NCBI RefSeq assembly: GCF_001050275.1
Contig: NZ_BBYA01000008.1
Location: 186,001-250,000, forward strand
Reading direction: 5' to 3'
Length of the DNA stretch: 64,000 nt
Source of the DNA: Leptolinea tardivitalis
GTDB taxonomy: Bacteria; Chloroflexota; Anaerolineae; Anaerolineales; Anaerolineaceae
In this document: piece after piece, positions 1 through 64,000 of the stretch
Numbering within the stretch: position 1 is the first letter of the stretch
How the letters are laid out: each line of letters begins with the position of its first letter
The notes under the pieces: model-generated
The model's database searches: none
The model's input: only the letters and a program-made list of their open reading frames with translations
What the model was told of the DNA's origin: nothing
Program-made: the position numbers and the translations under genes

Positions 1-272
1 AAACAGAACAGAATAACAAAAATAATGGACGCGACATCCACTCTGGTGATGATCTTAAGAAGTTTTGATAAAAATTTCTGCATGGTTTTCGTTGGTGTTT
101 TTTGCTGACAATGTTTTCGGATGATTGACCTGTTATGAAGTGTTACCAATACTGAAAATCTTCAAATCACCAGATGACAGGGGATTGTTTTGCCCCCTCC
201 ATCATGATCAAAACAGATTTTATATTCTACGCATAAAACAGGATCGCAGATCGGTGTTTGATGAATAGACGT
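1..272. other. Intergenic stretch with no gene seen
   Basis: I see no open frame with a convincing start or ribosome binding site, no tRNA and no recognisable RNA motif here. The right end leads into the terminator of the leftward ppk2 gene. The left end is cut by the window edge, so a promoter for a gene further left could lie here, but none is clear enough to call. Confidence 0.4.
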
Positions 273-299
273 CAAAAATCGCAGAGGAATAATCCTCTG
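273..299 (-). terminator. Probable Rho-independent terminator of ppk2
   Basis: On the minus strand a perfect 7-bp stem (CAGAGGA / TCCTCTG, 4-nt loop, 282-299) is followed two bases later by ATTTTT. It lies about 50 nt downstream of the ppk2 stop codon, in the right orientation to end the leftward degV-DUF4345-ppk2 transcript. The stem is short, so efficiency is uncertain. Confidence 0.55.
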
Positions 300-348
300 T
301 GGCAACCTGTGTTATGGATGGTCTGTCACAATTTTACCGGATGTTTGG

Positions 349-1266
349 TCAGTAGATTTCTGGCACAAACATCTGAGAATTAATGGGCGGTCTCACATAC
401 CCGGTGTCTTTTTGCCGGGGCGGCAGCTCCAATGGCGGAGGAGTAAGGTCTTCATATTTGATCATACTCAGTAAATGATGGATGCAATTCAAGCGGGCGC
501 GTTCCTTGTTATCCGAGTTGACAACCCACCACGGACTTTCTGGAAGATGGGTATAGAGAAACATCTGATCTTTTGCCCGTGAATACTCCACCCAGCGTTT
601 TCGGCTTTCAAGATCCATGGGGCTGATCTTCCAGCGTTTTGTCGGGTCATTGATTCGATCTTTGAAGCGCCTTTCCTGTTCCTCATCACTCACGGAGAAC
701 CAGTATTTAATCAATATGATCCCGGCACGCAGAAGCAGGCGTTCAAATTCGGGGCAGGAATGCAAGAATTCTTGATATTCCGTTTCGTTACAAAAGCCCA
801 TCACATGTTCCACGCCGGCGCGGTTATACCAGGAACGGTCAAATAAGACTATCTCTCCCGCTGCCGGGAGGTGAGATACATACCGTTGGAAGTACCATTG
901 AGTTTTCTCTTTTTCTGTTGGGACGCCCAGGGCTACCACCCGGCATATACGCGGGTTAAGGCATTCGGTGATTCGTTTAATGGTGCCGCCTTTTCCCGCA
1001 GCATCGCGGCCTTCAAACAGAACCACCACTTTCAATCCCTTAAACTTGACCCATTCCTGAAGCTTTACCAGTTCAATCTGCAATTTGGCCAGTTCTTTTT
1101 CATACTCTTTTGTTGTCAATACTTTTGAAGACTTACTGGCTTCGACTACGGTTTCAGCTTCTGGCTTCTGTTGATGAATGTGTTCTTCTTTTTCCTTATG
1201 TCCCCCGTGTGAATCTCCCCGGTTTTTTGACGATGCATGGGCGGACTCATCTTTCTTGTTTTTCAT
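349..1266 (-). CDS. ppk2: Polyphosphate kinase 2 (PPK2 family)
   Basis: 305 residues. PPK2 enzymes transfer phosphate between polyphosphate and nucleotides (polyP plus NDP or NMP giving NTP or NDP) in the cytosol. The P-loop EGRDAAGKGGT sits at about residues 85-95 and the Walker B/lid region FDRSWYNRAGVE at about 142-153. A later LIKYWFSVSDEEQ stretch is also typical of the family. The first 50 residues are a charged, His- and Lys-rich tail outside the conserved domain. An AGGAGGG ribosome site precedes the start. The gene lies 61 bp after the DUF4345-like gene on the same strand, possibly cotranscribed with it and the DegV gene. The subclass, and so the preferred nucleotide, cannot be fixed by eye. 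Confidence 0.93.
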   Translation of the reverse strand: MKNKKDESAHASSKNRGDSHGGHKEKEEHIHQQKPEAETVVEASKSSKVLTTKEYEKELAKLQIELVKLQEWVKFKGLKVVVLFEGRDAAGKGGTIKRITECLNPRICRVVALGVPTEKEKTQWYFQRYVSHLPAAGEIVLFDRSWYNRAGVEHVMGFCNETEYQEFLHSCPEFERLLLRAGIILIKYWFSVSDEEQERRFKDRINDPTKRWKISPMDLESRKRWVEYSRAKDQMFLYTHLPESPWWVVNSDNKERARLNCIHHLLSMIKYEDLTPPPLELPPRQKDTGYVRPPINSQMFVPEIY

Positions 1267-1327
1267 GACTGTATCCCTCCTGTGACGGTTGGATAACTTC
1301 TACAAAAAACAAATGATCATATATTGA

Positions 1328-1675
1328 TTATATGACGAGTATTATCCCAAGCACAATTTCGGTTGCCAGGCTGATGATGTTTGATTTTTCGATAGAATGA
1401 TCTAAAAACATTGAAATTACTCGAACCAGGGCTATTGCCAGATACATAATGCCTATAAGGCGGTATGTTTCAGGCACTTTTAATAGAAAAGGTGCTATTC
1501 CAAGTGCAATGAAAGCGGCTCCAAAAACTGCCCGGACTTCCGTAACGCCGCGTGGTCCGGCGATTGTTAAACCTGTGAAACCTTGTGCCGATTGTGGGGC
1601 GACTAAGGCAAGCACACCGGTAGCTGCTGTAGCAATCAGTGACAGGATTTTTAAAATGGATAGCAGATTAATCAT
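1328..1675 (-). CDS. Small four-helix membrane protein, DUF4345-like
   Basis: 115 residues, almost entirely hydrophobic, with about four transmembrane helices. The central pattern GPRGVTEVRAVFGAAF followed by a LGIAPF helix resembles the DUF4345 family, whose function is unknown. A GAGGG ribosome site precedes the ATG. It starts 19 bp downstream of the DegV gene on the same strand, so the two are probably cotranscribed. No catalytic or metal-binding residues stand out. The family call rests on pattern memory and is moderately secure; the membrane location is clear. Confidence 0.72.
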   Translation of the reverse strand: MINLLSILKILSLIATAATGVLALVAPQSAQGFTGLTIAGPRGVTEVRAVFGAAFIALGIAPFLLKVPETYRLIGIMYLAIALVRVISMFLDHSIEKSNIISLATEIVLGIILVI

Positions 1676-1694
1676 AGTTTCCCTCTTAATGTTT

Positions 1695-2552
1695 TTACCA
1701 TGGCATGATGGATGGAGATTCTTCTGTTATGCAAACCAGACCAACTGCCCCAGGGCCGATGTGTGCACCGATGACCGGATTAATTTCAACGCTCAATTTT
1801 GGTCCAAAAGGCAGAATATCTTTTACCTCTTCCCAGAACTGTTGTGCTTCCTGAATCGCATGTGTGTGCATTAAGGCTGCAATTTTAATTTTTGGCATTT
1901 TCTCCAGATACGTCCTCATCCGCAGAAATGCGCGTCGGCGGGTCAACACACGATCAGAGGCTGGAACACCATTGTGCATATGAAGAATGGGTGTAATCGA
2001 AAGTAAATTACCCATCATGTATACAGTTTTATTCATTCGTCCACTGCGTTTTAAAAAATCAAGAGTACCAAGGGCGGCAAACGAAAAGGTATTGAGTATC
2101 TGGTTTTCCAATTCTTTGATTATTTGTTGCATGGAAAAACCCCTGGCCGCTGATTTTGCTGCATTTAATGCTTGAAATCCGATTCCCAGACTCAACTGCT
2201 TAGAATCAAAAACTGTTACAGGTATGGATGTGAATTCCCTGGCTGCCTGTATCGCCGACGACATAACACCGCTTAATGTGGGGGAGAGATGAATGGAGAG
2301 AATTTCTGTTGCTCCCTTTTCGGCAAGATTTTTATACACCTTAATAAAATCAAAAGGACTGGGTGTTGCTGTTTGGGGAAAGGGGTTATAGCGAGGAAGA
2401 TTCTTGTAAAATTCTTCCCGGGTGATATCCACTCCATCACGAAAACTCTTTGTTCCAATATTTACATACATGGGCACAACGGTAATATGGTTTTCATCCA
2501 CCAGATTTTGCGGTAAATCACATGCACTATCAGTCACTATCGCTATGCTCAT
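1695..2552 (-). CDS. DegV family fatty-acid-binding protein
   Basis: 285 residues, the usual DegV length. DegV (FakB-type) proteins bind a fatty acid and, in Firmicutes, present it to the kinase FakA for phosphorylation. Visible family motifs are TDSACDLP near the N-terminus, PMYVNIG..SFRDGVDI at about residues 27-42, the TATPSP loop (about 61-66) that contacts the carboxylate, and HLSPTLSGV at about 89-97. No fakA-like kinase is in the window, so the partner is unknown. A GAGGGG ribosome site precedes the ATG. It is the first gene of a likely leftward set degV - DUF4345 - ppk2. Confidence 0.92.
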   Translation of the reverse strand: MSIAIVTDSACDLPQNLVDENHITVVPMYVNIGTKSFRDGVDITREEFYKNLPRYNPFPQTATPSPFDFIKVYKNLAEKGATEILSIHLSPTLSGVMSSAIQAAREFTSIPVTVFDSKQLSLGIGFQALNAAKSAARGFSMQQIIKELENQILNTFSFAALGTLDFLKRSGRMNKTVYMMGNLLSITPILHMHNGVPASDRVLTRRRAFLRMRTYLEKMPKIKIAALMHTHAIQEAQQFWEEVKDILPFGPKLSVEINPVIGAHIGPGAVGLVCITEESPSIMPW

Positions 2553-2774
2553 GATGTTCCCCTCTTTTTTGATCGGGTATATATGGTCGAATTTATATCA
2601 ATATCCTAGCATGGAATGGTTGATATTTGTACTGGTTGTATAAGGGATCCGAATCACTGGTTTTTTTGTAATGATACAATTGCACTCTTGATTAATAACT
2701 TTCCGGAGTCATCCGTTGCAGTTTTCATGATGCCCGAGTCGAACAATCAGACAGAGTAAAGGTGGTCAATATAG

Positions 2775-3680
2775 ATGAATAAAGGTATTTTTTACGCATT
2801 GAGTGCGTATATATTGTGGGGATTTTTCCCGCTTTATTTCAAAATGATCAGCATCGTTCCATCGCTCCAAATTTTGGGACACCGGTTTGTCTGGTCGTTT
2901 CTTTTTTTAATCTTACTTATCATGGCATTAAAACGTTTCCCTGAATTCCGAGCTTCAATCAACAAGAAAAATTTGATCACCTATTTTGGCGCCGGAGCGA
3001 TTCTTGCGGTCAACTGGGGAACGTTCATTTATGCTGTCAATTCCGGGCATACGGTTGAATCAAGTCTTGGTTATTTTATTAATCCGATGGTCAGTGTTTT
3101 GTTGGGTGTGGTATTTCTTAAGGAAAGACTCCGCCTGTGGCAGTGGATTCCGGTTGGTCTGGCAGCCGTTGGAGTTTTCTATTTAACAGTGGTCTATGGC
3201 TCCATCCCCTGGCTGGCATTGATACTGGCATTCTCATTTGGTTTATATGGTCTGATTAAAAAAATCTCCCCATTGGATTCTCTCCCGGGGTTGACCCTTG
3301 AAACAGGTATGATCTTTCTTCCGGCACTGGTATATCTGATCATCCAGGAGTTTATAGGGGTAGGTTCATTTGGCCATACAGGATGGAGCACCGCCATTTT
3401 GCTGGCTGTCAGCGGTGTTGTTACAGCCATTCCACTGCTGCTCTTCGCCAGCGGTGCCCGGCGGATTAATCTTTCCACCATAGGCATTCTGCAATATGTT
3501 TGTCCGACCATTCAATTTTTCCTGGGAACATTTGTCTTTGGAGAGTTTTTTGATATCCATCGCCTGGTAGGATTTATCCTCATCTGGATTGCACTGATCA
3601 TTTTTACAACCGAAACAATACTGAATCAACGGAATAAACTGAAGATTTCAGACCATCTCGAAATTCTTGAACCCGATTAA
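2775..3680 (+). CDS. rarD: RarD-type EamA family permease
   Basis: 301 residues with about ten transmembrane helices arranged as two EamA repeats. The N-terminus (GIFYALSAYILWGFFPLYFK) and HRFVWS at about residues 37-42 are the RarD signature within the drug/metabolite transporter superfamily. The NWGTFIYAV..GHTVESSLGYFINP segment in helix 4 is also typical. RarD proteins were named for a chloramphenicol-sensitivity phenotype; the physiological substrate is not established. An AAAGGTGG ribosome site lies before the ATG. Ribokinase follows on the same strand 24 bp after the stop, so the pair may be cotranscribed. Confidence 0.92.
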   Translation: MNKGIFYALSAYILWGFFPLYFKMISIVPSLQILGHRFVWSFLFLILLIMALKRFPEFRASINKKNLITYFGAGAILAVNWGTFIYAVNSGHTVESSLGYFINPMVSVLLGVVFLKERLRLWQWIPVGLAAVGVFYLTVVYGSIPWLALILAFSFGLYGLIKKISPLDSLPGLTLETGMIFLPALVYLIIQEFIGVGSFGHTGWSTAILLAVSGVVTAIPLLLFASGARRINLSTIGILQYVCPTIQFFLGTFVFGEFFDIHRLVGFILIWIALIIFTTETILNQRNKLKISDHLEILEPD

Positions 3681-3704
3681 TTTGTTTCTGGCAGGATGAC
3701 GATC

Positions 3705-4610
3705 ATGAATGTAAAAATACTGGTAATGGGCAGCTTGAATGTTGACCTGGTGGTAACTGCATCCCACCTTCCTCAAAAAGGAGAGACAATCATTGGCGGT
3801 TTATTCCAAACCCATCCCGGTGGGAAGGGAGCCAATCAGGCAGTTGCTGCTGCCCGTATGGGTGGAAAGATCAGTATGGTTGGTTCAGTGGGAAAAGATG
3901 CCTATGGGGATCAACTGTGTCGAAATTTGAAAGCAGAGGGAATTGATATCTGTTATGTTAATCAAATTGAAGAGATGTCAACAGGAGTTGCGGTCATCAC
4001 CGTAGATTCTGAGGGGCAAAACACAATTGTGGTGGCTTCAGGTGCCAATTTTACTTTTTCTCCTGAAAATATTATCTCTGCCAGAGATGCATTTACCGGT
4101 GCATCGGTGTTTGTCACCCAGTTGGAGATACCGGTTCCAACCGTATTGGAAGGATTACGGTTGGCCAAACAGAATGGTGCTGTGACTATTCTTAATCCAG
4201 CTCCCGCCCAAAACCTCCCTGATGAGGTATTTGGTCTGGTGGATTACCTCATTCCAAATGAATTGGAATTATCCATGCTCACCGGCGAAACGAATCAGAA
4301 GACGGCTATTCAACAACTTCTTGATAAAGGTGTTCAAACCGTTATTGTTACACTTGGATCCAATGGTGCTGTTATCGCCACTCGTAATTCAATACAAATG
4401 ATTCCTGCATTTCAGGTAGATGCTGTTGATACCGTAGCTGCTGGTGATGCTTTTATTGGAGCATTTGCCATTGGAATATCAGAAGCCTTATCTGTTAGAC
4501 AGGCGGCCATTCTTGCCAGTGCGGCAGCGGCGCTTTCTGTCACTCGACATGGCGCACAACCTTCTTTACCTTGGAGAAGTGAGGTGGAAGATTTTTTGAA
4601 GAAACACTGA
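3705..4610 (+). CDS. rbsK: Ribokinase
   Basis: 301 residues, cytosolic PfkB-fold sugar kinase that phosphorylates ribose at O5 with ATP. Early GSLNVDLV, the GGKGANQAVAAARMG motif, the anion-hole/base motif DTVAAGDAFIGAFA near the C-terminus, and NPAPAQ.LP are all ribokinase hallmarks. The motif has DTVAAGD where most ribokinases have DTTGAGD or DTTAAGD, a minor change that keeps the catalytic Asp. An in-frame ATG also exists at 3696, but its AGG is directly adjacent. AGGA at 3693-3696 is 8 nt from the ATG at 3705, which is therefore preferred. No ribose transporter is adjacent. Confidence 0.9.
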   Translation: MNVKILVMGSLNVDLVVTASHLPQKGETIIGGLFQTHPGGKGANQAVAAARMGGKISMVGSVGKDAYGDQLCRNLKAEGIDICYVNQIEEMSTGVAVITVDSEGQNTIVVASGANFTFSPENIISARDAFTGASVFVTQLEIPVPTVLEGLRLAKQNGAVTILNPAPAQNLPDEVFGLVDYLIPNELELSMLTGETNQKTAIQQLLDKGVQTVIVTLGSNGAVIATRNSIQMIPAFQVDAVDTVAAGDAFIGAFAIGISEALSVRQAAILASAAAALSVTRHGAQPSLPWRSEVEDFLKKH

Positions 4611-4623
4611 TTAAACTGTAATA

Positions 4624-4681
4624 ATCCATGAATTTTCTGACGAATTATATTTATCATACTTTTTAGTCAGAATTTATGGAT
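4624..4681 (+). repeat. Imperfect inverted repeat after rbsK
   Basis: ATCCATGAATTTTCTGAC (4624-4641) pairs with GTCAGAATTTATGGAT (4666-4681), with a two-base bulge and one mismatch, around a 24-nt AT-rich loop. It follows the ribokinase stop by 13 nt and may act as a 3-prime-end processing or termination hairpin. There is no clean U-tract after it. Confidence 0.45.
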
Positions 4682-4843
4682 GACCTTCCTTATTACCATT
4701 AGCATTTTATAAAGGAAATATGATTTTCATCTCTGTAAAAAATTTGTCGAATACCGTATCCTATTAAGGTAAGGTATGTTCTTTATATTAAATATGATGG
4801 CAAATTTACATTGAAAAACATCAGAATGGATTAACCTGATTCA

Positions 4844-7800
4844 ATGCATAACATGCCTGAAGTTGATGAATCAAAAAAATCGATCCGTTTTGCGATCGTC
4901 CAGACTTTGGGGCTCACCTTTCTTGTTATAGTGGGAATTCTTCTTTTTTCAAGACTATGGATCAATAGGACCATAGAAAATGAAAAAGCGGCTATTCAAT
5001 CGAATTTGATACAAATTATGACTCTGGTTCGTAATTCCATAGAACCAGATCTTGTTCTTTATCGAAATCATACTATCACCCGCGATGAAGCACGCGATGC
5101 AATCAAACTTAAACTAAAAAAAATGATCTATAAAGATAAGTACGGGGACAACTATATCTTTATGACAAATTACGAAGGCTACATTCTTGTTCAGCCTTAC
5201 CAACCCTGGCTTGAAAACACCTATCAATGGAATATGCAGGATATTAATGGTGTGTACCTGGCTCAAGGATTATATAAAACAGCTCGAGAAAATAAGGATG
5301 GCGGTTTCTTTACGTATTATTACAAACCGCCCAATTTGCAAATTCCAGAAGAAAAGCTTACTTATGTAATCGACGTTCCGGAAATTGAATGTATTATGGG
5401 TACCGGAATGTATATGCGGTTGTATTATGAAGATCAGACAACAACCATACGTCAGATCACCTTTATTACTATTCTTCTTGCCTGTCTTGTTTTAATTATT
5501 ACACTTTTTGGATTACAGAGAATACGGCTGACGGGTAAAAATCTTGAAAAAGAAATCATCAGGCGTGGGGAATATCAACAAAAACTGGCTGAATCAGAAT
5601 CCAATCTCCGCACGGTTTTCAACTCCATATCTGATTCGCTTATTATTCATTCGGCTGAAGGCACGATAATCGAAATAAACAATCGCGTGCTTGATATGTT
5701 TGGCTGCCAGCGGGATCAGATTATTGGAGAAAATGTTGAAAAGATATCTGCTCCAGGTGAGTATGATCAGAACAAATTGGATGGATATTTCAAACAGGCT
5801 TTCGCAGACCATGATGTTTTATTCGAATATCAATGCAGAAGGCTTGACATGGGTGAAAAATTCTTTGTTGAAGTAGCTCTTCGAAAAGCAAATTGGTATG
5901 GCCAGAACGTAGTGCTTGCATTGGTTCGTGATATTCAAAAACGCAAATATATTGAACGTGAATTAACCCACAGTCAAATGATCAATGAACAGGCCGAAGA
6001 GTTTGGCATGTTTGGGCATTATTTCATTGATATGGAATCAAGGAAAGTTTCCTGGTCAAAAGGTCTATACAAAATTTTTGGACGTGACACGAACCTTCCA
6101 GCCCCTGATTTTGATGAATATGAGACCTTGATTGTTCCAGAAGATGTTGAAAAAACGATACGTATTCGAAAAGAGGCAAGGAAGAAATATGAAACAACCA
6201 AAATGGAATACCGAATACAACGGCCAAATGGAGAAATTCGGGATTTAATGGTTCAAACCAATTGGCTTAGTGATGGAACTAATTCACAACGTTACCTGAT
6301 TGGGTCTATTCAAGATTTAACTGAAATGAATAAAGCCATACGAGAAATCAAACAGAATGAAGAAAAATTCCGCACTACAATGCAGCAGATGTCTGATGGG
6401 CTGATACTAATTGATGAAAGTTCAATAATTATTGAATGGAACGCGGCTCAAGAAAAATTAACGAATATGAAGGCCGATAACGTTCTTGGAAAACATGTCT
6501 GGGACGTTTTTCCAAAGCTTGGAATTACTGACACAGAAATGATAAAAGCCAGCACGCTGCAAAAAGAAATTCTCCGGACTATCGAAACTGGCGAATCGCA
6601 ATTCTTTTCCAAACCCATTGAAGTTGCGCTTCAACAAAATGATGGTTCTAAACGGTTCGTTTTATTAACAATGTTCCCTATTAAATCCAGCAGTAGAGTT
6701 AAATTAGGGTTGATTTCTCACGATATTTCGGAGCAGAAGGCTTCTCTGGATAAGGTTAATCATGAACTTGAAAAACTGGCCAGCCTGCGCAGTATTGATG
6801 CCTCCATTTTAGAGAGGAGTACACCTGAAAAGACATTGCAGATGGTTTGCTCAATTGCTGTTAAATTACTGGGTGTGGATGCAAGTATTATTGTCGCCCA
6901 AATTTCAAAAGATGAATTGACAACCGCCTTCAAATCGTTGATCGACACGCCAGAAAATCCTGTTATTGGAGAATTGCTGCAATTGCAATTGGCTACAATT
7001 GAAAAACTTCAAGTCAAGAAAATTACCCCTGATATTCTTAAAACCATTAGTCAGATAAATCAAATTGACGAAAATACCGGTGAGACACTGCATCAGGTCA
7101 TACTGCCTATTATTATGAACAGAAAGACCTGTGGGTATATTCAAACATTCTCTCGAAAGCCCATCCCTGATGACCAGGAATGGAACGATTATTTTGTCAC
7201 ATTGGCAGGGCAGACATCCCTGGCGATTGAGAATGTGACCCTGATCACGAATGAAGAACTGGCATACAACGAATTGAACCATGCGTATGAGGCAACCATT
7301 GCCGGGTGGTCAAAAGCTCTGGAATTGCGGGATGAAGAAACCAAAGGACACAGTGACAGGGTGATGTTCCTGGCGTGCAAGCTGGCCCGGCGGGCTGGAT
7401 TGCCACACGATAAAATGACCAGTTTCAGACGGGGTGTCTTATTACATGACATCGGGAAAATGGGTATACCCGATCGCATATTGTTGAAACCAGGTCCTCT
7501 CACAGAGGATGAATGGAAGATCATGAAGCAACACCCCGGATTCGCCTATGATTTGTTATCAACCATTCCCTATTTGCATGATTCGCTGGAGGTCCCTTTC
7601 AGTCACCATGAGCGGTGGGATGGCAGTGGATATCCTCAGGGATTAAAAGGTGAAGAAATACCATTGGCGGCTCGAATATTTGCCATAGTTGATGTTTGGG
7701 ATGCATTGATCTCAGATCGGCCGTATCGAAATGGCTGGGAACCTGAAAAAATTAAAGAATACCTGCTAGAAAACAAGGGAAAACAATTTGACCCGGAACT

Positions 7801-7879
7801 GGTCGAGCTCTTCCTGGATATGATTCAAAAACAGGAAGCCGGCATTGAAACGGATGAAGATAAGGATTGCGTGTTTTAA
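4844..7879 (+). CDS. Cache-PAS-GAF-HD-GYP sensor phosphodiesterase
   Basis: 1011 residues. Order: an N-terminal helix (about 23-42), an extracytoplasmic single-Cache domain (about 60-195; NYIFMTNYEGYILVQP and GGFFTYYYK are typical), a second helix (about 203-223), three PAS domains with PAC-like ends (about 250-375, 380-490, 500-630), a GAF-like region (about 650-800), and a C-terminal HD-GYP domain. The HD motif (LLHDIGKMGIPD, about 866-877) and HHERWDGSGYP (about 920-930) are intact, so it should hydrolyse c-di-GMP in response to an extracellular small ligand. No GGDEF enzyme is in the window. No clear ribosome site precedes the ATG; a second ATG lies three codons later. Transcribed alone. 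Confidence 0.9.
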   Translation: MHNMPEVDESKKSIRFAIVQTLGLTFLVIVGILLFSRLWINRTIENEKAAIQSNLIQIMTLVRNSIEPDLVLYRNHTITRDEARDAIKLKLKKMIYKDKYGDNYIFMTNYEGYILVQPYQPWLENTYQWNMQDINGVYLAQGLYKTARENKDGGFFTYYYKPPNLQIPEEKLTYVIDVPEIECIMGTGMYMRLYYEDQTTTIRQITFITILLACLVLIITLFGLQRIRLTGKNLEKEIIRRGEYQQKLAESESNLRTVFNSISDSLIIHSAEGTIIEINNRVLDMFGCQRDQIIGENVEKISAPGEYDQNKLDGYFKQAFADHDVLFEYQCRRLDMGEKFFVEVALRKANWYGQNVVLALVRDIQKRKYIERELTHSQMINEQAEEFGMFGHYFIDMESRKVSWSKGLYKIFGRDTNLPAPDFDEYETLIVPEDVEKTIRIRKEARKKYETTKMEYRIQRPNGEIRDLMVQTNWLSDGTNSQRYLIGSIQDLTEMNKAIREIKQNEEKFRTTMQQMSDGLILIDESSIIIEWNAAQEKLTNMKADNVLGKHVWDVFPKLGITDTEMIKASTLQKEILRTIETGESQFFSKPIEVALQQNDGSKRFVLLTMFPIKSSSRVKLGLISHDISEQKASLDKVNHELEKLASLRSIDASILERSTPEKTLQMVCSIAVKLLGVDASIIVAQISKDELTTAFKSLIDTPENPVIGELLQLQLATIEKLQVKKITPDILKTISQINQIDENTGETLHQVILPIIMNRKTCGYIQTFSRKPIPDDQEWNDYFVTLAGQTSLAIENVTLITNEELAYNELNHAYEATIAGWSKALELRDEETKGHSDRVMFLACKLARRAGLPHDKMTSFRRGVLLHDIGKMGIPDRILLKPGPLTEDEWKIMKQHPGFAYDLLSTIPYLHDSLEVPFSHHERWDGSGYPQGLKGEEIPLAARIFAIVDVWDALISDRPYRNGWEPEKIKEYLLENKGKQFDPELVELFLDMIQKQEAGIETDEDKDCVF

Positions 7880-7895
7880 ATTGCCTGGAAGAGAA

Positions 7896-8603
7896 TCACT
7901 TTTTCCCCCAGTGAACAGCCATGGTTCCAAATTGAAACTTTTCAAATCCGACTGAATGGTAGCCCGTTTGTCTCATTTGTTCCGCCAGGCTGTTGGCAGT
8001 TACATGTTTTTGTGTTGATTCGGGCAGATACCGGTATGCATGAGCATCACCAGACACCAGTTTACCAACCAATGGAATAATCCATTTCAGGTAGATCATG
8101 ATAAACGGATAAAAAATAGAATACCCTGGCGGTGTCGTATCCAGACAGATCATCATCGCTTGATCTTTTAGAACTCGCCGCTGTTCTGATAGCGTTGCAT
8201 CAATATCAGGTACATTGCGAATTAAATATCCTGAAACAATCCCATCAAAAATGTCAGATGAAAAAGGAAGCGCCTGTGCATCGGCTACAACCCATTGAAT
8301 GCCGGTACTTTTGTGATGATCCTTCCCATACTTCATCATTTCCATCGTTAAATCAGCAGCAATGATGGTTGCCTGTGGAGTAGTTGATCTGATCTCGCGA
8401 GCCAGGTCTCCGGTGCCCGCACCGAGATCAAGATACTGTTTGTAGTTCACTGGATGTAGTAAATTGACTACTTTCTTCCTCCAGATCTGATCCAGTCCAA
8501 ACGTCATGATTCGGTTCATCACATCATAATAGGGGGCAATACGGCCAAACATTTGCCGAACATACGTACGTTTATCTTCATGAGAAGGAAGTATTCCGGT
8601 CAT
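7896..8603 (-). CDS. ubiE: UbiE/MenG (COQ5) family quinone methyltransferase
   Basis: 235 residues. Class I SAM methyltransferase that C-methylates demethylmenaquinone (or the ubiquinone precursor). Family signatures are MFGRIAPYYDVMNRIMTFGLDQ..R (about 18-42), SAM motif I LDLGAGTGDLA (about 58-68), DAQALPF..D.FDGIVSGYLIRNVPD (about 108-132), and the C-terminal GTMAVHWGKK. The N-residue in RNVPD matches the UbiE motif II. Which quinone is made cannot be told from one gene. There is no Shine-Dalgarno sequence, but TACAAT lies six bases before the ATG, so the mRNA may be leaderless. It converges on the HD-GYP gene with 16 bp between stops. Confidence 0.9.
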   Translation of the reverse strand: MTGILPSHEDKRTYVRQMFGRIAPYYDVMNRIMTFGLDQIWRKKVVNLLHPVNYKQYLDLGAGTGDLAREIRSTTPQATIIAADLTMEMMKYGKDHHKSTGIQWVVADAQALPFSSDIFDGIVSGYLIRNVPDIDATLSEQRRVLKDQAMMICLDTTPPGYSIFYPFIMIYLKWIIPLVGKLVSGDAHAYRYLPESTQKHVTANSLAEQMRQTGYHSVGFEKFQFGTMAVHWGKK

Positions 8604-8728
8604 TTCGCAATTGTATCGTGAAGCCTGAAGATAATGCGTATATCGATAAAGAAGTGCGCTATTGTGAGGAATTTAATTCTCATTAAAAGTGGCATGGTAA
8701 TCGAAGGTAAACATTTTTTTATCAAAGG

Positions 8729-8756
8729 TTGACAAAACCCCCTTTTCGGATAAAAT
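8729..8756 (+). promoter_or_regulatory. Sigma-70-type promoter of tRNA-Leu
   Basis: Consensus -35 TTGACA (8729-8734) and -10 TAAAAT (8751-8756) with a 16-bp spacer, ending 21 bp before the mature tRNA-Leu 5-prime end. The position and near-consensus match make this one of the clearest promoters in the window. Confidence 0.85.
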
Positions 8757-8777
8757 ACTTGCTAGCCAGAAGCTGTT

Positions 8778-8864
<87 letters not shown>

Positions 8865-8896
8865 AAAAAGACCCCGCTTATGCGGGGTCTTTTCTT
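8865..8896 (+). terminator. Rho-independent terminator of tRNA-Leu
   Basis: The stem AAAGACCCCGC / GCGGGGTCTTT with a TTAT loop is followed by TCTT. Its left arm begins immediately after the encoded CCA, so the primary transcript is barely longer than the tRNA plus this hairpin. Confidence 0.9.
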
Positions 8897-8960
8897 AGTC
8901 AGAGATCACTGGTAAGATAATTACACAACCATCTGGCTACCGGATTGACAGGTTTATCTC

Positions 8961-9365
8961 TTGAAAAATCTCCTAGCAAATCTCTGGCAGAACAAACGCC
9001 AACTGTTCATGGGGTTGGCTGTAATTTTCTTGCTCTTACTTTTCCTTGATCTAAATAACCGCATCGGCGAGTTATATACCCTTACAAATCAACGGAGTGT
9101 TATGCGCACTCAAGTTGAAATGCTCCAATCAACTGAAAAAGCCCTTCGGAAGCAAATTGCCTATGCCACATCCGAATCAGCTGTTGAAGAATGGGCTCGA
9201 CAGGATAATAACCTGTCATTACCTGGAGATAAAGTGGTGATTCCACTCCCGCAGCCTGGTTATACGGTTGTTCCAACAGTTCAGCCTACACCCACTATGG
9301 TGGTTCTGGAAAACTGGCAGGTGTGGAAGCTGCTTTTCCTTGGTGAAAAATCCCCTTCACCTTAA
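8961..9365 (+). CDS. FtsB/DivIC-like septum formation protein
   Basis: 134 residues, single-pass membrane protein: a short cytoplasmic N-terminus, a helix at about 16-32, then a coiled-coil-like stretch (about 34-70) and an extracytoplasmic tail with EEWARQDNNLSLPGDKVVIPLP, the FtsB/DivIC pattern before the conserved P-G-(D/E)-K-V. Such proteins bridge FtsL and FtsQ/DivIB in the divisome. The C-terminus adds a Pro/Thr-rich end. The start is taken as TTG at 8961 with AGG eight bases upstream; an internal ATG at 9009 would remove the N-terminal arm. It follows the tRNA-Leu terminator by 65 bp and ends overlapping the convergent HAD gene by 4 bp. Confidence 0.78.
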   Translation: MKNLLANLWQNKRQLFMGLAVIFLLLLFLDLNNRIGELYTLTNQRSVMRTQVEMLQSTEKALRKQIAYATSESAVEEWARQDNNLSLPGDKVVIPLPQPGYTVVPTVQPTPTMVVLENWQVWKLLFLGEKSPSP

Positions 9366-10018
9366 ATATTCAGGAAATCCCGCATCTGGTCTTCCGTTAT
9401 ATCTGTCAGGCGTTCCAAACGGATGGTAGCCTTCTCAAAGGCACTGATGGGGTGAGTGGTTGCCACTGTGATGCAACGCATTCCACCGGCCAGAGCTCCC
9501 TGCATTCCAGCGATGGAATCTTCAATAACAACACAGCGCGAAGGATCTGTCTGTAAGGCTGCTGCCGCCCGTAAGAACACTTTCGGATTTGGTTTTCCAA
9601 CAATCTTGTTCCCACTCACTATGGCATCAAAGTAGTTGCTCAATTGAAATTCATCCAATGACAATGTGATATTCTCCATTGGCGCGGAAGAAGCAATTGC
9701 CTGCGGGAATCCATTTTGTTTAAACCATTTAAGCCAATCGAGAGCGCCCGGAAGCAATTTTAAGTTTCCTGGAATGTTTTGACAGAACCATTCTTCTTTT
9801 CGAAAATTGATATCATCTCGCATGGCAGGTTCAGGTTTTCTTCCGATGGCACTTTCAAGGACCGAATCATTATTCTGACCGAAAGTCTTTAAAAATTGAC
9901 TGTAGGGAAACTCATATCCATATTCACGCATAACGAATACGAAAGAACGGTAATGTAGATCAGCTGAATCAACGATTACACCATCAAGATCCCACAAAAT
10001 TGCACACGGCGAATTCAT
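9362..10018 (-). CDS. HAD-superfamily hydrolase, beta-phosphoglucomutase-like
   Basis: 218 residues. HAD subfamily IA phosphatase or phosphosugar mutase acting on small cytosolic phosphate esters. Motif I is LWDLDGVIVDS (about 8-18; the nucleophile and acid Asp are both present), motif II is the SSAP region (about 114-117), the Lys is in GKPNPKVFLRAA (about 137-148), and motif III is VVIEDSIAGMQGALAGG (about 158-174). The mix fits the beta-phosphoglucomutase/phosphonatase group; the substrate is unknown. It begins 24 bp after the SpoIIE-type phosphatase on the same strand with a GGAG ribosome site, so it probably belongs to that operon. Its last four bases overlap the end of the convergent FtsB-like gene. 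Confidence 0.87.
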   Translation of the reverse strand: MNSPCAILWDLDGVIVDSADLHYRSFVFVMREYGYEFPYSQFLKTFGQNNDSVLESAIGRKPEPAMRDDINFRKEEWFCQNIPGNLKLLPGALDWLKWFKQNGFPQAIASSAPMENITLSLDEFQLSNYFDAIVSGNKIVGKPNPKVFLRAAAALQTDPSRCVVIEDSIAGMQGALAGGMRCITVATTHPISAFEKATIRLERLTDITEDQMRDFLNI

Positions 10019-10042
10019 ACCACATCTCCAATAAAAGTAAAA

Positions 10043-13000
10043 TCAGCTCCGGTGTAAAACCAGTACTGTTACATCATCTGCATTGGGTGTTCCATCCCTG
10101 AATTGGAACAGGTCATTCTCGAGTGCCTGAGAAAAAGTACTCGAGCGGGTGATCCTGGTAGAAGCCAGGATTTTCATAAGTCGTTTACTGGAATAACTGA
10201 TGCCATCTGGTGAAAGGGTATCTGTCACCCCATCGGTAAACATAACCAGGGCAGCCCCCGGTTCAATTTCAATAGAATGATCACGGTATTCCTGGTTTTC
10301 CAATACACCCAGGGCAATTTGCCCTTTTGGCAGCTCAACCACCTGGTTTGATCGTAGTTTAAGCAGGGGAGGATTATGCCCGGCATTCGCGTATCGAATT
10401 GTTCCCGATTGTTGGCTTCCGATGATGATCGTTGAGGTTACAAACATCCCGGTCGGGTTATCTTGCAAGAGCAAATCGTTGACTTTTTTCAATATCTGCC
10501 CGGGCGATAAATCTTTTTGAGCGAAAGATCGAATGAGGGTACGGGTGACTGTCATATATAGAGCCGCCGGCATTCCCTTATCGCTTACATCAGCAACCAC
10601 AGCACAGAATGTGCCCGGTTTTAAAAAGAAAAAATCAAAAAAATCACCGCCCACTTGTCTTGCAGGCTGCCAGAGGCTGGAAACATCCCATCCTTTGACC
10701 TGGGGAAGATCACGTGGAAGGAATGTTTGTTGGATATCCCGGGCAAACTGAAATTCTTGTTGAAGTTTCTCATTCTCCAACTTTTTATCTTTGAGCATAT
10801 CATTTTGAATTGCGAGTGTTGCCTGCCGGGCAATTCCTGTAAGCAGGTCCATCCTTTTTTCCAACATATTTCCGGCGACCGATTTTTCCAAAATGATCAG
10901 GGCACCAAGTATATCTCCCTTTTCACTCAAAGGAATACCAACAAGCCATCCGCCTTCAGGAGCTCTTTTATGGAGAGCATCTTTAAGGCGCATCGCATTT
11001 TTTATCTGAGGCCAATGGAGAGGTGTTTTCTCCCGGATGTTTAATGGGCATAAATAGATAGAATTTTGATCAGTGACCATATCCAACAGAGGGAAATCGC
11101 CATGAATCAGGCTGGTACCCAAAGATCGAATGGATTCATTGTCTATACCGATAAATCTTGTTAATGGCTCAAAACTGCTTTGATCTGTGTTCATGAGAAA
11201 AAGAGCAGCAGATTCAACCCCTGCCAGGATTCCTGTCAGGTCTAGTATCGAATCGAGGATTTTCGCCAGGTCTTCTTCTGATGAGACTGTTTGGGCTACC
11301 TGCAATAAAGCGGCCGCAATGTAGGCATCTAACTTTTGATTTTCAAATAATCGAAGGTTTTCGATGGCGGTGGCCGTTTGATTGCAAATGCCGGTAAGAA
11401 CTTGAAGAGTGTCCTGAGAAAAATTGCCTCCATTTTCACAGCTGCCGACCCAGATCATACCTGTGATCTTGTCCCTGATCATCATGGGAATAAGTACACC
11501 GGATGATGAATCTTTCTCTGGCGTAAGACAAAATTCACTTTGCGTCAGATAGACTTTTATCGGCGAAGGTATTCTTGAAGCAAACAGGAATGCTGCATGC
11601 TGATCAGAGAATATTTTTGCTGGCAAAGCATCGGCAGCGAAACCGCTGGAGGCTTTGCGTTCGAAAATATTCAACGGAGTATTGTAATAATAGACGGCAC
11701 AGTTCGCACATCCGATTAATTCTGGGATCAATTTTGCTGTGGTTTCAGATAATGCTGTTAAAGTTTGGGCTTCTTTATTGGCTTCCGCTACTTTTAATAA
11801 AACAGCTGAAATCCAGGCCTGTTCACGTATGGAACCATATAAGCGGTTATTTTGAATTGCCACTGCGGCATAACCGGCAAAAGTTTGAGTAATTTGTCGA
11901 GCTTCTGTGCCATACCGGTCAGGTTGATGGTGAGCCAATGTAAGAATCCCTACCACTTCACCACCAGCTCGTAATGGGGCGGCTATGGCAGAATAATCCT
12001 GCGGAAACCCCAGGGCTTCTCCCAGCGGACCCCGTGGATCAGATTGGGTTCGAATACGGGGCTCATCTGCCTCCATGGCTTCCGACACCCACTGCCCTAC
12101 GGTTTCTTTGGTTTGATACGTTCGTCCCATTTGATGCGGCTGAATCCCGCGTGAAGCGGCCAGTGTTAAAAGGCAATCATCCCGGGCACTTGGAACAGCC
12201 AGCCAGATAGATGAGGCATCACAGGGTAAGACTTCCTGAAGTTTTTCCAGGATACGATCCATCAATTCTTCGACAGATGATCCATTGGATAAAATACCGG
12301 AAACATCACGAACGCTTTCAGCGACCTGCCGGCGGAATTGCTCAGATCGAAATAAAGTGGCATTGCGGATGGATGTGGCAATTCCAGCTGCCAGCGCTTC
12401 AAATAATGAACGATCATTATCGTCAAAAGCATTTACCTGATCGCTTTGAATATCCAGAATCCCCACCAATTCACCGGCTGCTTTTAATGGAATAGAAATT
12501 TCCGATCCGGCTGTGATTGAGAGGAATTCCGGCATCCGATACTGGGGTTCATGTGCCACATCATTGGATAGAAATGTTTTTTCTTCACGTGCCACCCACG
12601 GAAGAATGCCTGCCCTGTCATTTATATCGATGGTCAGGTTGGCATCACGATACGCCTGAATGCTTTTACCTGTGCCAGCCCGAAAAATGATCTTTCCTCT
12701 GCCTTTGTGAACTGTATATACATTTACCTGCAGGTACTGAAATTTCTGTTGAATGGTATTTACAATCTCGTTCAATAAAGAATCGAGATCAAGTATGGAT
12801 GAGAGGGAATGAGAAATGTCAAAAACAGCTGAAATTTGTTCAGATTTTCGTTGGACGTCAGAAAAAAGTCTGGCGCCATCTATGGCAATGGCAATATTGT
12901 CTGCCAGAGTACGCAGAACAATGAGATCCATCTCATGGAATTCTCTGACTGCATCCGATTGAACATCCAACACACCCAAAAGGCAATCTTCAATCATTAA

Positions 13001-13843
13001 TGGAAGGGCAACTTCTGACCGAGTTTTGGGAAGCGCTTTATGAAATTGATAAACGGATTGGCTCCCGGTATCTTCTACATATAATTCTTCTTTATGATCT
13101 GCTACCCAACCAATTACTCCCTGACCGGGAATGACATCCATCTTCTGGTTTTGTAGAAAGTCCTTTTCTGCCGAAACACATGAACGGCAGTGCAAAATCT
13201 CATCTTTTTCCTTAGTATAAATGGCAACATAATAATATTGAAATTTATCCCGTACTGTCTCAGCAATTTGGCAGCAGAGTGAATCAATATCTGTGATATT
13301 TGTTATCTTGTTTGAGATTTTTCGAACGATGGAAAGCTGTTCAACTCGCCAGCTTTTTAATACAGCCTGACGATAAATTTGCAATGACATGGCACATAAT
13401 GCCAATAGTGATTCAATGGCAGAGATTTTTTCAGATGAAATGACGCTGCCGGGTTTTTCTTCAATATACAGAATACCCAGCATATCTTTTTGACAGATAA
13501 CCGGCAGACTGGCGGAAAAAATATTCCCTGAATCCAGCAGAGTATTGCTTGATGGACTGTTGTTTGAACTAAAATGGGGAGATTTATCAAAAAATGTATC
13601 TTTTACTACCAGGGGAACCATCGATTGGTTGGAAACCAGATCAGAGGTATCTTCACCTGGAAGAGGATAAAACGGATGCGCAAACCAGAATTTTGATTTG
13701 ACCTGGAACAAATCACTGATCACATCGCGTAGATATTGAGATTGTTCCTGTAGAGACCCCTTTTGTAATAGCGTTTCTGCCGTTTCGAGAAAACGCTTCC
13801 AATCAGAATCTACCGGAAGGGATTTCTCAGAAACGGATTTCAT
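10043..13843 (-). CDS. Multi-GAF SpoIIE-type PP2C serine phosphatase
   Basis: 1266 residues from the ATG at 13843, which overlaps the stop of the RsbW-like gene (ATGA); an upstream in-frame ATG at 13924 lies inside that gene and is unlikely. About six GAF-like domains fill residues 20-1000, and a short linker helix containing EFQFARDIQQTFLP leads into the PP2C domain (about 1030-1265). Metal-binding motifs are present: GGDFFDFF, ADVSDKGMPAALYM, MFTDGVTDT and NADDVTVLVL. In partner-switching systems such enzymes dephosphorylate a STAS anti-anti-sigma protein. The adjacent STAS and kinase genes make that the likely job here, with the GAF array sensing unknown small ligands. No transmembrane segment is seen, so it is cytosolic. 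Confidence 0.93.
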   Translation of the reverse strand: MKSVSEKSLPVDSDWKRFLETAETLLQKGSLQEQSQYLRDVISDLFQVKSKFWFAHPFYPLPGEDTSDLVSNQSMVPLVVKDTFFDKSPHFSSNNSPSSNTLLDSGNIFSASLPVICQKDMLGILYIEEKPGSVISSEKISAIESLLALCAMSLQIYRQAVLKSWRVEQLSIVRKISNKITNITDIDSLCCQIAETVRDKFQYYYVAIYTKEKDEILHCRSCVSAEKDFLQNQKMDVIPGQGVIGWVADHKEELYVEDTGSQSVYQFHKALPKTRSEVALPLMIEDCLLGVLDVQSDAVREFHEMDLIVLRTLADNIAIAIDGARLFSDVQRKSEQISAVFDISHSLSSILDLDSLLNEIVNTIQQKFQYLQVNVYTVHKGRGKIIFRAGTGKSIQAYRDANLTIDINDRAGILPWVAREEKTFLSNDVAHEPQYRMPEFLSITAGSEISIPLKAAGELVGILDIQSDQVNAFDDNDRSLFEALAAGIATSIRNATLFRSEQFRRQVAESVRDVSGILSNGSSVEELMDRILEKLQEVLPCDASSIWLAVPSARDDCLLTLAASRGIQPHQMGRTYQTKETVGQWVSEAMEADEPRIRTQSDPRGPLGEALGFPQDYSAIAAPLRAGGEVVGILTLAHHQPDRYGTEARQITQTFAGYAAVAIQNNRLYGSIREQAWISAVLLKVAEANKEAQTLTALSETTAKLIPELIGCANCAVYYYNTPLNIFERKASSGFAADALPAKIFSDQHAAFLFASRIPSPIKVYLTQSEFCLTPEKDSSSGVLIPMMIRDKITGMIWVGSCENGGNFSQDTLQVLTGICNQTATAIENLRLFENQKLDAYIAAALLQVAQTVSSEEDLAKILDSILDLTGILAGVESAALFLMNTDQSSFEPLTRFIGIDNESIRSLGTSLIHGDFPLLDMVTDQNSIYLCPLNIREKTPLHWPQIKNAMRLKDALHKRAPEGGWLVGIPLSEKGDILGALIILEKSVAGNMLEKRMDLLTGIARQATLAIQNDMLKDKKLENEKLQQEFQFARDIQQTFLPRDLPQVKGWDVSSLWQPARQVGGDFFDFFFLKPGTFCAVVADVSDKGMPAALYMTVTRTLIRSFAQKDLSPGQILKKVNDLLLQDNPTGMFVTSTIIIGSQQSGTIRYANAGHNPPLLKLRSNQVVELPKGQIALGVLENQEYRDHSIEIEPGAALVMFTDGVTDTLSPDGISYSSKRLMKILASTRITRSSTFSQALENDLFQFRDGTPNADDVTVLVLHRS

Positions 13844-14271
13844 GAAATCCGCCCGGCTTTCTTTACCATCGTCAGGATATTCCCGGTGTTGCCTGCAAAT
13901 TCGAAACGCACAGAGTCCATCCACCGGCGCATGAAGAAGAGTCCAAGACCATGATCTGGTCTATCTTCAAGAGAGAGTTCAAATTCAGGTGCTTCGACCA
14001 TGTCAGGATCAAATGGCTTTCCTGTGTCTTGCAACCGCACTGTCAATTCGCCTGGCTTTGAAATACAATCGATCTCGATTTTCCCCTGATTTTCACCGCC
14101 ATACGCATGTTCAATAATATTAGAGCAGGCTTCATCGACAGCTGTTTCGACCTGATAGATGGATCGATCATCCAGATTGGCTGCTTTCCCCGCTTGATGA
14201 ATGAGAACACTCACATCGGAAAGACAATCAAAACATGCTGAAAAGGTTTTTTGAAAATGTACCGGTTCCAA
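13840..14271 (-). CDS. RsbW-like anti-sigma factor serine kinase
   Basis: 143 residues, a GHKL-fold ATPase of the RsbW/SpoIIAB type. N-box VDEACSNIIEHAYGG (about 46-60), G1 LQDTGKPFDPD (about 79-89), and G2 DHGLGLFFMRRWMD (about 103-116). These kinases phosphorylate a STAS protein and bind a sigma factor or another effector. It lies between the STAS gene (5 bp gap upstream) and the SpoIIE gene (4-bp ATGA overlap), the order expected for a three-part partner switch. No sigma factor gene is adjacent, so the output target is unknown. Confidence 0.92.
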   Translation of the reverse strand: MEPVHFQKTFSACFDCLSDVSVLIHQAGKAANLDDRSIYQVETAVDEACSNIIEHAYGGENQGKIEIDCISKPGELTVRLQDTGKPFDPDMVEAPEFELSLEDRPDHGLGLFFMRRWMDSVRFEFAGNTGNILTMVKKAGRIS

Positions 14272-14276
14272 GGTGT

Positions 14277-14612
14277 TTAAAAACTGCCAACAGCAGATAT
14301 TACATCATCAAAGATGGGGAACAGAGGTATAAATCCAGCCAGATCCAAGGCAGAATGTATATTGGATGGAACAGAAGCCAGAACAACAGCACCACGGTTA
14401 TACCGTTTGCAGGCTTTTTGTGCATTAATCATGGCACGCAACCCGGCGCTGGACATAAAGTTGACATTCGCTAAATCAAGAATTATATGGAAACGGCCAG
14501 ATTCGATGAGTGATTCAAACGCTGCATTAAGTTGTGGGGCTGTTGAGCTATCCACACGTCCTTCGACATGAATGACATCGCACCGTTTAAACTGGCTTGT
14601 GGTTACATTCAT
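14277..14612 (-). CDS. STAS-domain anti-anti-sigma factor
   Basis: 111 residues from the ATG at 14612. A GGAGG sequence (14623-14619) is six bases upstream; the adjacent ATG at 14615 is only three bases away, and a longer frame from 14660 has no ribosome site. The domain matches RsbV/SpoIIAA: VIHVEGRVDSSTAPQL near the N-terminus and the phosphorylation loop NFMSSAGLRAMI, with Ser-Ser where the phospho-Ser lies. It would be phosphorylated by the downstream kinase and dephosphorylated by the SpoIIE protein. It is the first gene of the leftward four-gene operon, divergent from ada. Confidence 0.92.
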   Translation of the reverse strand: MNVTTSQFKRCDVIHVEGRVDSSTAPQLNAAFESLIESGRFHIILDLANVNFMSSAGLRAMINAQKACKRYNRGAVVLASVPSNIHSALDLAGFIPLFPIFDDVISAVGSF

Positions 14613-14724
14613 CATGTTCCTCCAATTTATAAGCTGAGCAAAAAGATTATAACATGCCAAAAATCCATTGTTTGAATCGGTAAAACGGATAGAAAAACTA
14701 TAAGGATGGAATAAGATAGGTCAT

Positions 14725-15801
14725 ATGCAGAAAATATCTTTACTAGCGGATGAGAGTATTCTCTGGGAGGCTGTTCTCGCAAAAGATCATGACTGGGACG
14801 GTAAATTTGTATTTGGCGTTAAATCTACCGGGATATTCTGTATGCCATCTTGCCCGGCCAGACGACCGTGTCAATCTTCTGTATTGTTCTTCGCAACATC
14901 AGAAGACGCAAAAGCTGCCGGATATCGCCCTTGCAAACGCTGCCATCCAGATCAATTTATTCCACCGGAAAAGGAATACCAGAAACTGATTCAAATATTG
15001 GATTCAATCGAACCAGGCAAAATAACCGTCAAACAATGGGCTGATCAGGGTGAAGTTTCAGAAGAAAAACTTCGAAATCTGATTATGAGGTTTTCAGGGC
15101 TTAACCCCAAAAAATACCTATGGATGAAGAAGATTGAATCTTTTAAGAGGAAAATTTCTTCTGGCGACGAGATTTTATCGGCACAGATTTCATCAGGTTT
15201 TGGTTCATCCAGCCGGTTATATGAAAAAGCCGGTAAATTTCTGGGAATGACGCCCGGCGTCTACAAAAAAGGAGGAAAAGGAATGGTGATTCGATACGTC
15301 TTTATTGAAACACCGTTGGGACAGATTCTTATTGCCGGTACAGAACGGGGTGTATGTTTTATTCAGTTTGGCGATTCAAAAGAAGAACTTATCAGGTTAC
15401 TGATGAAGGAATTTCCAGCGACAGAGGTGATTCCTCATACTAATGAATTGACAGATTGGGTAAACCAGCTTGAAGACTACTTTTCTGGGAAACCGGAAAA
15501 ACTTCAGATTCCACTTGATGTGCAGAATACGGATTTTCGTCTACGAGTCTGGCATGAGTTACAGAAAATTCCATTTGGAGAGAAACGAAGTTATTCTGAC
15601 ATAGCGAAAAACATTGGCCAACCGAAAGCCGTTAGAGCTGTAGCTTCCGCCTGTGCGGCCAATCCAGTAGCCATTGTCACACCCTGTCACAGGGTGGTTC
15701 ATGAAGATGGCAGTATCAGTGGATATCGATGGGGAATTGAACGGAAAAAAGCGATCTTGGAATTTGAAGAAAAATCTAAACGGCTTCAAGATAAAAAGTA
15801 A
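14725..15801 (+). CDS. ada: Ada: bifunctional alkylation regulator and methylguanine-DNA methyltransferase
   Basis: 358 residues, full Ada architecture. The N-terminal Zn domain has Cys39, Cys43, Cys70 and Cys73 (GIFCMPSCPARRP, GYRPCKRCHP), which in Escherichia coli Ada bind zinc and accept methyl groups from phosphotriesters. An AraC-type HTH follows (about 85-185; SSRLYEKAGKFLGMTPGVYKKGG). The C-terminal MGMT domain has PCHRV with the acceptor Cys at 321, and a GYRWGIERKKAIL end. It repairs O6-methylguanine and, once methylated, should activate the adaptive response, including its own gene. It is transcribed divergently from the STAS operon across about 110 bp and ends at a strong hairpin. 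Confidence 0.95.
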   Translation: MQKISLLADESILWEAVLAKDHDWDGKFVFGVKSTGIFCMPSCPARRPCQSSVLFFATSEDAKAAGYRPCKRCHPDQFIPPEKEYQKLIQILDSIEPGKITVKQWADQGEVSEEKLRNLIMRFSGLNPKKYLWMKKIESFKRKISSGDEILSAQISSGFGSSSRLYEKAGKFLGMTPGVYKKGGKGMVIRYVFIETPLGQILIAGTERGVCFIQFGDSKEELIRLLMKEFPATEVIPHTNELTDWVNQLEDYFSGKPEKLQIPLDVQNTDFRLRVWHELQKIPFGEKRSYSDIAKNIGQPKAVRAVASACAANPVAIVTPCHRVVHEDGSISGYRWGIERKKAILEFEEKSKRLQDKK

Positions 15802-15850
15802 GCAGTATCACAACGTTATTTTTCTTCAAAGAAAACGAATGTTGACAAGA

Positions 15851-15884
15851 AAAAGCCGGTGCAGCTTGGCCGCACCGGCTTTGA
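15851..15884. terminator. Bidirectional terminator between ada and a membrane-protein gene
   Basis: Perfect 11-bp stem AAAGCCGGTGC (15852-15862) / GCACCGGCTTT (15872-15882). On the minus strand it is followed by TTTTTCTTG and serves the leftward gene ending at 15891. On the plus strand it follows the ada stop by 50 nt, with a weaker T-tract. Confidence 0.85.
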
Positions 15885-15890
15885 TCGTCT

Positions 15891-16292
15891 TTATTTCGAT
15901 TCGGAAAGCACACTCATCCGAATCTCTGGTTGTTCAAAATACCAGAGGAAGAACCATGAAACAATGATAGATAGAATAGTTATGATAATGTAGGCAGTAT
16001 TAAAAACCTGACCATTATCAGTATTCAAAACCGTATGCGGCATCAGCATAAGCAAACGGCTGATGATATTGAAACCCTGTGCAAATGAAAGCAGATACCA
16101 GGGCCATGATTCTGGATTGTGCCTGACCATTAATTCGAACGTCGCAAAAACTGCCAAAAACGCCAACAAAACAGGAAGCCACCATTCCTGAGTTGTAGTT
16201 GAGTATGATTCTGGAGTAAATGCGACAAGGGGGATTAATTGCAGGATAAAAAAGGGAATGAGCAAACTGCGTTTGAGGACAGTTTTCTTCAC
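15891..16292 (-). CDS. Small four-helix membrane protein of unknown function
   Basis: 133 residues with four hydrophobic segments (about 8-26, 37-55, 65-85, 97-117) and short polar ends. I do not recognise a family. The loop MVRHNPESWPWY between helices 2 and 3 is rich in aromatic residues. A weak ribosome site (AGGAGG-like, from ccaggaggtaggcccgtg) precedes the ATG. The gene stands alone between the ada terminator and the liv operon promoter region, pointing away from the latter. Its codon use looks like its neighbours. It is a real gene by frame integrity and ribosome site, but no role can be assigned. Confidence 0.7.
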   Translation of the reverse strand: MKKTVLKRSLLIPFFILQLIPLVAFTPESYSTTTQEWWLPVLLAFLAVFATFELMVRHNPESWPWYLLSFAQGFNIISRLLMLMPHTVLNTDNGQVFNTAYIIITILSIIVSWFFLWYFEQPEIRMSVLSESK

Positions 16293-16681
16293 GGGCCTAC
16301 CTCCTGGCTTTAAGTTGTTAATTAGAAGATTATATGAGTGGGGATAATTTATGTCAAGTTTGAAATATCAGCTAAAGAATAGATTAAATACATTCTTCCT
16401 TGACAACTTACAATATCGCAAGTATATTATCAAGAACCATTAAGCTGATGTTAAATTATCAGCTTGTAGATGTATTTCAGGTTTTCACACCTGAAAGAAT
16501 GCAATCCCCGTTATCTCTGAATTAAATAATTTGTAAAAACCAAATCGCGATTGGAGGTGATCTGGCGCAGCTAAGGTGATTCATTTTTTTTGGTCATGCT
16601 GTAGAAGGATTTGCAGTCCTTATGCAGTTGGTTGGGTTAATTAGTAAGTTGCTTAATTATCCAAAAGGAGGAGAAGTTAAT
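16293..16681 (+). promoter_or_regulatory. Promoter and long structured leader of the liv operon
   Basis: A near-consensus promoter, TTGACA (16400-16405), 17 bp, TATATT (16423-16428), predicts a start near 16435 and a leader of about 245 nt. The leader opens with two perfect 8-bp hairpins: AAGCTGAT/ATCAGCTT (16442-16465) and TTTCAGGT/ACCTGAAA (16475-16496). Further on are the palindrome AATCGCGATT and a full anti-SD match GGAGGTGAT (16553-16561) with no start codon at a useful distance. The livJ ribosome site GGAGG is at 16667-16671. No known riboswitch class is recognisable. From 16293 to 16399 I see nothing definite. Confidence 0.7.
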
Positions 16682-17860
16682 ATGCGTGCTTTCAAAGTTT
16701 TTGGTCTATTGATGGTTGTTGTTATGGTTCTCTCAGCCTGCGCACCTGCTGCAGCTCCGGCTGCCGGTGGCGCTGCTGCTGGTGGCGAAATTAAAATCGC
16801 CATTCTGGCTCCCTTGAGCGGCCCTGTTCCTACCTTCGGTCTGTCAACCAAGGAAGGCGCTACACTGGCTGTGAAAGAATGGAATGATAAAGGTGGCGTT
16901 TTAGGCAAGAAAATTGTCGCTATCGTTGAAGACTCACAGTGCACCCCTGACCCAGCCGTCAATGCGGCCAACAAAGTCATCAACCAGGACAAAGTCAAAT
17001 ACATCGTTGGCGAAGTCTGCTCCAAAGCTTCCATCCCTGTATCTGAAATTGCCAATGAAAAGAAGGTTGTCCAGATCTCCGGTACCTCAACCAACCCCAG
17101 TGTTGTGCGCGATGCAGCCGGCAAAGTAAAACCCTTCACCTTCGTTGCCTGCTTCAATGATGACACACAGGGTAAAGTAATTGCCAAATTCGCCAAGGAA
17201 AACATCAAAGCGAAAACCGCCTTCATTATGCTCGATCAGGCCAATGACTATGTAAAGGGTCTGGCTGAATATTTCGAAAAATACTTCACCGCTGATGGTG
17301 GAACCATTGTTGGAAAAGAAACATACACCAGCAAAGATACCGACTTCTCCACCGTTCTGGCAAAAATCGCCGAAGCCAAACCAGATGTCGTAGTACTCCC
17401 TGATTACTACAACATTGTCAACCTGGTGACCAAACAGGCCAAGGAAAAAGGTATTACCGCTCCATTCATTGGTGGTGATGGATGGGATTCTCCTGATCTT
17501 GATCCCAAGGCTGCTGATGGTGGTTTCTTCACCAACCACTACTCTCCAACCGAAGACCGCGAAAAAGTTAAGACATTCGTGAAGAATTATGGCGAAGCCT
17601 ACAAGAATGATAAAGGCGAACCAAAAACACCGGATGCTCTGGCCGCCCTTGCGTATGACGCCACCAATATTTTGATCGAAGCCATTTCCAAAGCCGGCGA
17701 AGATGATGCCACCAAAGTTGCTGATACCATCGCCAAAGGCAAATTCGAAGCTGTTTCCGGTTCCATCACATTTGATGAATTCCACACCCCCATCAAACCG
17801 GTTACCGTTATCGCTGTGAAAGACGGAAAAGTTACCTTCAACTCACAGGTTATGCCGTAA
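16682..17860 (+). CDS. livJ: Branched-chain amino acid ABC transporter, substrate-binding lipoprotein
   Basis: 392 residues. Lipoprotein signal peptide with lipobox LSAC (Cys20), then an Ala/Gly-rich linker and a periplasmic-binding-protein type I fold (Peripla_BP_6). IKIAILAPLSGPVPTFG and EDSQCTPDPAVNAANKVI near the start are typical of Leu/Ile/Val-binding proteins. The start at 16682 is chosen because GGAGG lies 10 bases upstream and the signal peptide begins there. The same frame stays open back to an ATG at 16622, which would add 20 residues rich in Leu, Ile and Val and bury the signal. It is the first gene of livJHMGF. Ligand specificity within branched-chain or related amino acids and amides is inferred. 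Confidence 0.93.
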   Translation: MRAFKVFGLLMVVVMVLSACAPAAAPAAGGAAAGGEIKIAILAPLSGPVPTFGLSTKEGATLAVKEWNDKGGVLGKKIVAIVEDSQCTPDPAVNAANKVINQDKVKYIVGEVCSKASIPVSEIANEKKVVQISGTSTNPSVVRDAAGKVKPFTFVACFNDDTQGKVIAKFAKENIKAKTAFIMLDQANDYVKGLAEYFEKYFTADGGTIVGKETYTSKDTDFSTVLAKIAEAKPDVVVLPDYYNIVNLVTKQAKEKGITAPFIGGDGWDSPDLDPKAADGGFFTNHYSPTEDREKVKTFVKNYGEAYKNDKGEPKTPDALAALAYDATNILIEAISKAGEDDATKVADTIAKGKFEAVSGSITFDEFHTPIKPVTVIAVKDGKVTFNSQVMP

Positions 17861-17886
17861 TTCAAAAAACCAATTTGTGCTTATAG

Positions 17887-17916
17887 AATATGGAGGGCAG
17901 CAATGCCCTCCATATT
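17887..17916 (+). repeat. Perfect 13-bp hairpin with GCAA tetraloop between livJ and livH
   Basis: AATATGGAGGGCA pairs exactly with TGCCCTCCATATT around a GCAA (GNRA-type) loop, 26 nt after the livJ stop. There is no long T-tract; TCGAGTTTATT follows. In many binding-protein operons such a hairpin partly terminates transcription or protects the upstream mRNA, raising binding-protein levels over permease levels. That role is inferred here. Confidence 0.8.
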
Positions 17917-17952
17917 CGAGTTTATTCCACGTAACATAAGAGGAGTCAGGAG

Positions 17953-19083
17953 ATGCAGAACACTTTAGTCGAGCAGAATTCTCCACCCGTAGATTTAAAA
18001 CCTAGGATGTCGCTGGCCTGGGTTGGTAAGGCTTTTTTGATAGCTTTATCTTTGTTGATTGTTTATTTACTGGGAACAAATCTGGCGAAGAATCCATCCC
18101 TGTTTGCCAATATCATCCTTAGCGGCCTGCAGATGGGTTTTGTTTATGCCATGATCGCTTTGGGTTACACCATGGTTTACGGTATTGTCAAATTGATCAA
18201 CTTTGCCCATGGTGATGTTTTTATGGTGGGTGCGTTTGTCAGCTATTATCTGGTCTACAGATTTAACTTCCAAAACTGGCCTGCTTTGTTTTTCCCCGAT
18301 ATGCCACCGATGGTAGTTGTGGTAATCGGGACGATCAGTGTAATTATTATTGCCATGATCGTTTGTGTTTTACTTGCAACAACCATTGAACGTGTTGCTT
18401 ATAAACCACTCCGAAATGCCCCCAGAATTGCCGCCCTGATCACAGCAATTGGCGTTTCATTCTTCTTGGAATTTTTCGGGGCCTTGAATTTTGTATTCTC
18501 ACCCCGTTTTATCCCTTACACCCGCCCATTTGAAGTGGTTGCCTGGTACATTGATGGTTCAGGTATTCATTCGATTGTCGCAGGAACCCAACCCCCCGCA
18601 AATGCCATTACCTTTTCCAATATCTTCTTGATTATTATGATCGTGTCTATATTGGTCCAGATTTTCCTGCAATTTCTGGTCAAGCAGACGAAGATGGGAA
18701 TTGCCATGCGGGCTGTTTCTTATGATAAGCCAACCGCCCGTCTGATGGGTATTAATGTTGACCAGGTTATTTCCTTCACGTTTGCCATTGGTGCGGCTTT
18801 TGCCGGATTGGGCGGTGTGTTGTATGCCATCGCTTATTCATCCATTAATACTCAAATGGGTATCCTGCCTGGTTTGAAAGCCTTCGTCGCGGCCGTTCTT
18901 GGCGGTATTGGAAGTATCCCTGGCGCTTTTGTTGGCGCATTGATCATGGGACAGGCAGAGGCATTAACAATGGGCTTCATCTCAACGCCCATGCGTGATG
19001 CTGTGGCTTTTGCCATTTTAATTATCGTTCTTCTGGTTCGACCAACAGGTATTTTTGGTGAACCCGAAAATGAGAAAGCCTAG
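17953..19083 (+). CDS. livH: Branched-chain amino acid ABC transporter permease LivH
   Basis: 376 residues, polytopic inner-membrane permease of the LivH family. SGLQMGFVYAMIALGYTMVYGIVKLINFAHGDVFMVGA (about residues 57-94 overall) is the family hallmark. The cytoplasmic loop TKMGIAMRAVSYDKPTARLMGINVD, the EAA-like contact for the ATPases, is present, and GLKAFVAAVLGGIGSIPGA follows near the C-terminus. Compared with typical LivH of about 290-300 residues it has an extra N-terminal helix (about 28-45) and a longer loop at about 115-140. An AGGAGTCAGGAG ribosome site precedes the ATG. It pairs with LivM to form the translocation pore. Confidence 0.94.
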   Translation: MQNTLVEQNSPPVDLKPRMSLAWVGKAFLIALSLLIVYLLGTNLAKNPSLFANIILSGLQMGFVYAMIALGYTMVYGIVKLINFAHGDVFMVGAFVSYYLVYRFNFQNWPALFFPDMPPMVVVVIGTISVIIIAMIVCVLLATTIERVAYKPLRNAPRIAALITAIGVSFFLEFFGALNFVFSPRFIPYTRPFEVVAWYIDGSGIHSIVAGTQPPANAITFSNIFLIIMIVSILVQIFLQFLVKQTKMGIAMRAVSYDKPTARLMGINVDQVISFTFAIGAAFAGLGGVLYAIAYSSINTQMGILPGLKAFVAAVLGGIGSIPGAFVGALIMGQAEALTMGFISTPMRDAVAFAILIIVLLVRPTGIFGEPENEKA

Positions 19084-19094
19084 GAGAGAGCCAC

Positions 19095-20453
19095 ATGGAA
19101 CTCGGTTTTCTAATTGGATCTGTAGTAAAAATCGGCGCCATCTTGGCCTATTTATACGGCCTTCTCTGGGTTTTGGGGCATAAAAAATTATGGGTCAAAA
19201 TTGTTGGTGTTGTGGCGGCATTCGCCATTGTACAGCTGGCATTTACCATCACCATTGGTGATAGCACCATTCTCAACGAGTTTGACAGTGGTCTGGTATT
19301 CCAGGCAGCATCCATGACGATGATTGCCCTTGGGTTGAATCTCATCTATGGGTTCAATGGTCAATTCAGTCTTGGGCAATGGGGTTTTTATGGGATTGGC
19401 GCTTATACCGCAGCTGATATCACATTCCGATGGATCAACGGTGATAGCCGTGGGTTGCTGGTAGTGGGTATTGGCTCCATTCTCGGGGCGGTTATGATCC
19501 TGGGTATTCAGAAATGGTTAAGCCGTCTTCGCGGCGTACCCGTACTTTCCGCTTTTACATTCTATTTGTTTGGAAGTGTACTGGTAGGTGCGGTGGCTGT
19601 TGTTATCGGAAATGCCCTGAATCCGGCGATTTCTCCATTACTGGGATCCGCCTATGAACCCGGTCCACTTTCGCAAGGCATTTGGCTGCAAATTGTTTAT
19701 TTCCTGGCGATCATCTTTGCTGGAGTGTTCGCCGGTGAGGTGAGCTTCCTTTTTGGTTTGCCCGTACTTTCACTTGGTTCGGATTACTTCGGTATTGCCA
19801 CACTTGGCTTTACCATCATTGTGAATACACTGATGCTTAACTCCGACACCATATTGCCATTCCCTGAAATGAAGGGCGGCCGCGGTATGATCGGCATTCC
19901 CAAGTTGACCACCTGGTTCTGGGCATTCTTCTTCATGCTCATGGTGATCATCATCATGCGGAATGTTATCCATTCTTCCACCGGGCGTACTATTCTGGCT
20001 GTCCGAGAAGATGAAACTGCCGCAAAAGCAATGGGTATTGATCTGGCAAGCACAAAATTGTTGACATTTGTCATCGGCAGTTTCTTCGCAGGTATCGGCG
20101 GTGGCGTTTATGCACACTACATTGGCTTTTTAAGCCCCGGTACTTTTGACTTTCTTGCTGGATTCAATCCGTTGATCATTGTGGTTTTTGGCGGCCTGGG
20201 CAGTATGACCGGAACTATCGCAGCTTCCTTCGGCTGGATATTCTTCCTCGAAGGTTTGTTGCGTGTACTTCTTGGTCAGATGGGTCCTGATGCACCGACC
20301 TGGCGGTTTGTGTTATATCCAATAGTTCTCCTTCTGCTTATGCTGATCAGACCTCAGGGTTTGCTGGGTACAGTCGAATGGGGTTTTTTGAAGGCTCCTT
20401 TTGTAAGACCACGAGAGAATCAACATACTGCATCTGATGTGGTAGAAGGTTGA
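19095..20453 (+). CDS. livM: Branched-chain amino acid ABC transporter permease LivM
   Basis: 452 residues, polytopic LivM permease. LNLIYGFNGQFSLGQWGFYGIGAYTAA (about 77-103) is the family motif, followed by the ATPase-contact loop TGRTILAVREDETAAKAMGIDLASTKLLTF (about 295-325) and FNPLIIVVFGGLGSMTGTIAASF near the end. It is longer than typical LivM (about 350-420) owing to an insertion at about 140-210 carrying two further hydrophobic segments. GGAGAG precedes the ATG. The start lies 11 bp after the livH stop, and the end sits at the ribosome site of livG, consistent with one mRNA. Confidence 0.94.
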   Translation: MELGFLIGSVVKIGAILAYLYGLLWVLGHKKLWVKIVGVVAAFAIVQLAFTITIGDSTILNEFDSGLVFQAASMTMIALGLNLIYGFNGQFSLGQWGFYGIGAYTAADITFRWINGDSRGLLVVGIGSILGAVMILGIQKWLSRLRGVPVLSAFTFYLFGSVLVGAVAVVIGNALNPAISPLLGSAYEPGPLSQGIWLQIVYFLAIIFAGVFAGEVSFLFGLPVLSLGSDYFGIATLGFTIIVNTLMLNSDTILPFPEMKGGRGMIGIPKLTTWFWAFFFMLMVIIIMRNVIHSSTGRTILAVREDETAAKAMGIDLASTKLLTFVIGSFFAGIGGGVYAHYIGFLSPGTFDFLAGFNPLIIVVFGGLGSMTGTIAASFGWIFFLEGLLRVLLGQMGPDAPTWRFVLYPIVLLLLMLIRPQGLLGTVEWGFLKAPFVRPRENQHTASDVVEG

Positions 20454-20466
20454 TGGAGGAATGATG

Positions 20467-21264
20467 ATGACACCTGTAAATCCCTCTACACCTGTCCTTG
20501 AAGTAACCGGATTGGCCAAGATTTTTGGTGGTCTTCGTGCTGTTAGTGATTTCAACATGACCATCCAAAAAGGTGAACTGGTCGGATTGATTGGCCCCAA
20601 CGGTGCAGGAAAAACTACCGCCTTCAATATGATCACCGGTTTGTACTTCCCAACACACGGAGAAATCAAATTTGAAGGAACCTCTGTGGTTGGACTTCAA
20701 CCTCACGAAATCACCCGTATGGGTATTGGCCGCACGTTCCAGAATATTCGCCTTTTTTCAAACCTTTCCGTTTTGGATAATGTACGCATTGCTTATCATT
20801 TTCATTCTGGTTACAGTCTGACGGATGGAATTCTTCGCAATGCCAATTATTCTAAAAATGAAAGAGAATTGACAGAAAAGACACAGGATTTTCTTTCTAT
20901 TTTTCACTTAAACAAATTCGAAGGGGAAATTGCCAAAAACCTGCCGTATGGTCAGCAAAGGCGTTTGGAAATTGCCCGTGCACTGGCCTGTAATCCGCAC
21001 CTGTTATTGCTCGACGAACCGGCTGCCGGCATGAACCCCAAAGAAATAACAGAATTAATGGATCTGATCCATTTTATCCGTGAAAAATTTGACCTGACTA
21101 TTCTGCTTATTGAACACCAGATGCGTTTGGTGATGGATATCTGCGAGAAAATTACTGTACTTGATTTCGGCGAAGTAATCGCCCGCGGTACTCCTGTTGA
21201 AATTCAAAATAACCCGAAGGTGGTAGAAGCATACCTGGGTAAGGGAGCTGCCAATGTTGCTTGA
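20467..21264 (+). CDS. livG: Branched-chain amino acid ABC transporter ATPase LivG
   Basis: 265 residues. Walker A GPNGAGKTT, signature LPYGQQRRLEIARAL, Walker B LLLLDEPAAGMNP and H-loop IEHQM are intact. LRNANYSKNERELTEKTQDFL and the GRTFQNIRLFSNLSVLDNV stretch are typical of LivG. Three ATGs occur in a row (20461, 20464, 20467). The last is seven bases from GGAGG (20455-20459) and is chosen; the first directly abuts it. It acts with LivF as the cytosolic ATPase pair. The 3-prime end overlaps livF by 11 bp. Confidence 0.95.
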   Translation: MTPVNPSTPVLEVTGLAKIFGGLRAVSDFNMTIQKGELVGLIGPNGAGKTTAFNMITGLYFPTHGEIKFEGTSVVGLQPHEITRMGIGRTFQNIRLFSNLSVLDNVRIAYHFHSGYSLTDGILRNANYSKNERELTEKTQDFLSIFHLNKFEGEIAKNLPYGQQRRLEIARALACNPHLLLLDEPAAGMNPKEITELMDLIHFIREKFDLTILLIEHQMRLVMDICEKITVLDFGEVIARGTPVEIQNNPKVVEAYLGKGAANVA

Positions 21265-21961
21265 TGTAAAGAATCTGAATGTATACTACGGCGCCATTCA
21301 TGCCCTTCAGGGAATATCTTTCCATATTGAAGAAGGCGAGATTGTTTCACTGATTGGAGCTAATGGCGCAGGGAAATCAACCACTCTGCGAACGATTTCT
21401 GGAATCCTGCGACCGCGCAGCGGGAGTGTTCATTTCAAGGGTGAAGATATCACCACTACGCCGGCTGAACAAATTGTCCGCCGGGGGATCAGTCATGTGC
21501 CCGAAGGCCGGAAAATTTTCGCCCCACTGACGGTTCGTGAAAATCTTGAAATGGGCGCTTATACCCGAGATGATCCAGATGAAATCCAAAAATCAATGGA
21601 TCGTGTTTTTGTGAGCTTCCCCCGTTTGAAGGAACGTTTGAATCAACTGGGTGGAACGCTTTCTGGCGGTGAGCAGCAGATGCTGGCTACCGGTCGCGGC
21701 ATGATGAGCAAACCTTCTTTGATATTGTTAGATGAACCTTCTATGGGCCTGAGCCCAATACTTGTGGAAGAAATTTTCAACATCATCAAAGAAATTAATT
21801 CACAGGGAACCAGTATTTTACTGGTGGAACAGAATGCCCTTATGGCTCTTTCCATCTCCAATCGTGCTTATGTTTTGGAAACCGGACGGATCGTACTGGA
21901 AGGTAATGCAGATGACATTAAAAACAATCCCCAGGTGAAGTCTGCATATCTGGGCATATAA
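21254..21961 (+). CDS. livF: Branched-chain amino acid ABC transporter ATPase LivF
   Basis: 235 residues, the second ATPase of the importer. Walker A GANGAGKSTT (about 33-42), GISHVPEGRKIFAPLTVRENL (family-specific Q-loop region), signature LSGGEQQMLATGRGM, and Walker B LILLDEPSMGLSP are all present, ending in the LivF-typical NPQVKSAYLGI. It overlaps livG by 11 bp, implying coupled translation, with the ribosome site inside livG. It is the last gene of the operon; a strong terminator follows at 22012. Confidence 0.95.
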   Translation: MLLDVKNLNVYYGAIHALQGISFHIEEGEIVSLIGANGAGKSTTLRTISGILRPRSGSVHFKGEDITTTPAEQIVRRGISHVPEGRKIFAPLTVRENLEMGAYTRDDPDEIQKSMDRVFVSFPRLKERLNQLGGTLSGGEQQMLATGRGMMSKPSLILLDEPSMGLSPILVEEIFNIIKEINSQGTSILLVEQNALMALSISNRAYVLETGRIVLEGNADDIKNNPQVKSAYLGI

Positions 21962-22011
21962 CATTATCTTTCGTTCCGATGATCGAGTTTATCGGAGGAG
22001 AAGAATAGACG

Positions 22012-22048
22012 AAACAGGGGTGGGAAATTTCCCACCCCTGTGGTTTTT
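22012..22048 (+). terminator. Rho-independent terminator of the liv operon
   Basis: ACAGGGGTGGG / CCCACCCCTGT with an AAATTT centre (22014-22041), followed by GGTTTTTAA. It lies about 50 nt downstream of the livF stop and is GC-rich with a clear T-tract. Confidence 0.92.
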
Positions 22049-22115
22049 AACAATCTGGTGATTTAATTGCGAAAGAAATCGGTATTAAGTTGGTTTATTT
22101 CTTGCACGTACAAAG

Positions 22116-22144
22116 TTGACAGTGAATTAATAAATGCGTAAACT
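22116..22144 (+). promoter_or_regulatory. Sigma-70-type promoter of the FHA gene
   Basis: TTGACA (22116-22121), 17-bp spacer, TAAACT (22139-22144). The predicted start is about 22151, giving a leader of roughly 24 nt that contains the AGGAGG ribosome site of the FHA gene. Confidence 0.72.
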
Positions 22145-22174
22145 AAAATCAATCTCATCACTCAGGAGGAAAAA

Positions 22175-22804
22175 ATGAGTGCAACCTACCAGCTTGTAAT
22201 ACGCTCTGGTGCAGGTGCTGGCAAGGTGCTTCCACTGGATAAAACCGAGTTGCATGTTGGCCGTGATGTGACAAATGATCTCGTCATCAGTGATGAAAAG
22301 GTCTCGCGACGTCACGCGCGGTTGTACACTGAAGGCGACCAGTATGTGGTGGAAGACCTGGGCTCTACGAACGGTACGTTTATTAATGGCGCACGCCTTT
22401 CCGGTCCACATCTTTTGCGGGCTGGTGAACAAATCACCTTTGGAGAAACAAGTATTGTTTCATATGAGCGGATTGAAGGTGATCCCAATGCCACTGTAAT
22501 GTCAACCATTTCTTCAAGTGCATCTGCACCCAATATGGTACCTCCACCCGCTGCCATACCTCAGCCGCATAAACAACCACAGCAATCCTATATTGCACCC
22601 GATGTACCTTTGGCCAGAGATGATTTTGAAGCTGCGCCTCCAAGATCAGCTCCCAAGAAAAAAACAAATACCTTATTAATTGTTATAGTAATTATTATCG
22701 TTTTATTTATCTGCCTCTGCGGCGTCATTTTCTGGATGATTGATTCAAACAACCTGTATTGTACAATTGCCCCTTCGTTGTTCCCAGGTTGCCCGACTCC
22801 GTGA
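22175..22804 (+). CDS. FHA-domain membrane-anchored protein
   Basis: 209 residues. The FHA domain (about 5-95) has the full phosphothreonine-binding set: VGRD, SDEKVSRRHARLY and STNGTFINGARL. A Pro/Ala/Gln-rich linker (about 110-155) follows, then a Lys-rich patch and one transmembrane helix (about 170-192), with a short Cys/Pro tail ending outside. The domain would therefore face the cytosol and bind a Thr-phosphorylated partner near the membrane. No Ser/Thr kinase of the PknB type is in the window. AGGAGGAAAAA precedes the ATG. It has its own promoter and is closed by a strong terminator, so it is monocistronic. Confidence 0.9.
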   Translation: MSATYQLVIRSGAGAGKVLPLDKTELHVGRDVTNDLVISDEKVSRRHARLYTEGDQYVVEDLGSTNGTFINGARLSGPHLLRAGEQITFGETSIVSYERIEGDPNATVMSTISSSASAPNMVPPPAAIPQPHKQPQQSYIAPDVPLARDDFEAAPPRSAPKKKTNTLLIVIVIIIVLFICLCGVIFWMIDSNNLYCTIAPSLFPGCPTP

Positions 22805-22837
22805 CGTTCGCAAAAATATTTTGATTGAAGCGATCGC

Positions 22838-22878
22838 CCAGCCGGAGAAAAGGCAATTCTCCGGCTGGTTATTTTTTT
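22838..22878 (+). terminator. Rho-independent terminator of the FHA gene
   Basis: CCAGCCGGAGAA / TTCTCCGGCTGG (22838-22868; 7-nt loop of AAGGCAA type) followed by TTATTTTTTT. The T-tract lies just upstream of the -10-like box of the next gene. Confidence 0.93.
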
Positions 22879-22905
22879 GATGGATAGAGTGGTATAAAGA
22901 AAAGA

Positions 22906-24144
22906 ATGAATACACCTCAATCTTTATCGCCAAAATGGAGTAATACGACAAAACTAATTGTTGGACTTTCTTTTGTCGCCATCATTGCCTTTTTATTTGC
23001 ACGGTTTCAATCATTGTTGGCACCGCTGTTAATCACATTTATTCTTGTTTATCTCATGTACTCTCCTTCAAACTGGTTAATGAAGCGGTTAAAGATGAAT
23101 TGGAGAGTCTCAGTTACACTGGTTTTTCTTTTGCTTCTGTTGGTCATCATTGGACTTATTACCTGGGGTGGAATCGCATTAATCGAGCAGGGGCAGAGCC
23201 TTGTCCAATTTCTTAATAATGCCATTGTTGATCTTCCAAAAACTATTGAAAATTTCGTTAATACCCCGTTGCAATTCGGACCATTCAAATTCGATCTTCT
23301 TAAATTGAATCTGGATCCTATCAGCAGCCAGGTCACCTCAGTTGTTCAACCCGTCTTAAGCAATTTGGGAGGTGTTTTAGGTTCCATTGCATCAGGGGCG
23401 GCATCAACAGTCGGGTGGCTCCTTTTTATCATGCTTATGGCCTATTTCATACTGGCTGAAACGGGTGGAAAACCGGAGAAAATCCTCGAGTTTAATATTC
23501 CTGGCTACAACGAAGATTTCCGTAAAATGGGAATACTCCTTGGGCGGGTTTGGAATGCATTTCTTCGCGGACAATTCTTGATTATTGCGTTTGTTATTCT
23601 GGTTTATTCCATCTTGTTTGGTGCTCTGGGCGTTCGATACTTTTTTGGATTGGCCATCATAGCTGGACTGGCCAGATTCCTCCCTTATATCGGCCCATTA
23701 ATTGCCTGGACTACCTATGGATTGGTTGCATATTTTCAGGGAACAACCATATTTGGTTTTAGTTCGATCGGGTATGCTGCCTTCATCGTGGGAACGGCAT
23801 GGTTTACTGATCTAATCATTGATAACTTTGTTTCTACCAGAGTCATGGCGGATGCACTGTCAATTCACCCTGCTGCAATCCTGGTGGCAGCGTTGATCGG
23901 TGCCAATCTGATTGGTATCACAGGAATGATTCTGGCTGCTCCTGTTCTTGCCACTCTGGGGCTCTTTTTTCAGTATGCCGTACGCAAATTGTTTGACCGT
24001 GACCCCTGGGAAGATATTGACCTGGAAAACCATCACAAACCACCAGAAGTATTGCCTGTACCACTAAAAAAGTTTTTAGATAAAATAAAGAATATCGTAT
24101 TTCATTCATCGAAACAAAAGAGCACTGACCACCCAACCCACTGA
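22906..24144 (+). CDS. AI-2E family transporter
   Basis: 412 residues, polytopic membrane protein of the AI-2E/PerM family with about seven to eight helices. Typical parts are PLLITFILVYLMYSPSNWL near the N-terminus, the long central amphipathic stretch, and the C-terminal block FLPYIGPLIAWT.. and LSIHPAAILVAALIGANLIGITGMILAAPVLATL. Members include Na+(Li+)/H+ antiporters and an exporter of autoinducer 2; the substrate here is unknown. There is no Shine-Dalgarno sequence; TATAAA at 22893-22898 lies seven bases before the ATG, suggesting a leaderless mRNA. The small membrane protein gene follows 16 bp later. Confidence 0.9.
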   Translation: MNTPQSLSPKWSNTTKLIVGLSFVAIIAFLFARFQSLLAPLLITFILVYLMYSPSNWLMKRLKMNWRVSVTLVFLLLLLVIIGLITWGGIALIEQGQSLVQFLNNAIVDLPKTIENFVNTPLQFGPFKFDLLKLNLDPISSQVTSVVQPVLSNLGGVLGSIASGAASTVGWLLFIMLMAYFILAETGGKPEKILEFNIPGYNEDFRKMGILLGRVWNAFLRGQFLIIAFVILVYSILFGALGVRYFFGLAIIAGLARFLPYIGPLIAWTTYGLVAYFQGTTIFGFSSIGYAAFIVGTAWFTDLIIDNFVSTRVMADALSIHPAAILVAALIGANLIGITGMILAAPVLATLGLFFQYAVRKLFDRDPWEDIDLENHHKPPEVLPVPLKKFLDKIKNIVFHSSKQKSTDHPTH

Positions 24145-24160
24145 GTTGCAGGAACAGAGA

Positions 24161-24544
24161 ATGAATAGAAAATCGACTGTGTTAGTGATTCTTATCATCA
24201 TCGCGGTTCTAATACTAGGTATTCTCGGTGTTGTTTATTTACAAGGTGCCGTTCCTGATACGATTAAATCGAATATTTCGATGGGTGATTCAGACAAGGC
24301 AAAGGTACGATGTGAAGAAGTAGTAAAGGCATCATTGCGAAACGCAGTAAAGGCGAAATTTTCGGGGCAAAAAGTAGATTCACTGGGGAAAAACCGATTT
24401 CAGGTGACCGGAAAAGTTGATGCACCGAATGCTTCTGGTATCATTGTAAGGGGTAATTACAATTGCATTTTCAATTTCAATACAAAATCGTTTGATCTGC
24501 TTTCGCTTGAAGGCGATGATGTTTGGAAGCCATTGAAAAAATAA
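24161..24544 (+). CDS. Single-pass membrane protein of unknown function
   Basis: 127 residues from the ATG at 24161 (CAGGA seven bases upstream); the frame also opens at a TTG at 24146 but without a ribosome site. One transmembrane helix (about 7-29) is followed by an extracytoplasmic domain of about 95 residues with two cysteines (in KVRCEEVV and NYNCIFNF) that could form a disulfide. The body looks like a small alpha-beta fold and no known family is recognised. It sits between the AI-2E permease and a 62-residue protein on one strand with short gaps, so the three are likely cotranscribed. Confidence 0.72.
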   Translation: MNRKSTVLVILIIIAVLILGILGVVYLQGAVPDTIKSNISMGDSDKAKVRCEEVVKASLRNAVKAKFSGQKVDSLGKNRFQVTGKVDAPNASGIIVRGNYNCIFNFNTKSFDLLSLEGDDVWKPLKK

Positions 24545-24559
24545 CAAAAGGAGATAAAG

Positions 24560-24748
24560 ATGAGTGACTCAGAACCCATGGTTAAGACTTTAGGCGAAAC
24601 AGAGAATTATATGGCCTGGAAAGCTGAAGAACCGGATGGGGAAACCACTTACCATCTGGACTTGAACAATGTAACACTTCATTTCTTTACGGAAGAGTGG
24701 AATGAATTCCTTGATCTCGTAAAAAAACTTGAAAAAGCCGGACACTAA
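24560..24748 (+). CDS. Small acidic protein of unknown function
   Basis: 62 residues, acidic, with no membrane segment or signal peptide. A strong AAAGGAGA ribosome site lies seven bases before the ATG and a terminator follows. The pattern TTYHLDLNNVTLHFFTEEWNEFLDLVKKLEKAGH suggests two beta-strands and an amphipathic helix. I recognise no named family. Its ribosome site, terminator and position as third gene after the AI-2E permease support it as a genuine small protein. Confidence 0.72.
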   Translation: MSDSEPMVKTLGETENYMAWKAEEPDGETTYHLDLNNVTLHFFTEEWNEFLDLVKKLEKAGH

Positions 24749-24803
24749 CCTTCTTCTGCCAGAGAATTTTATACTTTCAGTATAAACGACATACACAGAG
24801 AAT

Positions 24804-24838
24804 AAGCGGATGCCGCATTAAAAGGCATCCGCTTTTGT
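24804..24838 (+). terminator. Rho-independent terminator
   Basis: AAGCGGATGCC (24804-24814) pairs perfectly with GGCATCCGCTT (24824-24834), followed by TTGTCTT. It ends the AI-2E to small-protein transcript; the reverse strand has a weaker T-tract and may also serve the leftward nuoEF gene. Confidence 0.88.
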
Positions 24839-24876
24839 CTTAATATCCAAAAAATGAGTTAAGTTGGTATTCACAG

Positions 24877-26601
24877 TCATTCAAAAAAGAGTGACGGCCA
24901 TTTTATAAAAGCGGATTGTCCTGGAATCATCGCCTCTTTCCCCAATCGGCATAATCCTTTCCTGTCCATTAATTGACGAGCATCCTTAAAAGCCTTTAGA
25001 TCTTCCGGTTTTAATTTCCCTGATCTGGATTTCTTCATTACATCCTGTTGAACTCTTGTGCCAATAACGCAGGAAGAACATTTTCCACAGGATTCGTTGG
25101 CCACGAATCGACTGATCTTAAATAATATGTCCGCCAAATTTCGATTGTTATCAAACACAATAATTGATCCAAGCCCTCGAGATATTCCTGCTTTTTTAAA
25201 ATATTCGAGGGATATCGGGTTATCCAGTTCTGTTTCTGAGATAAATGTTCCAGTTACTCCTCCAACGAGAGCAGCCAGAAATGGAACATTATCGGTTGTG
25301 CCCCCTGCCATTTTAAATATCAACTCGCGAAAAGTTGTGCCAAAGGGAATCTCTGCTAAACCAGGATTTTGGACGTCTCCGGTCAGGCTTATCAGCATGG
25401 TTCCCTTGGAGGTTTCAGTTCCGATTTTTCTATATTTCAAAGCACCTGATTGTATGATGATGGGAACATTGGCGAAAGTTTCAACATTATTGACGACTGT
25501 AGGTTTACCAAATAGTCCCTGTGATGTGGAAAAAGGCGGTTTATTTCTTGGGATAGCACACTTCCCTTCGATCATTTCCAACAAGGCTGTCTCTTCTCCG
25601 CTTACATAGCGGCCTGCGCATTTTCGGATTTCAATCTCAAAATTGAAATTTGACCCCATGATGTTTTTTCCAAGCAAACCTGCTTCTCGGGCATCGATGA
25701 TCGCATCAGAAAGTATGTGATACGCGAGGTCATAATTGCCATTGATACATAGATATCCCTGGTTTGCCTGTAGGGCATAGCCAGCTATGATCATTCCTTC
25801 CAGAATGGAATGAGGATCATCTTCCAGAAGTATTCGATCTTTAAATGACGTTGGGTCAGATTCGGATGCATTGCAGATTATGAATTTTGGTTTATTACTT
25901 GCGGCGGCGGCTTTTTCCCACTTGATTCCAGTCAGAAGGGATTCGCCGCCCCGGCCGGTTAATCCGGAGGATTTTATTTCAGCGATCACAGAATCACACG
26001 GTTTGCCGAGAATACTTTTAAGCGCCTGATATCCGTTCTTGCTCCAGTATTCCATTAAAGTGCAGGTTCTACCTTTCCCGCAGTTACGGGTTATCTGCCG
26101 ATTTTTTCCCAGAATGGTCGTACGCGAATGTTTCCCATCTTTTTCTTTATAATTTGCCCTGATATTTTTCACTGGTATACGCATCAAACCACCTTGAATC
26201 AACAATGAAGGAGTGTGGACGCAGAGGCCAAGGCAGGGAGTTTCTTGAATAACTTCTTCACCAATAAATTCATCTTCATCCATATGATATTGAAGAGATT
26301 TAAACACCGTTTCATAACCAGCCAGTTTACACCGGTGATCATTGCAAATGTGGATAATGGTTTTTGAAACGGGCTTGCGATGAAAAAGCGGGAAATAATC
26401 AATAACATCATAGATTTCATCTGAAGTTATCTCAAGGTTGTTGGCTATCTCTTGGATGACAGTTTCTGGAATGTATCCGTATAACTCCTGGGCTGTATGA
26501 AGACAAGGAAGCAGCGCTGTTCTACCGCCTCCAGATTGAGATTGCATTGTGGAAAGGAACATGGAGAGTTCTGGAAGGATAACGGTGTCAGTTTTTTCCA
26601 T
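24877..26601 (-). CDS. Fused NuoE-NuoF type flavoprotein (NAD(P)H-dependent oxidoreductase subunit)
   Basis: 574 residues. Residues 1-150 are a NuoE-like thioredoxin fold with four [2Fe-2S] cysteines (CNDHRC and PCLGLC). Residues about 190-570 are NuoF-like, with FMN-loop GLTGRGGE, GRYVSGEETALLE, VVNNVETFANVP, and the [4Fe-4S] motif ESCGKCSSC with a fourth Cys in GLCRLGKEA. Such fusions are diaphorase subunits of hydrogenases, formate dehydrogenases or related complexes. Some cofactor-contact motifs differ from consensus: NASESDPT where NADE(S/G)EPG is usual, and GESLLTG in place of GAGFPTG. No NuoG, hydrogenase or dehydrogenase partner is near. A strong GGAGGTGAAAG ribosome site precedes the ATG. 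Transcribed alone, leftward. Confidence 0.87.
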   Translation of the reverse strand: MEKTDTVILPELSMFLSTMQSQSGGGRTALLPCLHTAQELYGYIPETVIQEIANNLEITSDEIYDVIDYFPLFHRKPVSKTIIHICNDHRCKLAGYETVFKSLQYHMDEDEFIGEEVIQETPCLGLCVHTPSLLIQGGLMRIPVKNIRANYKEKDGKHSRTTILGKNRQITRNCGKGRTCTLMEYWSKNGYQALKSILGKPCDSVIAEIKSSGLTGRGGESLLTGIKWEKAAAASNKPKFIICNASESDPTSFKDRILLEDDPHSILEGMIIAGYALQANQGYLCINGNYDLAYHILSDAIIDAREAGLLGKNIMGSNFNFEIEIRKCAGRYVSGEETALLEMIEGKCAIPRNKPPFSTSQGLFGKPTVVNNVETFANVPIIIQSGALKYRKIGTETSKGTMLISLTGDVQNPGLAEIPFGTTFRELIFKMAGGTTDNVPFLAALVGGVTGTFISETELDNPISLEYFKKAGISRGLGSIIVFDNNRNLADILFKISRFVANESCGKCSSCVIGTRVQQDVMKKSRSGKLKPEDLKAFKDARQLMDRKGLCRLGKEAMIPGQSAFIKWPSLFFE

Positions 26602-27110
26602 CTTTCACCTCCAAAGGTCCGATTCCTGATATTCCCATAAATTATGGTAGTTGTGGTGCCTGGTGAAATGTCAGGATATCAAGCGAGATAATACGATTTG
26701 GAATATGTATGGGTGATTTGTTAAAGATCAGGCTGCTTGAAGGCTTTATCGGGTTAGACCTGTAAGCTATGTGAGCGAGATTATGAATGAAAAAACTTGC
26801 CAGGGTAAAAAGAAGGGTGGCAAGCTCGCGAGATGGAGTAAAAAATACAATTTTGGGTTTTGAATTCCCGAAAAACTAATTTCCGGGAAAACACACGTTT
26901 TTTTTTATCCGATTCACAGACTATCGGAAGATATTGAGCTAAGATGGGTAATAGAGAAAAAGAACCGTCGGTTTTCATGGTTGTCTGTTTTCAAGAAACC
27001 ATTTATCTAAACGGCTGTTTTAATATTATTGTACAACGGAGTGCAAGTCTCTGAAACAGTGCAATTAGCTTAAATCAATATGGTACAATATTTCTATATA
27101 CGGAGTGGAT
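26602..27110. other. 508-bp intergenic region with a terminator-like hairpin
   Basis: Divergent region between nuoEF (left) and the SIS gene (right). On the minus strand CTTGCCA/TGGCAAG (26824-26796; 15-nt loop) is followed by TTTTTT, resembling a terminator about 195 nt before nuoEF. Flanking GCGAG (26775-26779) and CTCGC (26825-26829) could extend or replace the stem. On the plus strand an extended -10 (TGGTACAAT, 27081-27089) precedes the SIS gene. A 65-codon minus-strand frame at 26781-26978 has no ribosome site and is not called. No known riboswitch is recognised. Confidence 0.55.
27081..27089 (+). promoter_or_regulatory. Extended -10 promoter of the SIS gene
   Basis: TGGTACAAT fits the TGnTATAAT extended -10 pattern; the -35 region is poor. 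It predicts a start near 27096 and a leader of about 15 nt holding the GGAG ribosome site. Confidence 0.5.
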
Positions 27111-28172
27111 ATGAATCTGGATGATCTCACAGAAATGAAATCAGTGGATGAAAAAGACCTGGCTGGTTCTCTTCGTTGTTTACCCGAATCAATAATCAAG
27201 GCGTGGAATATCGGTTTATCGCAAAACCTTATTTTTCAAAATGAAATAAACCATATTTTGCTTTGTGGCACTGGCAGCGGCCTTATTGCTGCCCGTTTAT
27301 TACAAAGTTTTCTTTCCGCCAGTTGCTCTACACCTGTCAGTATTCATGATGATTTCTCCTTTCCGAAATGGGTCAATAATCCGAAAATTCTAGTCATCCT
27401 CATCAGCGAACAGGGTGACGAACCCGGACTAATCCGATTTTTACAGAAATTACATCAAACAACCTGCCAGACAGTTGTCGTATCAACCACAGGCCTTTTA
27501 ATTGAACTGGCAAAAGAACAAAATAAGCCAGTCTTTACATATTCCTATTCAGGAACTAAAAGAACATCCATTGGGTTTCACTTTTTCATTCCCCTTGCAA
27601 TATTGAGTAAAGCAGGAATTATACAAGTTACCTCTGATGAGATTCAATTCGTGTGTGAACAATTGCAGAAAACCATTCAATCAATAGACCTTGAAATCCC
27701 TGTGGCGCAAAATCCGGCGAAAAGAATGGCCGGACAGTTTTTGAACAGGTGGGTAACCCTCTTTGGTTCGGGCATAATGGCTGCCGTGGCTGAATATTGG
27801 AAAGCCCAAATTAATATGAACGGAAAAGCCTGGGCTCAGGTGGAAAAAATTCCGGAGGCATGTCATTCAACAGTTGGCGGAATCTATTTCCCGGCAGATC
27901 AGCTGTCTCACATGATGACTCTTTTTATTCAATCTGGTTTTGACCATCCAACACACCATGTTATATCTGAAGAGGTCCGGAAGATGTTCATGGTAGAGGG
28001 ATTCAATACAGATTTCTATGAGGCTCCTGGAGAGTCTGTATTATCCTGCATGTGGAATGCCATTCTGTACGGTGGTTATATAAGCTACTATCTGGCTATG
28101 GCTTATGATATTGATCCCAGTCAAGTCCCTGGTGTGGATGAGATGGAAGGATTCATTGCTTCTCTGGATTAA
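27111..28172 (+). CDS. SIS-domain protein, divergent bifunctional PGI/PMI type
   Basis: 353 residues with two SIS halves in the arrangement of the archaeal-type phosphoglucose/phosphomannose isomerase family (fructose-6-phosphate to glucose- or mannose-6-phosphate). Start: the ATG at 27111, five bases after GGAG; a GTG at 27105 is also in frame. The sugar-phosphate sites are altered: GTGSGLIAARLL in place of GMGGSAIGGD, ISEQGDEPG in place of SYSGNTEE, and IPEACHSTVGG in place of the usual PE.NHNE.VG, keeping the His but losing the Asn and Glu. It may have lost isomerase activity or changed substrate. It is followed 15 bp later by dinB. Confidence 0.75.
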   Translation: MNLDDLTEMKSVDEKDLAGSLRCLPESIIKAWNIGLSQNLIFQNEINHILLCGTGSGLIAARLLQSFLSASCSTPVSIHDDFSFPKWVNNPKILVILISEQGDEPGLIRFLQKLHQTTCQTVVVSTTGLLIELAKEQNKPVFTYSYSGTKRTSIGFHFFIPLAILSKAGIIQVTSDEIQFVCEQLQKTIQSIDLEIPVAQNPAKRMAGQFLNRWVTLFGSGIMAAVAEYWKAQINMNGKAWAQVEKIPEACHSTVGGIYFPADQLSHMMTLFIQSGFDHPTHHVISEEVRKMFMVEGFNTDFYEAPGESVLSCMWNAILYGGYISYYLAMAYDIDPSQVPGVDEMEGFIASLD

Positions 28173-28187
28173 GCGGCGGTAACCTGT

Positions 28188-29372
28188 ATGAAGAGTCGGA
28201 AGATCCTCCATATGGATTTGGATGCCTTCTTCTGTTCTGTAGAAGAATTACGTGATCCCTCATTAAAAGGAAAACCATTTGCCGTAGGCGGTCCGGCAGA
28301 AACACGGGGAGTGATCTCTACGGCTTCTTATGCGGCACGGAAATTCGGGGTGCATTCTGCCATGCCGACAGGTAGGGCGTTGCGCCTCTGCCCGGGGCTA
28401 ATTTTGGTCTCTTCTTTTCATGGTCAATATGAAGAGATGTCAAAAAAAGTGATGGCCATTGTAGGCGACTTCACACCACTGGTTGAGACACTTTCTATTG
28501 ATGAAGCCTTTTTGGATATCAGTGACCTGCCAGAAACTCCTCTCCAAATTGCGCGAAATCTTCAAACAAGAATCAATGATGAAACAAAATTGCCCTGTTC
28601 TATTGGTGGGGCGACCAATATGCTTGTGGCAAAAATTGCCAACGATTTTGGGAAACATCAGCACAAGGAACCAACTCCACCGAATGCCATTACAATAGTC
28701 GAACCGGGAATGGAAGAAACCTTCCTTGCGCCTCTGCCAGTGGATGCTCTTTGGGGTGTGGGGCCGAAAACAGCAGAGCGTCTGATTCGAATGGGGATTC
28801 GTACGATTGGAGATATCACCCGGCATACGGAAGAAGAAATGATCCAACATTTTGGCCGAAGCGGTAAGGAATTGCTGGATCATGCCAGAGGAATTGACGA
28901 TCGCGTTGTGCAGGTGGAACACACGGCAAAATCGATCAGCCAGGAGACTACATTTGATGTTGATATCAATGACAGAAATATATTGCTTCAGACCTTGAAA
29001 AGACAATCCAGCCAGGTTGGAAGTCAACTTCGCCGGCAGGGTTTTACCGCTAAAACAATCCGGTTGAAAATCCGCTGGGATAACTTTGAGACCCATACGA
29101 GGCAGGTTTCGTTAGAATCACCGACCAATCATGATTCTGTGATCATGCAGTCAGCCATCGATTTATTTTTACGAATCTGGTCCGAGGGACGCAAGGTGCG
29201 TTTAATTGGCGTGGGGGCATCCCAATTAAACCAGGAGCCAGTTCAGATGAGTCTTCTGGATACAACCACACAAAAAGAAGACCGTCTACTCCGGTCTGTT
29301 GATGAACTCCGCCAGAAGTTCGGAAATCTTGCAGTTTATCGGGGATATGATATCCATCAGAAAAAGCATTGA
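28188..29372 (+). CDS. dinB: DNA polymerase IV (Y-family)
   Basis: 394 residues, translesion DNA polymerase. Catalytic motifs are intact: HMDLDAFFCSVEE (about 8-20) with the first metal-binding Asp, and SIDEAFLD (about 103-110) with the Asp-Glu pair. GVISTASYAARKFGVHSAMP is the nucleotide-binding finger; the thumb HhH (LWGVGPKTAERLIRMGI) and the little-finger region follow. No clear beta-clamp peptide of the QLxLF type is at the end, but VQMSLLD (about 361-367) resembles one. No LexA box is visible. It ends only 3 bp from the convergent glycosyltransferase gene. Confidence 0.95.
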   Translation: MKSRKILHMDLDAFFCSVEELRDPSLKGKPFAVGGPAETRGVISTASYAARKFGVHSAMPTGRALRLCPGLILVSSFHGQYEEMSKKVMAIVGDFTPLVETLSIDEAFLDISDLPETPLQIARNLQTRINDETKLPCSIGGATNMLVAKIANDFGKHQHKEPTPPNAITIVEPGMEETFLAPLPVDALWGVGPKTAERLIRMGIRTIGDITRHTEEEMIQHFGRSGKELLDHARGIDDRVVQVEHTAKSISQETTFDVDINDRNILLQTLKRQSSQVGSQLRRQGFTAKTIRLKIRWDNFETHTRQVSLESPTNHDSVIMQSAIDLFLRIWSEGRKVRLIGVGASQLNQEPVQMSLLDTTTQKEDRLLRSVDELRQKFGNLAVYRGYDIHQKKH

Positions 29373-29375
29373 GTT

Positions 29376-30656
29376 TTATGAAGTTTCCAGATGGTATCCA
29401 GGATGATCCAGAATCGGTTTCTTGATGGTTTCATCATACAAACGGATAATCTGATGGGTGATAATTTCCCAATCGTATGCTCTTGCCGCGGCAGCAGCCT
29501 GGTCACCAAGTTTTGTACGCAATTCACGGTCTCTCATTACCAGAAGCAAACGGTCACATAATTCTTGGGCATCACCATCGGGAACAACATAGCCAGTTTT
29601 GCCATCTTGAACGAGAAAAGCCAATCCTCCAACCTGCGATGCAATCACCGGAGTTCCACAGGCCATCGCTTCAAGCGCAACCATTCCAAAAGATTCATAA
29701 AACGAAGGAACAACAACAACCTCGGCCGCTGAATAATAATAAGGCAGGGTATCCTGAGCCTGTTTCCCTAAAAAAATCACCATATTTTCAAGGTTAAGAT
29801 CATCGCGTAGAGAAAAAAGACGGGACATTTCTGCATTCATCGTTTCGGGAGTAACATCGGGTTCTCCCCCGATTACCACCAGGTACATGGGGCAACACTG
29901 GTTTGTTCCAGATTCTTTCAACAGAGCAAGCGCATGTAATAACGTCTCTAATCCTTTGAGCGGTTCAATCCGGCCGACGAAAAGGATCATTCGATCATCT
30001 GGTGAAATTCCGACCACTGCCTTGGCTTCATCTTTGGGAATGGGATAAAACCGGGAGGTGTCAACCCCGGGTGGAATTACTGTGATCTTGGATGATTCAG
30101 CCTGGTAGAGAAATTCAAGTTGAGCCCTTTCGGCAATAGTGGCTGCCACCAAGCGATTGGCTTCATGGATTACCTGACGTTCTCCATCAATTCGATACGC
30201 ACCTTCGATTTCAGATTCACTTCGGGCGATGCGATTTTTCATTAATCCGAGTGTATGGAACATATTGATAACCGGTATATTCCATTCACGCTGCAACGAT
30301 AGGGCTGAAAGGCCAGACATCCAGTAATGACTATGGATGGCATCGTATTGCAGGTTGCGTTCCGCAGAAAATGATAGTATTTCTTTTGTAAATTGGGGAA
30401 TGTACGAAGAAAGCTGCTGTTTGGGAAGCGGTATTTCCGGTCCGGCAGGGATGTGGACTACACGATTTCCGTAACCAAGCTCATGTAAAACATGGGGTAC
30501 GTGTTCATCCTGTGAACGGGTAAACACATCTACATGAATACCGGCACGCCCCAGATGGCTGGTTAGTTCACGGACGTAAACATTCATACCACCGGTATCT
30601 TTTCCACCCAGGGTGGCAAGAGGACAGGTATGATAGGAAAGCATGGCGATTTTCAT
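29376..30656 (-). CDS. Family 4 glycosyltransferase
   Basis: 426 residues, GT-B fold. The N-terminal half has GGMNVYVRELTSHLGRAGIHVDVFTR and HSHYWMSG, as in MshA and sucrose-phosphate-synthase-type GT4 enzymes. The C-terminal half has VGRIEPLKGLETLL and the nucleotide-sugar motif ESFGMVALEAMACGTPVIAS (E..G....E). Donor and acceptor are unknown; MshA-like activity on inositol phosphate is possible but not shown. Start: the ATG at 30656; a TTG at 30665 is also in frame. No ribosome site is present, and TACAAT lies 8 nt upstream, so translation may be leaderless. It is divergent from tRNA-Thr, with only 53 bp between. Confidence 0.88.
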   Translation of the reverse strand: MKIAMLSYHTCPLATLGGKDTGGMNVYVRELTSHLGRAGIHVDVFTRSQDEHVPHVLHELGYGNRVVHIPAGPEIPLPKQQLSSYIPQFTKEILSFSAERNLQYDAIHSHYWMSGLSALSLQREWNIPVINMFHTLGLMKNRIARSESEIEGAYRIDGERQVIHEANRLVAATIAERAQLEFLYQAESSKITVIPPGVDTSRFYPIPKDEAKAVVGISPDDRMILFVGRIEPLKGLETLLHALALLKESGTNQCCPMYLVVIGGEPDVTPETMNAEMSRLFSLRDDLNLENMVIFLGKQAQDTLPYYYSAAEVVVVPSFYESFGMVALEAMACGTPVIASQVGGLAFLVQDGKTGYVVPDGDAQELCDRLLLVMRDRELRTKLGDQAAAAARAYDWEIITHQIIRLYDETIKKPILDHPGYHLETS

Positions 30657-30670
30657 ATTGTTCAATTGTA

Positions 30671-30700
30671 TTGTATATTCAAGTATTGGTTTGGTATAAT
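30671..30700 (+). promoter_or_regulatory. Promoter of tRNA-Thr
   Basis: Perfect -10 TATAAT (30695-30700), 9 bp before the mature tRNA 5-prime end, with a weak -35 TTGTAT (30671-30676) at 18-bp spacing. It is back to back with the promoter of the leftward glycosyltransferase. Confidence 0.65.
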
Positions 30701-30709
30701 CTCACCCAC

Positions 30710-30782
30710 GCCACCGTAGCTCAGCTGGCAGAGCAGACGTTTCGTAAACGCCAGGTCATGGGTCCGAATCCCATCGGTGGCT
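30710..30782 (+). tRNA. tRNA-Thr (anticodon CGT)
   Basis: Cloverleaf: acceptor GCCACCG/CGGTGGC, D-arm GCTC...GAGC, anticodon loop TTCGTAA with anticodon CGT at 30743-30745 (reads ACG), and T-arm ATGGG TCCGAAT CCCAT. The anticodon stem GACGT/ACGCC has one A-C mismatch at its second pair. CCA is not encoded (the discriminator T is followed by CAA). The last base overlaps the stop codon of the convergent histidine kinase gene. Confidence 0.93.
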
Positions 30783-33721
30783 CAAAAAGTAAAAACATCA
30801 ACAGATGGATTCAACAGATCACGTTGTGGTGCCAGATTGAAAGTAATGATGGCTGTTGCACCGTTATGATTTTCAAACTTGATCTCACCATAAAGTGGGC
30901 TAATGGCGCTTAACCGGATCACTTGCATTCCAACATTACCACCCTTGCCAGCCAGAATTTCTTCCGGCCATCCCGGTCCGTTATCTGCAAAGCAGATACG
31001 TACTCTGTTTGTGTCTTTCGCTTCCTTGCGAATAGTGACAGTGATGGCGCCTTTTTCCTGATTGGAGAAAGCATGCCGGATGGCGTTGGTGGTCAATTCA
31101 TTGAAGATCAACGCCAGCGCCGTCGCCTGGCGGGAATTTACCCAGAGGTTACGATCTTGCGCATAGATATTCAGGGACACTTTTCTGCCGATAGGCGATG
31201 AGGAAGATGCGTTTTCAATAATTTTCCGTAAGAAAAGATCCAATTGAACTGGAGCCCATTGGTTGGATGAAAGAATGTCATGGACAGTTGCCAGACCACT
31301 GATCCGCGTTTTAATATTTGACAGAACATTCTCGTAATCCGATGGAGAATGTATCTCTCTTTTTGCTTCCAGGTCCACCAATCCTATTATGGAAGCGATA
31401 TTATTCTTTACACGATGGTTTACCTCATTCAAGAGCAATGTCTTGGTTTCGGAATCCCGACGAGCCTGGGCTAACAAACGGAGATTATCCTGAGATAGCT
31501 GCCGCATGGCTTCGAAGTCTCTTTTGCGAGTGGAGATATCCGTCATGATTCCATTAATATAAAGAGGTTGATTATCTTCATCATAAGTGACTCGGCCGGT
31601 ATCGACAATCCAGATATATTCACCATTAGCTTTCCGTAAGCGATATTCAACCTCAAATGGAGTGTTATCTTTAATAGATTTCCCGATTGCCTGAGATAAC
31701 TTTTCCCAGTCATCCGGGTCAATCATGTCTTTCCAGTTTATTGCATGGTTGAATAAGATATCATTTTTGTCTATATTGGTAAGCTTAGTGAAGTAATCCG
31801 ATATGTAGATTGTTGTGAAATTCTCATCACAAAGTGCCTGATATACAATCCCAGGAATGTTTTCCACCAATTTTCGAAAATCATCTTCGCTTTTTCTTAA
31901 TTCTTCCTGGGTCTTTCTGTATTCTGTCATATTCTGAACAATGGTCAGGGTGCGGGTGGTAGCTCCATCAGACGACCGGTTGATGGCAGTTTGATATGAA
32001 TGCAGGTACAAGATTGTTCCATCCGGTTTTAACCACCGAAAATCCCCTTCTAAAACCTCTCCTTCAGATAACCGCTCCAATTTTTGATTCATTTGTATTG
32101 CAGATTGTAGATCCTCCGGATGAACCGATTGAAGTATCTGTCTATTATCTAGTTTGAAAAACTCTTCGGATGAATAACCGAAAATATCTGATGCGGCGTT
32201 ATTGAAAAAAACCATTTGGTTTGAAATCCGGTCATACACAAAGATCGCCAATGGGGAAATATTCAAAATATCATTCAAGAAACGACGATTGCTTTCAATT
32301 TCCTCTTCTATTCTTTTGCGATGAGTGATGTCTACGCCGATGGCAAGAAAAGCTCCCTTACCTTTTAATTTAATGGGCAAGGTCATAAATTCCACAACCA
32401 CATTTCTGTTACCTCGAACATGAAAAGACAACTCAACTGGTTTAATTGTCTTTCCTGTTTTGCTGATATGCTGTCGAAATGTCGTGAGCATTTCTTTGGG
32501 TATGAGCTTTTCATATTCTACATTTATCAGTTCTTCTGGGTTTTCATATCCAAATAACCGGGCACCGGCTTGATTTGAATAGATGATCTGGTTATTCTGA
32601 ATAATGAAAATGGCATTTGGAGAGTTTTCTGATAATGTTTGATATTGTTCCTGGCTTTCATTCAACGCATTTTCTCGGTCGCGTCTTTCAAGCACATTAA
32701 CGATGGTAGTCCTAAATAGTTCCAACAAACCTTTTTCCCGTTCAGACCAAAAGGGATGGGGAGTGGCAGAACCGAATCCTACATAACCGAAAAAAACACC
32801 AAAAACAAAGAGTGGAAGAAGGACCAATGAACGAATTTCTGTCTGAAGGAGAAATTCCCGTTCAGAAACAGCTTCATCCGGAATTTCTCTGGAATCTGCC
32901 ACATAAACAGGTTGATTATTACGTAACTGGGCATCTGTCCAGGAAAAGAAATCCATTGGCAAACCCGGGGTTTCTAATTTGGTAGAAGCAAGGGATCGAG
33001 CATTCCATTCAAATCCTCTTTGGATGATCCCTGTTTCAGGATTGATCAGACGAACAACCCCTCGGTCAGCTTCGAGATAACTGGCCATTTTATGGAGAGC
33101 GTCTGGTATCTGCTCTTCAATATGGGCGATTTTGGCTGCAATGAACTGTGCCGAGATATCAGCAACAAGTTTTTCGCCTTCAAGCTGTTTTTTTAGTTCC
33201 TGTTCTACAACCTTCTGGTCCGATATATCTCGGAAGTATGTAGCGATTCCTATTGCTTTACCTTCTTCATTAAACCAGACTTGAAAACGTTTTCCAAAAT
33301 ATCGGATGGTATCGTTTACAGGCAAACTGACTTCTTCATAGTAACTTTCTCCGGTTTCCAGCAAATGTTTTTTAATATTTGTTACTCTTAAAGCTTCATT
33401 CCTGGATAGAAGATCTGCATCCGTCTTCCCGATAATTTGCTCCAGTGCCATTAATGGCGTGGAATTTACTACCCAGATATAAATAAGTTCTTTATTTTGA
33501 AAGAGAATGGTTTCAGAAGAGTTGCGGGTGATGAGTTGAAAACGTGTATCTCTGAGTATCAGGCTGGCATTTTGTTCTTTGAGATGTAAATTTTCTTCCT
33601 CCAGTGCCTTGATTCGTTTAATCAATTCATCATTCAATGGCATGGAATTAGAATTAAGGTGAAGCTCAGGCGAGATTGTTTTTGAGGGTGTTTCTTTCAA
33701 AGGCACCTTTTGTTTGGCCAC
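30782..33721 (-). CDS. Multi-PAS/GAF sensor histidine kinase (HisKA_2 type)
   Basis: 979 residues, no transmembrane segment, so a cytosolic sensor. A short coiled coil (about 30-50) is followed by PAS (about 55-175), GAF (about 180-345), and three more PAS/PAC units (about 350-470, 475-605, 610-735). The HisKA_2 dimerisation helix has the phosphoacceptor in LNEVNHRVKNN (about residue 768). A GHKL ATPase has N-box FNELTTNAIRHAF and G1 CFADNGPGWP. The start is GTG at 33721 with AGGAGG five bases upstream. No response regulator gene is adjacent, so it is an orphan kinase. Its TGA overlaps the 3-prime base of tRNA-Thr. Confidence 0.92.
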   Translation of the reverse strand: MAKQKVPLKETPSKTISPELHLNSNSMPLNDELIKRIKALEEENLHLKEQNASLILRDTRFQLITRNSSETILFQNKELIYIWVVNSTPLMALEQIIGKTDADLLSRNEALRVTNIKKHLLETGESYYEEVSLPVNDTIRYFGKRFQVWFNEEGKAIGIATYFRDISDQKVVEQELKKQLEGEKLVADISAQFIAAKIAHIEEQIPDALHKMASYLEADRGVVRLINPETGIIQRGFEWNARSLASTKLETPGLPMDFFSWTDAQLRNNQPVYVADSREIPDEAVSEREFLLQTEIRSLVLLPLFVFGVFFGYVGFGSATPHPFWSEREKGLLELFRTTIVNVLERRDRENALNESQEQYQTLSENSPNAIFIIQNNQIIYSNQAGARLFGYENPEELINVEYEKLIPKEMLTTFRQHISKTGKTIKPVELSFHVRGNRNVVVEFMTLPIKLKGKGAFLAIGVDITHRKRIEEEIESNRRFLNDILNISPLAIFVYDRISNQMVFFNNAASDIFGYSSEEFFKLDNRQILQSVHPEDLQSAIQMNQKLERLSEGEVLEGDFRWLKPDGTILYLHSYQTAINRSSDGATTRTLTIVQNMTEYRKTQEELRKSEDDFRKLVENIPGIVYQALCDENFTTIYISDYFTKLTNIDKNDILFNHAINWKDMIDPDDWEKLSQAIGKSIKDNTPFEVEYRLRKANGEYIWIVDTGRVTYDEDNQPLYINGIMTDISTRKRDFEAMRQLSQDNLRLLAQARRDSETKTLLLNEVNHRVKNNIASIIGLVDLEAKREIHSPSDYENVLSNIKTRISGLATVHDILSSNQWAPVQLDLFLRKIIENASSSSPIGRKVSLNIYAQDRNLWVNSRQATALALIFNELTTNAIRHAFSNQEKGAITVTIRKEAKDTNRVRICFADNGPGWPEEILAGKGGNVGMQVIRLSAISPLYGEIKFENHNGATAIITFNLAPQRDLLNPSVDVFTF

Positions 33722-33827
33722 CCCTGCCTCCTGTTTTGAATGAGATAAATTTGATCCGTTGGTGTTTTCATTATATTGGATTCTAAAAATTTAGATTGTA
33801 GGAGCAGCATCGGTTATAATTTCTACT

Positions 33828-34472
33828 ATGCCTGCACATGGGAAACCACTTGTTATTGGAATTGCCGGGGGGACTGGGTCCGGAAAAACAACAGTTGCCA
33901 ACGTAATTCTGAACAAGGTCGGTCGTTCACGAATTGCATATATCCCGCATGATGCTTATTATAAGGATTTGCGGCACCTTCCTCCATTACGGCGAAAAGA
34001 GATCAACTTTGATCATCCTGATTCGCTGGAATCGGATTTAATGGTAGAGCATATTAAAAACCTGCAAGTTTGGAAATCTGTATCTCTGCCAATATATGAT
34101 TTCACAACCCATACCCGCACGGACCAGGTAGTAGAAGTCAAACCCAGCCGCGTAATTCTGGTTGAAGGTATATTGATTTTTACTGAAGCTGCCTTGCGCG
34201 AATTATTCGATGTGAAGATTTTTGTCGATACCGATCCAGATATCCGGTTTATTAGACGGTTGCAGCGCGATATTGCTGAGCGCGGAAGAACGATGGATTC
34301 GGTAATCACCCAATATTTATCAACTGTCAGACCCATGCATTTAGAATTTGTTGAACCATCAAAACGTTATGCCGATGTAATAATCCCTGAAGGCGGGATG
34401 AATGAAGCCGCTATGGATATGGTCATCGCGCGTATTGAAATGATGCTCAAGACAGAACAATCACAGGCCTGA
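33828..34472 (+). CDS. udk: Uridine kinase
   Basis: 214 residues. Phosphorylates uridine and cytidine in pyrimidine salvage. P-loop GIAGGTGSGKTT (about 11-22), substrate-binding HDAYYKDL (about 44-51), NFDHPDSLESDL (about 64-75), and the lid RRLQRDIAERGRTMDSVI..Y (about 145-163) are all canonical. There is no Shine-Dalgarno sequence: TATAAT at 33815-33820 ends seven bases before the ATG, so the mRNA is probably leaderless. A VTT membrane protein gene follows 15 bp later on the same strand. Confidence 0.95.
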   Translation: MPAHGKPLVIGIAGGTGSGKTTVANVILNKVGRSRIAYIPHDAYYKDLRHLPPLRRKEINFDHPDSLESDLMVEHIKNLQVWKSVSLPIYDFTTHTRTDQVVEVKPSRVILVEGILIFTEAALRELFDVKIFVDTDPDIRFIRRLQRDIAERGRTMDSVITQYLSTVRPMHLEFVEPSKRYADVIIPEGGMNEAAMDMVIARIEMMLKTEQSQA

Positions 34473-34487
34473 GAAGAACCATTATCA

Positions 34488-35036
34488 ATGAGCGAAACTG
34501 CAAAACAGCGTGTAATCAGCGCCTTAATTATTTTTGGTGTGATTGGATTGACTGCATTGTTGATCGCCAATCGTCAACAAATTCAAAAATTTGGATCTCT
34601 TGGTTACCCTGGTATTTTTCTTATAGCCTTGCTTTCCAGTGCCACTGTACTGATCCCACTTCCAGGGATCATGTTTACTACGGCGATGGGAATAGTATTC
34701 AATCCATTCTATGTGGCTGTGGCAGCAGGTCTGGGTGCTGGACTGGGTGAAATCAGCGGCTACATGGTTGGATTTTCCGGCCGTGAGCTGGTCAACAAGA
34801 CTGCCTGGCATGAGAAGGTGGAGGGTTGGATTAAGAAATATGGGGTCTGGGTAATTATGGTGATGGCCATTATCCCTAATCCGGCATTTGATCTGGTTGG
34901 CTTTTCCGCAGGTGTCTTAAAAATGCCACTCTGGAAATTTATCGTTGGGGCAGTAGTTGGCAATATCATCAAAATGATGCTTTTTGCGTATGGGGGAGCC
35001 GGGATTTTCAGTTTCATCCCCGCACTGGCCAGATAA
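34488..35036 (+). CDS. VTT-domain (DedA-like/SNARE-associated) membrane protein
   Basis: 182 residues with about five hydrophobic segments. The VTT fold is shown by the PLPGIMFTTAMGIVFNP loop (about 57-73), GAGLGEISGYMVGFSGRE (about 82-99), and the second half IIPNPAFDLVGFSAGVLKMPLWKF (about 128-151), with the family's buried prolines. VTT/DedA proteins are lipid scramblases or flippases in several systems; no substrate can be inferred. It is 15 bp downstream of udk, probably cotranscribed. The glycan operon promoter starts just beyond its stop. Confidence 0.85.
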   Translation: MSETAKQRVISALIIFGVIGLTALLIANRQQIQKFGSLGYPGIFLIALLSSATVLIPLPGIMFTTAMGIVFNPFYVAVAAGLGAGLGEISGYMVGFSGRELVNKTAWHEKVEGWIKKYGVWVIMVMAIIPNPAFDLVGFSAGVLKMPLWKFIVGAVVGNIIKMMLFAYGGAGIFSFIPALAR

Positions 35037-35046
35037 CTGGTCTTTC

Positions 35047-35075
35047 TTGGCAAATGGCCATTTGTCTACTATACT
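35047..35075 (+). promoter_or_regulatory. Promoter of the five-gene glycan operon
   Basis: TTGGCA (35047-35052), 17-bp spacer, TATACT (35070-35075), 37 bp before the ATG at 35113. The spacing is exact and both boxes are near consensus. Confidence 0.68.
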
Positions 35076-35112
35076 AATCCCCTGATGTAGAGAGATTATT
35101 CGATATCACTTC

Positions 35113-37176
35113 ATGGTTTCTATGAAAAAATTGACGATTTCTGAGCGCACAATACCTTTCGCGCTGCTATTGACATGCATTATTGCATATGGACTACTGA
35201 TCCCCTGGCTGGGTTTTTACTGGGATGATTGGCCGTATATCTGGTTCGCCAAAACTCTGGGCGCTTCTGGTTTTGCGGATGTTTTTTCTCACGATAGGCC
35301 CTTCCTTGCTCTGATTTATTCCATAAATTTGCCTATCCTGGGTACTAATCCTATCATCTGGCAGATATTTGCCCTGCTTTGGCGCTGGCTGGCCACTTTA
35401 ACATTCTGGAAATCATTCAGGTTGCTTTGGCCAGAGCGTCCGCATCAGGCATTATGGGCGGCTCTATTGTTTGCTGTTTATCCGGGTTTCAGCCAACAGT
35501 GGATTTCTGTCATCTATAGCGAAGCCTTTATCATCCTGACTGCCTTCCTGGCTTCATTGGGCTTGATGATGGCTGTTCTGCGAAAGAAGATTCCATTCTG
35601 GCCGGGGACACTTGCTGCTGTTTTACTGTCGATCTTCAATCTGTTTTCTACTGAGTACTTTTTCGGTCTTGAATTGTTACGACCGTTATTAATTTTTTGG
35701 ATTATCAGTGAATCGACCTCTGATTGGAAGACAGGAATAAAGAAAACCTCTCTGCAATGGATTCCCTATGGCATCGTTCTGGTGGTGTTCACCATCTGGC
35801 GGGTTTTCTTCTTCCAGTCTAATAATTATCAAATCTCTGCCATGGAATCGCTGGCGGCCACTCCTCAGGCAACCATGGTCGAATTATTAAAGACTCTGGC
35901 CTCCAATTTTGTCCTGGGTGGTTGGCTGGCCTGGAATCAGATATTTAGTCCACCCAATGCACTGGAATTTCAAATTCTTACAACCCGGCTTTTCTGGATG
36001 GTGGTACTGGCAGTTTTTATTTTCTCTGTCGTATACCTCTTACGGGTAAGAATTTCTGAAGAACCATCAAAGGAAGAAACCGACCTTCCAGAAAAGTGGG
36101 GATGGCAGGTTGCATTTCTTGGTGTTCTCGCTCTCTTGACCGGAGGCATTCCCTTCTGGATTGCCAACCTGCCATTAACACTGACGTTTCCCTGGAATCG
36201 ATTCACGCTGGCCCTTATGATGGGTTCCTGTTACCTTCTTGTAGGTTTGGCCGAGGTATTTATCCGAACTTCCAGACAGAAGGTTATCCTCCTGTCAATA
36301 CTGGTCAGTCTGGCAGCCGGATGGCAATTCTATAATGCCAATACATATCGGCGTGAATGGGAACAAAACAAGGACTTCTTCTGGCAATTGGGTTGGCGTA
36401 TTCCCGGGTTGAAGCCAAATACACTTTTGCTTACACACGAATTCCCCTTTAAAAGCTATAGCGATAATTCATTGACGGCACCGATTAACTGGATGTATGC
36501 ACCAGATTTCAAAGGCCGCGAGATGCCATACATGTTGAATTATCTGTCTGTGCGATTAAAGAATAGCTTGCCTTCCGCAAAACCCAACCAACCTGTGGAA
36601 CAAACCTATCGGGCATTGACATTCCATGGAAACACATCCAATTCTGTGGCATTGTACATGAATACAGGTGAATGCCTTAAGGTTATGGATCCTGTTTTCA
36701 CCAATGCTGATTCTGTCCCAGATTTGCCATATAAAATGGAACCAGCAATTTCGATCTCCAATCTATCTCTTATTGAGATCAATACAGAGAATCCGGTAAC
36801 ACCACCACCCCAGTATTTTCCCGAACCTGAACATACCTGGTGTTATTACTATGAGAAGGCTGACCTTGCCCGTCAAAAAGGTGATTGGCAGGAAGCTGCC
36901 CGGCTAGGTCAGGAAGCCATTGATAAAGGATTTGTTCCCAACAAGCCGAATGAGTGGATGGTCATGATTGAGGCATTTGTGCATGTTCAAAATTGGAAAC
37001 AGGCGAACAAATTGACTGAAGGTTCCTACGCTACCAGGCCTGAATTACGTCCGGCACTTTGTGCACTATGGGAACGGGCTGTGGCAGATGATCAATCTGA
37101 AAAGGCAAAAAAGAATCTGACGTATATTAAAGCGTATATCTCCTGTGGAAAACCAGTAGAATCAGGTGACAGATGA
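35113..37176 (+). CDS. GT-C-like polytopic membrane protein with TPR-like tail
   Basis: 687 residues. About ten to eleven transmembrane helices span residues 12-415. The first external loop carries FYWDDWPYIW (about 36-45), and acidic pairs in that loop are the catalytic signature of GT-C glycosyltransferases such as ArnT and PMT. The C-terminal 270 residues are soluble and end in a helical TPR-like stretch (about 570-680; YEKADLARQKGDWQEAARLG). It probably moves a sugar from a polyprenyl-phosphate donor made by the next gene onto an external acceptor. A second ATG at 35122 is an alternative start. The stop overlaps the next start. Function is inferred from topology and context. Confidence 0.75.
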   Translation: MVSMKKLTISERTIPFALLLTCIIAYGLLIPWLGFYWDDWPYIWFAKTLGASGFADVFSHDRPFLALIYSINLPILGTNPIIWQIFALLWRWLATLTFWKSFRLLWPERPHQALWAALLFAVYPGFSQQWISVIYSEAFIILTAFLASLGLMMAVLRKKIPFWPGTLAAVLLSIFNLFSTEYFFGLELLRPLLIFWIISESTSDWKTGIKKTSLQWIPYGIVLVVFTIWRVFFFQSNNYQISAMESLAATPQATMVELLKTLASNFVLGGWLAWNQIFSPPNALEFQILTTRLFWMVVLAVFIFSVVYLLRVRISEEPSKEETDLPEKWGWQVAFLGVLALLTGGIPFWIANLPLTLTFPWNRFTLALMMGSCYLLVGLAEVFIRTSRQKVILLSILVSLAAGWQFYNANTYRREWEQNKDFFWQLGWRIPGLKPNTLLLTHEFPFKSYSDNSLTAPINWMYAPDFKGREMPYMLNYLSVRLKNSLPSAKPNQPVEQTYRALTFHGNTSNSVALYMNTGECLKVMDPVFTNADSVPDLPYKMEPAISISNLSLIEINTENPVTPPPQYFPEPEHTWCYYYEKADLARQKGDWQEAARLGQEAIDKGFVPNKPNEWMVMIEAFVHVQNWKQANKLTEGSYATRPELRPALCALWERAVADDQSEKAKKNLTYIKAYISCGKPVESGDR

Positions 37177-38123
37177 TGTCTATCCCTTCTGGAATATCCG
37201 TAATCATCCCTGTATATAACAGTGCAGTTACTTTGCACGAGTTAATTAATCAATTGGGGACTGTCCTTCCTACGCTGGCATCAAGTTATGAAGCAATATT
37301 GATCAACGACGGATCCCGAGACAAGAGCTGGGAAATCATACAGGAGATTTGTAAGACGACTCCCTGGGTGCGGGGCGTCAATATGATGCGCAATTATGGA
37401 CAGCATAATGCTCTTGTTTGTGGGATGCGCCTGGCTTCTTTTGATATTACAGTAACAATGGATGATGACCTTCAACATCCTCCGGCAGAGATCCATAAGT
37501 TATTAAGCCCATTAGCCGAAGGGAATGATGTTGTCTACGGTATACCTAAAAAGCTGCCCCACTCTTGGTGGCGAAACGTATTTTCTCGAATGACAAAACG
37601 AATACTTGCGATGGTCATGGGTATCCCGACCATCAGAGATATCGGGGCATTTCGTGCTTTCCGAACTGAAATCCGCCGAGCATCAGACCTGTTCCAGAGC
37701 CCGACTGTGATTTTGGATGTATTGCTTTCCTGGGGGACTACCCGGTTTGCCACTGTGGAGGTTGATGAAGCCCCGAGGCAGGTTGGCCATTCCAATTACA
37801 ACTTCTCCAGGTTGGTATCTCAAGCTTTGTTGATTCTTACCGGGTTCAGCACAGTTCCTCTACGGATGACCAACTGGCTTGGATTTATTGCCACATTTTT
37901 CGGTTTTCTTGTGCTACTTTATGTATTGATACAGTATTTTATGGCCGGAAGTATCCCCGGTTTTCCATTTCTCGCATCTTTGGTCGCAATATTCTCAGGT
38001 GTACAATTATTTGCCCTGGGTATTTTTGGGGAATATCTCGCAAGGATATTTGACCGCAGTATGGAGCGGCCAACCTATGTAATTTCTGAGCAAATATCTT
38101 CACTCAAGGATAAATCTTCTTGA
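37173..38123 (+). CDS. Polyprenyl-phosphate glycosyltransferase (GT2, ArnC/GtrB-like)
   Basis: 316 residues. GT-A domain with VIIPVYNSAVTL and INDGSRDKSWEII, metal-binding TVTMDDDLQHPP (about 94-105), and AFRAFRTEI..A, then two C-terminal transmembrane helices (about 225-246, 260-282) and the GEYLARIFDRSMERPTYVI end typical of ArnC, GtrB and dolichol-phosphate mannose synthases. It should load a sugar from a nucleotide donor onto undecaprenyl phosphate at the cytoplasmic face. Its start overlaps the GT-C gene stop and its end overlaps the next gene, so the three are translationally coupled. Confidence 0.92.
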   Translation: MMSIPSGISVIIPVYNSAVTLHELINQLGTVLPTLASSYEAILINDGSRDKSWEIIQEICKTTPWVRGVNMMRNYGQHNALVCGMRLASFDITVTMDDDLQHPPAEIHKLLSPLAEGNDVVYGIPKKLPHSWWRNVFSRMTKRILAMVMGIPTIRDIGAFRAFRTEIRRASDLFQSPTVILDVLLSWGTTRFATVEVDEAPRQVGHSNYNFSRLVSQALLILTGFSTVPLRMTNWLGFIATFFGFLVLLYVLIQYFMAGSIPGFPFLASLVAIFSGVQLFALGIFGEYLARIFDRSMERPTYVISEQISSLKDKSS

Positions 38124-38812
38124 AAGTAGTAATTCTTCAACCGTCATACATTCCATGGCGGGGTTATTTTGACCAGATACAGACATCTGATTTGTTCATT
38201 TTTTATGATGATGTTCAATACGACAAAAGGGGATGGCGGAATCGTAATCGGATAAAAACCTCCTCCGGGCCAATCTGGCTTTCCATTCCTGTTTTCAATC
38301 GCGGTGCTCAAACAGAGCATATTCCAATCAATGAGATAAAAATTGTCTGGGACAGACCCTGGAACCATGAGCACTGGAATTCTATCAAATTAGCCTATAA
38401 GAAAGCGCCCTATTTCAACAAATATGCTGAAATGGTAGAAGGGTTTTATTCTGGTAAACCAGATTTACTGGCCGATTTCACGATTGAAACAACCATTCAG
38501 CTGGCACGTACCATTGGAATTGACCGGACACGATTCATGCGTTCATCAGAAATCCAGGGAGTGGAAGGCACCAAAACCGACAGACTGATCTCAATTCTTC
38601 AAAAAGTCGGTGCAACCCATTACTATTCTGGACCTTCTGCTCGTGATTATATTGAGAATGACAAATTTGCCGATGCGGGAATCAAACTGGACTATATGAC
38701 GTATGAATATCCCGAATATCCTCAACTTTACCCGCCTTATGACCCACAGGTCTCCATTCTTGATACTCTGTTTATGATGGGCGAAGATACTTTACAGACA
38801 ATCCGACGATAG
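38120..38812 (+). CDS. WbqC-like family protein
   Basis: 230 residues. ILQPSYIPWRGYFDQI at the N-terminus, FYDDVQYDKRGWRNRNRIK (about 28-46), the central TDRLISILQKVGATHYYSGPSARDYI and the C-terminal YPPYDPQVSILDTLFMMG are the WbqC family pattern. WbqC genes lie in O-antigen and other glycan loci; their biochemical role is not established, though a transferase on amino sugars has been suggested. The start is TTG at 38120, overlapping the previous stop (TTGA), with AAGGA nine bases upstream. Its position just before the methyltransferase and aminotransferase genes fits a sugar-modification role. Confidence 0.9.
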   Translation: MKVVILQPSYIPWRGYFDQIQTSDLFIFYDDVQYDKRGWRNRNRIKTSSGPIWLSIPVFNRGAQTEHIPINEIKIVWDRPWNHEHWNSIKLAYKKAPYFNKYAEMVEGFYSGKPDLLADFTIETTIQLARTIGIDRTRFMRSSEIQGVEGTKTDRLISILQKVGATHYYSGPSARDYIENDKFADAGIKLDYMTYEYPEYPQLYPPYDPQVSILDTLFMMGEDTLQTIRR

Positions 38813-38819
38813 AGGTTTT

Positions 38820-39461
38820 ATGTCAACCGATAAAATTGATATGAATGATATCCGAAGCTATTTTGCTGAAAAATTGGAACAACACGGTGCAACACCCCGC
38901 GGTGTCGATTGGAACTCAAATGGCGCTCAGGATACCCGGTTTATGCAACTTGCACGCATCATTGACCGGCCTGAACGCCCCTATTCATTACTTGATTATG
39001 GTAGCGGCTTCGGTTCGTTTTATGACTATCTGGTAAACCAGGGAGTCCGTCCTCAACGATATGTCGGGTTTGATATTGTGGAAGGCATGGTAGTAAAAGG
39101 GCGTGAATTGCACGCCGGTATAGAGGGCGTAGAGTTCTCGCAAACGGATGACAACCTGCCTGTTTGCGATTATGTTGTTGCCAGTGGAATCTTTAATATC
39201 AAGTTGGATACCGAATATGATACCTGGACCGAATATGTAATTAAAACCATCACCCGGATGAACGATCTGGCTGATCGCGGTTTTAGTGTCAACTTCTTGA
39301 CAAAATATTCTGATGCAGATCATATGCGGCCGGATTTATATTATGCCGATCCGGGTTATTTGTTTGATATTTGCAAACGTCGATTTTCTCGAAATGTAGC
39401 AATCTTGCACGATTATGATCTATATGACTTTACTCTTCTTGTTCGAAAAAAGCTGGATTAG
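38820..39461 (+). CDS. SAM-dependent methyltransferase
   Basis: 213 residues, Rossmann-fold class I methyltransferase. The SAM motif LLDYGSGFGSFYDYL (about 58-72) and VGFDIVEGMV (about 80-89, acidic residue for the ribose) are visible, then VASGIFNIKL at the motif IV position. It starts 7 bp after the WbqC-like gene with a GAGG ribosome site and is followed 11 bp later by the aminotransferase. Within this operon it most likely methylates a nucleotide-linked or lipid-linked sugar, but the substrate and the methylated atom are unknown. Confidence 0.84.
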   Translation: MSTDKIDMNDIRSYFAEKLEQHGATPRGVDWNSNGAQDTRFMQLARIIDRPERPYSLLDYGSGFGSFYDYLVNQGVRPQRYVGFDIVEGMVVKGRELHAGIEGVEFSQTDDNLPVCDYVVASGIFNIKLDTEYDTWTEYVIKTITRMNDLADRGFSVNFLTKYSDADHMRPDLYYADPGYLFDICKRRFSRNVAILHDYDLYDFTLLVRKKLD

Positions 39462-39472
39462 AGTTAAAACCT

Positions 39473-40606
39473 ATGACCGAGACTATTGTTGATTTCAATA
39501 AACCCTGTATCGTCGGTAAAGAATATGAATATATCGCTGATTCCATCAGAGAAGCGCATATATCCGGCGATGGTAAATATTCAAAGCTTTGCCATAGTTT
39601 GCTGGAAAAAGAACTGGGAGTGAAACGGGTTTTAACAACTCCTTCCTGTTCACATGCCCTTGAAATGACGGCCCTTCTTCTGGATATTAAACCCGGCGAT
39701 GAGGTCATCATTCCTGATTTTACATTTGTATCCACCGTCAATGCGTTTGTGCTGCGGGGAGCTACACCGGTTTTTATTGATATCCGGCCGGATACGTTGA
39801 ATATGGATGAGACCCGGTTGGAAGAATTGATCACAGAAAAGACTCGGGCGATTGTGCCTGTGCATTATGCAGGAATTGCCTGTGAGATGGATACCATCAT
39901 GTCTATCGCCAACCGGCATGGTATTCCTGTGGTGGAAGATAATGCCCATGGTTTGTTTGGCAAATATAAAAACCGCTGGTTGGGAACTATCGGTTGTATG
40001 GCTACACAGAGTTTTCACGAAACTAAAAACTTTACCTGCGGTGAAGGTGGAGCCATCCTTATTAACGATCCGGCATTAATTGAGAAAGCTGAAATTATCC
40101 GGGAAAAGGGAACAAATCGCAGCCGTTTCTTTAGAGGGCAGGTGGATAAATACACCTGGGTTTCTGTAGGATCAAGTTACCTGCTTTCAGACATTCTGGC
40201 CGGATTTTTGTACGCTCAATTGGAAGTATGGCAGGAAATTCAAGCCAAACGAAAATGGATCTGGCAAACCTATCATTCTGAATTGGCTGCCTGGGCGAAA
40301 TCCAAAGGTGTGGTTACTCCTTCTGTACCAGAGGGCATTGATCCTTCCTGGCATATTTATTATCTTCTTCTACCCGATTTGGAACAGCGTCAGGCGATGA
40401 TCACGCATCTTAAAGATGCCGGCGTAAATTCAGTTTTCCATTACTTGCCTTTGCATTTATCTGAAAAAGGGCGGGAATATGGCGGGAAACCGGGCGATAT
40501 GCCAGTGACAGAATCAGTGAGTGACCGTCTGGTTCGACTTCCTCTGTATTACGATATGGGCGAATTAGAAATGGAGCAGGTACTTAATGCTGTAACATCC
40601 TTCTGA
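39473..40606 (+). CDS. wecE: WecE/RffA-like sugar aminotransferase (DegT/DnrJ/EryC1 family)
   Basis: 377 residues, fold type I PLP enzyme. SGDGKYSKLCHSLLEKELGV (about 31-50), TPSCSHALEM (about 57-66), PDFTFVSTVNAFVLRGATPVF, DNAHG, and the PLP-lysine motif SFHETKNFTCGEGGA (about 180-194) match WecE/RffA, which converts dTDP-4-keto-6-deoxyglucose to dTDP-4-amino-4,6-dideoxygalactose. That keto sugar is the RfbB product, and rfbA and rfbB lie 6 kb away, so the precursor can be made. Downstream amino-group acylation enzymes are not in the window. It is the last gene of the operon; the exact product is inferred by family. Confidence 0.88.
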   Translation: MTETIVDFNKPCIVGKEYEYIADSIREAHISGDGKYSKLCHSLLEKELGVKRVLTTPSCSHALEMTALLLDIKPGDEVIIPDFTFVSTVNAFVLRGATPVFIDIRPDTLNMDETRLEELITEKTRAIVPVHYAGIACEMDTIMSIANRHGIPVVEDNAHGLFGKYKNRWLGTIGCMATQSFHETKNFTCGEGGAILINDPALIEKAEIIREKGTNRSRFFRGQVDKYTWVSVGSSYLLSDILAGFLYAQLEVWQEIQAKRKWIWQTYHSELAAWAKSKGVVTPSVPEGIDPSWHIYYLLLPDLEQRQAMITHLKDAGVNSVFHYLPLHLSEKGREYGGKPGDMPVTESVSDRLVRLPLYYDMGELEMEQVLNAVTSF

Positions 40607-40633
40607 TGGAACGGCTATATCAATTATTTTTCA

Positions 40634-40642
40634 TGCTAGAAT
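40634..40642 (+). promoter_or_regulatory. Extended -10 box of a probably leaderless gene
   Basis: TGCTAGAAT fits the extended -10 pattern and ends six bases before the ATG at 40649, where no ribosome site exists. The expected transcription start coincides with the start codon. Confidence 0.5.
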
Positions 40643-40648
40643 TTATAT

Positions 40649-41080
40649 ATGGATGAGAAAAAGAGTCGGCAGTACTTTCTTGATCAACATAGACGAGAGG
40701 TAATCTGGCAGATCTTGATTCCGGTTATCATTGGTGTGATGATCATGCTGGCTTTAGGACTGCTTTCAGCGCTTTCGTTGCAAACTGGAACTGATGCCAG
40801 TGTGCGGTGGGGGCATGTTGCCGCGATCTGGTTAATACTCCCCTTTTTTGTCATTGGCACCCTGCTCCTTTTTTTACTCATCGGTCTCATTTTAGGTGTT
40901 ACCAAAATAACCGAAACACTTCCTGATTATGCTTCCATTGTTCAGATGTATGCCCGCATTCTTGCTCAGAAAACACTTGTCTTGGCTAATAGATCCACCA
41001 GACCAGTAATTATTATTCATTCTGTCAGGGCATCAATAAAACGCTTCTGGTTGACTCTTCGTATCTTATTTCTGGGATAA
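40649..41080 (+). CDS. Two-helix membrane protein of unknown function
   Basis: 143 residues with two strong transmembrane helices (about 19-42 and 56-84) joined by a short external loop, and a basic amphipathic C-terminal part (about 90-143). I recognise no family. There is no ribosome site, but an extended -10 box ends six bases before the ATG. It is followed 35 bp later by a 64-residue membrane protein on the same strand, so the pair may form a small operon. Confidence 0.68.
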   Translation: MDEKKSRQYFLDQHRREVIWQILIPVIIGVMIMLALGLLSALSLQTGTDASVRWGHVAAIWLILPFFVIGTLLLFLLIGLILGVTKITETLPDYASIVQMYARILAQKTLVLANRSTRPVIIIHSVRASIKRFWLTLRILFLG

Positions 41081-41115
41081 ATGGAAGATAAACTTCCCGG
41101 TTAAAGGACTTCCTC

Positions 41116-41310
41116 ATGAATTGGAAAACAAAAACATTGATAATTGGAACAACTGTTGGGGCTGTCACCGGATTGCTCGCTGCCATTCTCATCATGCAGC
41201 GGGCGGAGAAAAATGAAACCACGCCTAAACTCTCTGCCGGAGAAGGAGTAAAAATCGGAATGGGAGTTCTGGGTGTTTTACGAATGCTGGCGGATATTAC
41301 ATCGCACTAA
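41116..41310 (+). CDS. Small membrane protein, YtxH-like
   Basis: 64 residues. One N-terminal transmembrane helix (about 7-26) with GTTVGAVTGLLAAILI, a Gly/Ala-rich pattern as in YtxH-type small proteins, then a polar linker and a second moderately hydrophobic segment (about 45-60). It has no catalytic residues. The upstream region has only a weak ribosome site. It ends just before a hairpin. A separate YtxH-like protein is encoded at 57960-58175, and the two share only the glycine-rich helix style. Confidence 0.6.
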   Translation: MNWKTKTLIIGTTVGAVTGLLAAILIMQRAEKNETTPKLSAGEGVKIGMGVLGVLRMLADITSH

Positions 41311-41321
41311 CAAACAAAACG

Positions 41322-41341
41322 CCTGATTCGCAAGAATCAGG
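41322..41341 (+). terminator. Hairpin with GCAA loop, possible terminator
   Basis: CCTGATTC / GAATCAGG around GCAA, 11 nt after the stop of the small membrane protein. A weak AT-rich tract (AATGGATTATATTTT) follows, so termination strength is uncertain. A second stem CCGGC/GCCGG (41358-41374) lies between it and the next gene. Confidence 0.5.
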
Positions 41342-41402
41342 AATGGATTATATTTTGCCGGCCTGAAATGCCGGATAAAATTTGTTATAAAAATCCAACC
41401 AT

Positions 41403-42434
41403 ATGAAAAGAAAAAATGATAAAAGTCAACCAGTATTACGATATTTGCTGGCCGGACTGCTTGACCGTTCAACCATTGTCACAGCCGACGGACGATACAG
41501 GGTGGATCAGCCTGGTGGAAGTGCCTTGTATGCGGCTGGAGGCCTTGGACTGTGGGATTCTTCCATAGGTATTCTGGGAGCCGTGGGATCAGATTATCCA
41601 GATGAATGGCTTAAACAACTGGAAGAAAGAAATTTTGATATCCAGGGGATTCGAACAATTGCCGAACCCATAGATCAGCGGTTTTTTGTCGCTTATGATC
41701 AAACAGGGGCCCGGGATCGCAGCGCTCCGGTTTCGGTTTTTCTCAAATTGCAGGCACCCCTTCCACATGAATTGCTTGGATATACACCGCGCGAAATCCA
41801 ACTTGATTCTCGAAATCGTCCGGGTCCATTGACATTAAGACCGGCTGATGTTCCAACGGAATATCTGGATGCCACTGCCATCCACTTCTGTCCATCTGAC
41901 TTTTTAACCCACTCTCTCATGCCAGGTATCTTGCGTCAGGGGCAGATACAAACGATAACTATTGATCCTGCTCCCGGATACATGAACAAGACTTTCTTTG
42001 ATGACATACCACAGGTGGTTGCAGGGATTACAGCTTTCCTCCCTTCGGAGGAAGACGTGTATTCTCTGTTTGAAGGGAAAACCCGAGACTTGCATGATAT
42101 TGCCGAAACTCTGGCTGGCTACGGTTGCGAGTTTGTGGTGATAAAACGTGGTGACAAGGGTGTTTTATTATATGAACACGTTTCGCATTCCTTCTGGACA
42201 ATACCGGCTTACCCGATTCAACCTGTTGATCCGACAGGTGCAGGTGATGCTTTTTGCGGTGGTTTTTTAGCTGGTTTGCGATTGAAGTATGATCCGTTGG
42301 AAGCTGCATTAATGGGATCTGTATCCGCTTCATTTAAAGTCCAGGGATCAGGCCCGTTCTATCCGATGGATGCCTTGCCTGAATTGGTAAAAGCACGCAT
42401 CGATATCTTACGAGAAAAAACCAAAAAAGAATAA
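41403..42434 (+). CDS. PfkB family carbohydrate kinase
   Basis: 343 residues. PGGSALYAAGGLGLW (about 38-52) is the sugar-binding region and DPTGAGDAFCGGFLAG (about 278-293) the PfkB signature with catalytic Asp; VIKRGDKGVLLY precedes it. It carries an unusual insertion (about 100-160) between the lid and the core, so it is not a plain ribokinase or fructokinase; the substrate is unknown. There is no good ribosome site; TATAAA occurs 11 bases before the ATG. An M24 peptidase and an MBL hydrolase follow closely, so the three may share a transcript. Confidence 0.87.
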   Translation: MKRKNDKSQPVLRYLLAGLLDRSTIVTADGRYRVDQPGGSALYAAGGLGLWDSSIGILGAVGSDYPDEWLKQLEERNFDIQGIRTIAEPIDQRFFVAYDQTGARDRSAPVSVFLKLQAPLPHELLGYTPREIQLDSRNRPGPLTLRPADVPTEYLDATAIHFCPSDFLTHSLMPGILRQGQIQTITIDPAPGYMNKTFFDDIPQVVAGITAFLPSEEDVYSLFEGKTRDLHDIAETLAGYGCEFVVIKRGDKGVLLYEHVSHSFWTIPAYPIQPVDPTGAGDAFCGGFLAGLRLKYDPLEAALMGSVSASFKVQGSGPFYPMDALPELVKARIDILREKTKKE

Positions 42435-42458
42435 GTTCAACTTCGAGAGGCAATGTTC

Positions 42459-43565
42459 ATGTCAATCTTAAGATTAGAAAATCTATCCAACTCCATTGCA
42501 GATAACGGTTTTGACGGGGTTGTTTTAAATCCTGGTGCTTCACTGACATATCTGACAGGTCTCTCTTTTCATTTGATGGAGCGGCCTGTAGTATTTATTT
42601 ATCTTCCTCATAAAAGACCTGTGTTGATTCTTCCAGAATTGGAAAAAGCTAAACTTGCTGAATTACCTTTTGAGTCTTCTGCTTTTTTCTTTGGAGATAA
42701 TCCTGCTGATCGAATCGAGGCATTCCACTCTGCCGCTAAAGAATTAGGATTGGATGGAAAGAACCTGGCTGTAGAACCTACACGGATTCGTTTCCTTGAA
42801 CTGGAGTACCTAAAGGCCTGCGCTCCATCAGCCCGATATCTCGATGGAAGTGAAATTTTTGAGACGCTTCGCCTGAAAAAAGATGAATCAGAAATCCATC
42901 TGATGGAAAAAGCCGTGGATATTGCCCAAAAGGCATTCCAGGCACTTCTCCCACAAATACGAGTTGGAAGAACAGAACGCATGCTGGCTAATGAATTAAC
43001 TACACTGATGCTTAAATTTGGTTCAGACCCGGAATTACCTTTTCAAGCAATCTTTTCAAGCGGGCCAAACAGTGCCAACCCGCATGCCGCACCATCAGAG
43101 CGAGAGCTTCAGAAAGGCGATCTGGTTGTTGTGGATTGGGGTGCCAGTTATCAGGGCTATGCATCAGACCTCACTCGAACACTGGTAATGGGAGAACCAA
43201 ACGCCGAACAAAAAGCCATTGCAGCCAGTGTTTTGCGGGCCAATACTGCTGGTCGAGCTTCCGGAAAACCCGGAATTCAAGCCGGAGATGTGGATCGGGC
43301 TGCACGTGCAGAAATTGAAAAGGATGGTTTTGGTGTTTACTTTACCCATAGAACCGGTCACGGTCTCGGCATGGAAGCTCACGAGACACCGTATATGTTT
43401 GCAGAGAATAAAAACTTACTGCACACCGGTATGGTGTATACCGTTGAACCTGGCATCTACCTGCCGGGTAAATATGGTGTTCGGATCGAAGATGATGTGG
43501 TTGTGACAGAAGGTGGGTCTAGATCACTTTCAGATTTGCCGAGAGAAATGTACGTGATCGCATGA
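42459..43565 (+). CDS. Xaa-Pro peptidase (M24 family)
   Basis: 368 residues. N-terminal creatinase-like domain (about 1-130) and pita-bread M24 catalytic domain. The five metal ligands are visible: Asp in VVVDWGASY and in GYASDLTRT, His in HRTGHGLGMEAHE, Glu in TVEPGIYLPG, and Glu in RIEDDVVVTE. It cleaves X-Pro peptide bonds in dipeptides or N-termini in the cytosol. The ATG at 42459 is chosen because GAGAGG lies eight bases upstream; an ATG at 42453 is too close. The stop overlaps the start of the MBL gene by 4 bp. Confidence 0.92.
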   Translation: MSILRLENLSNSIADNGFDGVVLNPGASLTYLTGLSFHLMERPVVFIYLPHKRPVLILPELEKAKLAELPFESSAFFFGDNPADRIEAFHSAAKELGLDGKNLAVEPTRIRFLELEYLKACAPSARYLDGSEIFETLRLKKDESEIHLMEKAVDIAQKAFQALLPQIRVGRTERMLANELTTLMLKFGSDPELPFQAIFSSGPNSANPHAAPSERELQKGDLVVVDWGASYQGYASDLTRTLVMGEPNAEQKAIAASVLRANTAGRASGKPGIQAGDVDRAARAEIEKDGFGVYFTHRTGHGLGMEAHETPYMFAENKNLLHTGMVYTVEPGIYLPGKYGVRIEDDVVVTEGGSRSLSDLPREMYVIA

Positions 43566-44197
43566 GCCTGAAGATTGAGACTTTCATTCTAGGACCGATT
43601 GATAATAATTCCTATTTGCTGTGGGATGAAGATACCCGCGATGCCGCGGTGATTGATCCCAGTTTTGATGCCGGGCGAGTGGCTGAATCTGTATTATCCA
43701 ATGACTTAAATTTGACCGGTTTTTGGTTGACACACGGTCATTTTGACCATTTTGTGGGAACTCCGGCAATTATTGAAATACTTAGACGACAAGCTCCCCT
43801 ATACCTGCATAAAGCTGACCTGGCGATGTTTGCCGATGGCGGACTGGCCAGACAATTTGGTTTCCCCTTACCCGATATGCCAAACCCGACGGATTACCTT
43901 ACCGATGGACAAATCCTTCAACTTGGTGAATCGAAAATTACAGTGTGGCATACCCCCGGACATAGTCCCGGGCATGTTATCTTCTATGCAGAAGAAATAT
44001 CAATGCTGTTCACCGGAGATTTGATCTTCCGGCAAAGTGTGGGAAGAACCGACCTGACTGGCGCTGATTCAGACGAATTACTGCGCAGCATTTATAACGT
44101 AGTATTACCTTTGCCCGGGGAGACAATCCTTCTTTCTGGCCACGGAGAGCCTACAACCATTGATGATGAAGTGGAATATAACCCGTATCTGAATTGA
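43562..44197 (+). CDS. MBL-fold metallo-hydrolase (glyoxalase II-like)
   Basis: 211 residues, single-domain metallo-beta-lactamase fold. Zn ligands are THGHFDHFVGT (about 57-67), HTPGHSPGHVIFY (about 137-149), FTGDLIF (about 157-163), and a final His in LLSGHGEPT (about 195-203). It resembles the short YcbL/glyoxalase-II-like group that lacks the C-terminal glutathione-binding helices, so the thioester substrate is not necessarily lactoylglutathione. It is translationally coupled to the M24 peptidase through an ATGA overlap. Confidence 0.9.
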   Translation: MSLKIETFILGPIDNNSYLLWDEDTRDAAVIDPSFDAGRVAESVLSNDLNLTGFWLTHGHFDHFVGTPAIIEILRRQAPLYLHKADLAMFADGGLARQFGFPLPDMPNPTDYLTDGQILQLGESKITVWHTPGHSPGHVIFYAEEISMLFTGDLIFRQSVGRTDLTGADSDELLRSIYNVVLPLPGETILLSGHGEPTTIDDEVEYNPYLN

Positions 44198-44199
44198 AT

Positions 44200-44240
44200 T
44201 AAAAAAAAGAGAGACAGCCAGAAAATTTAGCTGTCTCTCT
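44200..44240 (-). terminator. Rho-independent terminator of rny (minus strand)
   Basis: AGAGAGACAGC (44208-44218) / GCTGTCTCTCT (44230-44240) is a perfect 11-bp stem. On the minus strand it is followed by a run of eight T residues. It sits 18 nt past the rny stop and may also slow plus-strand transcription from the MBL gene, though no T-tract follows that way. Confidence 0.9.
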
Positions 44241-44258
44241 ATGTTGACTTGTTGATAG

Positions 44259-45794
44259 TTATTTCGCGAATTCAGTAGCGCGGGTTTCGCGGATGACAGT
44301 AACCTTGATTTGACCGGGGTACTGCATGGTCTCTTCAATCTGTTTGGCGATATCTTTTGCCAGGCGGGTGCTGGCCAGGTCATCAATTTCTTCCGGGCGG
44401 ACAATAATACGTACTTCACGACCTGCCTGAATGGCATAACTCTGAGAGACACCTTTGAATGAATTGGCGACTTCTTCGAGAGCTCGCAACCGTTTTATGT
44501 ATTGTTCCAGGTCTTCACGGCGGGCACCAGGGCGTGCGCCGCTGATGGCATCTGCTGCTTCAACAATTACGGCTTCGACAGAATCTTGTTCTGTCTCGTG
44601 ATGATGTGATGCAATGCTGTTTACAACCCGGGCATTCACACCGTATCGTTTGGCAAATTCAGCGCCAATCATGGCATGAGTCCCCTCTGTATTATGGTCC
44701 ATAGCTTTGCCAAGGTCATGCAGCAGACCACCGGCTTTGGCAACTTCTACATTAGCCCGTAATTCAGCCGCAATTACGGCAGCCAATTTAGAGACTTCTA
44801 CTGCATGGGCAAGCTGGTTCTGGCCATATGAAGTGCGGTATTTCAAACGGCCCAGCATACGGGTGACTTCAGGATGAAGGCCGGCCACACCGGCATCGTA
44901 GGCAGCCTGTTCACCAGCTTCTTCGATATCTTTATCAACCAGACGCTGCTCATCACTCAGAACCTTTTCGATATGAGCGGGATGGATGCGGCCATCCAAA
45001 ATCAGACGGGCCAGCGCACGCCGGGCAATTTCACGACGAACAGCATCAAAACACGAAACGGTGACTGATTCGGGAGTGTCATCAACTATGACATCCACCC
45101 CGGCAGCCTGTTCAAACGCCCGAATGTTTCGGCCGTTTCGTCCAACGATACGACCTTTCATCTCTTCATTGGGAAGGGTGACGATGGATGAAGTCACCTC
45201 GGCCACATGGTCTGATGCAACACGCTGGATGGCATCGGCAATCAGTTCGCGGGCCCGTTTTTCACCTTCGGCACGGGCTTCCGCTTCAATCTGCCGAATG
45301 ATTCGAGCCATATCATTTCGAGAATCTTTTTCAGTTTCTGCCAGCAATTGGGCACGAGCTTCATCCTGAGTCATCTTAGCGATGTTTTGAAGTTCTTCCA
45401 TTTGTTGGGTGTACATTTTTTCCACTTCATTGGCACGGCGGTCTAACATGCTTTGACGTTTATTCAAAGCCTGCTCGCGCTGTTCCAATCGTTCAACCCG
45501 GTTATCCAGGTCTGCACGGCGGCGTTGAAGTCGTTCCTCTTCAGAGGCATGTTCAGCCCGGATGCGGGCAGCTTCTGCTTCGGCTTGTTGTAAAACTTTC
45601 AGAGCTTTATCGCGGGCTTCCAGCTCAATTGCGTTTGATTTTTCATTGGCTGCGGCGATAATTCCATCAGCTTTATATTGCTGTTCTTTTTTGAAATTGC
45701 TGGCAATAATTCGTGTAACGATGAAGACAATTACAGCCAGTAAGACGAGATCCCCAATTATCAGGATTGGTATAAAGCTCCCCGGAATATTCAT
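44259..45794 (-). CDS. rny: Ribonuclease Y
   Basis: 511 residues, membrane-anchored endoribonuclease that starts mRNA decay. An N-terminal transmembrane helix (about 7-28), a long charged coiled coil (about 30-195), a KH domain with EEMKGRIVGRNGRNIRAFE (about 208-226), and an HD domain with AGGLLHDLGKAMDHN (about 350-364) and IASHHHE (about 391-397). Length and order match the family. A GAGGA ribosome site precedes the ATG. It follows recX by 24 bp on the same strand and is ended by a strong hairpin. Confidence 0.95.
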   Translation of the reverse strand: MNIPGSFIPILIIGDLVLLAVIVFIVTRIIASNFKKEQQYKADGIIAAANEKSNAIELEARDKALKVLQQAEAEAARIRAEHASEEERLQRRRADLDNRVERLEQREQALNKRQSMLDRRANEVEKMYTQQMEELQNIAKMTQDEARAQLLAETEKDSRNDMARIIRQIEAEARAEGEKRARELIADAIQRVASDHVAEVTSSIVTLPNEEMKGRIVGRNGRNIRAFEQAAGVDVIVDDTPESVTVSCFDAVRREIARRALARLILDGRIHPAHIEKVLSDEQRLVDKDIEEAGEQAAYDAGVAGLHPEVTRMLGRLKYRTSYGQNQLAHAVEVSKLAAVIAAELRANVEVAKAGGLLHDLGKAMDHNTEGTHAMIGAEFAKRYGVNARVVNSIASHHHETEQDSVEAVIVEAADAISGARPGARREDLEQYIKRLRALEEVANSFKGVSQSYAIQAGREVRIIVRPEEIDDLASTRLAKDIAKQIEETMQYPGQIKVTVIRETRATEFAK

Positions 45795-45818
45795 AGTTTC
45801 CTCTTAATGTTCATATGG

Positions 45819-46457
45819 TTATGTTAAAGTCTCCGCTTCAACCTGCATTATTTGCCAGGTATGGTTGATTGCCTCTGTAACGGTTTCAAAATTAAAACCG
45901 CGTCGGGAGAGGTATCCAAACATTTTTTTACGGAACTCATCAAACGGCATGTCTTTGCATCGTGAAACATATTTCTGCGCCGTTTGTAAGGCCAGAGATG
46001 TCTCGTCAAGATCACAGACTGCCGACTGAATTTCACTGTCAGCCACACCTTTTTGATGCAATTCCAATACCAGAACTCGTTTTGATCTGGGACGAAATGT
46101 GCATCGGTTTTCGACCCAGGTATGGGCAAATACCTGATCATTGATTAAACCGGCTTCCTGCAACCGGGCCATCACCGGTTCGATGATTTTTTCTCCATAT
46201 CCAGCTTTTGCTAACCGGCTTGAAATTTCAAAAGCCGTTCTGGGGCGGATATTGAGAAGCCGCAGGGCACGCAGGTAGGCTTTTTCCAGTTCATCTTTAC
46301 GTAATAAGGCTTCAATTTTCGCCGGGTCAATTTCATCACCGATGGATAACCAGGCTCCAACTAATCGTTCAACCCCAAATGCAAATTCACCGTCAAGGTA
46401 AATGTTGAGACGGTTCGGGTTATGTTTTTGAATTTTCAGGTCGGTTATTTGCGGCAT
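45819..46457 (-). CDS. recX: Regulatory protein RecX
   Basis: 212 residues. RecX binds and limits RecA filaments. The N-terminal extension (LKIQKHNPNRLNIYLDGEFAFGVE) is as in Gram-positive-type RecX, followed by three-helix repeats: YLRALRLLNIRPRTAFEISSRLAKAGY (about 60-86), LQEAGLINDQVFAHTWVENR, and the KKMFGYLSRRGFNFETV end. An AGG precedes the ATG. recX usually neighbours recA; here the upstream neighbour is a divergent rfbB, and recA is not in the window. It probably shares an mRNA with rny. Confidence 0.92.
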   Translation of the reverse strand: MPQITDLKIQKHNPNRLNIYLDGEFAFGVERLVGAWLSIGDEIDPAKIEALLRKDELEKAYLRALRLLNIRPRTAFEISSRLAKAGYGEKIIEPVMARLQEAGLINDQVFAHTWVENRCTFRPRSKRVLVLELHQKGVADSEIQSAVCDLDETSLALQTAQKYVSRCKDMPFDEFRKKMFGYLSRRGFNFETVTEAINHTWQIMQVEAETLT

Positions 46458-46928
46458 AGATGAATACCTGGTCTCGCTATGGGCCGGCCACCTTTGCTTA
46501 GAAACAGATATGGGTAATCAGATACGAGCATCAACAGGCTAACTTGCCTGTGTTTGCCAAACCCCCGGTGATTTGATGAGCAGGTTGGAAGGTTGCTACG
46601 ATACAGTGTATATAACAGTTATCTTACGAAACCTGTCACACACTTCTGTAAATACAGGGCTGCAAAGAATGCATCGCGGAAATAATAAAACCCTGTCTAT
46701 TAACTGCTTTGCTGCCAACTTCTACTCCCATTCCGGGAGGGATGATTCTGAAATACTCAAAACGTTTCAAAGTAGAAGGCAATCTGTGAAAATATCCACA
46801 GAAAAAAGTTTAAGGTCTGCCTGTATATTATTATACATTAATTTTCATGATGTGCAGAAAGCTGTGAAAGGTTGGTTGTAAAAATCTACTATAATCAAAC
46901 CCAGATAAATTTGACGGTCGGAGGCGGA
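46458..46928 (+). promoter_or_regulatory. Divergent intergenic region recX / rfbB with -10 box
   Basis: About 470 bp. TATAAT at 46890-46895 lies 33 bp before the rfbB start; no matching -35 is found. The region also holds a short stem CTCCC/GGGAG near 46725-46740 and one DnaA-box-like 9-mer (ATATCCACA, 46792-46800), too isolated to mean an origin. A 102-codon plus-strand frame at 46573-46881 has no ribosome site and no family resemblance. Otherwise I see nothing definite. Confidence 0.45.
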
Positions 46929-48017
46929 ATGGTTAACTGGCTGGTAACCGGCGGCGCCGGTTTTATTGGATCGAATTTTATCCACCATATCCTTAAATCT
47001 CGTGAAGATATTAATGTTTTTAATTTTGATCTTCTGACATACGCGGGTAATCTTGAAAATCTATCTGACATAAGGAATAACGACCGATATCATTTCATTC
47101 GAGGTGATATTTGCGATCGGAAACAGGTAGATGAAGCACTTCTAGATAATAAAATTACCACAATTGTGCATTTTGCCGCCGAAACCCATGTTGACCGCTC
47201 TATCCTTGGTCCGATGCAGTTTGTGATCACAAATGTCAATGGAACGGCAACATTATTGGAAGCAGCCCGTGATTACTGGTTAAACAATCCAGAAAAACCA
47301 GCCAGAGAAACACGGTTTCACCACATATCTACTGACGAAGTATTCGGAAGCTTGAAAAAAGGTGAACCAGCCTGGACGGAAGATTCTCCCTACGCACCTA
47401 ATTCGCCTTATGCTGCATCCAAAGCTGCGAGCGATCACCTGGTGAGGGCGTATGGCCACACGTATGGTTTGCCGGTTACCATCTCAAATTGTTCCAATAA
47501 TTATGGTCCGTATCAATTCCCTGAAAAATTGATGCCCGTGGTTATTTTAAATGCGTTGAGTGGAAAAAGTATTCCTGTCTACGGAGATGGCCAACAGATC
47601 CGTGATTGGCTTTATGTGGAAGATCACTGTGAAGCCATTGAAAAAATCATTCTGCAGGGGAAGCCGGGAGAAACATATAACATCGGCGGTGATAACCAAC
47701 CTACGAATCTCGCGATTGTAAAGACAATTTGTCAATTGCTGGATGAATTGGTTCTGGATTCTCCCTATAAGCCATTTGAATCGTTGATCACATACGTTGC
47801 AGACCGACCTGGTCATGACCGGCGGTATGACATGGACAGCCATAAGATCCATCAGTTACTGGGTTGGTCTCCCCGTTTCACACTAGAGACAGGCTTGCGA
47901 AAAACTGTCCAGTGGTATCTGGATAATCTGACCTGGGTTGAAGGGATTACAGGGAAAACCAATTACCAGGATTGGATGCAAAGGAACTATACTGGCAGGG
48001 GAGGCAATAATAAATGA
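46929..48017 (+). CDS. rfbB: dTDP-glucose 4,6-dehydratase
   Basis: 362 residues, extended SDR fold. Converts dTDP-glucose to dTDP-4-keto-6-deoxyglucose. NAD site [16 protein letters not shown] at the N-terminus, [11 protein letters not shown], catalytic [25 protein letters not shown] with the Tyr-Lys pair, and the [11 protein letters not shown] end are all diagnostic. The start at 46929 is chosen because GGAGG lies four bases upstream and the NAD motif begins directly after; the frame opens earlier at 46872 but crosses the -10 box. It overlaps rfbA by 4 bp. rfbC and rfbD are not in the window. Confidence 0.95.
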
Positions 48018-48886
48018 AAGGGATTATTTTGGCCGGCGGGTATGGAACCCGTCTTTATCCGCTTACTATGGCGATCAGCAAACAATTGCTGCCTGTGTAT
48101 GATAAACCTATGGTGTACTATCCGCTTTCAACGCTGATGCTTGCCGGAATCCGCGATGTGTTGATTATCGCCGCGCCGGAAAGCATGGATGCATTTCAGC
48201 GCCTGTTGGGGGATGGATCGCAATGGGGTATGCACTTTGACTATGCCGAGCAGCCATCTCCGCGTGGACTGGCGGATGCATTTATTCTTGGCCGTGATTT
48301 TGTTGGTTGTGAACCGGTGGCATTGATTCTGGGAGATAATATTATTTATGGTTCCGGACTGGTGGAAAAATTACAATCGGCGGCAAAAAACAATGATGGC
48401 GCTGTCATCTTTGCCTACCCGGTGCGTGACCCTGAACGCTATGGTGTGGTCGAATTTGATGATTCTACCGGGCGGGTGATTAGCATAGAAGAAAAACCGA
48501 AAAATCCCCGCTCGAATTTTGCCGTTCCAGGAATCTACTTTTTTGACGAAACAGTATGCCAGAAGGTGGAAAACCAGAAGCCTTCAAAACGGGGTGAATT
48601 GGAAATAACCGATCTGATTCAAAAATACCTCGATGCGAACCAATTGCGGGTCGAGGTGCTGGGTCGAGGCATTGCCTGGCTTGATGCCGGCACACAGGAA
48701 TCATTATTGCAGGCTGCCAATTTCGTACAGGTGGTGGAAGAACGTCAGGGTTGGATGATTTCATGCCCGGAAGAAATTGCTTACCGCATGGGATATATTG
48801 ACCGTGAAGGGCTGAGGAGGCAGGCGGAGAAGGTCAGCGCGAATCAGTATGGACAATATTTACTGCGGCTGCTGGATGATGAGTAA
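48014..48886 (+). CDS. rfbA: Glucose-1-phosphate thymidylyltransferase
   Basis: 290 residues, the normal RfbA length. Makes dTDP-glucose from dTTP and glucose-1-phosphate. [16 protein letters not shown] (about 3-18), [17 protein letters not shown] (about 23-39), ILGDNIIYG (about 107-115), [27 protein letters not shown] and the C-terminal [14 protein letters not shown] are canonical. The GGGGAGGCAATAATAA leader gives a strong ribosome site inside the end of rfbB, with a 4-bp overlap. The product feeds RfbB and, through it, probably the WecE-like aminotransferase at 39.5 kb. Confidence 0.96.
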
Positions 48887-48945
48887 AATGATAGGATTTT
48901 ACAAAAATAACCCCGATTTTTTTATGCCATTAATAGCATGGGTAA

Positions 48946-50958
48946 ATGCTTTATGAATCTAATGGCATTAAAATCAGTAAGAGGAATATTAATGATTATT
49001 CTTTGAAATTGGAACCATACATATCTTATTTGCAAATGAATCAAAAGAGAATCTCCCCCAATTTTATTATTAAATGGAATGAGCTTTTTATAACAATATT
49101 TGCCTCTTCCTTTTTATATGTTTTATCTGAATGGTTATTCTATATTACAAAACCATCCTTTTTTGATAAATCCTTGTTTCTAGAAAAGATTGAAATATTG
49201 TTGTTTATATCATGCTTGTTATGTATATGTTTGTTCTTGTTTTCTTTGTTGGTCTTATTAGGGGTAAAAATACTTCCTTATATTAAGTCAAGAAAAAAAA
49301 TACAATTCTATATTGTTTATACAATCCCAACTTTTTTAATTAGTGCTACCCTATTGTTATTATTTGATAATTTTACTTACACACTTTTCAGAATTGGAAT
49401 CATTACTGCAAGGGGTATCCTCGTTTTCACTTATGCCGTTCTATTTTTGGGTTTTGTTCTCTTAAGTTATTCATATATTGAAAGATTTATATTGCATATT
49501 TCTAAAAATAAATTAATTTTAAAAAAGATATTTGCTCCTGCCCTTATTGCAATAATAATCTTAATAATGGCATTGATCTTTTTTGATAATTTTACCGATT
49601 TCCCATATGAAAAATTGCATTATCCGAGAACTACGAATACTGCTGTGACCTATCCAAATATTCTTTGGATCACTGCTGATGGTTTAGATTCGGAAAATAT
49701 GTCATTGTATGGTTATGGGAGAAAAACAACCCCAACAATAGATCAATTGGCTTCATCATCTCTTGTTTTTGAAAATGCTTTTTCTAATGCGGGAAATACT
49801 ACTGGTTCCATAGTTTCAATGCTTACTGGCAAATATCCATCCACTACTAAAGTATTACATCCACCTGATATATTACGAGGATTAGATTCTTATCAAAATA
49901 TGCCTGCGATATTACAAGAATATGGATATTATTCTGCGCAATTGAGTATGCGGTATTATGCTGATGCATATGAATTAAATATGTTAAAAGGTTTTACTGT
50001 TGTAAATAACCGAAAATCTCTTACAGAGAATCCTTTTTTTCATTTTATTAGTTGTTATTTACCAGATAATTATTTTTTCTTTATTGAAGAATTATGGAAC
50101 AGAATATTTGATAGATTGGGTTATATTTTTGGGGGAAAGGAATCAATCAATCCTTTTGAGTATTTAATGATACAAAATCAAAGCTCAGACTATACAAAAA
50201 TTAACGATTTATTTAGAGTCATTGATGATGCAAATAATAAGCCATGGTTTATAGAAACACATTTTCTGGGTACTCATGGACCGACTTTTCACATTTCGAG
50301 ACAGGTTTTTTCTACTGGAATAGACCTTCAAAATCAAGATTATTGGAATAACGATGTTTATGATGATAGTATTTTGGAATTTGATACTAATATAAAGAAA
50401 GTTATTGACGAATTGCAGAAAAGACAACTGCTTGATCATACGATTTTAATCATAGGTAGTGACCATGGTTCAAAATGGGATCAGCTGAAGAGAATTCCAT
50501 TATTGATTCATTTCCCAGGTGAAATATACAAGGGTAGGATTTATAAAAATGTATCCAATATTGACATTGCTCCAACGATATTGGACTATTTAAGAATTGA
50601 GAAACCACAATGGATGGTTGGAAAATCACTATTAGCCAGTTCTAGATCGACAAATCCGATAATAGGATTTACAGTTGCTGGCCTGGACGTCTATGAGGAT
50701 AATATCAATTCTATTGATCCTCGGAAGATCTTTCCCCCATTTTATCAATTCGGTGAAATTACTCTGATAAATTGTGAGAAATGGTATAAACTCTCACTTG
50801 CTCAAAACATATTCACTACGGGATTGGTATTTGGATCAAAAGAAAATTGTTCACAAGATGAACAACTAGATGATCAACAAGTTTATTTTCTATTAAAGCA
50901 TAGATTAGAAACAGATGGTTTCAATACCTCATCAATGAATTTTCCAAATAAACCGTAA
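48946..50958 (+). CDS. Sulfatase-fold (alkaline phosphatase superfamily) membrane enzyme
   Basis: 670 residues. Four to five transmembrane helices (about 45-215), then a sulfatase-type domain: NILWITADGLDSENMSLYGYGR (about 238-259), a TTGSIVSMLTGKYPS segment with the Thr/Ser nucleophile as in LtaS-like enzymes rather than a Cys-x-Pro-x-Arg sulfatase, and IIGSDHGSKWD with metal-binding Asp-His. It may transfer or hydrolyse phosphoglycerol, phosphoethanolamine or similar groups on a surface polymer. The DNA is strikingly AT-rich compared with rfbA, hinting at transfer. No ribosome site precedes 48946, which lies in a nested hairpin; an ATG at 49039 is an alternative. Confidence 0.8.
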   Translation: MLYESNGIKISKRNINDYSLKLEPYISYLQMNQKRISPNFIIKWNELFITIFASSFLYVLSEWLFYITKPSFFDKSLFLEKIEILLFISCLLCICLFLFSLLVLLGVKILPYIKSRKKIQFYIVYTIPTFLISATLLLLFDNFTYTLFRIGIITARGILVFTYAVLFLGFVLLSYSYIERFILHISKNKLILKKIFAPALIAIIILIMALIFFDNFTDFPYEKLHYPRTTNTAVTYPNILWITADGLDSENMSLYGYGRKTTPTIDQLASSSLVFENAFSNAGNTTGSIVSMLTGKYPSTTKVLHPPDILRGLDSYQNMPAILQEYGYYSAQLSMRYYADAYELNMLKGFTVVNNRKSLTENPFFHFISCYLPDNYFFFIEELWNRIFDRLGYIFGGKESINPFEYLMIQNQSSDYTKINDLFRVIDDANNKPWFIETHFLGTHGPTFHISRQVFSTGIDLQNQDYWNNDVYDDSILEFDTNIKKVIDELQKRQLLDHTILIIGSDHGSKWDQLKRIPLLIHFPGEIYKGRIYKNVSNIDIAPTILDYLRIEKPQWMVGKSLLASSRSTNPIIGFTVAGLDVYEDNINSIDPRKIFPPFYQFGEITLINCEKWYKLSLAQNIFTTGLVFGSKENCSQDEQLDDQQVYFLLKHRLETDGFNTSSMNFPNKP

Positions 50959-50982
50959 CCTAAATATAGAATAATAAAAATA

Positions 50983-52605
50983 TCAATTTCCCTTTTTCTT
51001 ATATATGTTAATCACGTCATTTGTATAGATACAATCATATTTTTCTGATTCTTCAACGGTTTTAATAAAAAACTTAAGACCAATGTCTTGCGAATTCATC
51101 GAACCATTAACGCGAGAGACTACAAGATAATCAAATTTATTGTGATTTTTTAATTCCCATTCTGCAAGACAAGTTTCCCCTGTTTTGGCACATTCTTTGA
51201 ATTCATCATATATTATCTTTTCTTTTTCGAATGTCGAATCAGGTAACCATTCAGTTCCTTGAATTGTAGTAAGGCTCTTCCTATTTGTCAAAGCAGGGAA
51301 CCATTCACCTAGCTTGTCCATGTGCCATTCAATGGATGGATTGAGAACAACAAAAACCCCATTTTTATCTGTATTATCCCTAATCCATTGCAATGCCTCA
51401 AGTTCCTGTTGCGGAAGCATTGAAAGAACTGGATGTATTCCCAGTGTATTTATGAATCCCAAAAAGAATGGGAAGCCAAATGCGAACAGAATAAACAAAT
51501 GAGAATAAAGTTTTGGGTCTGCTTTGGTAAAAAGTTTTATTTTTGATTTTTTTTCTGAATTTTCAACCTGAGATGTTCTCAAATTATCTAACGCGGGACA
51601 TATCAATTCATCTATTGCTATTGATGCAAGAATAACAACAGGAAAAATAAGCGAGCGATTAGCACTTCTGGGATTCAGAAATCCAATAAGAACAAGCCAA
51701 ATTACTATAATAAAGTTTTTAGTAAAAAGGCAATATAACAAACCTATAATTGCCAGAACATTGATAAAAGCAATCAATGTTTCTTCTGTAAAAACCAAAA
51801 TAGTTAATCTGGCAAATGTACTGAGAAAATTGAACTCTCCGGCGGAGAATGCCGATAAAAAGGGTTCAGGACCATGTTTAAGCAATATTACAACCCAATA
51901 TGGAGCCGTTAATATTCCTATACCAAAAAAGAACAAGAGAAGAGGACCTAGATTCTCTTTAATTTTCCATTTGTAAAAGGAAAATAAGACAGAACTAAAT
52001 ACTAACATCCAACAGTATTCAATATGATGCAACGTCATTAATGCGCCGGTAAAAATAGAAAATATCAGGTGCTTCTTTTCCCGTGTACGTAAAAAGGCAA
52101 GATATAAAGTAAATGAAATAATAAAAAAGGTATGCGCTGGTGACCTAGTCAACCCACCTCCAGAAATTAACCATTCAAATCCAGGTAGGAGGATTGCATA
52201 AAATCCAGTTGATATAATAGCCTGTTTCGTCTTACGAACAATTTCCATGGAAAGGAAATAGACAGCTGGTATCGATAAAATATTAAAAATAAGGGGATAC
52301 CATCGGAAGATGGTTATCAGGTCAACATGTAAAAATTGGTTTATGAACGCACCCTCATAAAATGAAAGAGGTGGATATGCAAAAGGAATCTGACTTTGAT
52401 TATATGAAGTGAACATTGGCAGGAGGTAATTATTTCTCTCCAAATCCAATATCATAGTATAGAACATACCACCATCATTTATTACAAAATCTGATTTTTG
52501 TAGGTATTGAAAACGGAGAAATGTACCAAGTAAAGTAATCGCTAAAATTATGAATGTATTCGCGAGTTCTAAACGTTTTTCTTCCTGCTGTGGTAGTGAA
52601 AACAT
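50983..52605 (-). CDS. GT-C-like polytopic membrane glycosyltransferase
   Basis: 540 residues with about eleven transmembrane helices. Early external loop VINDGGMFYTMILDL contains the acidic residue typical of the GT-C/ArnT-PMT class; AYPPLSFYEGAF follows. The C-terminal soluble part (about 420-540) has DNTDKNGVFVV and EWFPALTNRKSL, seen in related uncharacterised proteins. It probably transfers a sugar from a lipid-phosphate donor outside the membrane. The ATG at 52605 follows AGGGAGAA; the frame extends to 52662 without a ribosome site. The gene shares the AT-rich composition of the convergent sulfatase-fold gene, whose stop is 24 bp away. Confidence 0.78.
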   Translation of the reverse strand: MFSLPQQEEKRLELANTFIILAITLLGTFLRFQYLQKSDFVINDGGMFYTMILDLERNNYLLPMFTSYNQSQIPFAYPPLSFYEGAFINQFLHVDLITIFRWYPLIFNILSIPAVYFLSMEIVRKTKQAIISTGFYAILLPGFEWLISGGGLTRSPAHTFFIISFTLYLAFLRTREKKHLIFSIFTGALMTLHHIEYCWMLVFSSVLFSFYKWKIKENLGPLLLFFFGIGILTAPYWVVILLKHGPEPFLSAFSAGEFNFLSTFARLTILVFTEETLIAFINVLAIIGLLYCLFTKNFIIVIWLVLIGFLNPRSANRSLIFPVVILASIAIDELICPALDNLRTSQVENSEKKSKIKLFTKADPKLYSHLFILFAFGFPFFLGFINTLGIHPVLSMLPQQELEALQWIRDNTDKNGVFVVLNPSIEWHMDKLGEWFPALTNRKSLTTIQGTEWLPDSTFEKEKIIYDEFKECAKTGETCLAEWELKNHNKFDYLVVSRVNGSMNSQDIGLKFFIKTVEESEKYDCIYTNDVINIYKKKGN

Positions 52606-52820
52606 CAATTCTCCCTGAAATCTTTTATTATTTAGATTGATTTTAAGATTATACAATGACATATTCCTGGTACATTGCGTGCAACACTAACGATTATAGT
52701 GTATCCACAGTAATTCGATTCTCGATCTCCAATTCCGATATGATGGGCGAGATTTAAGGGAAGATATATTTTCAGGGTAAAATCGATGCGACTATGACAT
52801 CAAAAATGAGGGGTTTTTCT

Positions 52821-53654
52821 ATGCTGAAAAAACTGCTGATACTGGCAGGGATCATTCTATTTAGTTGTGCGTGTGTAATCACTTCTCCGGCAGAAATGTT
52901 TTCTTCCACACCTACCATGTGTGTGGAATGTATGCAGGCTACGATCTGTGCGGAAAATCAGTCAGGTGAGGCCTGCCCTTTAAACGAAGAACCAACAACA
53001 GCTGTAGAACTGCCTACTTTGATTCCCACAGAAACAGAAGAACCGGATTCTACGGCGACTGCAACAGAAACACCAATTTATACCGAGACGCCTGAACCGC
53101 TAGTTCCAGACGATGTAACCGAAGAGGCTTCCTCAGATTCTACTGATACTTTTACTGTAGAGACTGAAATAGAACAACCTGCCGTTACCTCGACTGGCGT
53201 TCTGATTAACACGCCAGTAAGCGCGGCCACAACTGTGGCTCCGTTTGCCGCATTGACTTCAGAACCGCTGGATCTCTGGTTATATAAGAAACAAAATGGT
53301 TCTCCCAAATATATCAAGAATTTCGCTCATTCAGAAGCTCCCTGCGGTTGGGGGGGGATTGCAGGGCAGGTATTTGGTCCGGGCAACGTTCCCCAATCTG
53401 ATGTCGTGGTGGTTGTGACTGGAATTATGGACGGTAAAGAAATTGATCTTGTCGGGCTTACCGGAACCGCAAAGAAATACGGAGAGGGTGGGTACGAGAT
53501 TGAATTCCCTGATGGTCCGGTAACAACAACGAATTCTTTAGCCATTCAATTGTTTGATGAGAACAACAATGAACTATCTGATATCATCCCGATTAATACA
53601 TACGCAGAATGTTCAAAGAACCTGATGATTTTCAATTTCGTTCTGGCAAAATAA
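52821..53654 (+). CDS. Secreted lipoprotein with Thr/Pro/Glu-rich linker
   Basis: 277 residues from the ATG at 52821 (GAGGGG seven bases upstream; an upstream in-frame ATG at 52794 lacks one). A signal peptide with Cys near residue 16-18 (LFSCAC) predicts lipid anchoring. Residues about 30-150 are a low-complexity Thr/Pro/Glu/Ser linker; two early CxxC pairs (MCVECMQATICAEN) are present. The last 110 residues form a compact beta-rich domain starting CGWGGIAGQVFGPG and ending ECSKNLMIFNF, whose cysteines may bond. No family is recognised. It leads the Wzz-like and ligase genes on the same strand, so it may be a cell-surface accessory of the polysaccharide system. Confidence 0.78.
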   Translation: MLKKLLILAGIILFSCACVITSPAEMFSSTPTMCVECMQATICAENQSGEACPLNEEPTTAVELPTLIPTETEEPDSTATATETPIYTETPEPLVPDDVTEEASSDSTDTFTVETEIEQPAVTSTGVLINTPVSAATTVAPFAALTSEPLDLWLYKKQNGSPKYIKNFAHSEAPCGWGGIAGQVFGPGNVPQSDVVVVVTGIMDGKEIDLVGLTGTAKKYGEGGYEIEFPDGPVTTTNSLAIQLFDENNNELSDIIPINTYAECSKNLMIFNFVLAK

Positions 53655-53673
53655 TCTACATTTAGGGTGCTCT

Positions 53674-54450
53674 TTGAAAGAATCTCAAACCTTCTCGATT
53701 ATTAATTTTCTTAACCTGGTAAAGCAAGGATGGAAGATAGTGGTTATCGGTGTTATTGTTGGCGGTTTACTCGGCCTGGGAATATCATCGATTCAAAAGC
53801 CTGAGTATGAAGCTATCTCCATCTTTTCCTTTAGCATTGATTATTCCCGTACCGGCCTCCTGACAGATATTGAAGAAGATCAGGCAATGGAAATTGTCGG
53901 TGATCTCATCAAGTCAACTGATGTAATGAAACAGGTAGAGATAAAAACCGCTTCACAGGGATTGGTCATAGATGGGTATGAGATTCAAAAAAATTTCATC
54001 GCAGAAAGAAAATTTGACCAGTGGAATCTAAAAGTACGCAACGGAACGGCCGAAACAGCCGCGCAATTGGTTAACCTATGGAGTGAAGAAGTTAAATCAG
54101 CGTTGGAGAAAGCCCGTCAGGCATCCTGGAAGGCGGATGCACTTCATCGGTATATCCTGTCTCTGGAGTCCTGTTATCAACAAAGCACTTCCGGTCTGGC
54201 GGGTCAACCGCTTTGTCAGGCGTCTAATCGAATGGAATTGTTGGAAGAGATGGAAAAATCGGGAAAAGACCTGCAGAATTGGCAAAATGATGCCAAAGGT
54301 ATCTTCCCTGGATTAAACTTCTTATGGGCACAACATGCCGATGTACCAGATAAACCCATCCAACATAGCCGCGGCAGTCTGATCTTGGCTGGCTGTCTGG
54401 CAGGTCTTCTATCAGCGTTTTTAATCGCTGAATTTACCTATAAAATCTGA
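53674..54450 (+). CDS. Wzz-like chain-length determinant protein
   Basis: 258 residues. Topology of polysaccharide co-polymerases: helix at about 20-40 (IVVIGVIVGGLLGLGISSI), a large external domain, and a C-terminal helix (about 232-252). The early FLNLVKQGWK before helix 1 and EYEAISIFSFS after it are Wzz-like. There is no cytosolic tyrosine kinase domain. Wzz proteins set the length of polymer made by Wzy. The start is TTG at 53674 with AGGG six bases upstream. It lies 19 bp after the lipoprotein gene and 8 bp before the O-antigen ligase-like gene. Confidence 0.78.
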   Translation: MKESQTFSIINFLNLVKQGWKIVVIGVIVGGLLGLGISSIQKPEYEAISIFSFSIDYSRTGLLTDIEEDQAMEIVGDLIKSTDVMKQVEIKTASQGLVIDGYEIQKNFIAERKFDQWNLKVRNGTAETAAQLVNLWSEEVKSALEKARQASWKADALHRYILSLESCYQQSTSGLAGQPLCQASNRMELLEEMEKSGKDLQNWQNDAKGIFPGLNFLWAQHADVPDKPIQHSRGSLILAGCLAGLLSAFLIAEFTYKI

Positions 54451-54458
54451 CAACCCCG

Positions 54459-55940
54459 ATGCGTGTCACAGGCCGAACTTATTCAGGTATTATAAATTTT
54501 CTCTGGGCGGCTTTATTGATTCTATTGCCGATCACAAGCATGCCGTCTATTCGTGACCTGCTGCATATCAATGTGATTTCAGGGCCTTCTGTTCTTATTC
54601 TGGCTTTGCTCATGGCTGCGTGGTTTTTGCCATATTTCTGCAAAAATGGAAATTTGCCCCGTGAAATGCTGCCATTGATCGGCTTTGTTTTGGTCAGCCT
54701 GATTGCGACGACAGTTGCACAATTTCTCGATGTTCCTTCATATAAAGATGCCGATATGATCCGCACATCTGTTACGGCATTTATCACACTTCTGGTTGGA
54801 ATAGGGTATTTTGTTCTAGCCTATTCAAGAGTCTCGACTTCTGATCAGCTCAGGAATACATTGATCTGGATTTATCTGGGCGGATTAGTGATGATCATCT
54901 GGTCTGTCATGCAGTCTGGAATGTGGTTCATTAATGGCCGATACCCTGATTGGATGCGGGATTTTCAGGATGTTTTTTCTCTTGGTCCGCTGTACCGTCA
55001 ACGGGCGGCCGGTTTCGCTCTTGAACCTTCATGGCTTGCACACATGTTGAATATGCTTTATCTGCCCATGTGGCTGGCAGCATCTTTCAGTGGATACTCG
55101 GTTTTCTCGTGGAGATTATTTAAAAAGATTTCGATCGAGATGGTTTTACTGGCGATGGGGGTATTAACACTGATACTGACCCTTTCACGAGTTGGATGGA
55201 TCACTTTCTTTTGCATGGTTGCGTTTCTCGTTGTTCATTGGAATATCCTGCTTGTTCAATGGATTCAACATCGCTTCAAGATTCCCCGTAACCGCCGCAT
55301 AATCTCTGCCATATCAATCACATGTCTTCTTGTGATTATCTATCTGTCCTTTTTCATACTGGCTGCCTATATAATGAGTCGGGTTGATCCGCGTATGTCA
55401 GATCTTTTTACGCAAGGTTTCTGGCAGTTAAACGATATTAACCGATATGCAAACGCTCTGCAATTTGGTGAAAGAGTGGTCTACTGGCAGGCCGGATGGG
55501 AAGTATTTTCCCATTATCCCATTTTGGGGGTAGGGCTGGGAAATGCCGGACGATGGTTTACGGAGACCATACCTGCATATGGCATGAATCTTATAGAAGT
55601 GCGAAATCTCTTATATCGATCCGGTGATTTGCCGAATATCAAGAATCTTTGGGTCCGTTTACTGGCTGAGACAGGTCTTATCGGTTTCGCTTTTTATTGT
55701 TCCTGGCTCTCTTCTTTTCTAATCAAAGTCAAGTCATTTCGACATTCCACTTATCCGCATGAGAAAATGGCCGGTTATTGGGGAATATTCATCATAATAG
55801 GTATAATCTTTGAAGGCTTTAGCATTGACTCATTTGCCATGCCTTATTTCTGGATATCTGCAGGATTAGTTTTATCAATAGTAAATTTTCCAGGTTCGCA
55901 CACGCTTACGGTTTCGGAGGATGGGAATAATGACGAATAA
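54459..55940 (+). CDS. O-antigen ligase/polymerase family membrane protein (Wzy_C)
   Basis: 493 residues with about twelve transmembrane helices. A large external loop between helices 9 and 10 contains the Wzy_C pattern GERVVYWQAGWEVFSHYPILGVGLGNAG (about 335-362), as in WaaL ligases, Wzy polymerases and pilin-glycosylating PglL. The conserved Arg/Glu of the loop are present. Whether it polymerises repeat units or ligates them to an acceptor cannot be decided; a Wzz-like gene directly upstream favours polymerisation. The 3-prime end overlaps the peptidase gene by 11 bp. Confidence 0.86.
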   Translation: MRVTGRTYSGIINFLWAALLILLPITSMPSIRDLLHINVISGPSVLILALLMAAWFLPYFCKNGNLPREMLPLIGFVLVSLIATTVAQFLDVPSYKDADMIRTSVTAFITLLVGIGYFVLAYSRVSTSDQLRNTLIWIYLGGLVMIIWSVMQSGMWFINGRYPDWMRDFQDVFSLGPLYRQRAAGFALEPSWLAHMLNMLYLPMWLAASFSGYSVFSWRLFKKISIEMVLLAMGVLTLILTLSRVGWITFFCMVAFLVVHWNILLVQWIQHRFKIPRNRRIISAISITCLLVIIYLSFFILAAYIMSRVDPRMSDLFTQGFWQLNDINRYANALQFGERVVYWQAGWEVFSHYPILGVGLGNAGRWFTETIPAYGMNLIEVRNLLYRSGDLPNIKNLWVRLLAETGLIGFAFYCSWLSSFLIKVKSFRHSTYPHEKMAGYWGIFIIIGIIFEGFSIDSFAMPYFWISAGLVLSIVNFPGSHTLTVSEDGNNDE

Positions 55941-57945
55941 AATCATCTGGATCATTATTGGGGTTTTGTTGGCGTTTTTCTGCTGCTGCGGGATTGTTGG
56001 TGGTTATGGGTTCTACAAACTATATGAAGCCGGCGACATTTCTCTAGATTCAATAATGGATAATACCGATTTCAAGAAAACCCAACCATCAGGTCAGAGA
56101 GTCGAAGCGACTATGCAGGTTCCTGCACCGGGGACAAAAGTAGACAAAGATGCCCTGGAAACGCGCAACATTCTGGATACCACTATCGTACCCAATAATG
56201 ATCTTAGAGAGCTGGCGATGCGTCTAAAGGGAATAAAAGATATTCCAGAAACAACCGGTCTGCCTGTTGAAAAGTATCAAATTGGAGATTCCAAAGAGTT
56301 TAATGCCCTTAATACAGACACAAATGAAAATTTTAAGATTACCGCCTCACTCGCCTACGCCACCGATCACGCCTATTTCTGGATCGAGGATGGAGTGGAC
56401 TATGATAAAGACAAAGTAAAAAAGTTGGCTGAGATTTTTGAGACGAAAATTTACCCCACCGATCGCGAATTCTTCGGATCTGAGTGGACACCGGGAGTTG
56501 ATGGTGACGTTCATCTCTATATTATCTATGCCCGTGGGCTCGGCAAGAATATTGCCGGGTTGTTTTCATCCATCGATTCTGTAAATCCCCTGGCCAGGCC
56601 GGACTCTAATGGTCATGAATCTTTCTTCATGAGCGCTGATAATTTGAATTTTGGTGAGGAAGATATGGGTACTCTGGCTCATGAGTTTCAACACATGATC
56701 CACTGGTACCGGGATCGCAATGAAGATACATGGATGAATGAAGGTTTCTCTGTTTTGGCAGAGTTTTTAAATAAATTTGACACAGGTGGATTCGATGAAC
56801 TGTACACCATGAATCCTGATCAACAATTGACAGATTGGCCGGATGATCAAGATTTAACCACCCCCCATTATGGTGAATCATTCCTGTTTCTGACATATTT
56901 CTTGGATCGATTTGGAGAAAATGCCACCAAACAATTGGTAGCTGAACCTGAAAACGGGATGCCAGCCATCGATAAGGTATTAAAAAACATCAACGCCGTC
57001 GATAAATTAACCGGTGAACAAATAACCGCAGATGATGTATTTGCCGATTGGGTTGTGGCTACCTTATTAAAGGACCCCAAAGCCGGTGATGGACGGTATG
57101 TTTATTCCAATTACCCAGAATCACCGCAGCCAGATGTAACCGAAACACATTCTGATTGCCCGACTTCTATACTGGACCGGACGGTTTCACAGTATGGTGT
57201 GGATTACATCCGGTTTAAATGCAAGGGTGATTTCAAATTGAATTTTCAGGGTGCTCTGGAGATTGGCGTTCTGGCGGATAATCCCCATTCTGGAAAATAT
57301 GCTTTCTGGTCAAACAAGGGCGATGAATCTGATATGACCCTGACAAGGGAGTTTGATTTTTCCACTTTAACATCCAACATTGAGATGGATTACTGGATTT
57401 GGTATGACCTGGAAACCGATTTTGATTTTGCCTATCTTGAATACAGCGAAGATGGCAAAGAGTGGAAAATCATTCCTACTGTCTCCTGCACATCCGTCAA
57501 CAAATCAGGTAATAACTACGGATGCGGTTGGAATGATTCCAGCAATGGCTGGAAGAAGGAATCCATTGATCTCTCCTTCCTGGCAGGAAAGAAAGTCCAA
57601 TTGCGATTTGAATACATCACAGACGCCGCCGTAAATGGCGAGGGAATGATGCTGGATGATATTTCCATCCCTGCCCTGAATTATCAGACAGATTTTGAGT
57701 CTGATAACGGCGGTTGGGAACCGGCAGGATTTGTTCGCATTCAAAACAAACTGCCGCAATCGTATAAGATTTCCCTGATCGAATATGGATCCCCGACAAA
57801 AGTCACTTCTATTAACCTGGATGAAAGCAATCAGGCAACTGTACCCGTTTCCATCACAGATTCAAAAGGCGCCGTACTGGTAGTCAGTGGCACTACCCGG
57901 ACGTCTCGTCAGGCAGCCCATTATCAATTCAGTTTAACGAAATAA
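55930..57945 (+). CDS. Membrane-anchored HExxH metallopeptidase, immune-inhibitor-A-like
   Basis: 671 residues. An N-terminal transmembrane helix (about 6-30, with a Cys cluster FFCCCGIVGG) anchors an external enzyme. The zinc site is AHEFQHMIHW (about 250-259) with a later Glu in WMNEGFSVLAEF, as in gluzincin and M6-type peptidases. The C-terminal part has a jelly-roll or MAM-like region (about 430-575) with acidic residues, then a beta tail. Start: ATG at 55930, nine bases from GGAGG; the ATG at 55921 abuts it. It overlaps the O-antigen ligase-like gene by 11 bp, so it is translated from the same mRNA. The substrate is unknown. Confidence 0.83.
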   Translation: MTNKIIWIIIGVLLAFFCCCGIVGGYGFYKLYEAGDISLDSIMDNTDFKKTQPSGQRVEATMQVPAPGTKVDKDALETRNILDTTIVPNNDLRELAMRLKGIKDIPETTGLPVEKYQIGDSKEFNALNTDTNENFKITASLAYATDHAYFWIEDGVDYDKDKVKKLAEIFETKIYPTDREFFGSEWTPGVDGDVHLYIIYARGLGKNIAGLFSSIDSVNPLARPDSNGHESFFMSADNLNFGEEDMGTLAHEFQHMIHWYRDRNEDTWMNEGFSVLAEFLNKFDTGGFDELYTMNPDQQLTDWPDDQDLTTPHYGESFLFLTYFLDRFGENATKQLVAEPENGMPAIDKVLKNINAVDKLTGEQITADDVFADWVVATLLKDPKAGDGRYVYSNYPESPQPDVTETHSDCPTSILDRTVSQYGVDYIRFKCKGDFKLNFQGALEIGVLADNPHSGKYAFWSNKGDESDMTLTREFDFSTLTSNIEMDYWIWYDLETDFDFAYLEYSEDGKEWKIIPTVSCTSVNKSGNNYGCGWNDSSNGWKKESIDLSFLAGKKVQLRFEYITDAAVNGEGMMLDDISIPALNYQTDFESDNGGWEPAGFVRIQNKLPQSYKISLIEYGSPTKVTSINLDESNQATVPVSITDSKGAVLVVSGTTRTSRQAAHYQFSLTK

Positions 57946-57959
57946 AAAAAATACTTTTT

Positions 57960-58175
57960 TCAGGCTTTAGGAGCGCGCAGTGCCTGGAGTTCATTCTCCA
58001 GCTCGGCGCGCTTTTGAATCCGGGCATCATTAATTTCTTTTTGGAGAACCATGATGCGGTCATTTATCTTCATCCGAAGTTTAGTCCCTGAAACAGGGGT
58101 CAGGAGTAAGGCAGCTGCGGCCCCTAACATCCCTCCTGTTATGGCGCCGAGCATAAATCCAAAAATTTTCCGCAT
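57960..58175 (-). CDS. YtxH-domain small membrane protein
   Basis: 71 residues. Gly/Ala-rich N-terminal helix (GFMLGAITGGMLGAAAALLLTPVSG), the YtxH hallmark, followed by a charged helix (about 38-68; EINDARIQKRAELENELQALR). YtxH proteins are small membrane-associated proteins, some linked to general stress; function here is unknown. An AGGAGG ribosome site precedes the ATG. It is the second gene of a leftward pair with the PAP2 phosphatase, whose stop lies 16 bp upstream. Confidence 0.85.
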   Translation of the reverse strand: MRKIFGFMLGAITGGMLGAAAALLLTPVSGTKLRMKINDRIMVLQKEINDARIQKRAELENELQALRAPKA

Positions 58176-58191
58176 ACAGATCCTCCTGTCT

Positions 58192-59208
58192 TTATTTTTT
58201 CGATTTGCTTGATTCTACATCCAAAGGTTTTTTCGGAGTTGACAAACCCAGACGAATAAATACCCAGGGAGCCAGACCGCTGATCCATGCGCCCATCAGC
58301 CCAAAGCGTAGAAGCCTTAGTGTCAGCCCGGTCACAGTTTCAGTTTGAGGAAAAACTACCCCAAGACCAGAATAGATAATGATGAGTCCGGTAATGCCGA
58401 TAAAAAAGCGAGCAATCTTTTGATTGGGAGTTCCTGCAACCTGGTATTTCCCCAGTTTGATTTCTTGAGAAAGAAGAAAACAAACACCGGTGATAAAACC
58501 AGTCCAGAGCCCGACATAAGAAAATAAATCATCCAGGCTCACAGGGTTGATGGTTTTTCCAGTTCTTGAGGAAAGTGCTATCCAGCTATCCGGAATTTCC
58601 CAGTCCAATAGGAAGGATTGGAATAATATCCCAAGTGAAAGAATGATTAATGCCAATACGACAGCAGACAGAAAAATAACCCAGGGATTGGTCTTCTTTA
58701 CCCATTTGCAGACAGGTTTTTCTACAAGAGTGACTAACCACAAAACAAGAAAACCGAAAAACAATGCACCCAGAACATCGATTAAATAATGGACACCCAG
58801 ATATAATCGAGATAAGCTGATCATTAGTATCATGAATAAACAAATAATAGTAATGATCAATCGCTTCTGGCTGTATCCCAGCATTCCCCAGAAAGAAGCT
58901 GCTTTCTGCGAATGCCCGGAGGGGAAACCGAAACTGGCTTCAGTGGAATAAATTTTCACATTTTGATCTACCCAATATGGGCGGGGAAGATGAAATGCCA
59001 GTTTCAACAGACCATTCAGACTGGATGTTGTGAACAAAACAATACCAAGACGAAGCCCCAAAGTAGAATCAATACACCAGTAGATTGCCGGGAAAAAGAA
59101 GAAATAAAAACCTTCTGTCCCGATGAAAGTAAATAATTCCATGATAGGCCGAAATCCTGCGCCTAAACTCTGGAAAAAGATGTTAGGTCCGGTATCTAGA
59201 GGTATCAT
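58192..59208 (-). CDS. PAP2-family membrane phosphatase
   Basis: 338 residues with about eight to nine transmembrane helices. The three PAP2 motifs are intact: KLAFHLPRPYW (K...RP), SFGFPSGHSQ (PSGH), and SRLYLGVHYLIDV (SR...H...D). Such enzymes dephosphorylate undecaprenyl pyrophosphate or phosphatidic acid outside the membrane. The second half (about 190-338) extends well beyond the usual PAP2 domain with further helices. No clear ribosome site precedes the ATG. It is divergent from the transglutaminase gene. Substrate is not assigned; recycling of the lipid carrier used by the neighbouring glycan locus is plausible. Confidence 0.9.
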   Translation of the reverse strand: MIPLDTGPNIFFQSLGAGFRPIMELFTFIGTEGFYFFFFPAIYWCIDSTLGLRLGIVLFTTSSLNGLLKLAFHLPRPYWVDQNVKIYSTEASFGFPSGHSQKAASFWGMLGYSQKRLIITIICLFMILMISLSRLYLGVHYLIDVLGALFFGFLVLWLVTLVEKPVCKWVKKTNPWVIFLSAVVLALIILSLGILFQSFLLDWEIPDSWIALSSRTGKTINPVSLDDLFSYVGLWTGFITGVCFLLSQEIKLGKYQVAGTPNQKIARFFIGITGLIIIYSGLGVVFPQTETVTGLTLRLLRFGLMGAWISGLAPWVFIRLGLSTPKKPLDVESSKSKK

Positions 59209-59265
59209 TGGCTTAAAACGGGAACCTCGGTTTCATCAGAATAACGCCTATTGTACACTCAATCC

Positions 59266-61596
59266 ATGCATACTAATTCCACCCGATTATGGGATTATCT
59301 ATCCATCGTATTAATCCTTATTTGTTTATGGATTCCTGCTGCTTTGCTTCAATCCACCGGTTGGGCTGCCGATCTTGACCAGGTTGAACTCCTTGCATTG
59401 CTTGGCGGGGTGGCTGGATTAATCCTTGGTCGTTCTTCTTTAAAGAATTATGAATCCCATAGTATTTTCTTGCTGCTATCCATCATCCTTCCCTTCGGGT
59501 TGTTTACTTTTAGGATGACTCCGGATGTCGAATTCATTCTTCGTTTTGGTATTCTGGCACAACGAGTGAGCCTTGCCTTTGGTCAAGTGATCGCTCACAG
59601 GGTTGTCCAGGATTCAATCATCTTTGTTATCTTCTGTTGTTATTTCTTCTGGCTGGTCGGTTATCTTTCTGGTTATGGATTATCACGGAAGTGGAATCCA
59701 TGGCAGGGATTACTAATGGCGGCGGGGATCTTTGGGGTCATCGATTTTTATTCCGGTTCACCCAATGGGGCAAAATGGTCGGGTGCTGCCCTGATATTTT
59801 GTCTGCTTTTGCTGGCTGCCCGGTTGTTTTGGGTGTATCAGAAAAAAGCCTGGGATGAAAAAGGTTTTATGGTCGAACGAGATGCCGGTGAGACGGTTTT
59901 TCGCCTGGCTGGAGTGGTGGCAATTGTACTGGTATTGTTTTCATGGAATCTTCAGACCATCATCCTGACCCTCACTCCTGGAACTCCTGAACATGAGAGG
60001 GTATCTGAATTCTGGAAGAGCGTTCAGACAAATTTACAAAACAATTTCGCCGCCCTTCAATCAACTACCAGCCTGACCGGAGCTTACCCTGGTGGGATGA
60101 AACTGGGCAACCAGGCTCCCCTGAGTCAGGCACCGGCATTTCAGGTAAAAATTCTCTCCGCTTCTTCACAGGTACCACGATTTTACTGGCGTGTAAGGAT
60201 TTATGAGGATTATCACCGGGGGCAATGGCAGGCACCGGAAATTCAAAACACTGACAGCCTTCCCCTCGACTTGAAAACAGTTTCACAAATATCAGCTTAC
60301 TCTCGCGTGACAGCTCAATATATCTGGCAGGAGGGTGACGGTTCAATCATCCCGTTTTATGGCCGGCTGAGTACACTCGATATTCCATTTCATCTAAAAA
60401 CCTCCACAGGAACAGGCCAGGTTGCCGGTGATGGGATTCTATTCCCGCAGACACCGCTGGGGAAAGACCGGTTGTTCATACTCACGAGTGCCATCTTCAA
60501 TGGAAGTGGGGATGATCTTACCGCAGTTCCATATTCAACGCCTTCACAGATCAATGAAAAGAACCTTGAAGTTCCAGATACAATTCCGGATCGAGTGAAA
60601 AATTTAGCCCGCCAGATAGCCGTTGGAGATACTGTCCTGCAGCGTGTGCAGGCAGTCACCAACTACCTCCGTTCCGGGTATGAATACAAGAGCCAGATAT
60701 CGCCGGTTCCTTTTGGAAAAGAGCCAATTGACTGGTTTCTGTTTGATTCAAAACAGGGATTTTGCAATTACTTTGCTACAGCCGAGGTGTTATTGCTGCG
60801 ATCTGCCGGTATTCCTGCCCGCCTGGCTGTAGGGTACAGTCAGGGAGAACCGATGGGCGACTGGTTTCAGGTGCGATTAAGTAACGGTCATGCCTGGCCT
60901 GAAGTTTATTTTCCGGAATATGGATGGGTGCCATTTGAACCGACCCCCAACCAGCCGGAAATTGCTTACCCGATAAAGCAGCAAAATAATCGCAGGGATG
61001 TACTCAATGAACTTTCGCCGGAAGAACGCCGGTCTACCCTGGGCGAGATTTCTCCAGAAGATCAACCTCTTGATGAGACAGAGGACGATCCACGTCTAAT
61101 TCGATCGCGCTGGATATTCGCGGTCACCCTGATTATTCTTGCCATTTTGATCGTGTTCACCATCTGGTGGATCTCTCGAAAGCAGAATTGGAAGAAACCG
61201 CCCCGTTTGTCTTCAATGATTTTGATGTGGTTGAAAAAACATCACAAACCGATACCTGTTTGGCTGGCTGAATGGGATTGGTATTCTGGTTTACCGGATC
61301 TGGCTGTGCAATATTTCTGGTTGGAAAAAATCGCGTTGTTCTCACGAACTATTCCAGATCTTCCCACAACTCCCGGTGAGCTTTTGACTGAATTGGCTGT
61401 AAGAATGCCGGATTGTTCGCCGCAGGTAAAACAGTTTCATGATGGTCTCTACCAGCAGCTTTACAGCCGAGAACACAGTCATTCGATTCCTGAATGCAAA
61501 ACAGCCGGATATGTTCTGCAGAACCGGTTATTGAAGGAATGGCGGAGTAAGATTTTCACAAGAAAACCCCGGCGGTCCAGACGAATTAATCGATAA
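59266..61596 (+). CDS. TgpA-like transglutaminase-domain membrane protein
   Basis: 776 residues from the ATG at 59266 (a TTG at 59251 is also in frame; TACACT ends six bases before the ATG and no ribosome site is seen). About six N-terminal transmembrane helices (to about 240), an external domain, and a transglutaminase core with Cys in QGFCNYFATAEVLLLR (about 499-514), His in NGHAWPEVYFPEYGW, and Glu in FEPTP at the usual Asp place. A further helix (about 618-640) precedes a cytosolic DUF4129-like tail. TgpA proteins often sit beside a MoxR ATPase and a DUF58 protein; neither is here. It overlaps the convergent VIT/VWA gene by 11 bp. Confidence 0.86.
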   Translation: MHTNSTRLWDYLSIVLILICLWIPAALLQSTGWAADLDQVELLALLGGVAGLILGRSSLKNYESHSIFLLLSIILPFGLFTFRMTPDVEFILRFGILAQRVSLAFGQVIAHRVVQDSIIFVIFCCYFFWLVGYLSGYGLSRKWNPWQGLLMAAGIFGVIDFYSGSPNGAKWSGAALIFCLLLLAARLFWVYQKKAWDEKGFMVERDAGETVFRLAGVVAIVLVLFSWNLQTIILTLTPGTPEHERVSEFWKSVQTNLQNNFAALQSTTSLTGAYPGGMKLGNQAPLSQAPAFQVKILSASSQVPRFYWRVRIYEDYHRGQWQAPEIQNTDSLPLDLKTVSQISAYSRVTAQYIWQEGDGSIIPFYGRLSTLDIPFHLKTSTGTGQVAGDGILFPQTPLGKDRLFILTSAIFNGSGDDLTAVPYSTPSQINEKNLEVPDTIPDRVKNLARQIAVGDTVLQRVQAVTNYLRSGYEYKSQISPVPFGKEPIDWFLFDSKQGFCNYFATAEVLLLRSAGIPARLAVGYSQGEPMGDWFQVRLSNGHAWPEVYFPEYGWVPFEPTPNQPEIAYPIKQQNNRRDVLNELSPEERRSTLGEISPEDQPLDETEDDPRLIRSRWIFAVTLIILAILIVFTIWWISRKQNWKKPPRLSSMILMWLKKHHKPIPVWLAEWDWYSGLPDLAVQYFWLEKIALFSRTIPDLPTTPGELLTELAVRMPDCSPQVKQFHDGLYQQLYSREHSHSIPECKTAGYVLQNRLLKEWRSKIFTRKPRRSRRINR

Positions 61597-63760
61597 TCTC
61601 TATTGCATACTGCCCATCGACAACCAGAATATGTTCATCTATTGCCAGGCAGGCAGCCAGATCAGGGCGTGAGTCGGCAAGGTTGAGGTATTCATCTGAC
61701 AGGAATTTAATTTTTCTTGTGGTCATTTTTTCCGGATCATAGGATGTATCCGTCCATACACCATCCTTAATTACGAAGGTATGTGTACCTGCGGTTTTTA
61801 TCGTCTGTTCGCCGGTCTGGATAATAGATGGTGCGGACAGAGATTGTGCCAGATCATTCTGTTCCTGTGCTTTTTTAACGGCTTCTGCGCCGAAGGAAGG
61901 TGCAGCCGACATGGTTTTCATTTGATTATAGGTTTCTAACGATAGACGCTCCTGCTCAACCGCTCCCAGAGCAAGCGGTTCTGTCACCAGGTAAGATGTG
62001 TAAGGCGTTACAATGCCATACCGGATGCTCAACTTCACGATCTGATCGACAGTTTCTCTATCAGACCCATCAAGTCGGATGCGATTCAATAAGGTTCCGA
62101 TTTTTCGGGTTGCCCATAACCGGGGCAAACTGGACTCGGGGGAAAGATTTGAGGGGCTTTCTTCTGTAAATGTCACATTGAAATCATGCGATAGCATTTT
62201 TTTATTGGATTTCCCGGTGAGATGGATAACAGCCGAACCTCCATTTTGGTATCGGCCTGTCAACACAAGTTGACTCCCCTGAAAAAGATCTGGTAATGAA
62301 GAAGGGTAAATATCGTAGGTTTTTACTCCTGAAATTTCTACATGGATGTCTGTCAAAACAGGAGTGGAGATTTTTTCATAAAAACCAGAAAGTGATTGAT
62401 CCAGGGCATCTCCGGGTTTGACATAGGTGCTGGCGCCATGATGATCCTGACTAAGGGTATCCAGTAGAAATGTATCCACATCGTAACCCACTCCGAAGGA
62501 AAAGATACGAACATTCGATCGGTTTTTCCCTGAAAGATTCTCTAAAATTTGACGACTTTCCCTGACTCCAACTGTTGGCAAGCCATCGGTCAGGAAAAGC
62601 AGATATGTTGGTCGTTCCGAATCAGATGCTTCGATTGATTCCAGCAAGGCACGGTTGATATCTGTGCTTCCGGCAGCACTTATCCGATTCAGCCATTGAA
62701 TCGCTTCACTTGCTTCTGAAGCCGGTGATAAACCTGATGTAAAATGCTCCACACTGCTGCTGAAGGTGGAAAGATGAAAACGGTCGTTTTTCCCCAGGTG
62801 GTCCAGCACATAGCTGGCAGCAGTTTTTGCCTGCTGAATTTTCTCTCCATCCATACTTCCAGACCGATCGATAACCAGAAGAATATCCTTGGCTACCTGT
62901 TCCGTTTCGCTGTCAGGGCGGGGTGCCGCCAGCAAAAGGAAAAAGCCGTCAGGATCATTCACATCCCGCCCATCTCTATACGTGAAAAGATTCAAGGCCT
63001 CTTCATCACCATAGGAATAATACAGGGTAAAGTCTGAATCAGGCTTGAGATTGCCGGCTTCATAACTGGCTGTGGCTGAATTGAGAGCAGTTCGATGAAC
63101 ATCTACAGAATGGCTGGGTGAATAAATTGCTCCAATCGGATTCGGAGTATTTATCTCTACTGTAACTGATACTTTTTCCAATGGCTCTGCCGAGAATTTT
63201 TCGGTATTTAAAGGGTAAACATATTTCACAAGGCCATTATCTGCTGTTAATGCCTGGGTATACTCCAATTCCACCCGGCGTTCTTCACCGGAAGCAAATG
63301 GAAAAATCCTCGCCTGCAAGGCTCCTCGATCGGTGTATTCCAGCAAGGCTGGATCGCGCATGGAACGGATGATATCCAGGTATGTTCTACGGGCTTCTTC
63401 TGCTGAAAGTACTTTTCCTTCCACTGCCTGGCCGTCTATCCATAGTGTGAAGCTCTGAACAACCGCATCTTTTGGAAGTGGGAAAACATAGGTACCTTCT
63501 ACAGTAGAAGAAGACGTATTTCGAAAAATCTGGTCAACATGCGTTACAGCTAACTGACCTGAAATTTTGACAGTTACTGTGTGATTGATAACAGTCAGAG
63601 GACTGCTTGAAAGAGTAAAGACCGGTGGATGACAGGAGCCCGGATCACAGATCGGGGGTTCGGGTATGATGATTCCATCCGCCAATACCGGAATCGTTGA
63701 GGATATTAAAGTGAAGACTGCTAATGTAAAACTAAATATCCAGAGAGTACATTTCTTCAT
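61586..63760 (-). CDS. Secreted VIT and VWA domain protein
   Basis: 724 residues. Start: ATG at 63760, five bases after GGAGG; ATGs at 63763 and 63772 are too close to or inside it. Signal peptide (about 1-27), VIT domain (about 45-165; HVDQIFRNTSSSTVEGTYVFPLP), VWA domain (about 290-460) with a complete MIDAS (DRSGSMDGE, later Thr and Asp), then a C-terminal stretch with KLSIRYGIVTPYTSYLV as in inter-alpha-trypsin inhibitor-like bacterial proteins. There is no sortase signal or second membrane helix. It probably binds a protein partner through its MIDAS metal outside the cell. The stop overlaps the transglutaminase gene. Confidence 0.9.
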   Translation of the reverse strand: MKKCTLWIFSFTLAVFTLISSTIPVLADGIIIPEPPICDPGSCHPPVFTLSSSPLTVINHTVTVKISGQLAVTHVDQIFRNTSSSTVEGTYVFPLPKDAVVQSFTLWIDGQAVEGKVLSAEEARRTYLDIIRSMRDPALLEYTDRGALQARIFPFASGEERRVELEYTQALTADNGLVKYVYPLNTEKFSAEPLEKVSVTVEINTPNPIGAIYSPSHSVDVHRTALNSATASYEAGNLKPDSDFTLYYSYGDEEALNLFTYRDGRDVNDPDGFFLLLAAPRPDSETEQVAKDILLVIDRSGSMDGEKIQQAKTAASYVLDHLGKNDRFHLSTFSSSVEHFTSGLSPASEASEAIQWLNRISAAGSTDINRALLESIEASDSERPTYLLFLTDGLPTVGVRESRQILENLSGKNRSNVRIFSFGVGYDVDTFLLDTLSQDHHGASTYVKPGDALDQSLSGFYEKISTPVLTDIHVEISGVKTYDIYPSSLPDLFQGSQLVLTGRYQNGGSAVIHLTGKSNKKMLSHDFNVTFTEESPSNLSPESSLPRLWATRKIGTLLNRIRLDGSDRETVDQIVKLSIRYGIVTPYTSYLVTEPLALGAVEQERLSLETYNQMKTMSAAPSFGAEAVKKAQEQNDLAQSLSAPSIIQTGEQTIKTAGTHTFVIKDGVWTDTSYDPEKMTTRKIKFLSDEYLNLADSRPDLAACLAIDEHILVVDGQYAIEIID

Positions 63761-63833
63761 CATATCCTCCATCCGATAAAATGATCTTGTGTTCTATCGT
63801 ATGGACGATAATGGCACCGATATTGTTCCAATA

Positions 63834-64000
63834 TTACCGGTCAAAGAAAATAAGATTAGTCTGCTGTTCCCAGAGACGCCTGTACAACCCCTGAGTAATC
63901 AACAGGTCTGTATGTGTGCCGCGCTCTACGATTTTTCCATCATCTAAAACCAGAATTTCATCATAGAGATGCATTCCAGTTAATCGGTGAGTCGCAATAA
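63834..64000 (-). CDS. cydC: C-terminal end of a CydC-like ABC exporter ATPase (partial)
   Basis: The window edge cuts this leftward gene; 54 complete codons and the TAA stop remain. The fragment begins at the H-loop IATHRLTGM, continues LYDEILVLDDGKIVERGTHTDLL, and ends QGLYRRLWEQQ, the usual end of ABC exporters. The THRLxGM form and the wording of the tail resemble CydC, part of the CydDC thiol exporter needed for cytochrome bd assembly, but other ABC exporters are similar. It precedes the VIT/VWA gene by 73 bp on the same strand. Confidence 0.7.
   Translation of the reverse strand, partial: IATHRLTGMHLYDEILVLDDGKIVERGTHTDLLITQGLYRRLWEQQTNLIFFDR

Follow-up and report, generated by a model that had tools for sequence, protein, structure and literature searches.

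The five-gene operon described here, from Leptolinea tardivitalis, probably directs the synthesis of an N-acylated, methylated 4-amino-4,6-dideoxygalactose and its placement outside the cell, with WbqC as the enzyme forming an amide on dTDP-Fuc4N. The operon lies in a stretch of 64,000 nucleotides that was analysed as a whole (the window). A preliminary description had proposed a methylated 4-amino-4,6-dideoxy sugar. The dideoxy amino sugar and the methyltransferase are kept in our reading, but the main step, a probable N-acylation by WbqC, had been missed.

In the proposed pathway, RfbA and RfbB would supply dTDP-4-keto-6-deoxyglucose, which WecE would convert to dTDP-Fuc4N; this part is well supported. 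WbqC would then close an amide on the 4-amine, in place of a WecD-like acetyltransferase. The methyltransferase may act on the product of WbqC, methylating the added group (like NmbA) or the sugar (like VioM), and we lean slightly towards the added group. We infer that GT2 loads the finished sugar onto polyprenyl phosphate and that, once a carrier has flipped it, the sugar is passed by the GT-C protein to an acceptor outside.

Architecture of the operon

The genes occupy positions 35113-40606 of the plus strand, and neighbours overlap or stand apart by no more than 11 bp, as in the compact run described earlier (Table 1). The identical gene order recurs beyond chance, in 11 of 41 genomes (its own and 40 relatives), as anticipated for a single pathway. 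That only history has brought the five genes together, with WbqC and the methyltransferase belonging to another pathway, is highly improbable in view of this recurrence. Genus g17 does split them over two loci (WecE-WbqC in 13 genomes; GT-C-GT2-methyltransferase, read in one, L082), but the genes still co-occur there, with WbqC in 14/14 and the methyltransferase in 12/14. The methyltransferase was found only where the genome has WbqC as well: all 28 genomes with it, among 53, have WbqC, and a separate genome search found the two in the same genome in 16/16 cases.

Table 1 Features of the operon and its surroundings, by position in the window
Feature	Position	Strand	Remarks
VTT/DedA-family membrane protein, directly upstream of operon	34488..35036	+	PF09335 1e-19; membership uncertain
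Sigma-70-type promoter TTGGCA-17-TATACT	35047..35075	+	Scan and conservation in congeners G001, G003
GT-C-like membrane glycosyltransferase, TPR/PPR-like C-terminal tail	35113..37176	+	ORF
Codons of W37-D38-D39-W40, acidic motif just after first membrane helix	35221..35232	+	Invariant 7/7
GT2 polyprenyl-phosphate glycosyltransferase, ArnC/PgfS-like	37173..38123	+	4-bp overlap with GT-C gene
WbqC (PF08889), TTG start	38120..38812	+	4-bp overlap with GT2 gene
Class I SAM methyltransferase	38820..39461	+	Gap 7 after WbqC
WecE/RffA, dTDP-4-amino-4,6-dideoxygalactose transaminase	39473..40606	+	Gap 11 after methyltransferase
143-aa membrane protein (M143), 42 bp after WecE	40649..41080	+	Membership uncertain
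RfbB, dTDP-glucose 4,6-dehydratase	46872..48017	+	TIGR01181 487 vs cut-off 365; outside operon
RfbA, glucose-1-phosphate thymidylyltransferase	48014..48886	+	TIGR01207 454 vs cut-off 361

The region has 20 promoter matches; this one agrees with the consensus at 10 of 12 positions and ranks among the best two. Since 18.5 such sites are expected by chance, the scan on its own proves nothing; it was rejected as evidence and conservation was kept instead. In two congeners (G001 and G003) the -10 element (ACTATACT) is identical and the -35 element is TTGGCA or TTGATA, with the rest of the spacer diverging. The near-consensus promoter noted earlier stands on this basis.

WecE belongs to the DegT family (5.3e-90) and passes both curated WecE cut-offs (PRK11706, 557 vs 375; TIGR02379, 520 vs 435), in agreement with its first assignment. 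RfbB is the likely source of its keto-sugar substrate, as had been suggested for the RfbA-RfbB pair, and related clusters (L065/L117, L066, L112-L114, L119 and L126) carry RfbB-RfbA in the same run. The methyltransferase gives weak class I SAM Pfam matches only, the best (3.6e-4) below cut-off. In its SAM-binding motif region G61, G63, G65 and D85 are invariant in 13/13 sequences. A profile search gave matches to methyltransferases of solved structure, the best being BamL (1.9e-6, residues 51-100 only).

In ArnC-ArnT, PgfS and GtrB-type systems, a two-helix GT2 makes a polyprenyl-phosphate sugar and a GT-C enzyme uses the sugar outside. The operon likewise pairs a GT-C-like protein with a GT2 that has two predicted membrane helices, and differs by the TPR tail of the GT-C-like protein. 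The GT2 was correctly typed as ArnC/GtrB-like (PF00535, 1.5e-25). It scores far below the curated cut-offs for ArnC (PRK10714, 170.7 vs 529) and PgfS (162.5 vs 500), and by these scores is ArnC-like, not ArnC.

The membrane part of the GT-C protein has no Pfam match up to E 0.1, and its tail (about residues 576-676) matches designed PPR proteins (3.5e-5). The WDDW motif (W37-D38-D39-W40) that follows the first membrane helix is invariant in 7/7 aligned sequences, so the acidic residues are kept; we take these residues of the first outer loop to be the catalytic site, as in other GT-C enzymes. The predicted model is of low confidence (pLDDT 59, pTM 0.41). Residues 1-409 of this pLDDT 59 model give Z 10-12 against chains of STT3, AglB, PglB and PMT, values that helical models can reach by chance. 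The preliminary description called the fusion of GT-C and TPR parts unusual, which does not hold: the protein exists in 8 copies in its own genome, and 28 of 41 genomes contain matches. The human mannosyltransferases TMTC1-4, as described in PMC7801869, likewise combine a GT-C membrane domain with TPR repeats; they are eukaryotic, and the likeness is one of domain content.

No ArnE/F-type flippase is present among the five genes. An ArnF-like gene was observed in one operon of the WecD type (L160). The VTT/DedA family, which includes undecaprenyl-phosphate transporters, is represented directly upstream by a protein with a weak UptA match (2.2e-5); among the relatives, its gene was seen beside the operon in the two congeners only. 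In genera g1 and g16, M143 keeps its place between WecE and PfkB. The other loci searched, many of them ending about 1.5 kb downstream of WecE, gave no match to M143.

The slot between GT2 and WecE

The bacterial family contains 36 GT2-[slot]-WecE loci. WbqC fills the slot in 18, of which 16 also hold the methyltransferase. In 14 of the others the slot has a WecD-like GNAT and in 2 another methyltransferase, while 2 slots are empty. WbqC and WecD occur together in 0/36 loci, and genome-wide searches of the 14 WecD-slot genomes found neither WbqC (0/14) nor the operon-type methyltransferase (0/14). For three scanned slot GNATs the best NCBIfam match is dTDP-4-amino-4,6-dideoxy-D-galactose acyltransferase (1e-12, 1.6e-31 and 1.5e-27), all below the curated WecD cut-off (48, 97 and 110 bits vs 219). 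The other 11 were found by a profile of the first two. One chromosomal site (WecE-M143-PfkB) also speaks for a swap: it carries WbqC and methyltransferase in genus g1, WbqC in G516 and an empty slot in G018 and G517.

In the enterobacterial common antigen route, WecE makes dTDP-Fuc4N and WecD acetylates its 4-amine to give dTDP-Fuc4NAc. The 14 sister operons hold the WecD-like GNAT in the same place, whereas here WbqC and the methyltransferase replace it. The enterobacterial sugar enters a lipid-linked repeat, while the GT2/GT-C pair here suggests a monosaccharide route. WbqC occupies the place of the WecD-like N-acetyltransferase of sister operons, so it probably N-acylates the sugar first.

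A GT2 tree of 34 of the 36 slot loci (G018 and G517 not included) separates WecD-type from WbqC-type loci with support 100/99. The WecE tree (48 rows, without the truncated G501 and without G487, G387, G506 and G464 at contig ends) requires 3 changes for WecD. A slot enzyme working between the WecE and GT2 steps would predict this pattern, in which the GT2 tree follows the slot type and the WecE tree does so less. Fisher tests of the swap give p 1.6e-6 with kinship ignored. These values overstate the swap because the GT2 tree shows essentially one old WecD/WbqC split rather than many independent ones, and we did not use them as a measure of strength. The evidence from the slot is strong, not decisive, and acylation of the dTDP-Fuc4N 4-amine by WbqC is quite likely.

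It is distinctly unlikely that WbqC instead leaves the 4-amine alone and alters another group of the sugar or supports transfer, with the amine free or N-methylated. Such a role would fit the empty slots of G018 and G517, since a pathway of this kind may tolerate a free amine. It would also fit G513 and G514, with a methyltransferase in the slot, and G434, where a PseH-like sugar N-acetyltransferase GNAT (3.3e-20, below cut-off) adjoins WbqC, which could then do something other than amine acylation. Against it stand the absence of WbqC from the WecD genomes and its position near amine-making genes in unrelated loci (below).

The WbqC fold and a possible donor

The WbqC assignment is secure (PF08889, 3.6e-77; score 259.5 vs a gathering score of 21.3), as first proposed. 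Its predicted model (pLDDT 92) aligns best, among the matches listed, with BshC (4wbd; Z 13.9, rmsd 3.2, 216/230 residues, 12% identity; VIA-align), followed by class I lysyl-tRNA synthetase (LysRS, Z 11.9) and the next match at 8.5. Like 4wbd, the model shows a Rossmann catalytic domain of the class I synthetase type. Foldseek alone gave nothing below E 0.01.

Kinship at the sequence level was tried and dropped, as full and trimmed profiles were both non-significant. The hhalign probability against a profile of 3 BshC sequences only is 0.1-0.3 (not significant), PF10079 (BshC) is not among the WbqC Pfam matches up to E 0.1, and it was found in 0/101 Chloroflexota genomes. A likeness between YxSGPxARxYI...F..AGI of WbqC and FIAGPGEIxYW of BshC, noticed by eye, was also the top local match when the trimmed C-terminal halves were compared, but it is insignificant and was not used as evidence.

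In the bacillithiol pathway, BshC couples an amino acid (cysteine) to the amine of an amino sugar, and in some bacteria the SAM enzyme NmbA N-methylates this cysteine (PMC5372718 and PMC6282198). The ligase and methyltransferase logic would be alike here; the WbqC acceptor would be a nucleotide sugar, and BshC is longer (541 residues in 4wbd vs 230), has no sequence-profile link to WbqC and its extra length is absent from WbqC. Tentatively, WbqC may be a ligase of the class I aminoacyl-tRNA-synthetase fold and, like BshC in bacillithiol synthesis, activate a carboxylate, for which an amino acid is the best candidate. N-acetylglycyl- and N-acetyl-D-alanyl-Qui4N are described in PMC3210612, so N-aminoacylated dideoxy amino sugars exist. 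If WbqC does aminoacylate the sugar, a surface glycan of Anaerolineaceae would carry methylated aminoacyl-Fuc4N.

A CoA- or ACP-bound acyl or formyl donor for the same amine, with O-methylation of the sugar to a residue resembling modified viosamine, seems rather unlikely. The swap with WecD fits any N-acyl donor, and in the Pseudomonas syringae viosamine island (VioA-VioB-VioM) a dTDP-4-amino-4,6-dideoxy sugar is likewise N-acylated, methylated and then placed onto a surface protein. VioM, thought to methylate the sugar of modified viosamine, is needed there for the methyl of the N-acylated Qui4N residue (PMC3927599). In that island an ACP system together with VioB supplies the acyl group, VioT (1,173 residues) acts as transferase, and WbqC is not among the seven genes listed. 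By contrast, the WbqC fold is closest to class I synthetases and BshC, with no acyltransferase fold among the best 50 structure matches listed, and the annotations of 21 plasmid neighbourhoods of WbqC name neither an ACP nor a ketoacyl synthase.

WbqC in other genomes

The literature searched, available in part, gives no function for WbqC or its family, as the preliminary description had stated; the proteins appear there as functionally uncharacterised or as possibly acting in O-antigen production. The wbq genes were reportedly named in E. coli O121 and Shigella dysenteriae 7, whose O antigen carries N-acetylglycyl-Qui4N. A literature search combining O121, Shigella dysenteriae and wbq found no paper, and WbqC DNA of Proteus mirabilis used as a query gave no match in E. 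coli genomes. The placement of WbqC in the WecD-like slot turns this functional gap into a single enzyme assay with a defined substrate, dTDP-Fuc4N.

WbqC could, in most branches, represent a further class of class I synthetase-fold enzymes beside BshC that aminoacylate nucleotide-bound amino sugars, with partner enzymes then N-methylating or N-acetylating the amino acid; we offer this as a possibility that falls short of probable. If true, it would account for the aminoacylated dideoxy amino sugars found in many O antigens. If the likeness to BshC holds, a single fold would explain the attachment of amino acids to amino sugars in thiol cofactors as well as in surface glycans.

Besides one archaeal record (Natrinema), WbqC was seen in five bacterial phyla. 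Of 28 Chloroflexota loci, 19 have an amine-making gene (DegT or PIG-L) within 3 kb and 9 have none in this range. The density of such genes per 10 kb drops with distance from WbqC (2.03, 0.87, 0.29, 0.15 and 0), as measured with profiles built partly from WbqC neighbours and applied identically at all distances. Among annotated plasmid loci, 16/21 have DegT or PIG-L within 5 kb and 5/21 have neither. This sample covers 21 of 57 records, 17 picked by choice and 4 more annotated, leaving out near-copies and unannotated records; two of the 4 added loci have a DegT gene and two, both from Bacteroidota, are without sugar genes. Outside this count, a Proteus WbqC locus has a DegT-like gene nearby.

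In two Bacteroidota (Parabacteroides and Bacteroides), WbqC lies behind dapB and a pair of signal peptidase genes, in a neighbourhood free of sugar genes. At least this branch has another setting, which fits a role of WbqC away from the amine. If the aminoacylation proposed for most branches is correct, WbqC near dapB and lepB in Bacteroidota would be a branch with another acceptor.

Conservation of the operon

The preliminary description proposed a promoter followed by five overlapping or closely spaced genes. ORF calls, a promoter scan and conservation in two congeners bear out the genes, their overlaps and the promoter. The genome carrying the window is 3.69 Mb in size and belongs to the same genus as G001. 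WecE and the downstream RfbA and RfbB each score above the cut-offs of their curated models.

Among 41 genomes (the window's own and 40 relatives), the methyltransferase (MT) is present in 16 and WbqC in 17, as are orthologs of GT2 (E ≤ 1e-70) and of WecE (E ≤ 1e-100). The GT-C family occurs in 28, frequently in multiple copies. WbqC accompanies MT in all 16 MT genomes, at less than 2 kb in 15 (the exception is G019), and the full order GT-C, GT2, WbqC, MT, WecE is found in 11/41. Outside the window's family, GT2-WbqC-MT-WecE recurs without an adjoining GT-C in a genome of family f12 (G035) and in an Anaerolineales MAG (L062). Because the genes co-occur and their order recurs across genomes, the operon is real and conserved and the single-pathway idea withstands this check. 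RfbB and RfbA lie within the same gene run at loci L065/L117, L066, L112-L114, L119 and L126. Sterolibacterium and Acidovorax carry WbqC, MT and WecE inside ~8 kb; the Ancylobacter stretch examined has MT close to WecE but no WbqC.

At L117 (= L065), a 314-residue protein encoded between MT and WecE weakly resembles DegT (1.5e-3, below cut-off); it is possibly a degenerate or divergent PLP enzyme. Similar-sized gaps between MT and WecE are seen at L119, L121, L126 and L127.

Coordinates of the operon and of related features (C, contigs of the window's genome; L, loci)
Location	Feature	Setting
Window 35047-35075	Promoter, TTGGCA-17-TATACT	
Window 35113-37176	GT-C, TPR-tailed	Operon
Window 37173-38123	GT2	Operon
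Window 38120-38812	WbqC	Operon
Window 38820-39461	MT	Operon
Window 39473-40606	WecE	Operon
Window 40649-41080	M143, 143-residue membrane protein	Between WecE and PfkB
Window 46872-48886	RfbB/RfbA	Downstream pair
C1:19620-21593, C1:101951-105952, C3:13638, C4:16482, C10:64951, C14:14235	TPR-tailed GT-C copies	Window's genome
L133:8387-10249, L134:9577-17409	Further WbqC copies	Window's genome
L067:8987-10534, L068:9810-11408, L069:8999-10600	Membrane proteins, 516-534 residues, 7-9 predicted helices	Distant genomes
L117:2580-3524	314-residue protein	
L160:6489-6929	Small ArnF/EamA-like transporter	G494
L183:2000-5642, L186:1646-5645	dapB, S26-family signal peptidase, lepB, WbqC in a row	Parabacteroides, Bacteroides plasmids
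L110:4246-8496	PIG-L deacetylase, WbqC, GT4, class II aminoacyl-tRNA-synthetase-like gene in a row	Streptomyces sp. NBC_00239 plasmid

Replacement between GT2 and WecE

In G017 and G022, the slot between the GT2 and WecE genes is filled by a GNAT of ~245 residues. The best NCBIfam match of both is the dTDP-4-amino-4,6-dideoxy-D-galactose acyltransferase WecD (1e-12 and 1.6e-31, under the strict cut-off). A family survey identified a WecE ortholog (E ≤ 1e-110) in 53/147 genomes. Among these 53, the slot holds WbqC and MT in 16, WbqC without this MT in 2 (one with a PseH-like GNAT), a WecD-like GNAT in 14 and nothing in 2, and is interrupted by contig ends in 3. The 14 genomes of genus g17 carry WbqC directly after WecE in 13 cases, with a contig end cutting the other. 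In the remaining two (L148 and L158, in G513 and G514), the slot contains RfbB and an RfbA-like gene followed by a class I methyltransferase from a different family (one of the two was scanned), which perhaps N-methylates the 4-amine directly.

WbqC and WecD occur together at none of the loci of the 53 genomes, and genome-wide searches of the 14 WecD-slot genomes (completeness 84-99%) returned WbqC in 0/14 and MT in 0/14. WbqC is present in 28/28 MT genomes of the 53, and 4 genomes have WbqC without MT. Genus g17 keeps the pathway in split form, with WecE-WbqC at one place and MT elsewhere (12/14), where it adjoins GT2 and GT-C in the single example read (L082). Slot contents differ between species within genera g20 and g16. 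Since g1 and g16 have the downstream neighbours M143 and PfkB in common, one chromosomal site holds WbqC and MT, WbqC or nothing. M143 itself has so far been found only in these two genera.

The GT2 tree separates a WecD side from a WbqC side (support of the dividing branch 100/99), with both other-methyltransferase loci on the WbqC side. The WecE tree splits less cleanly: placing the WecD label on it takes 3 changes, of which well-supported branches force at least 2. This combination is expected if WecE works on one common substrate at a step preceding that of the slot enzyme, and GT2 at a later step; the pattern would fit a GT2 that has to accept the finished sugar. The trees therefore indicate that the swap is old and was not replicated many times. 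Gene content, order and replacement pattern are direct observations.

Predicted fold and surroundings of WbqC

A WbqC model built from 12 sequences (pLDDT 92, pTM 0.89) matches Bacillus subtilis BshC, the bacillithiol cysteine ligase, with Z 13.9 (216/230 residues), followed by class I lysyl-tRNA synthetase (Z 11.9) and further matches at ≤8.5. All 50 fold matches listed belong to BshC, class I synthetases or phosphopantetheine adenylyltransferases. Foldseek did not rank BshC or LysRS significantly (best E 0.015, an unrelated binding protein), and the WbqC profile showed no relation to three BshC sequences, so we do not class WbqC as a BshC. The modelled fold suggests that it may work in a similar way. 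Among polar positions, Q7, D30, R42 and D215 are the most strongly conserved.

A search of 400 Chloroflexota genomes detected WbqC in 26, 25 of them over cut-off; 28 loci were analysed, excluding the window's own copy and one weak match. In 19/28, a gene for a DegT aminotransferase or a PIG-L deacetylase, here called amine-making, lies ≤3 kb from WbqC. The density of start positions of such genes falls with distance from WbqC: 2.03 per 10 kb up to 1.5 kb, 0.15 at 5-7.5 kb and 0 at 7.5-9.5 kb. The closeness is not due to the WecE cassette alone, because 9 of the 15 loci without MT have an amine-making gene within 3 kb, 2 of the 9 being of the WecE type. On plasmids (21 annotated WbqC loci read, of 57 records), an amine-making gene lies within 5 kb in 16/21 by annotation, and within 3 kb in 11 of the first 17 by our own profiles. 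Two Bacteroidota copies follow dapB and two signal peptidase genes, with no sugar genes around. This setting counts against the amine reading, which leaves it unexplained.

By analogy, the Streptomyces row at L110 looks like a small-molecule cluster on bacillithiol logic; it adjoins dCTP deaminase and TauD-like genes. BshA is a GT4 enzyme and BshB a PIG-L enzyme, and the PIG-L, WbqC and GT4 proteins would correspond in enzyme class to BshB, BshC and BshA. Passages in two reports describe the bacillithiol pathway with these three enzymes (PMC5372718, PMC6282198). Of the two further WbqC copies in the window's genome, one adjoins a PIG-L deacetylase and the other forms a gene run together with DegT and sugar dehydratase-like genes.

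Proposed pathway and membrane components

RfbA and RfbB would produce dTDP-4-keto-6-deoxyglucose, on which WecE would install the 4-amine. WbqC would form an amide on this amine, and MT would then add one or more methyl groups. GT2 would generate the polyprenyl-phosphate sugar, and GT-C would transfer the sugar outside the cell. For WbqC, MT, GT2 and GT-C, we infer every reaction. Individual steps have precedents: aminoacyl Qui4N and Qui3N occur in bacterial polysaccharides (PMC3210612), the cysteine nitrogen of bacillithiol is methylated by NmbA (PMC6282198), and the methyl group of modified viosamine requires VioM (PMC3927599). The best solved matches of the MT profile include BamL, phosphoethanolamine N-methyltransferases and others, via the SAM-binding part only.

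The purpose first guessed, synthesis and export of a methylated amino sugar, was probably right in general terms; the exchange of WecD and WbqC in the slot is added here, and opens the function of WbqC to a concrete, cheap test. The operon is a variant among known amino-sugar export systems. Its WbqC part could go beyond that status if the ligase reading is true.

GT2 is ArnC/PgfS-like, yet far under those equivalog cut-offs. The membrane part of the GT-C protein matches no Pfam family, and a WDDW motif is invariant after its first helix. In a poor predicted model, residues ~1-409 match OST, AglB, PglB and PMT enzymes and residues ~569-687 match TPR/PPR proteins; a profile search backs the repeat tail (3.5e-5). 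The TPR-tailed GT-C proteins are a large unnamed family in Anaerolineaceae, with 8 copies in the window's genome, two in tandem.

The L067, L068 and L069 membrane proteins sit downstream of MT, and a Pfam scan of two of the three gave no match; perhaps they are the transferase there, replacing the TPR-bearing GT-C. The window's operon contains no ArnF/EamA-like small transporter. At L160, such a gene (below the ArnF cut-off) lies between WecD and WecE and, judging by sequence, is a candidate flippase for such systems.
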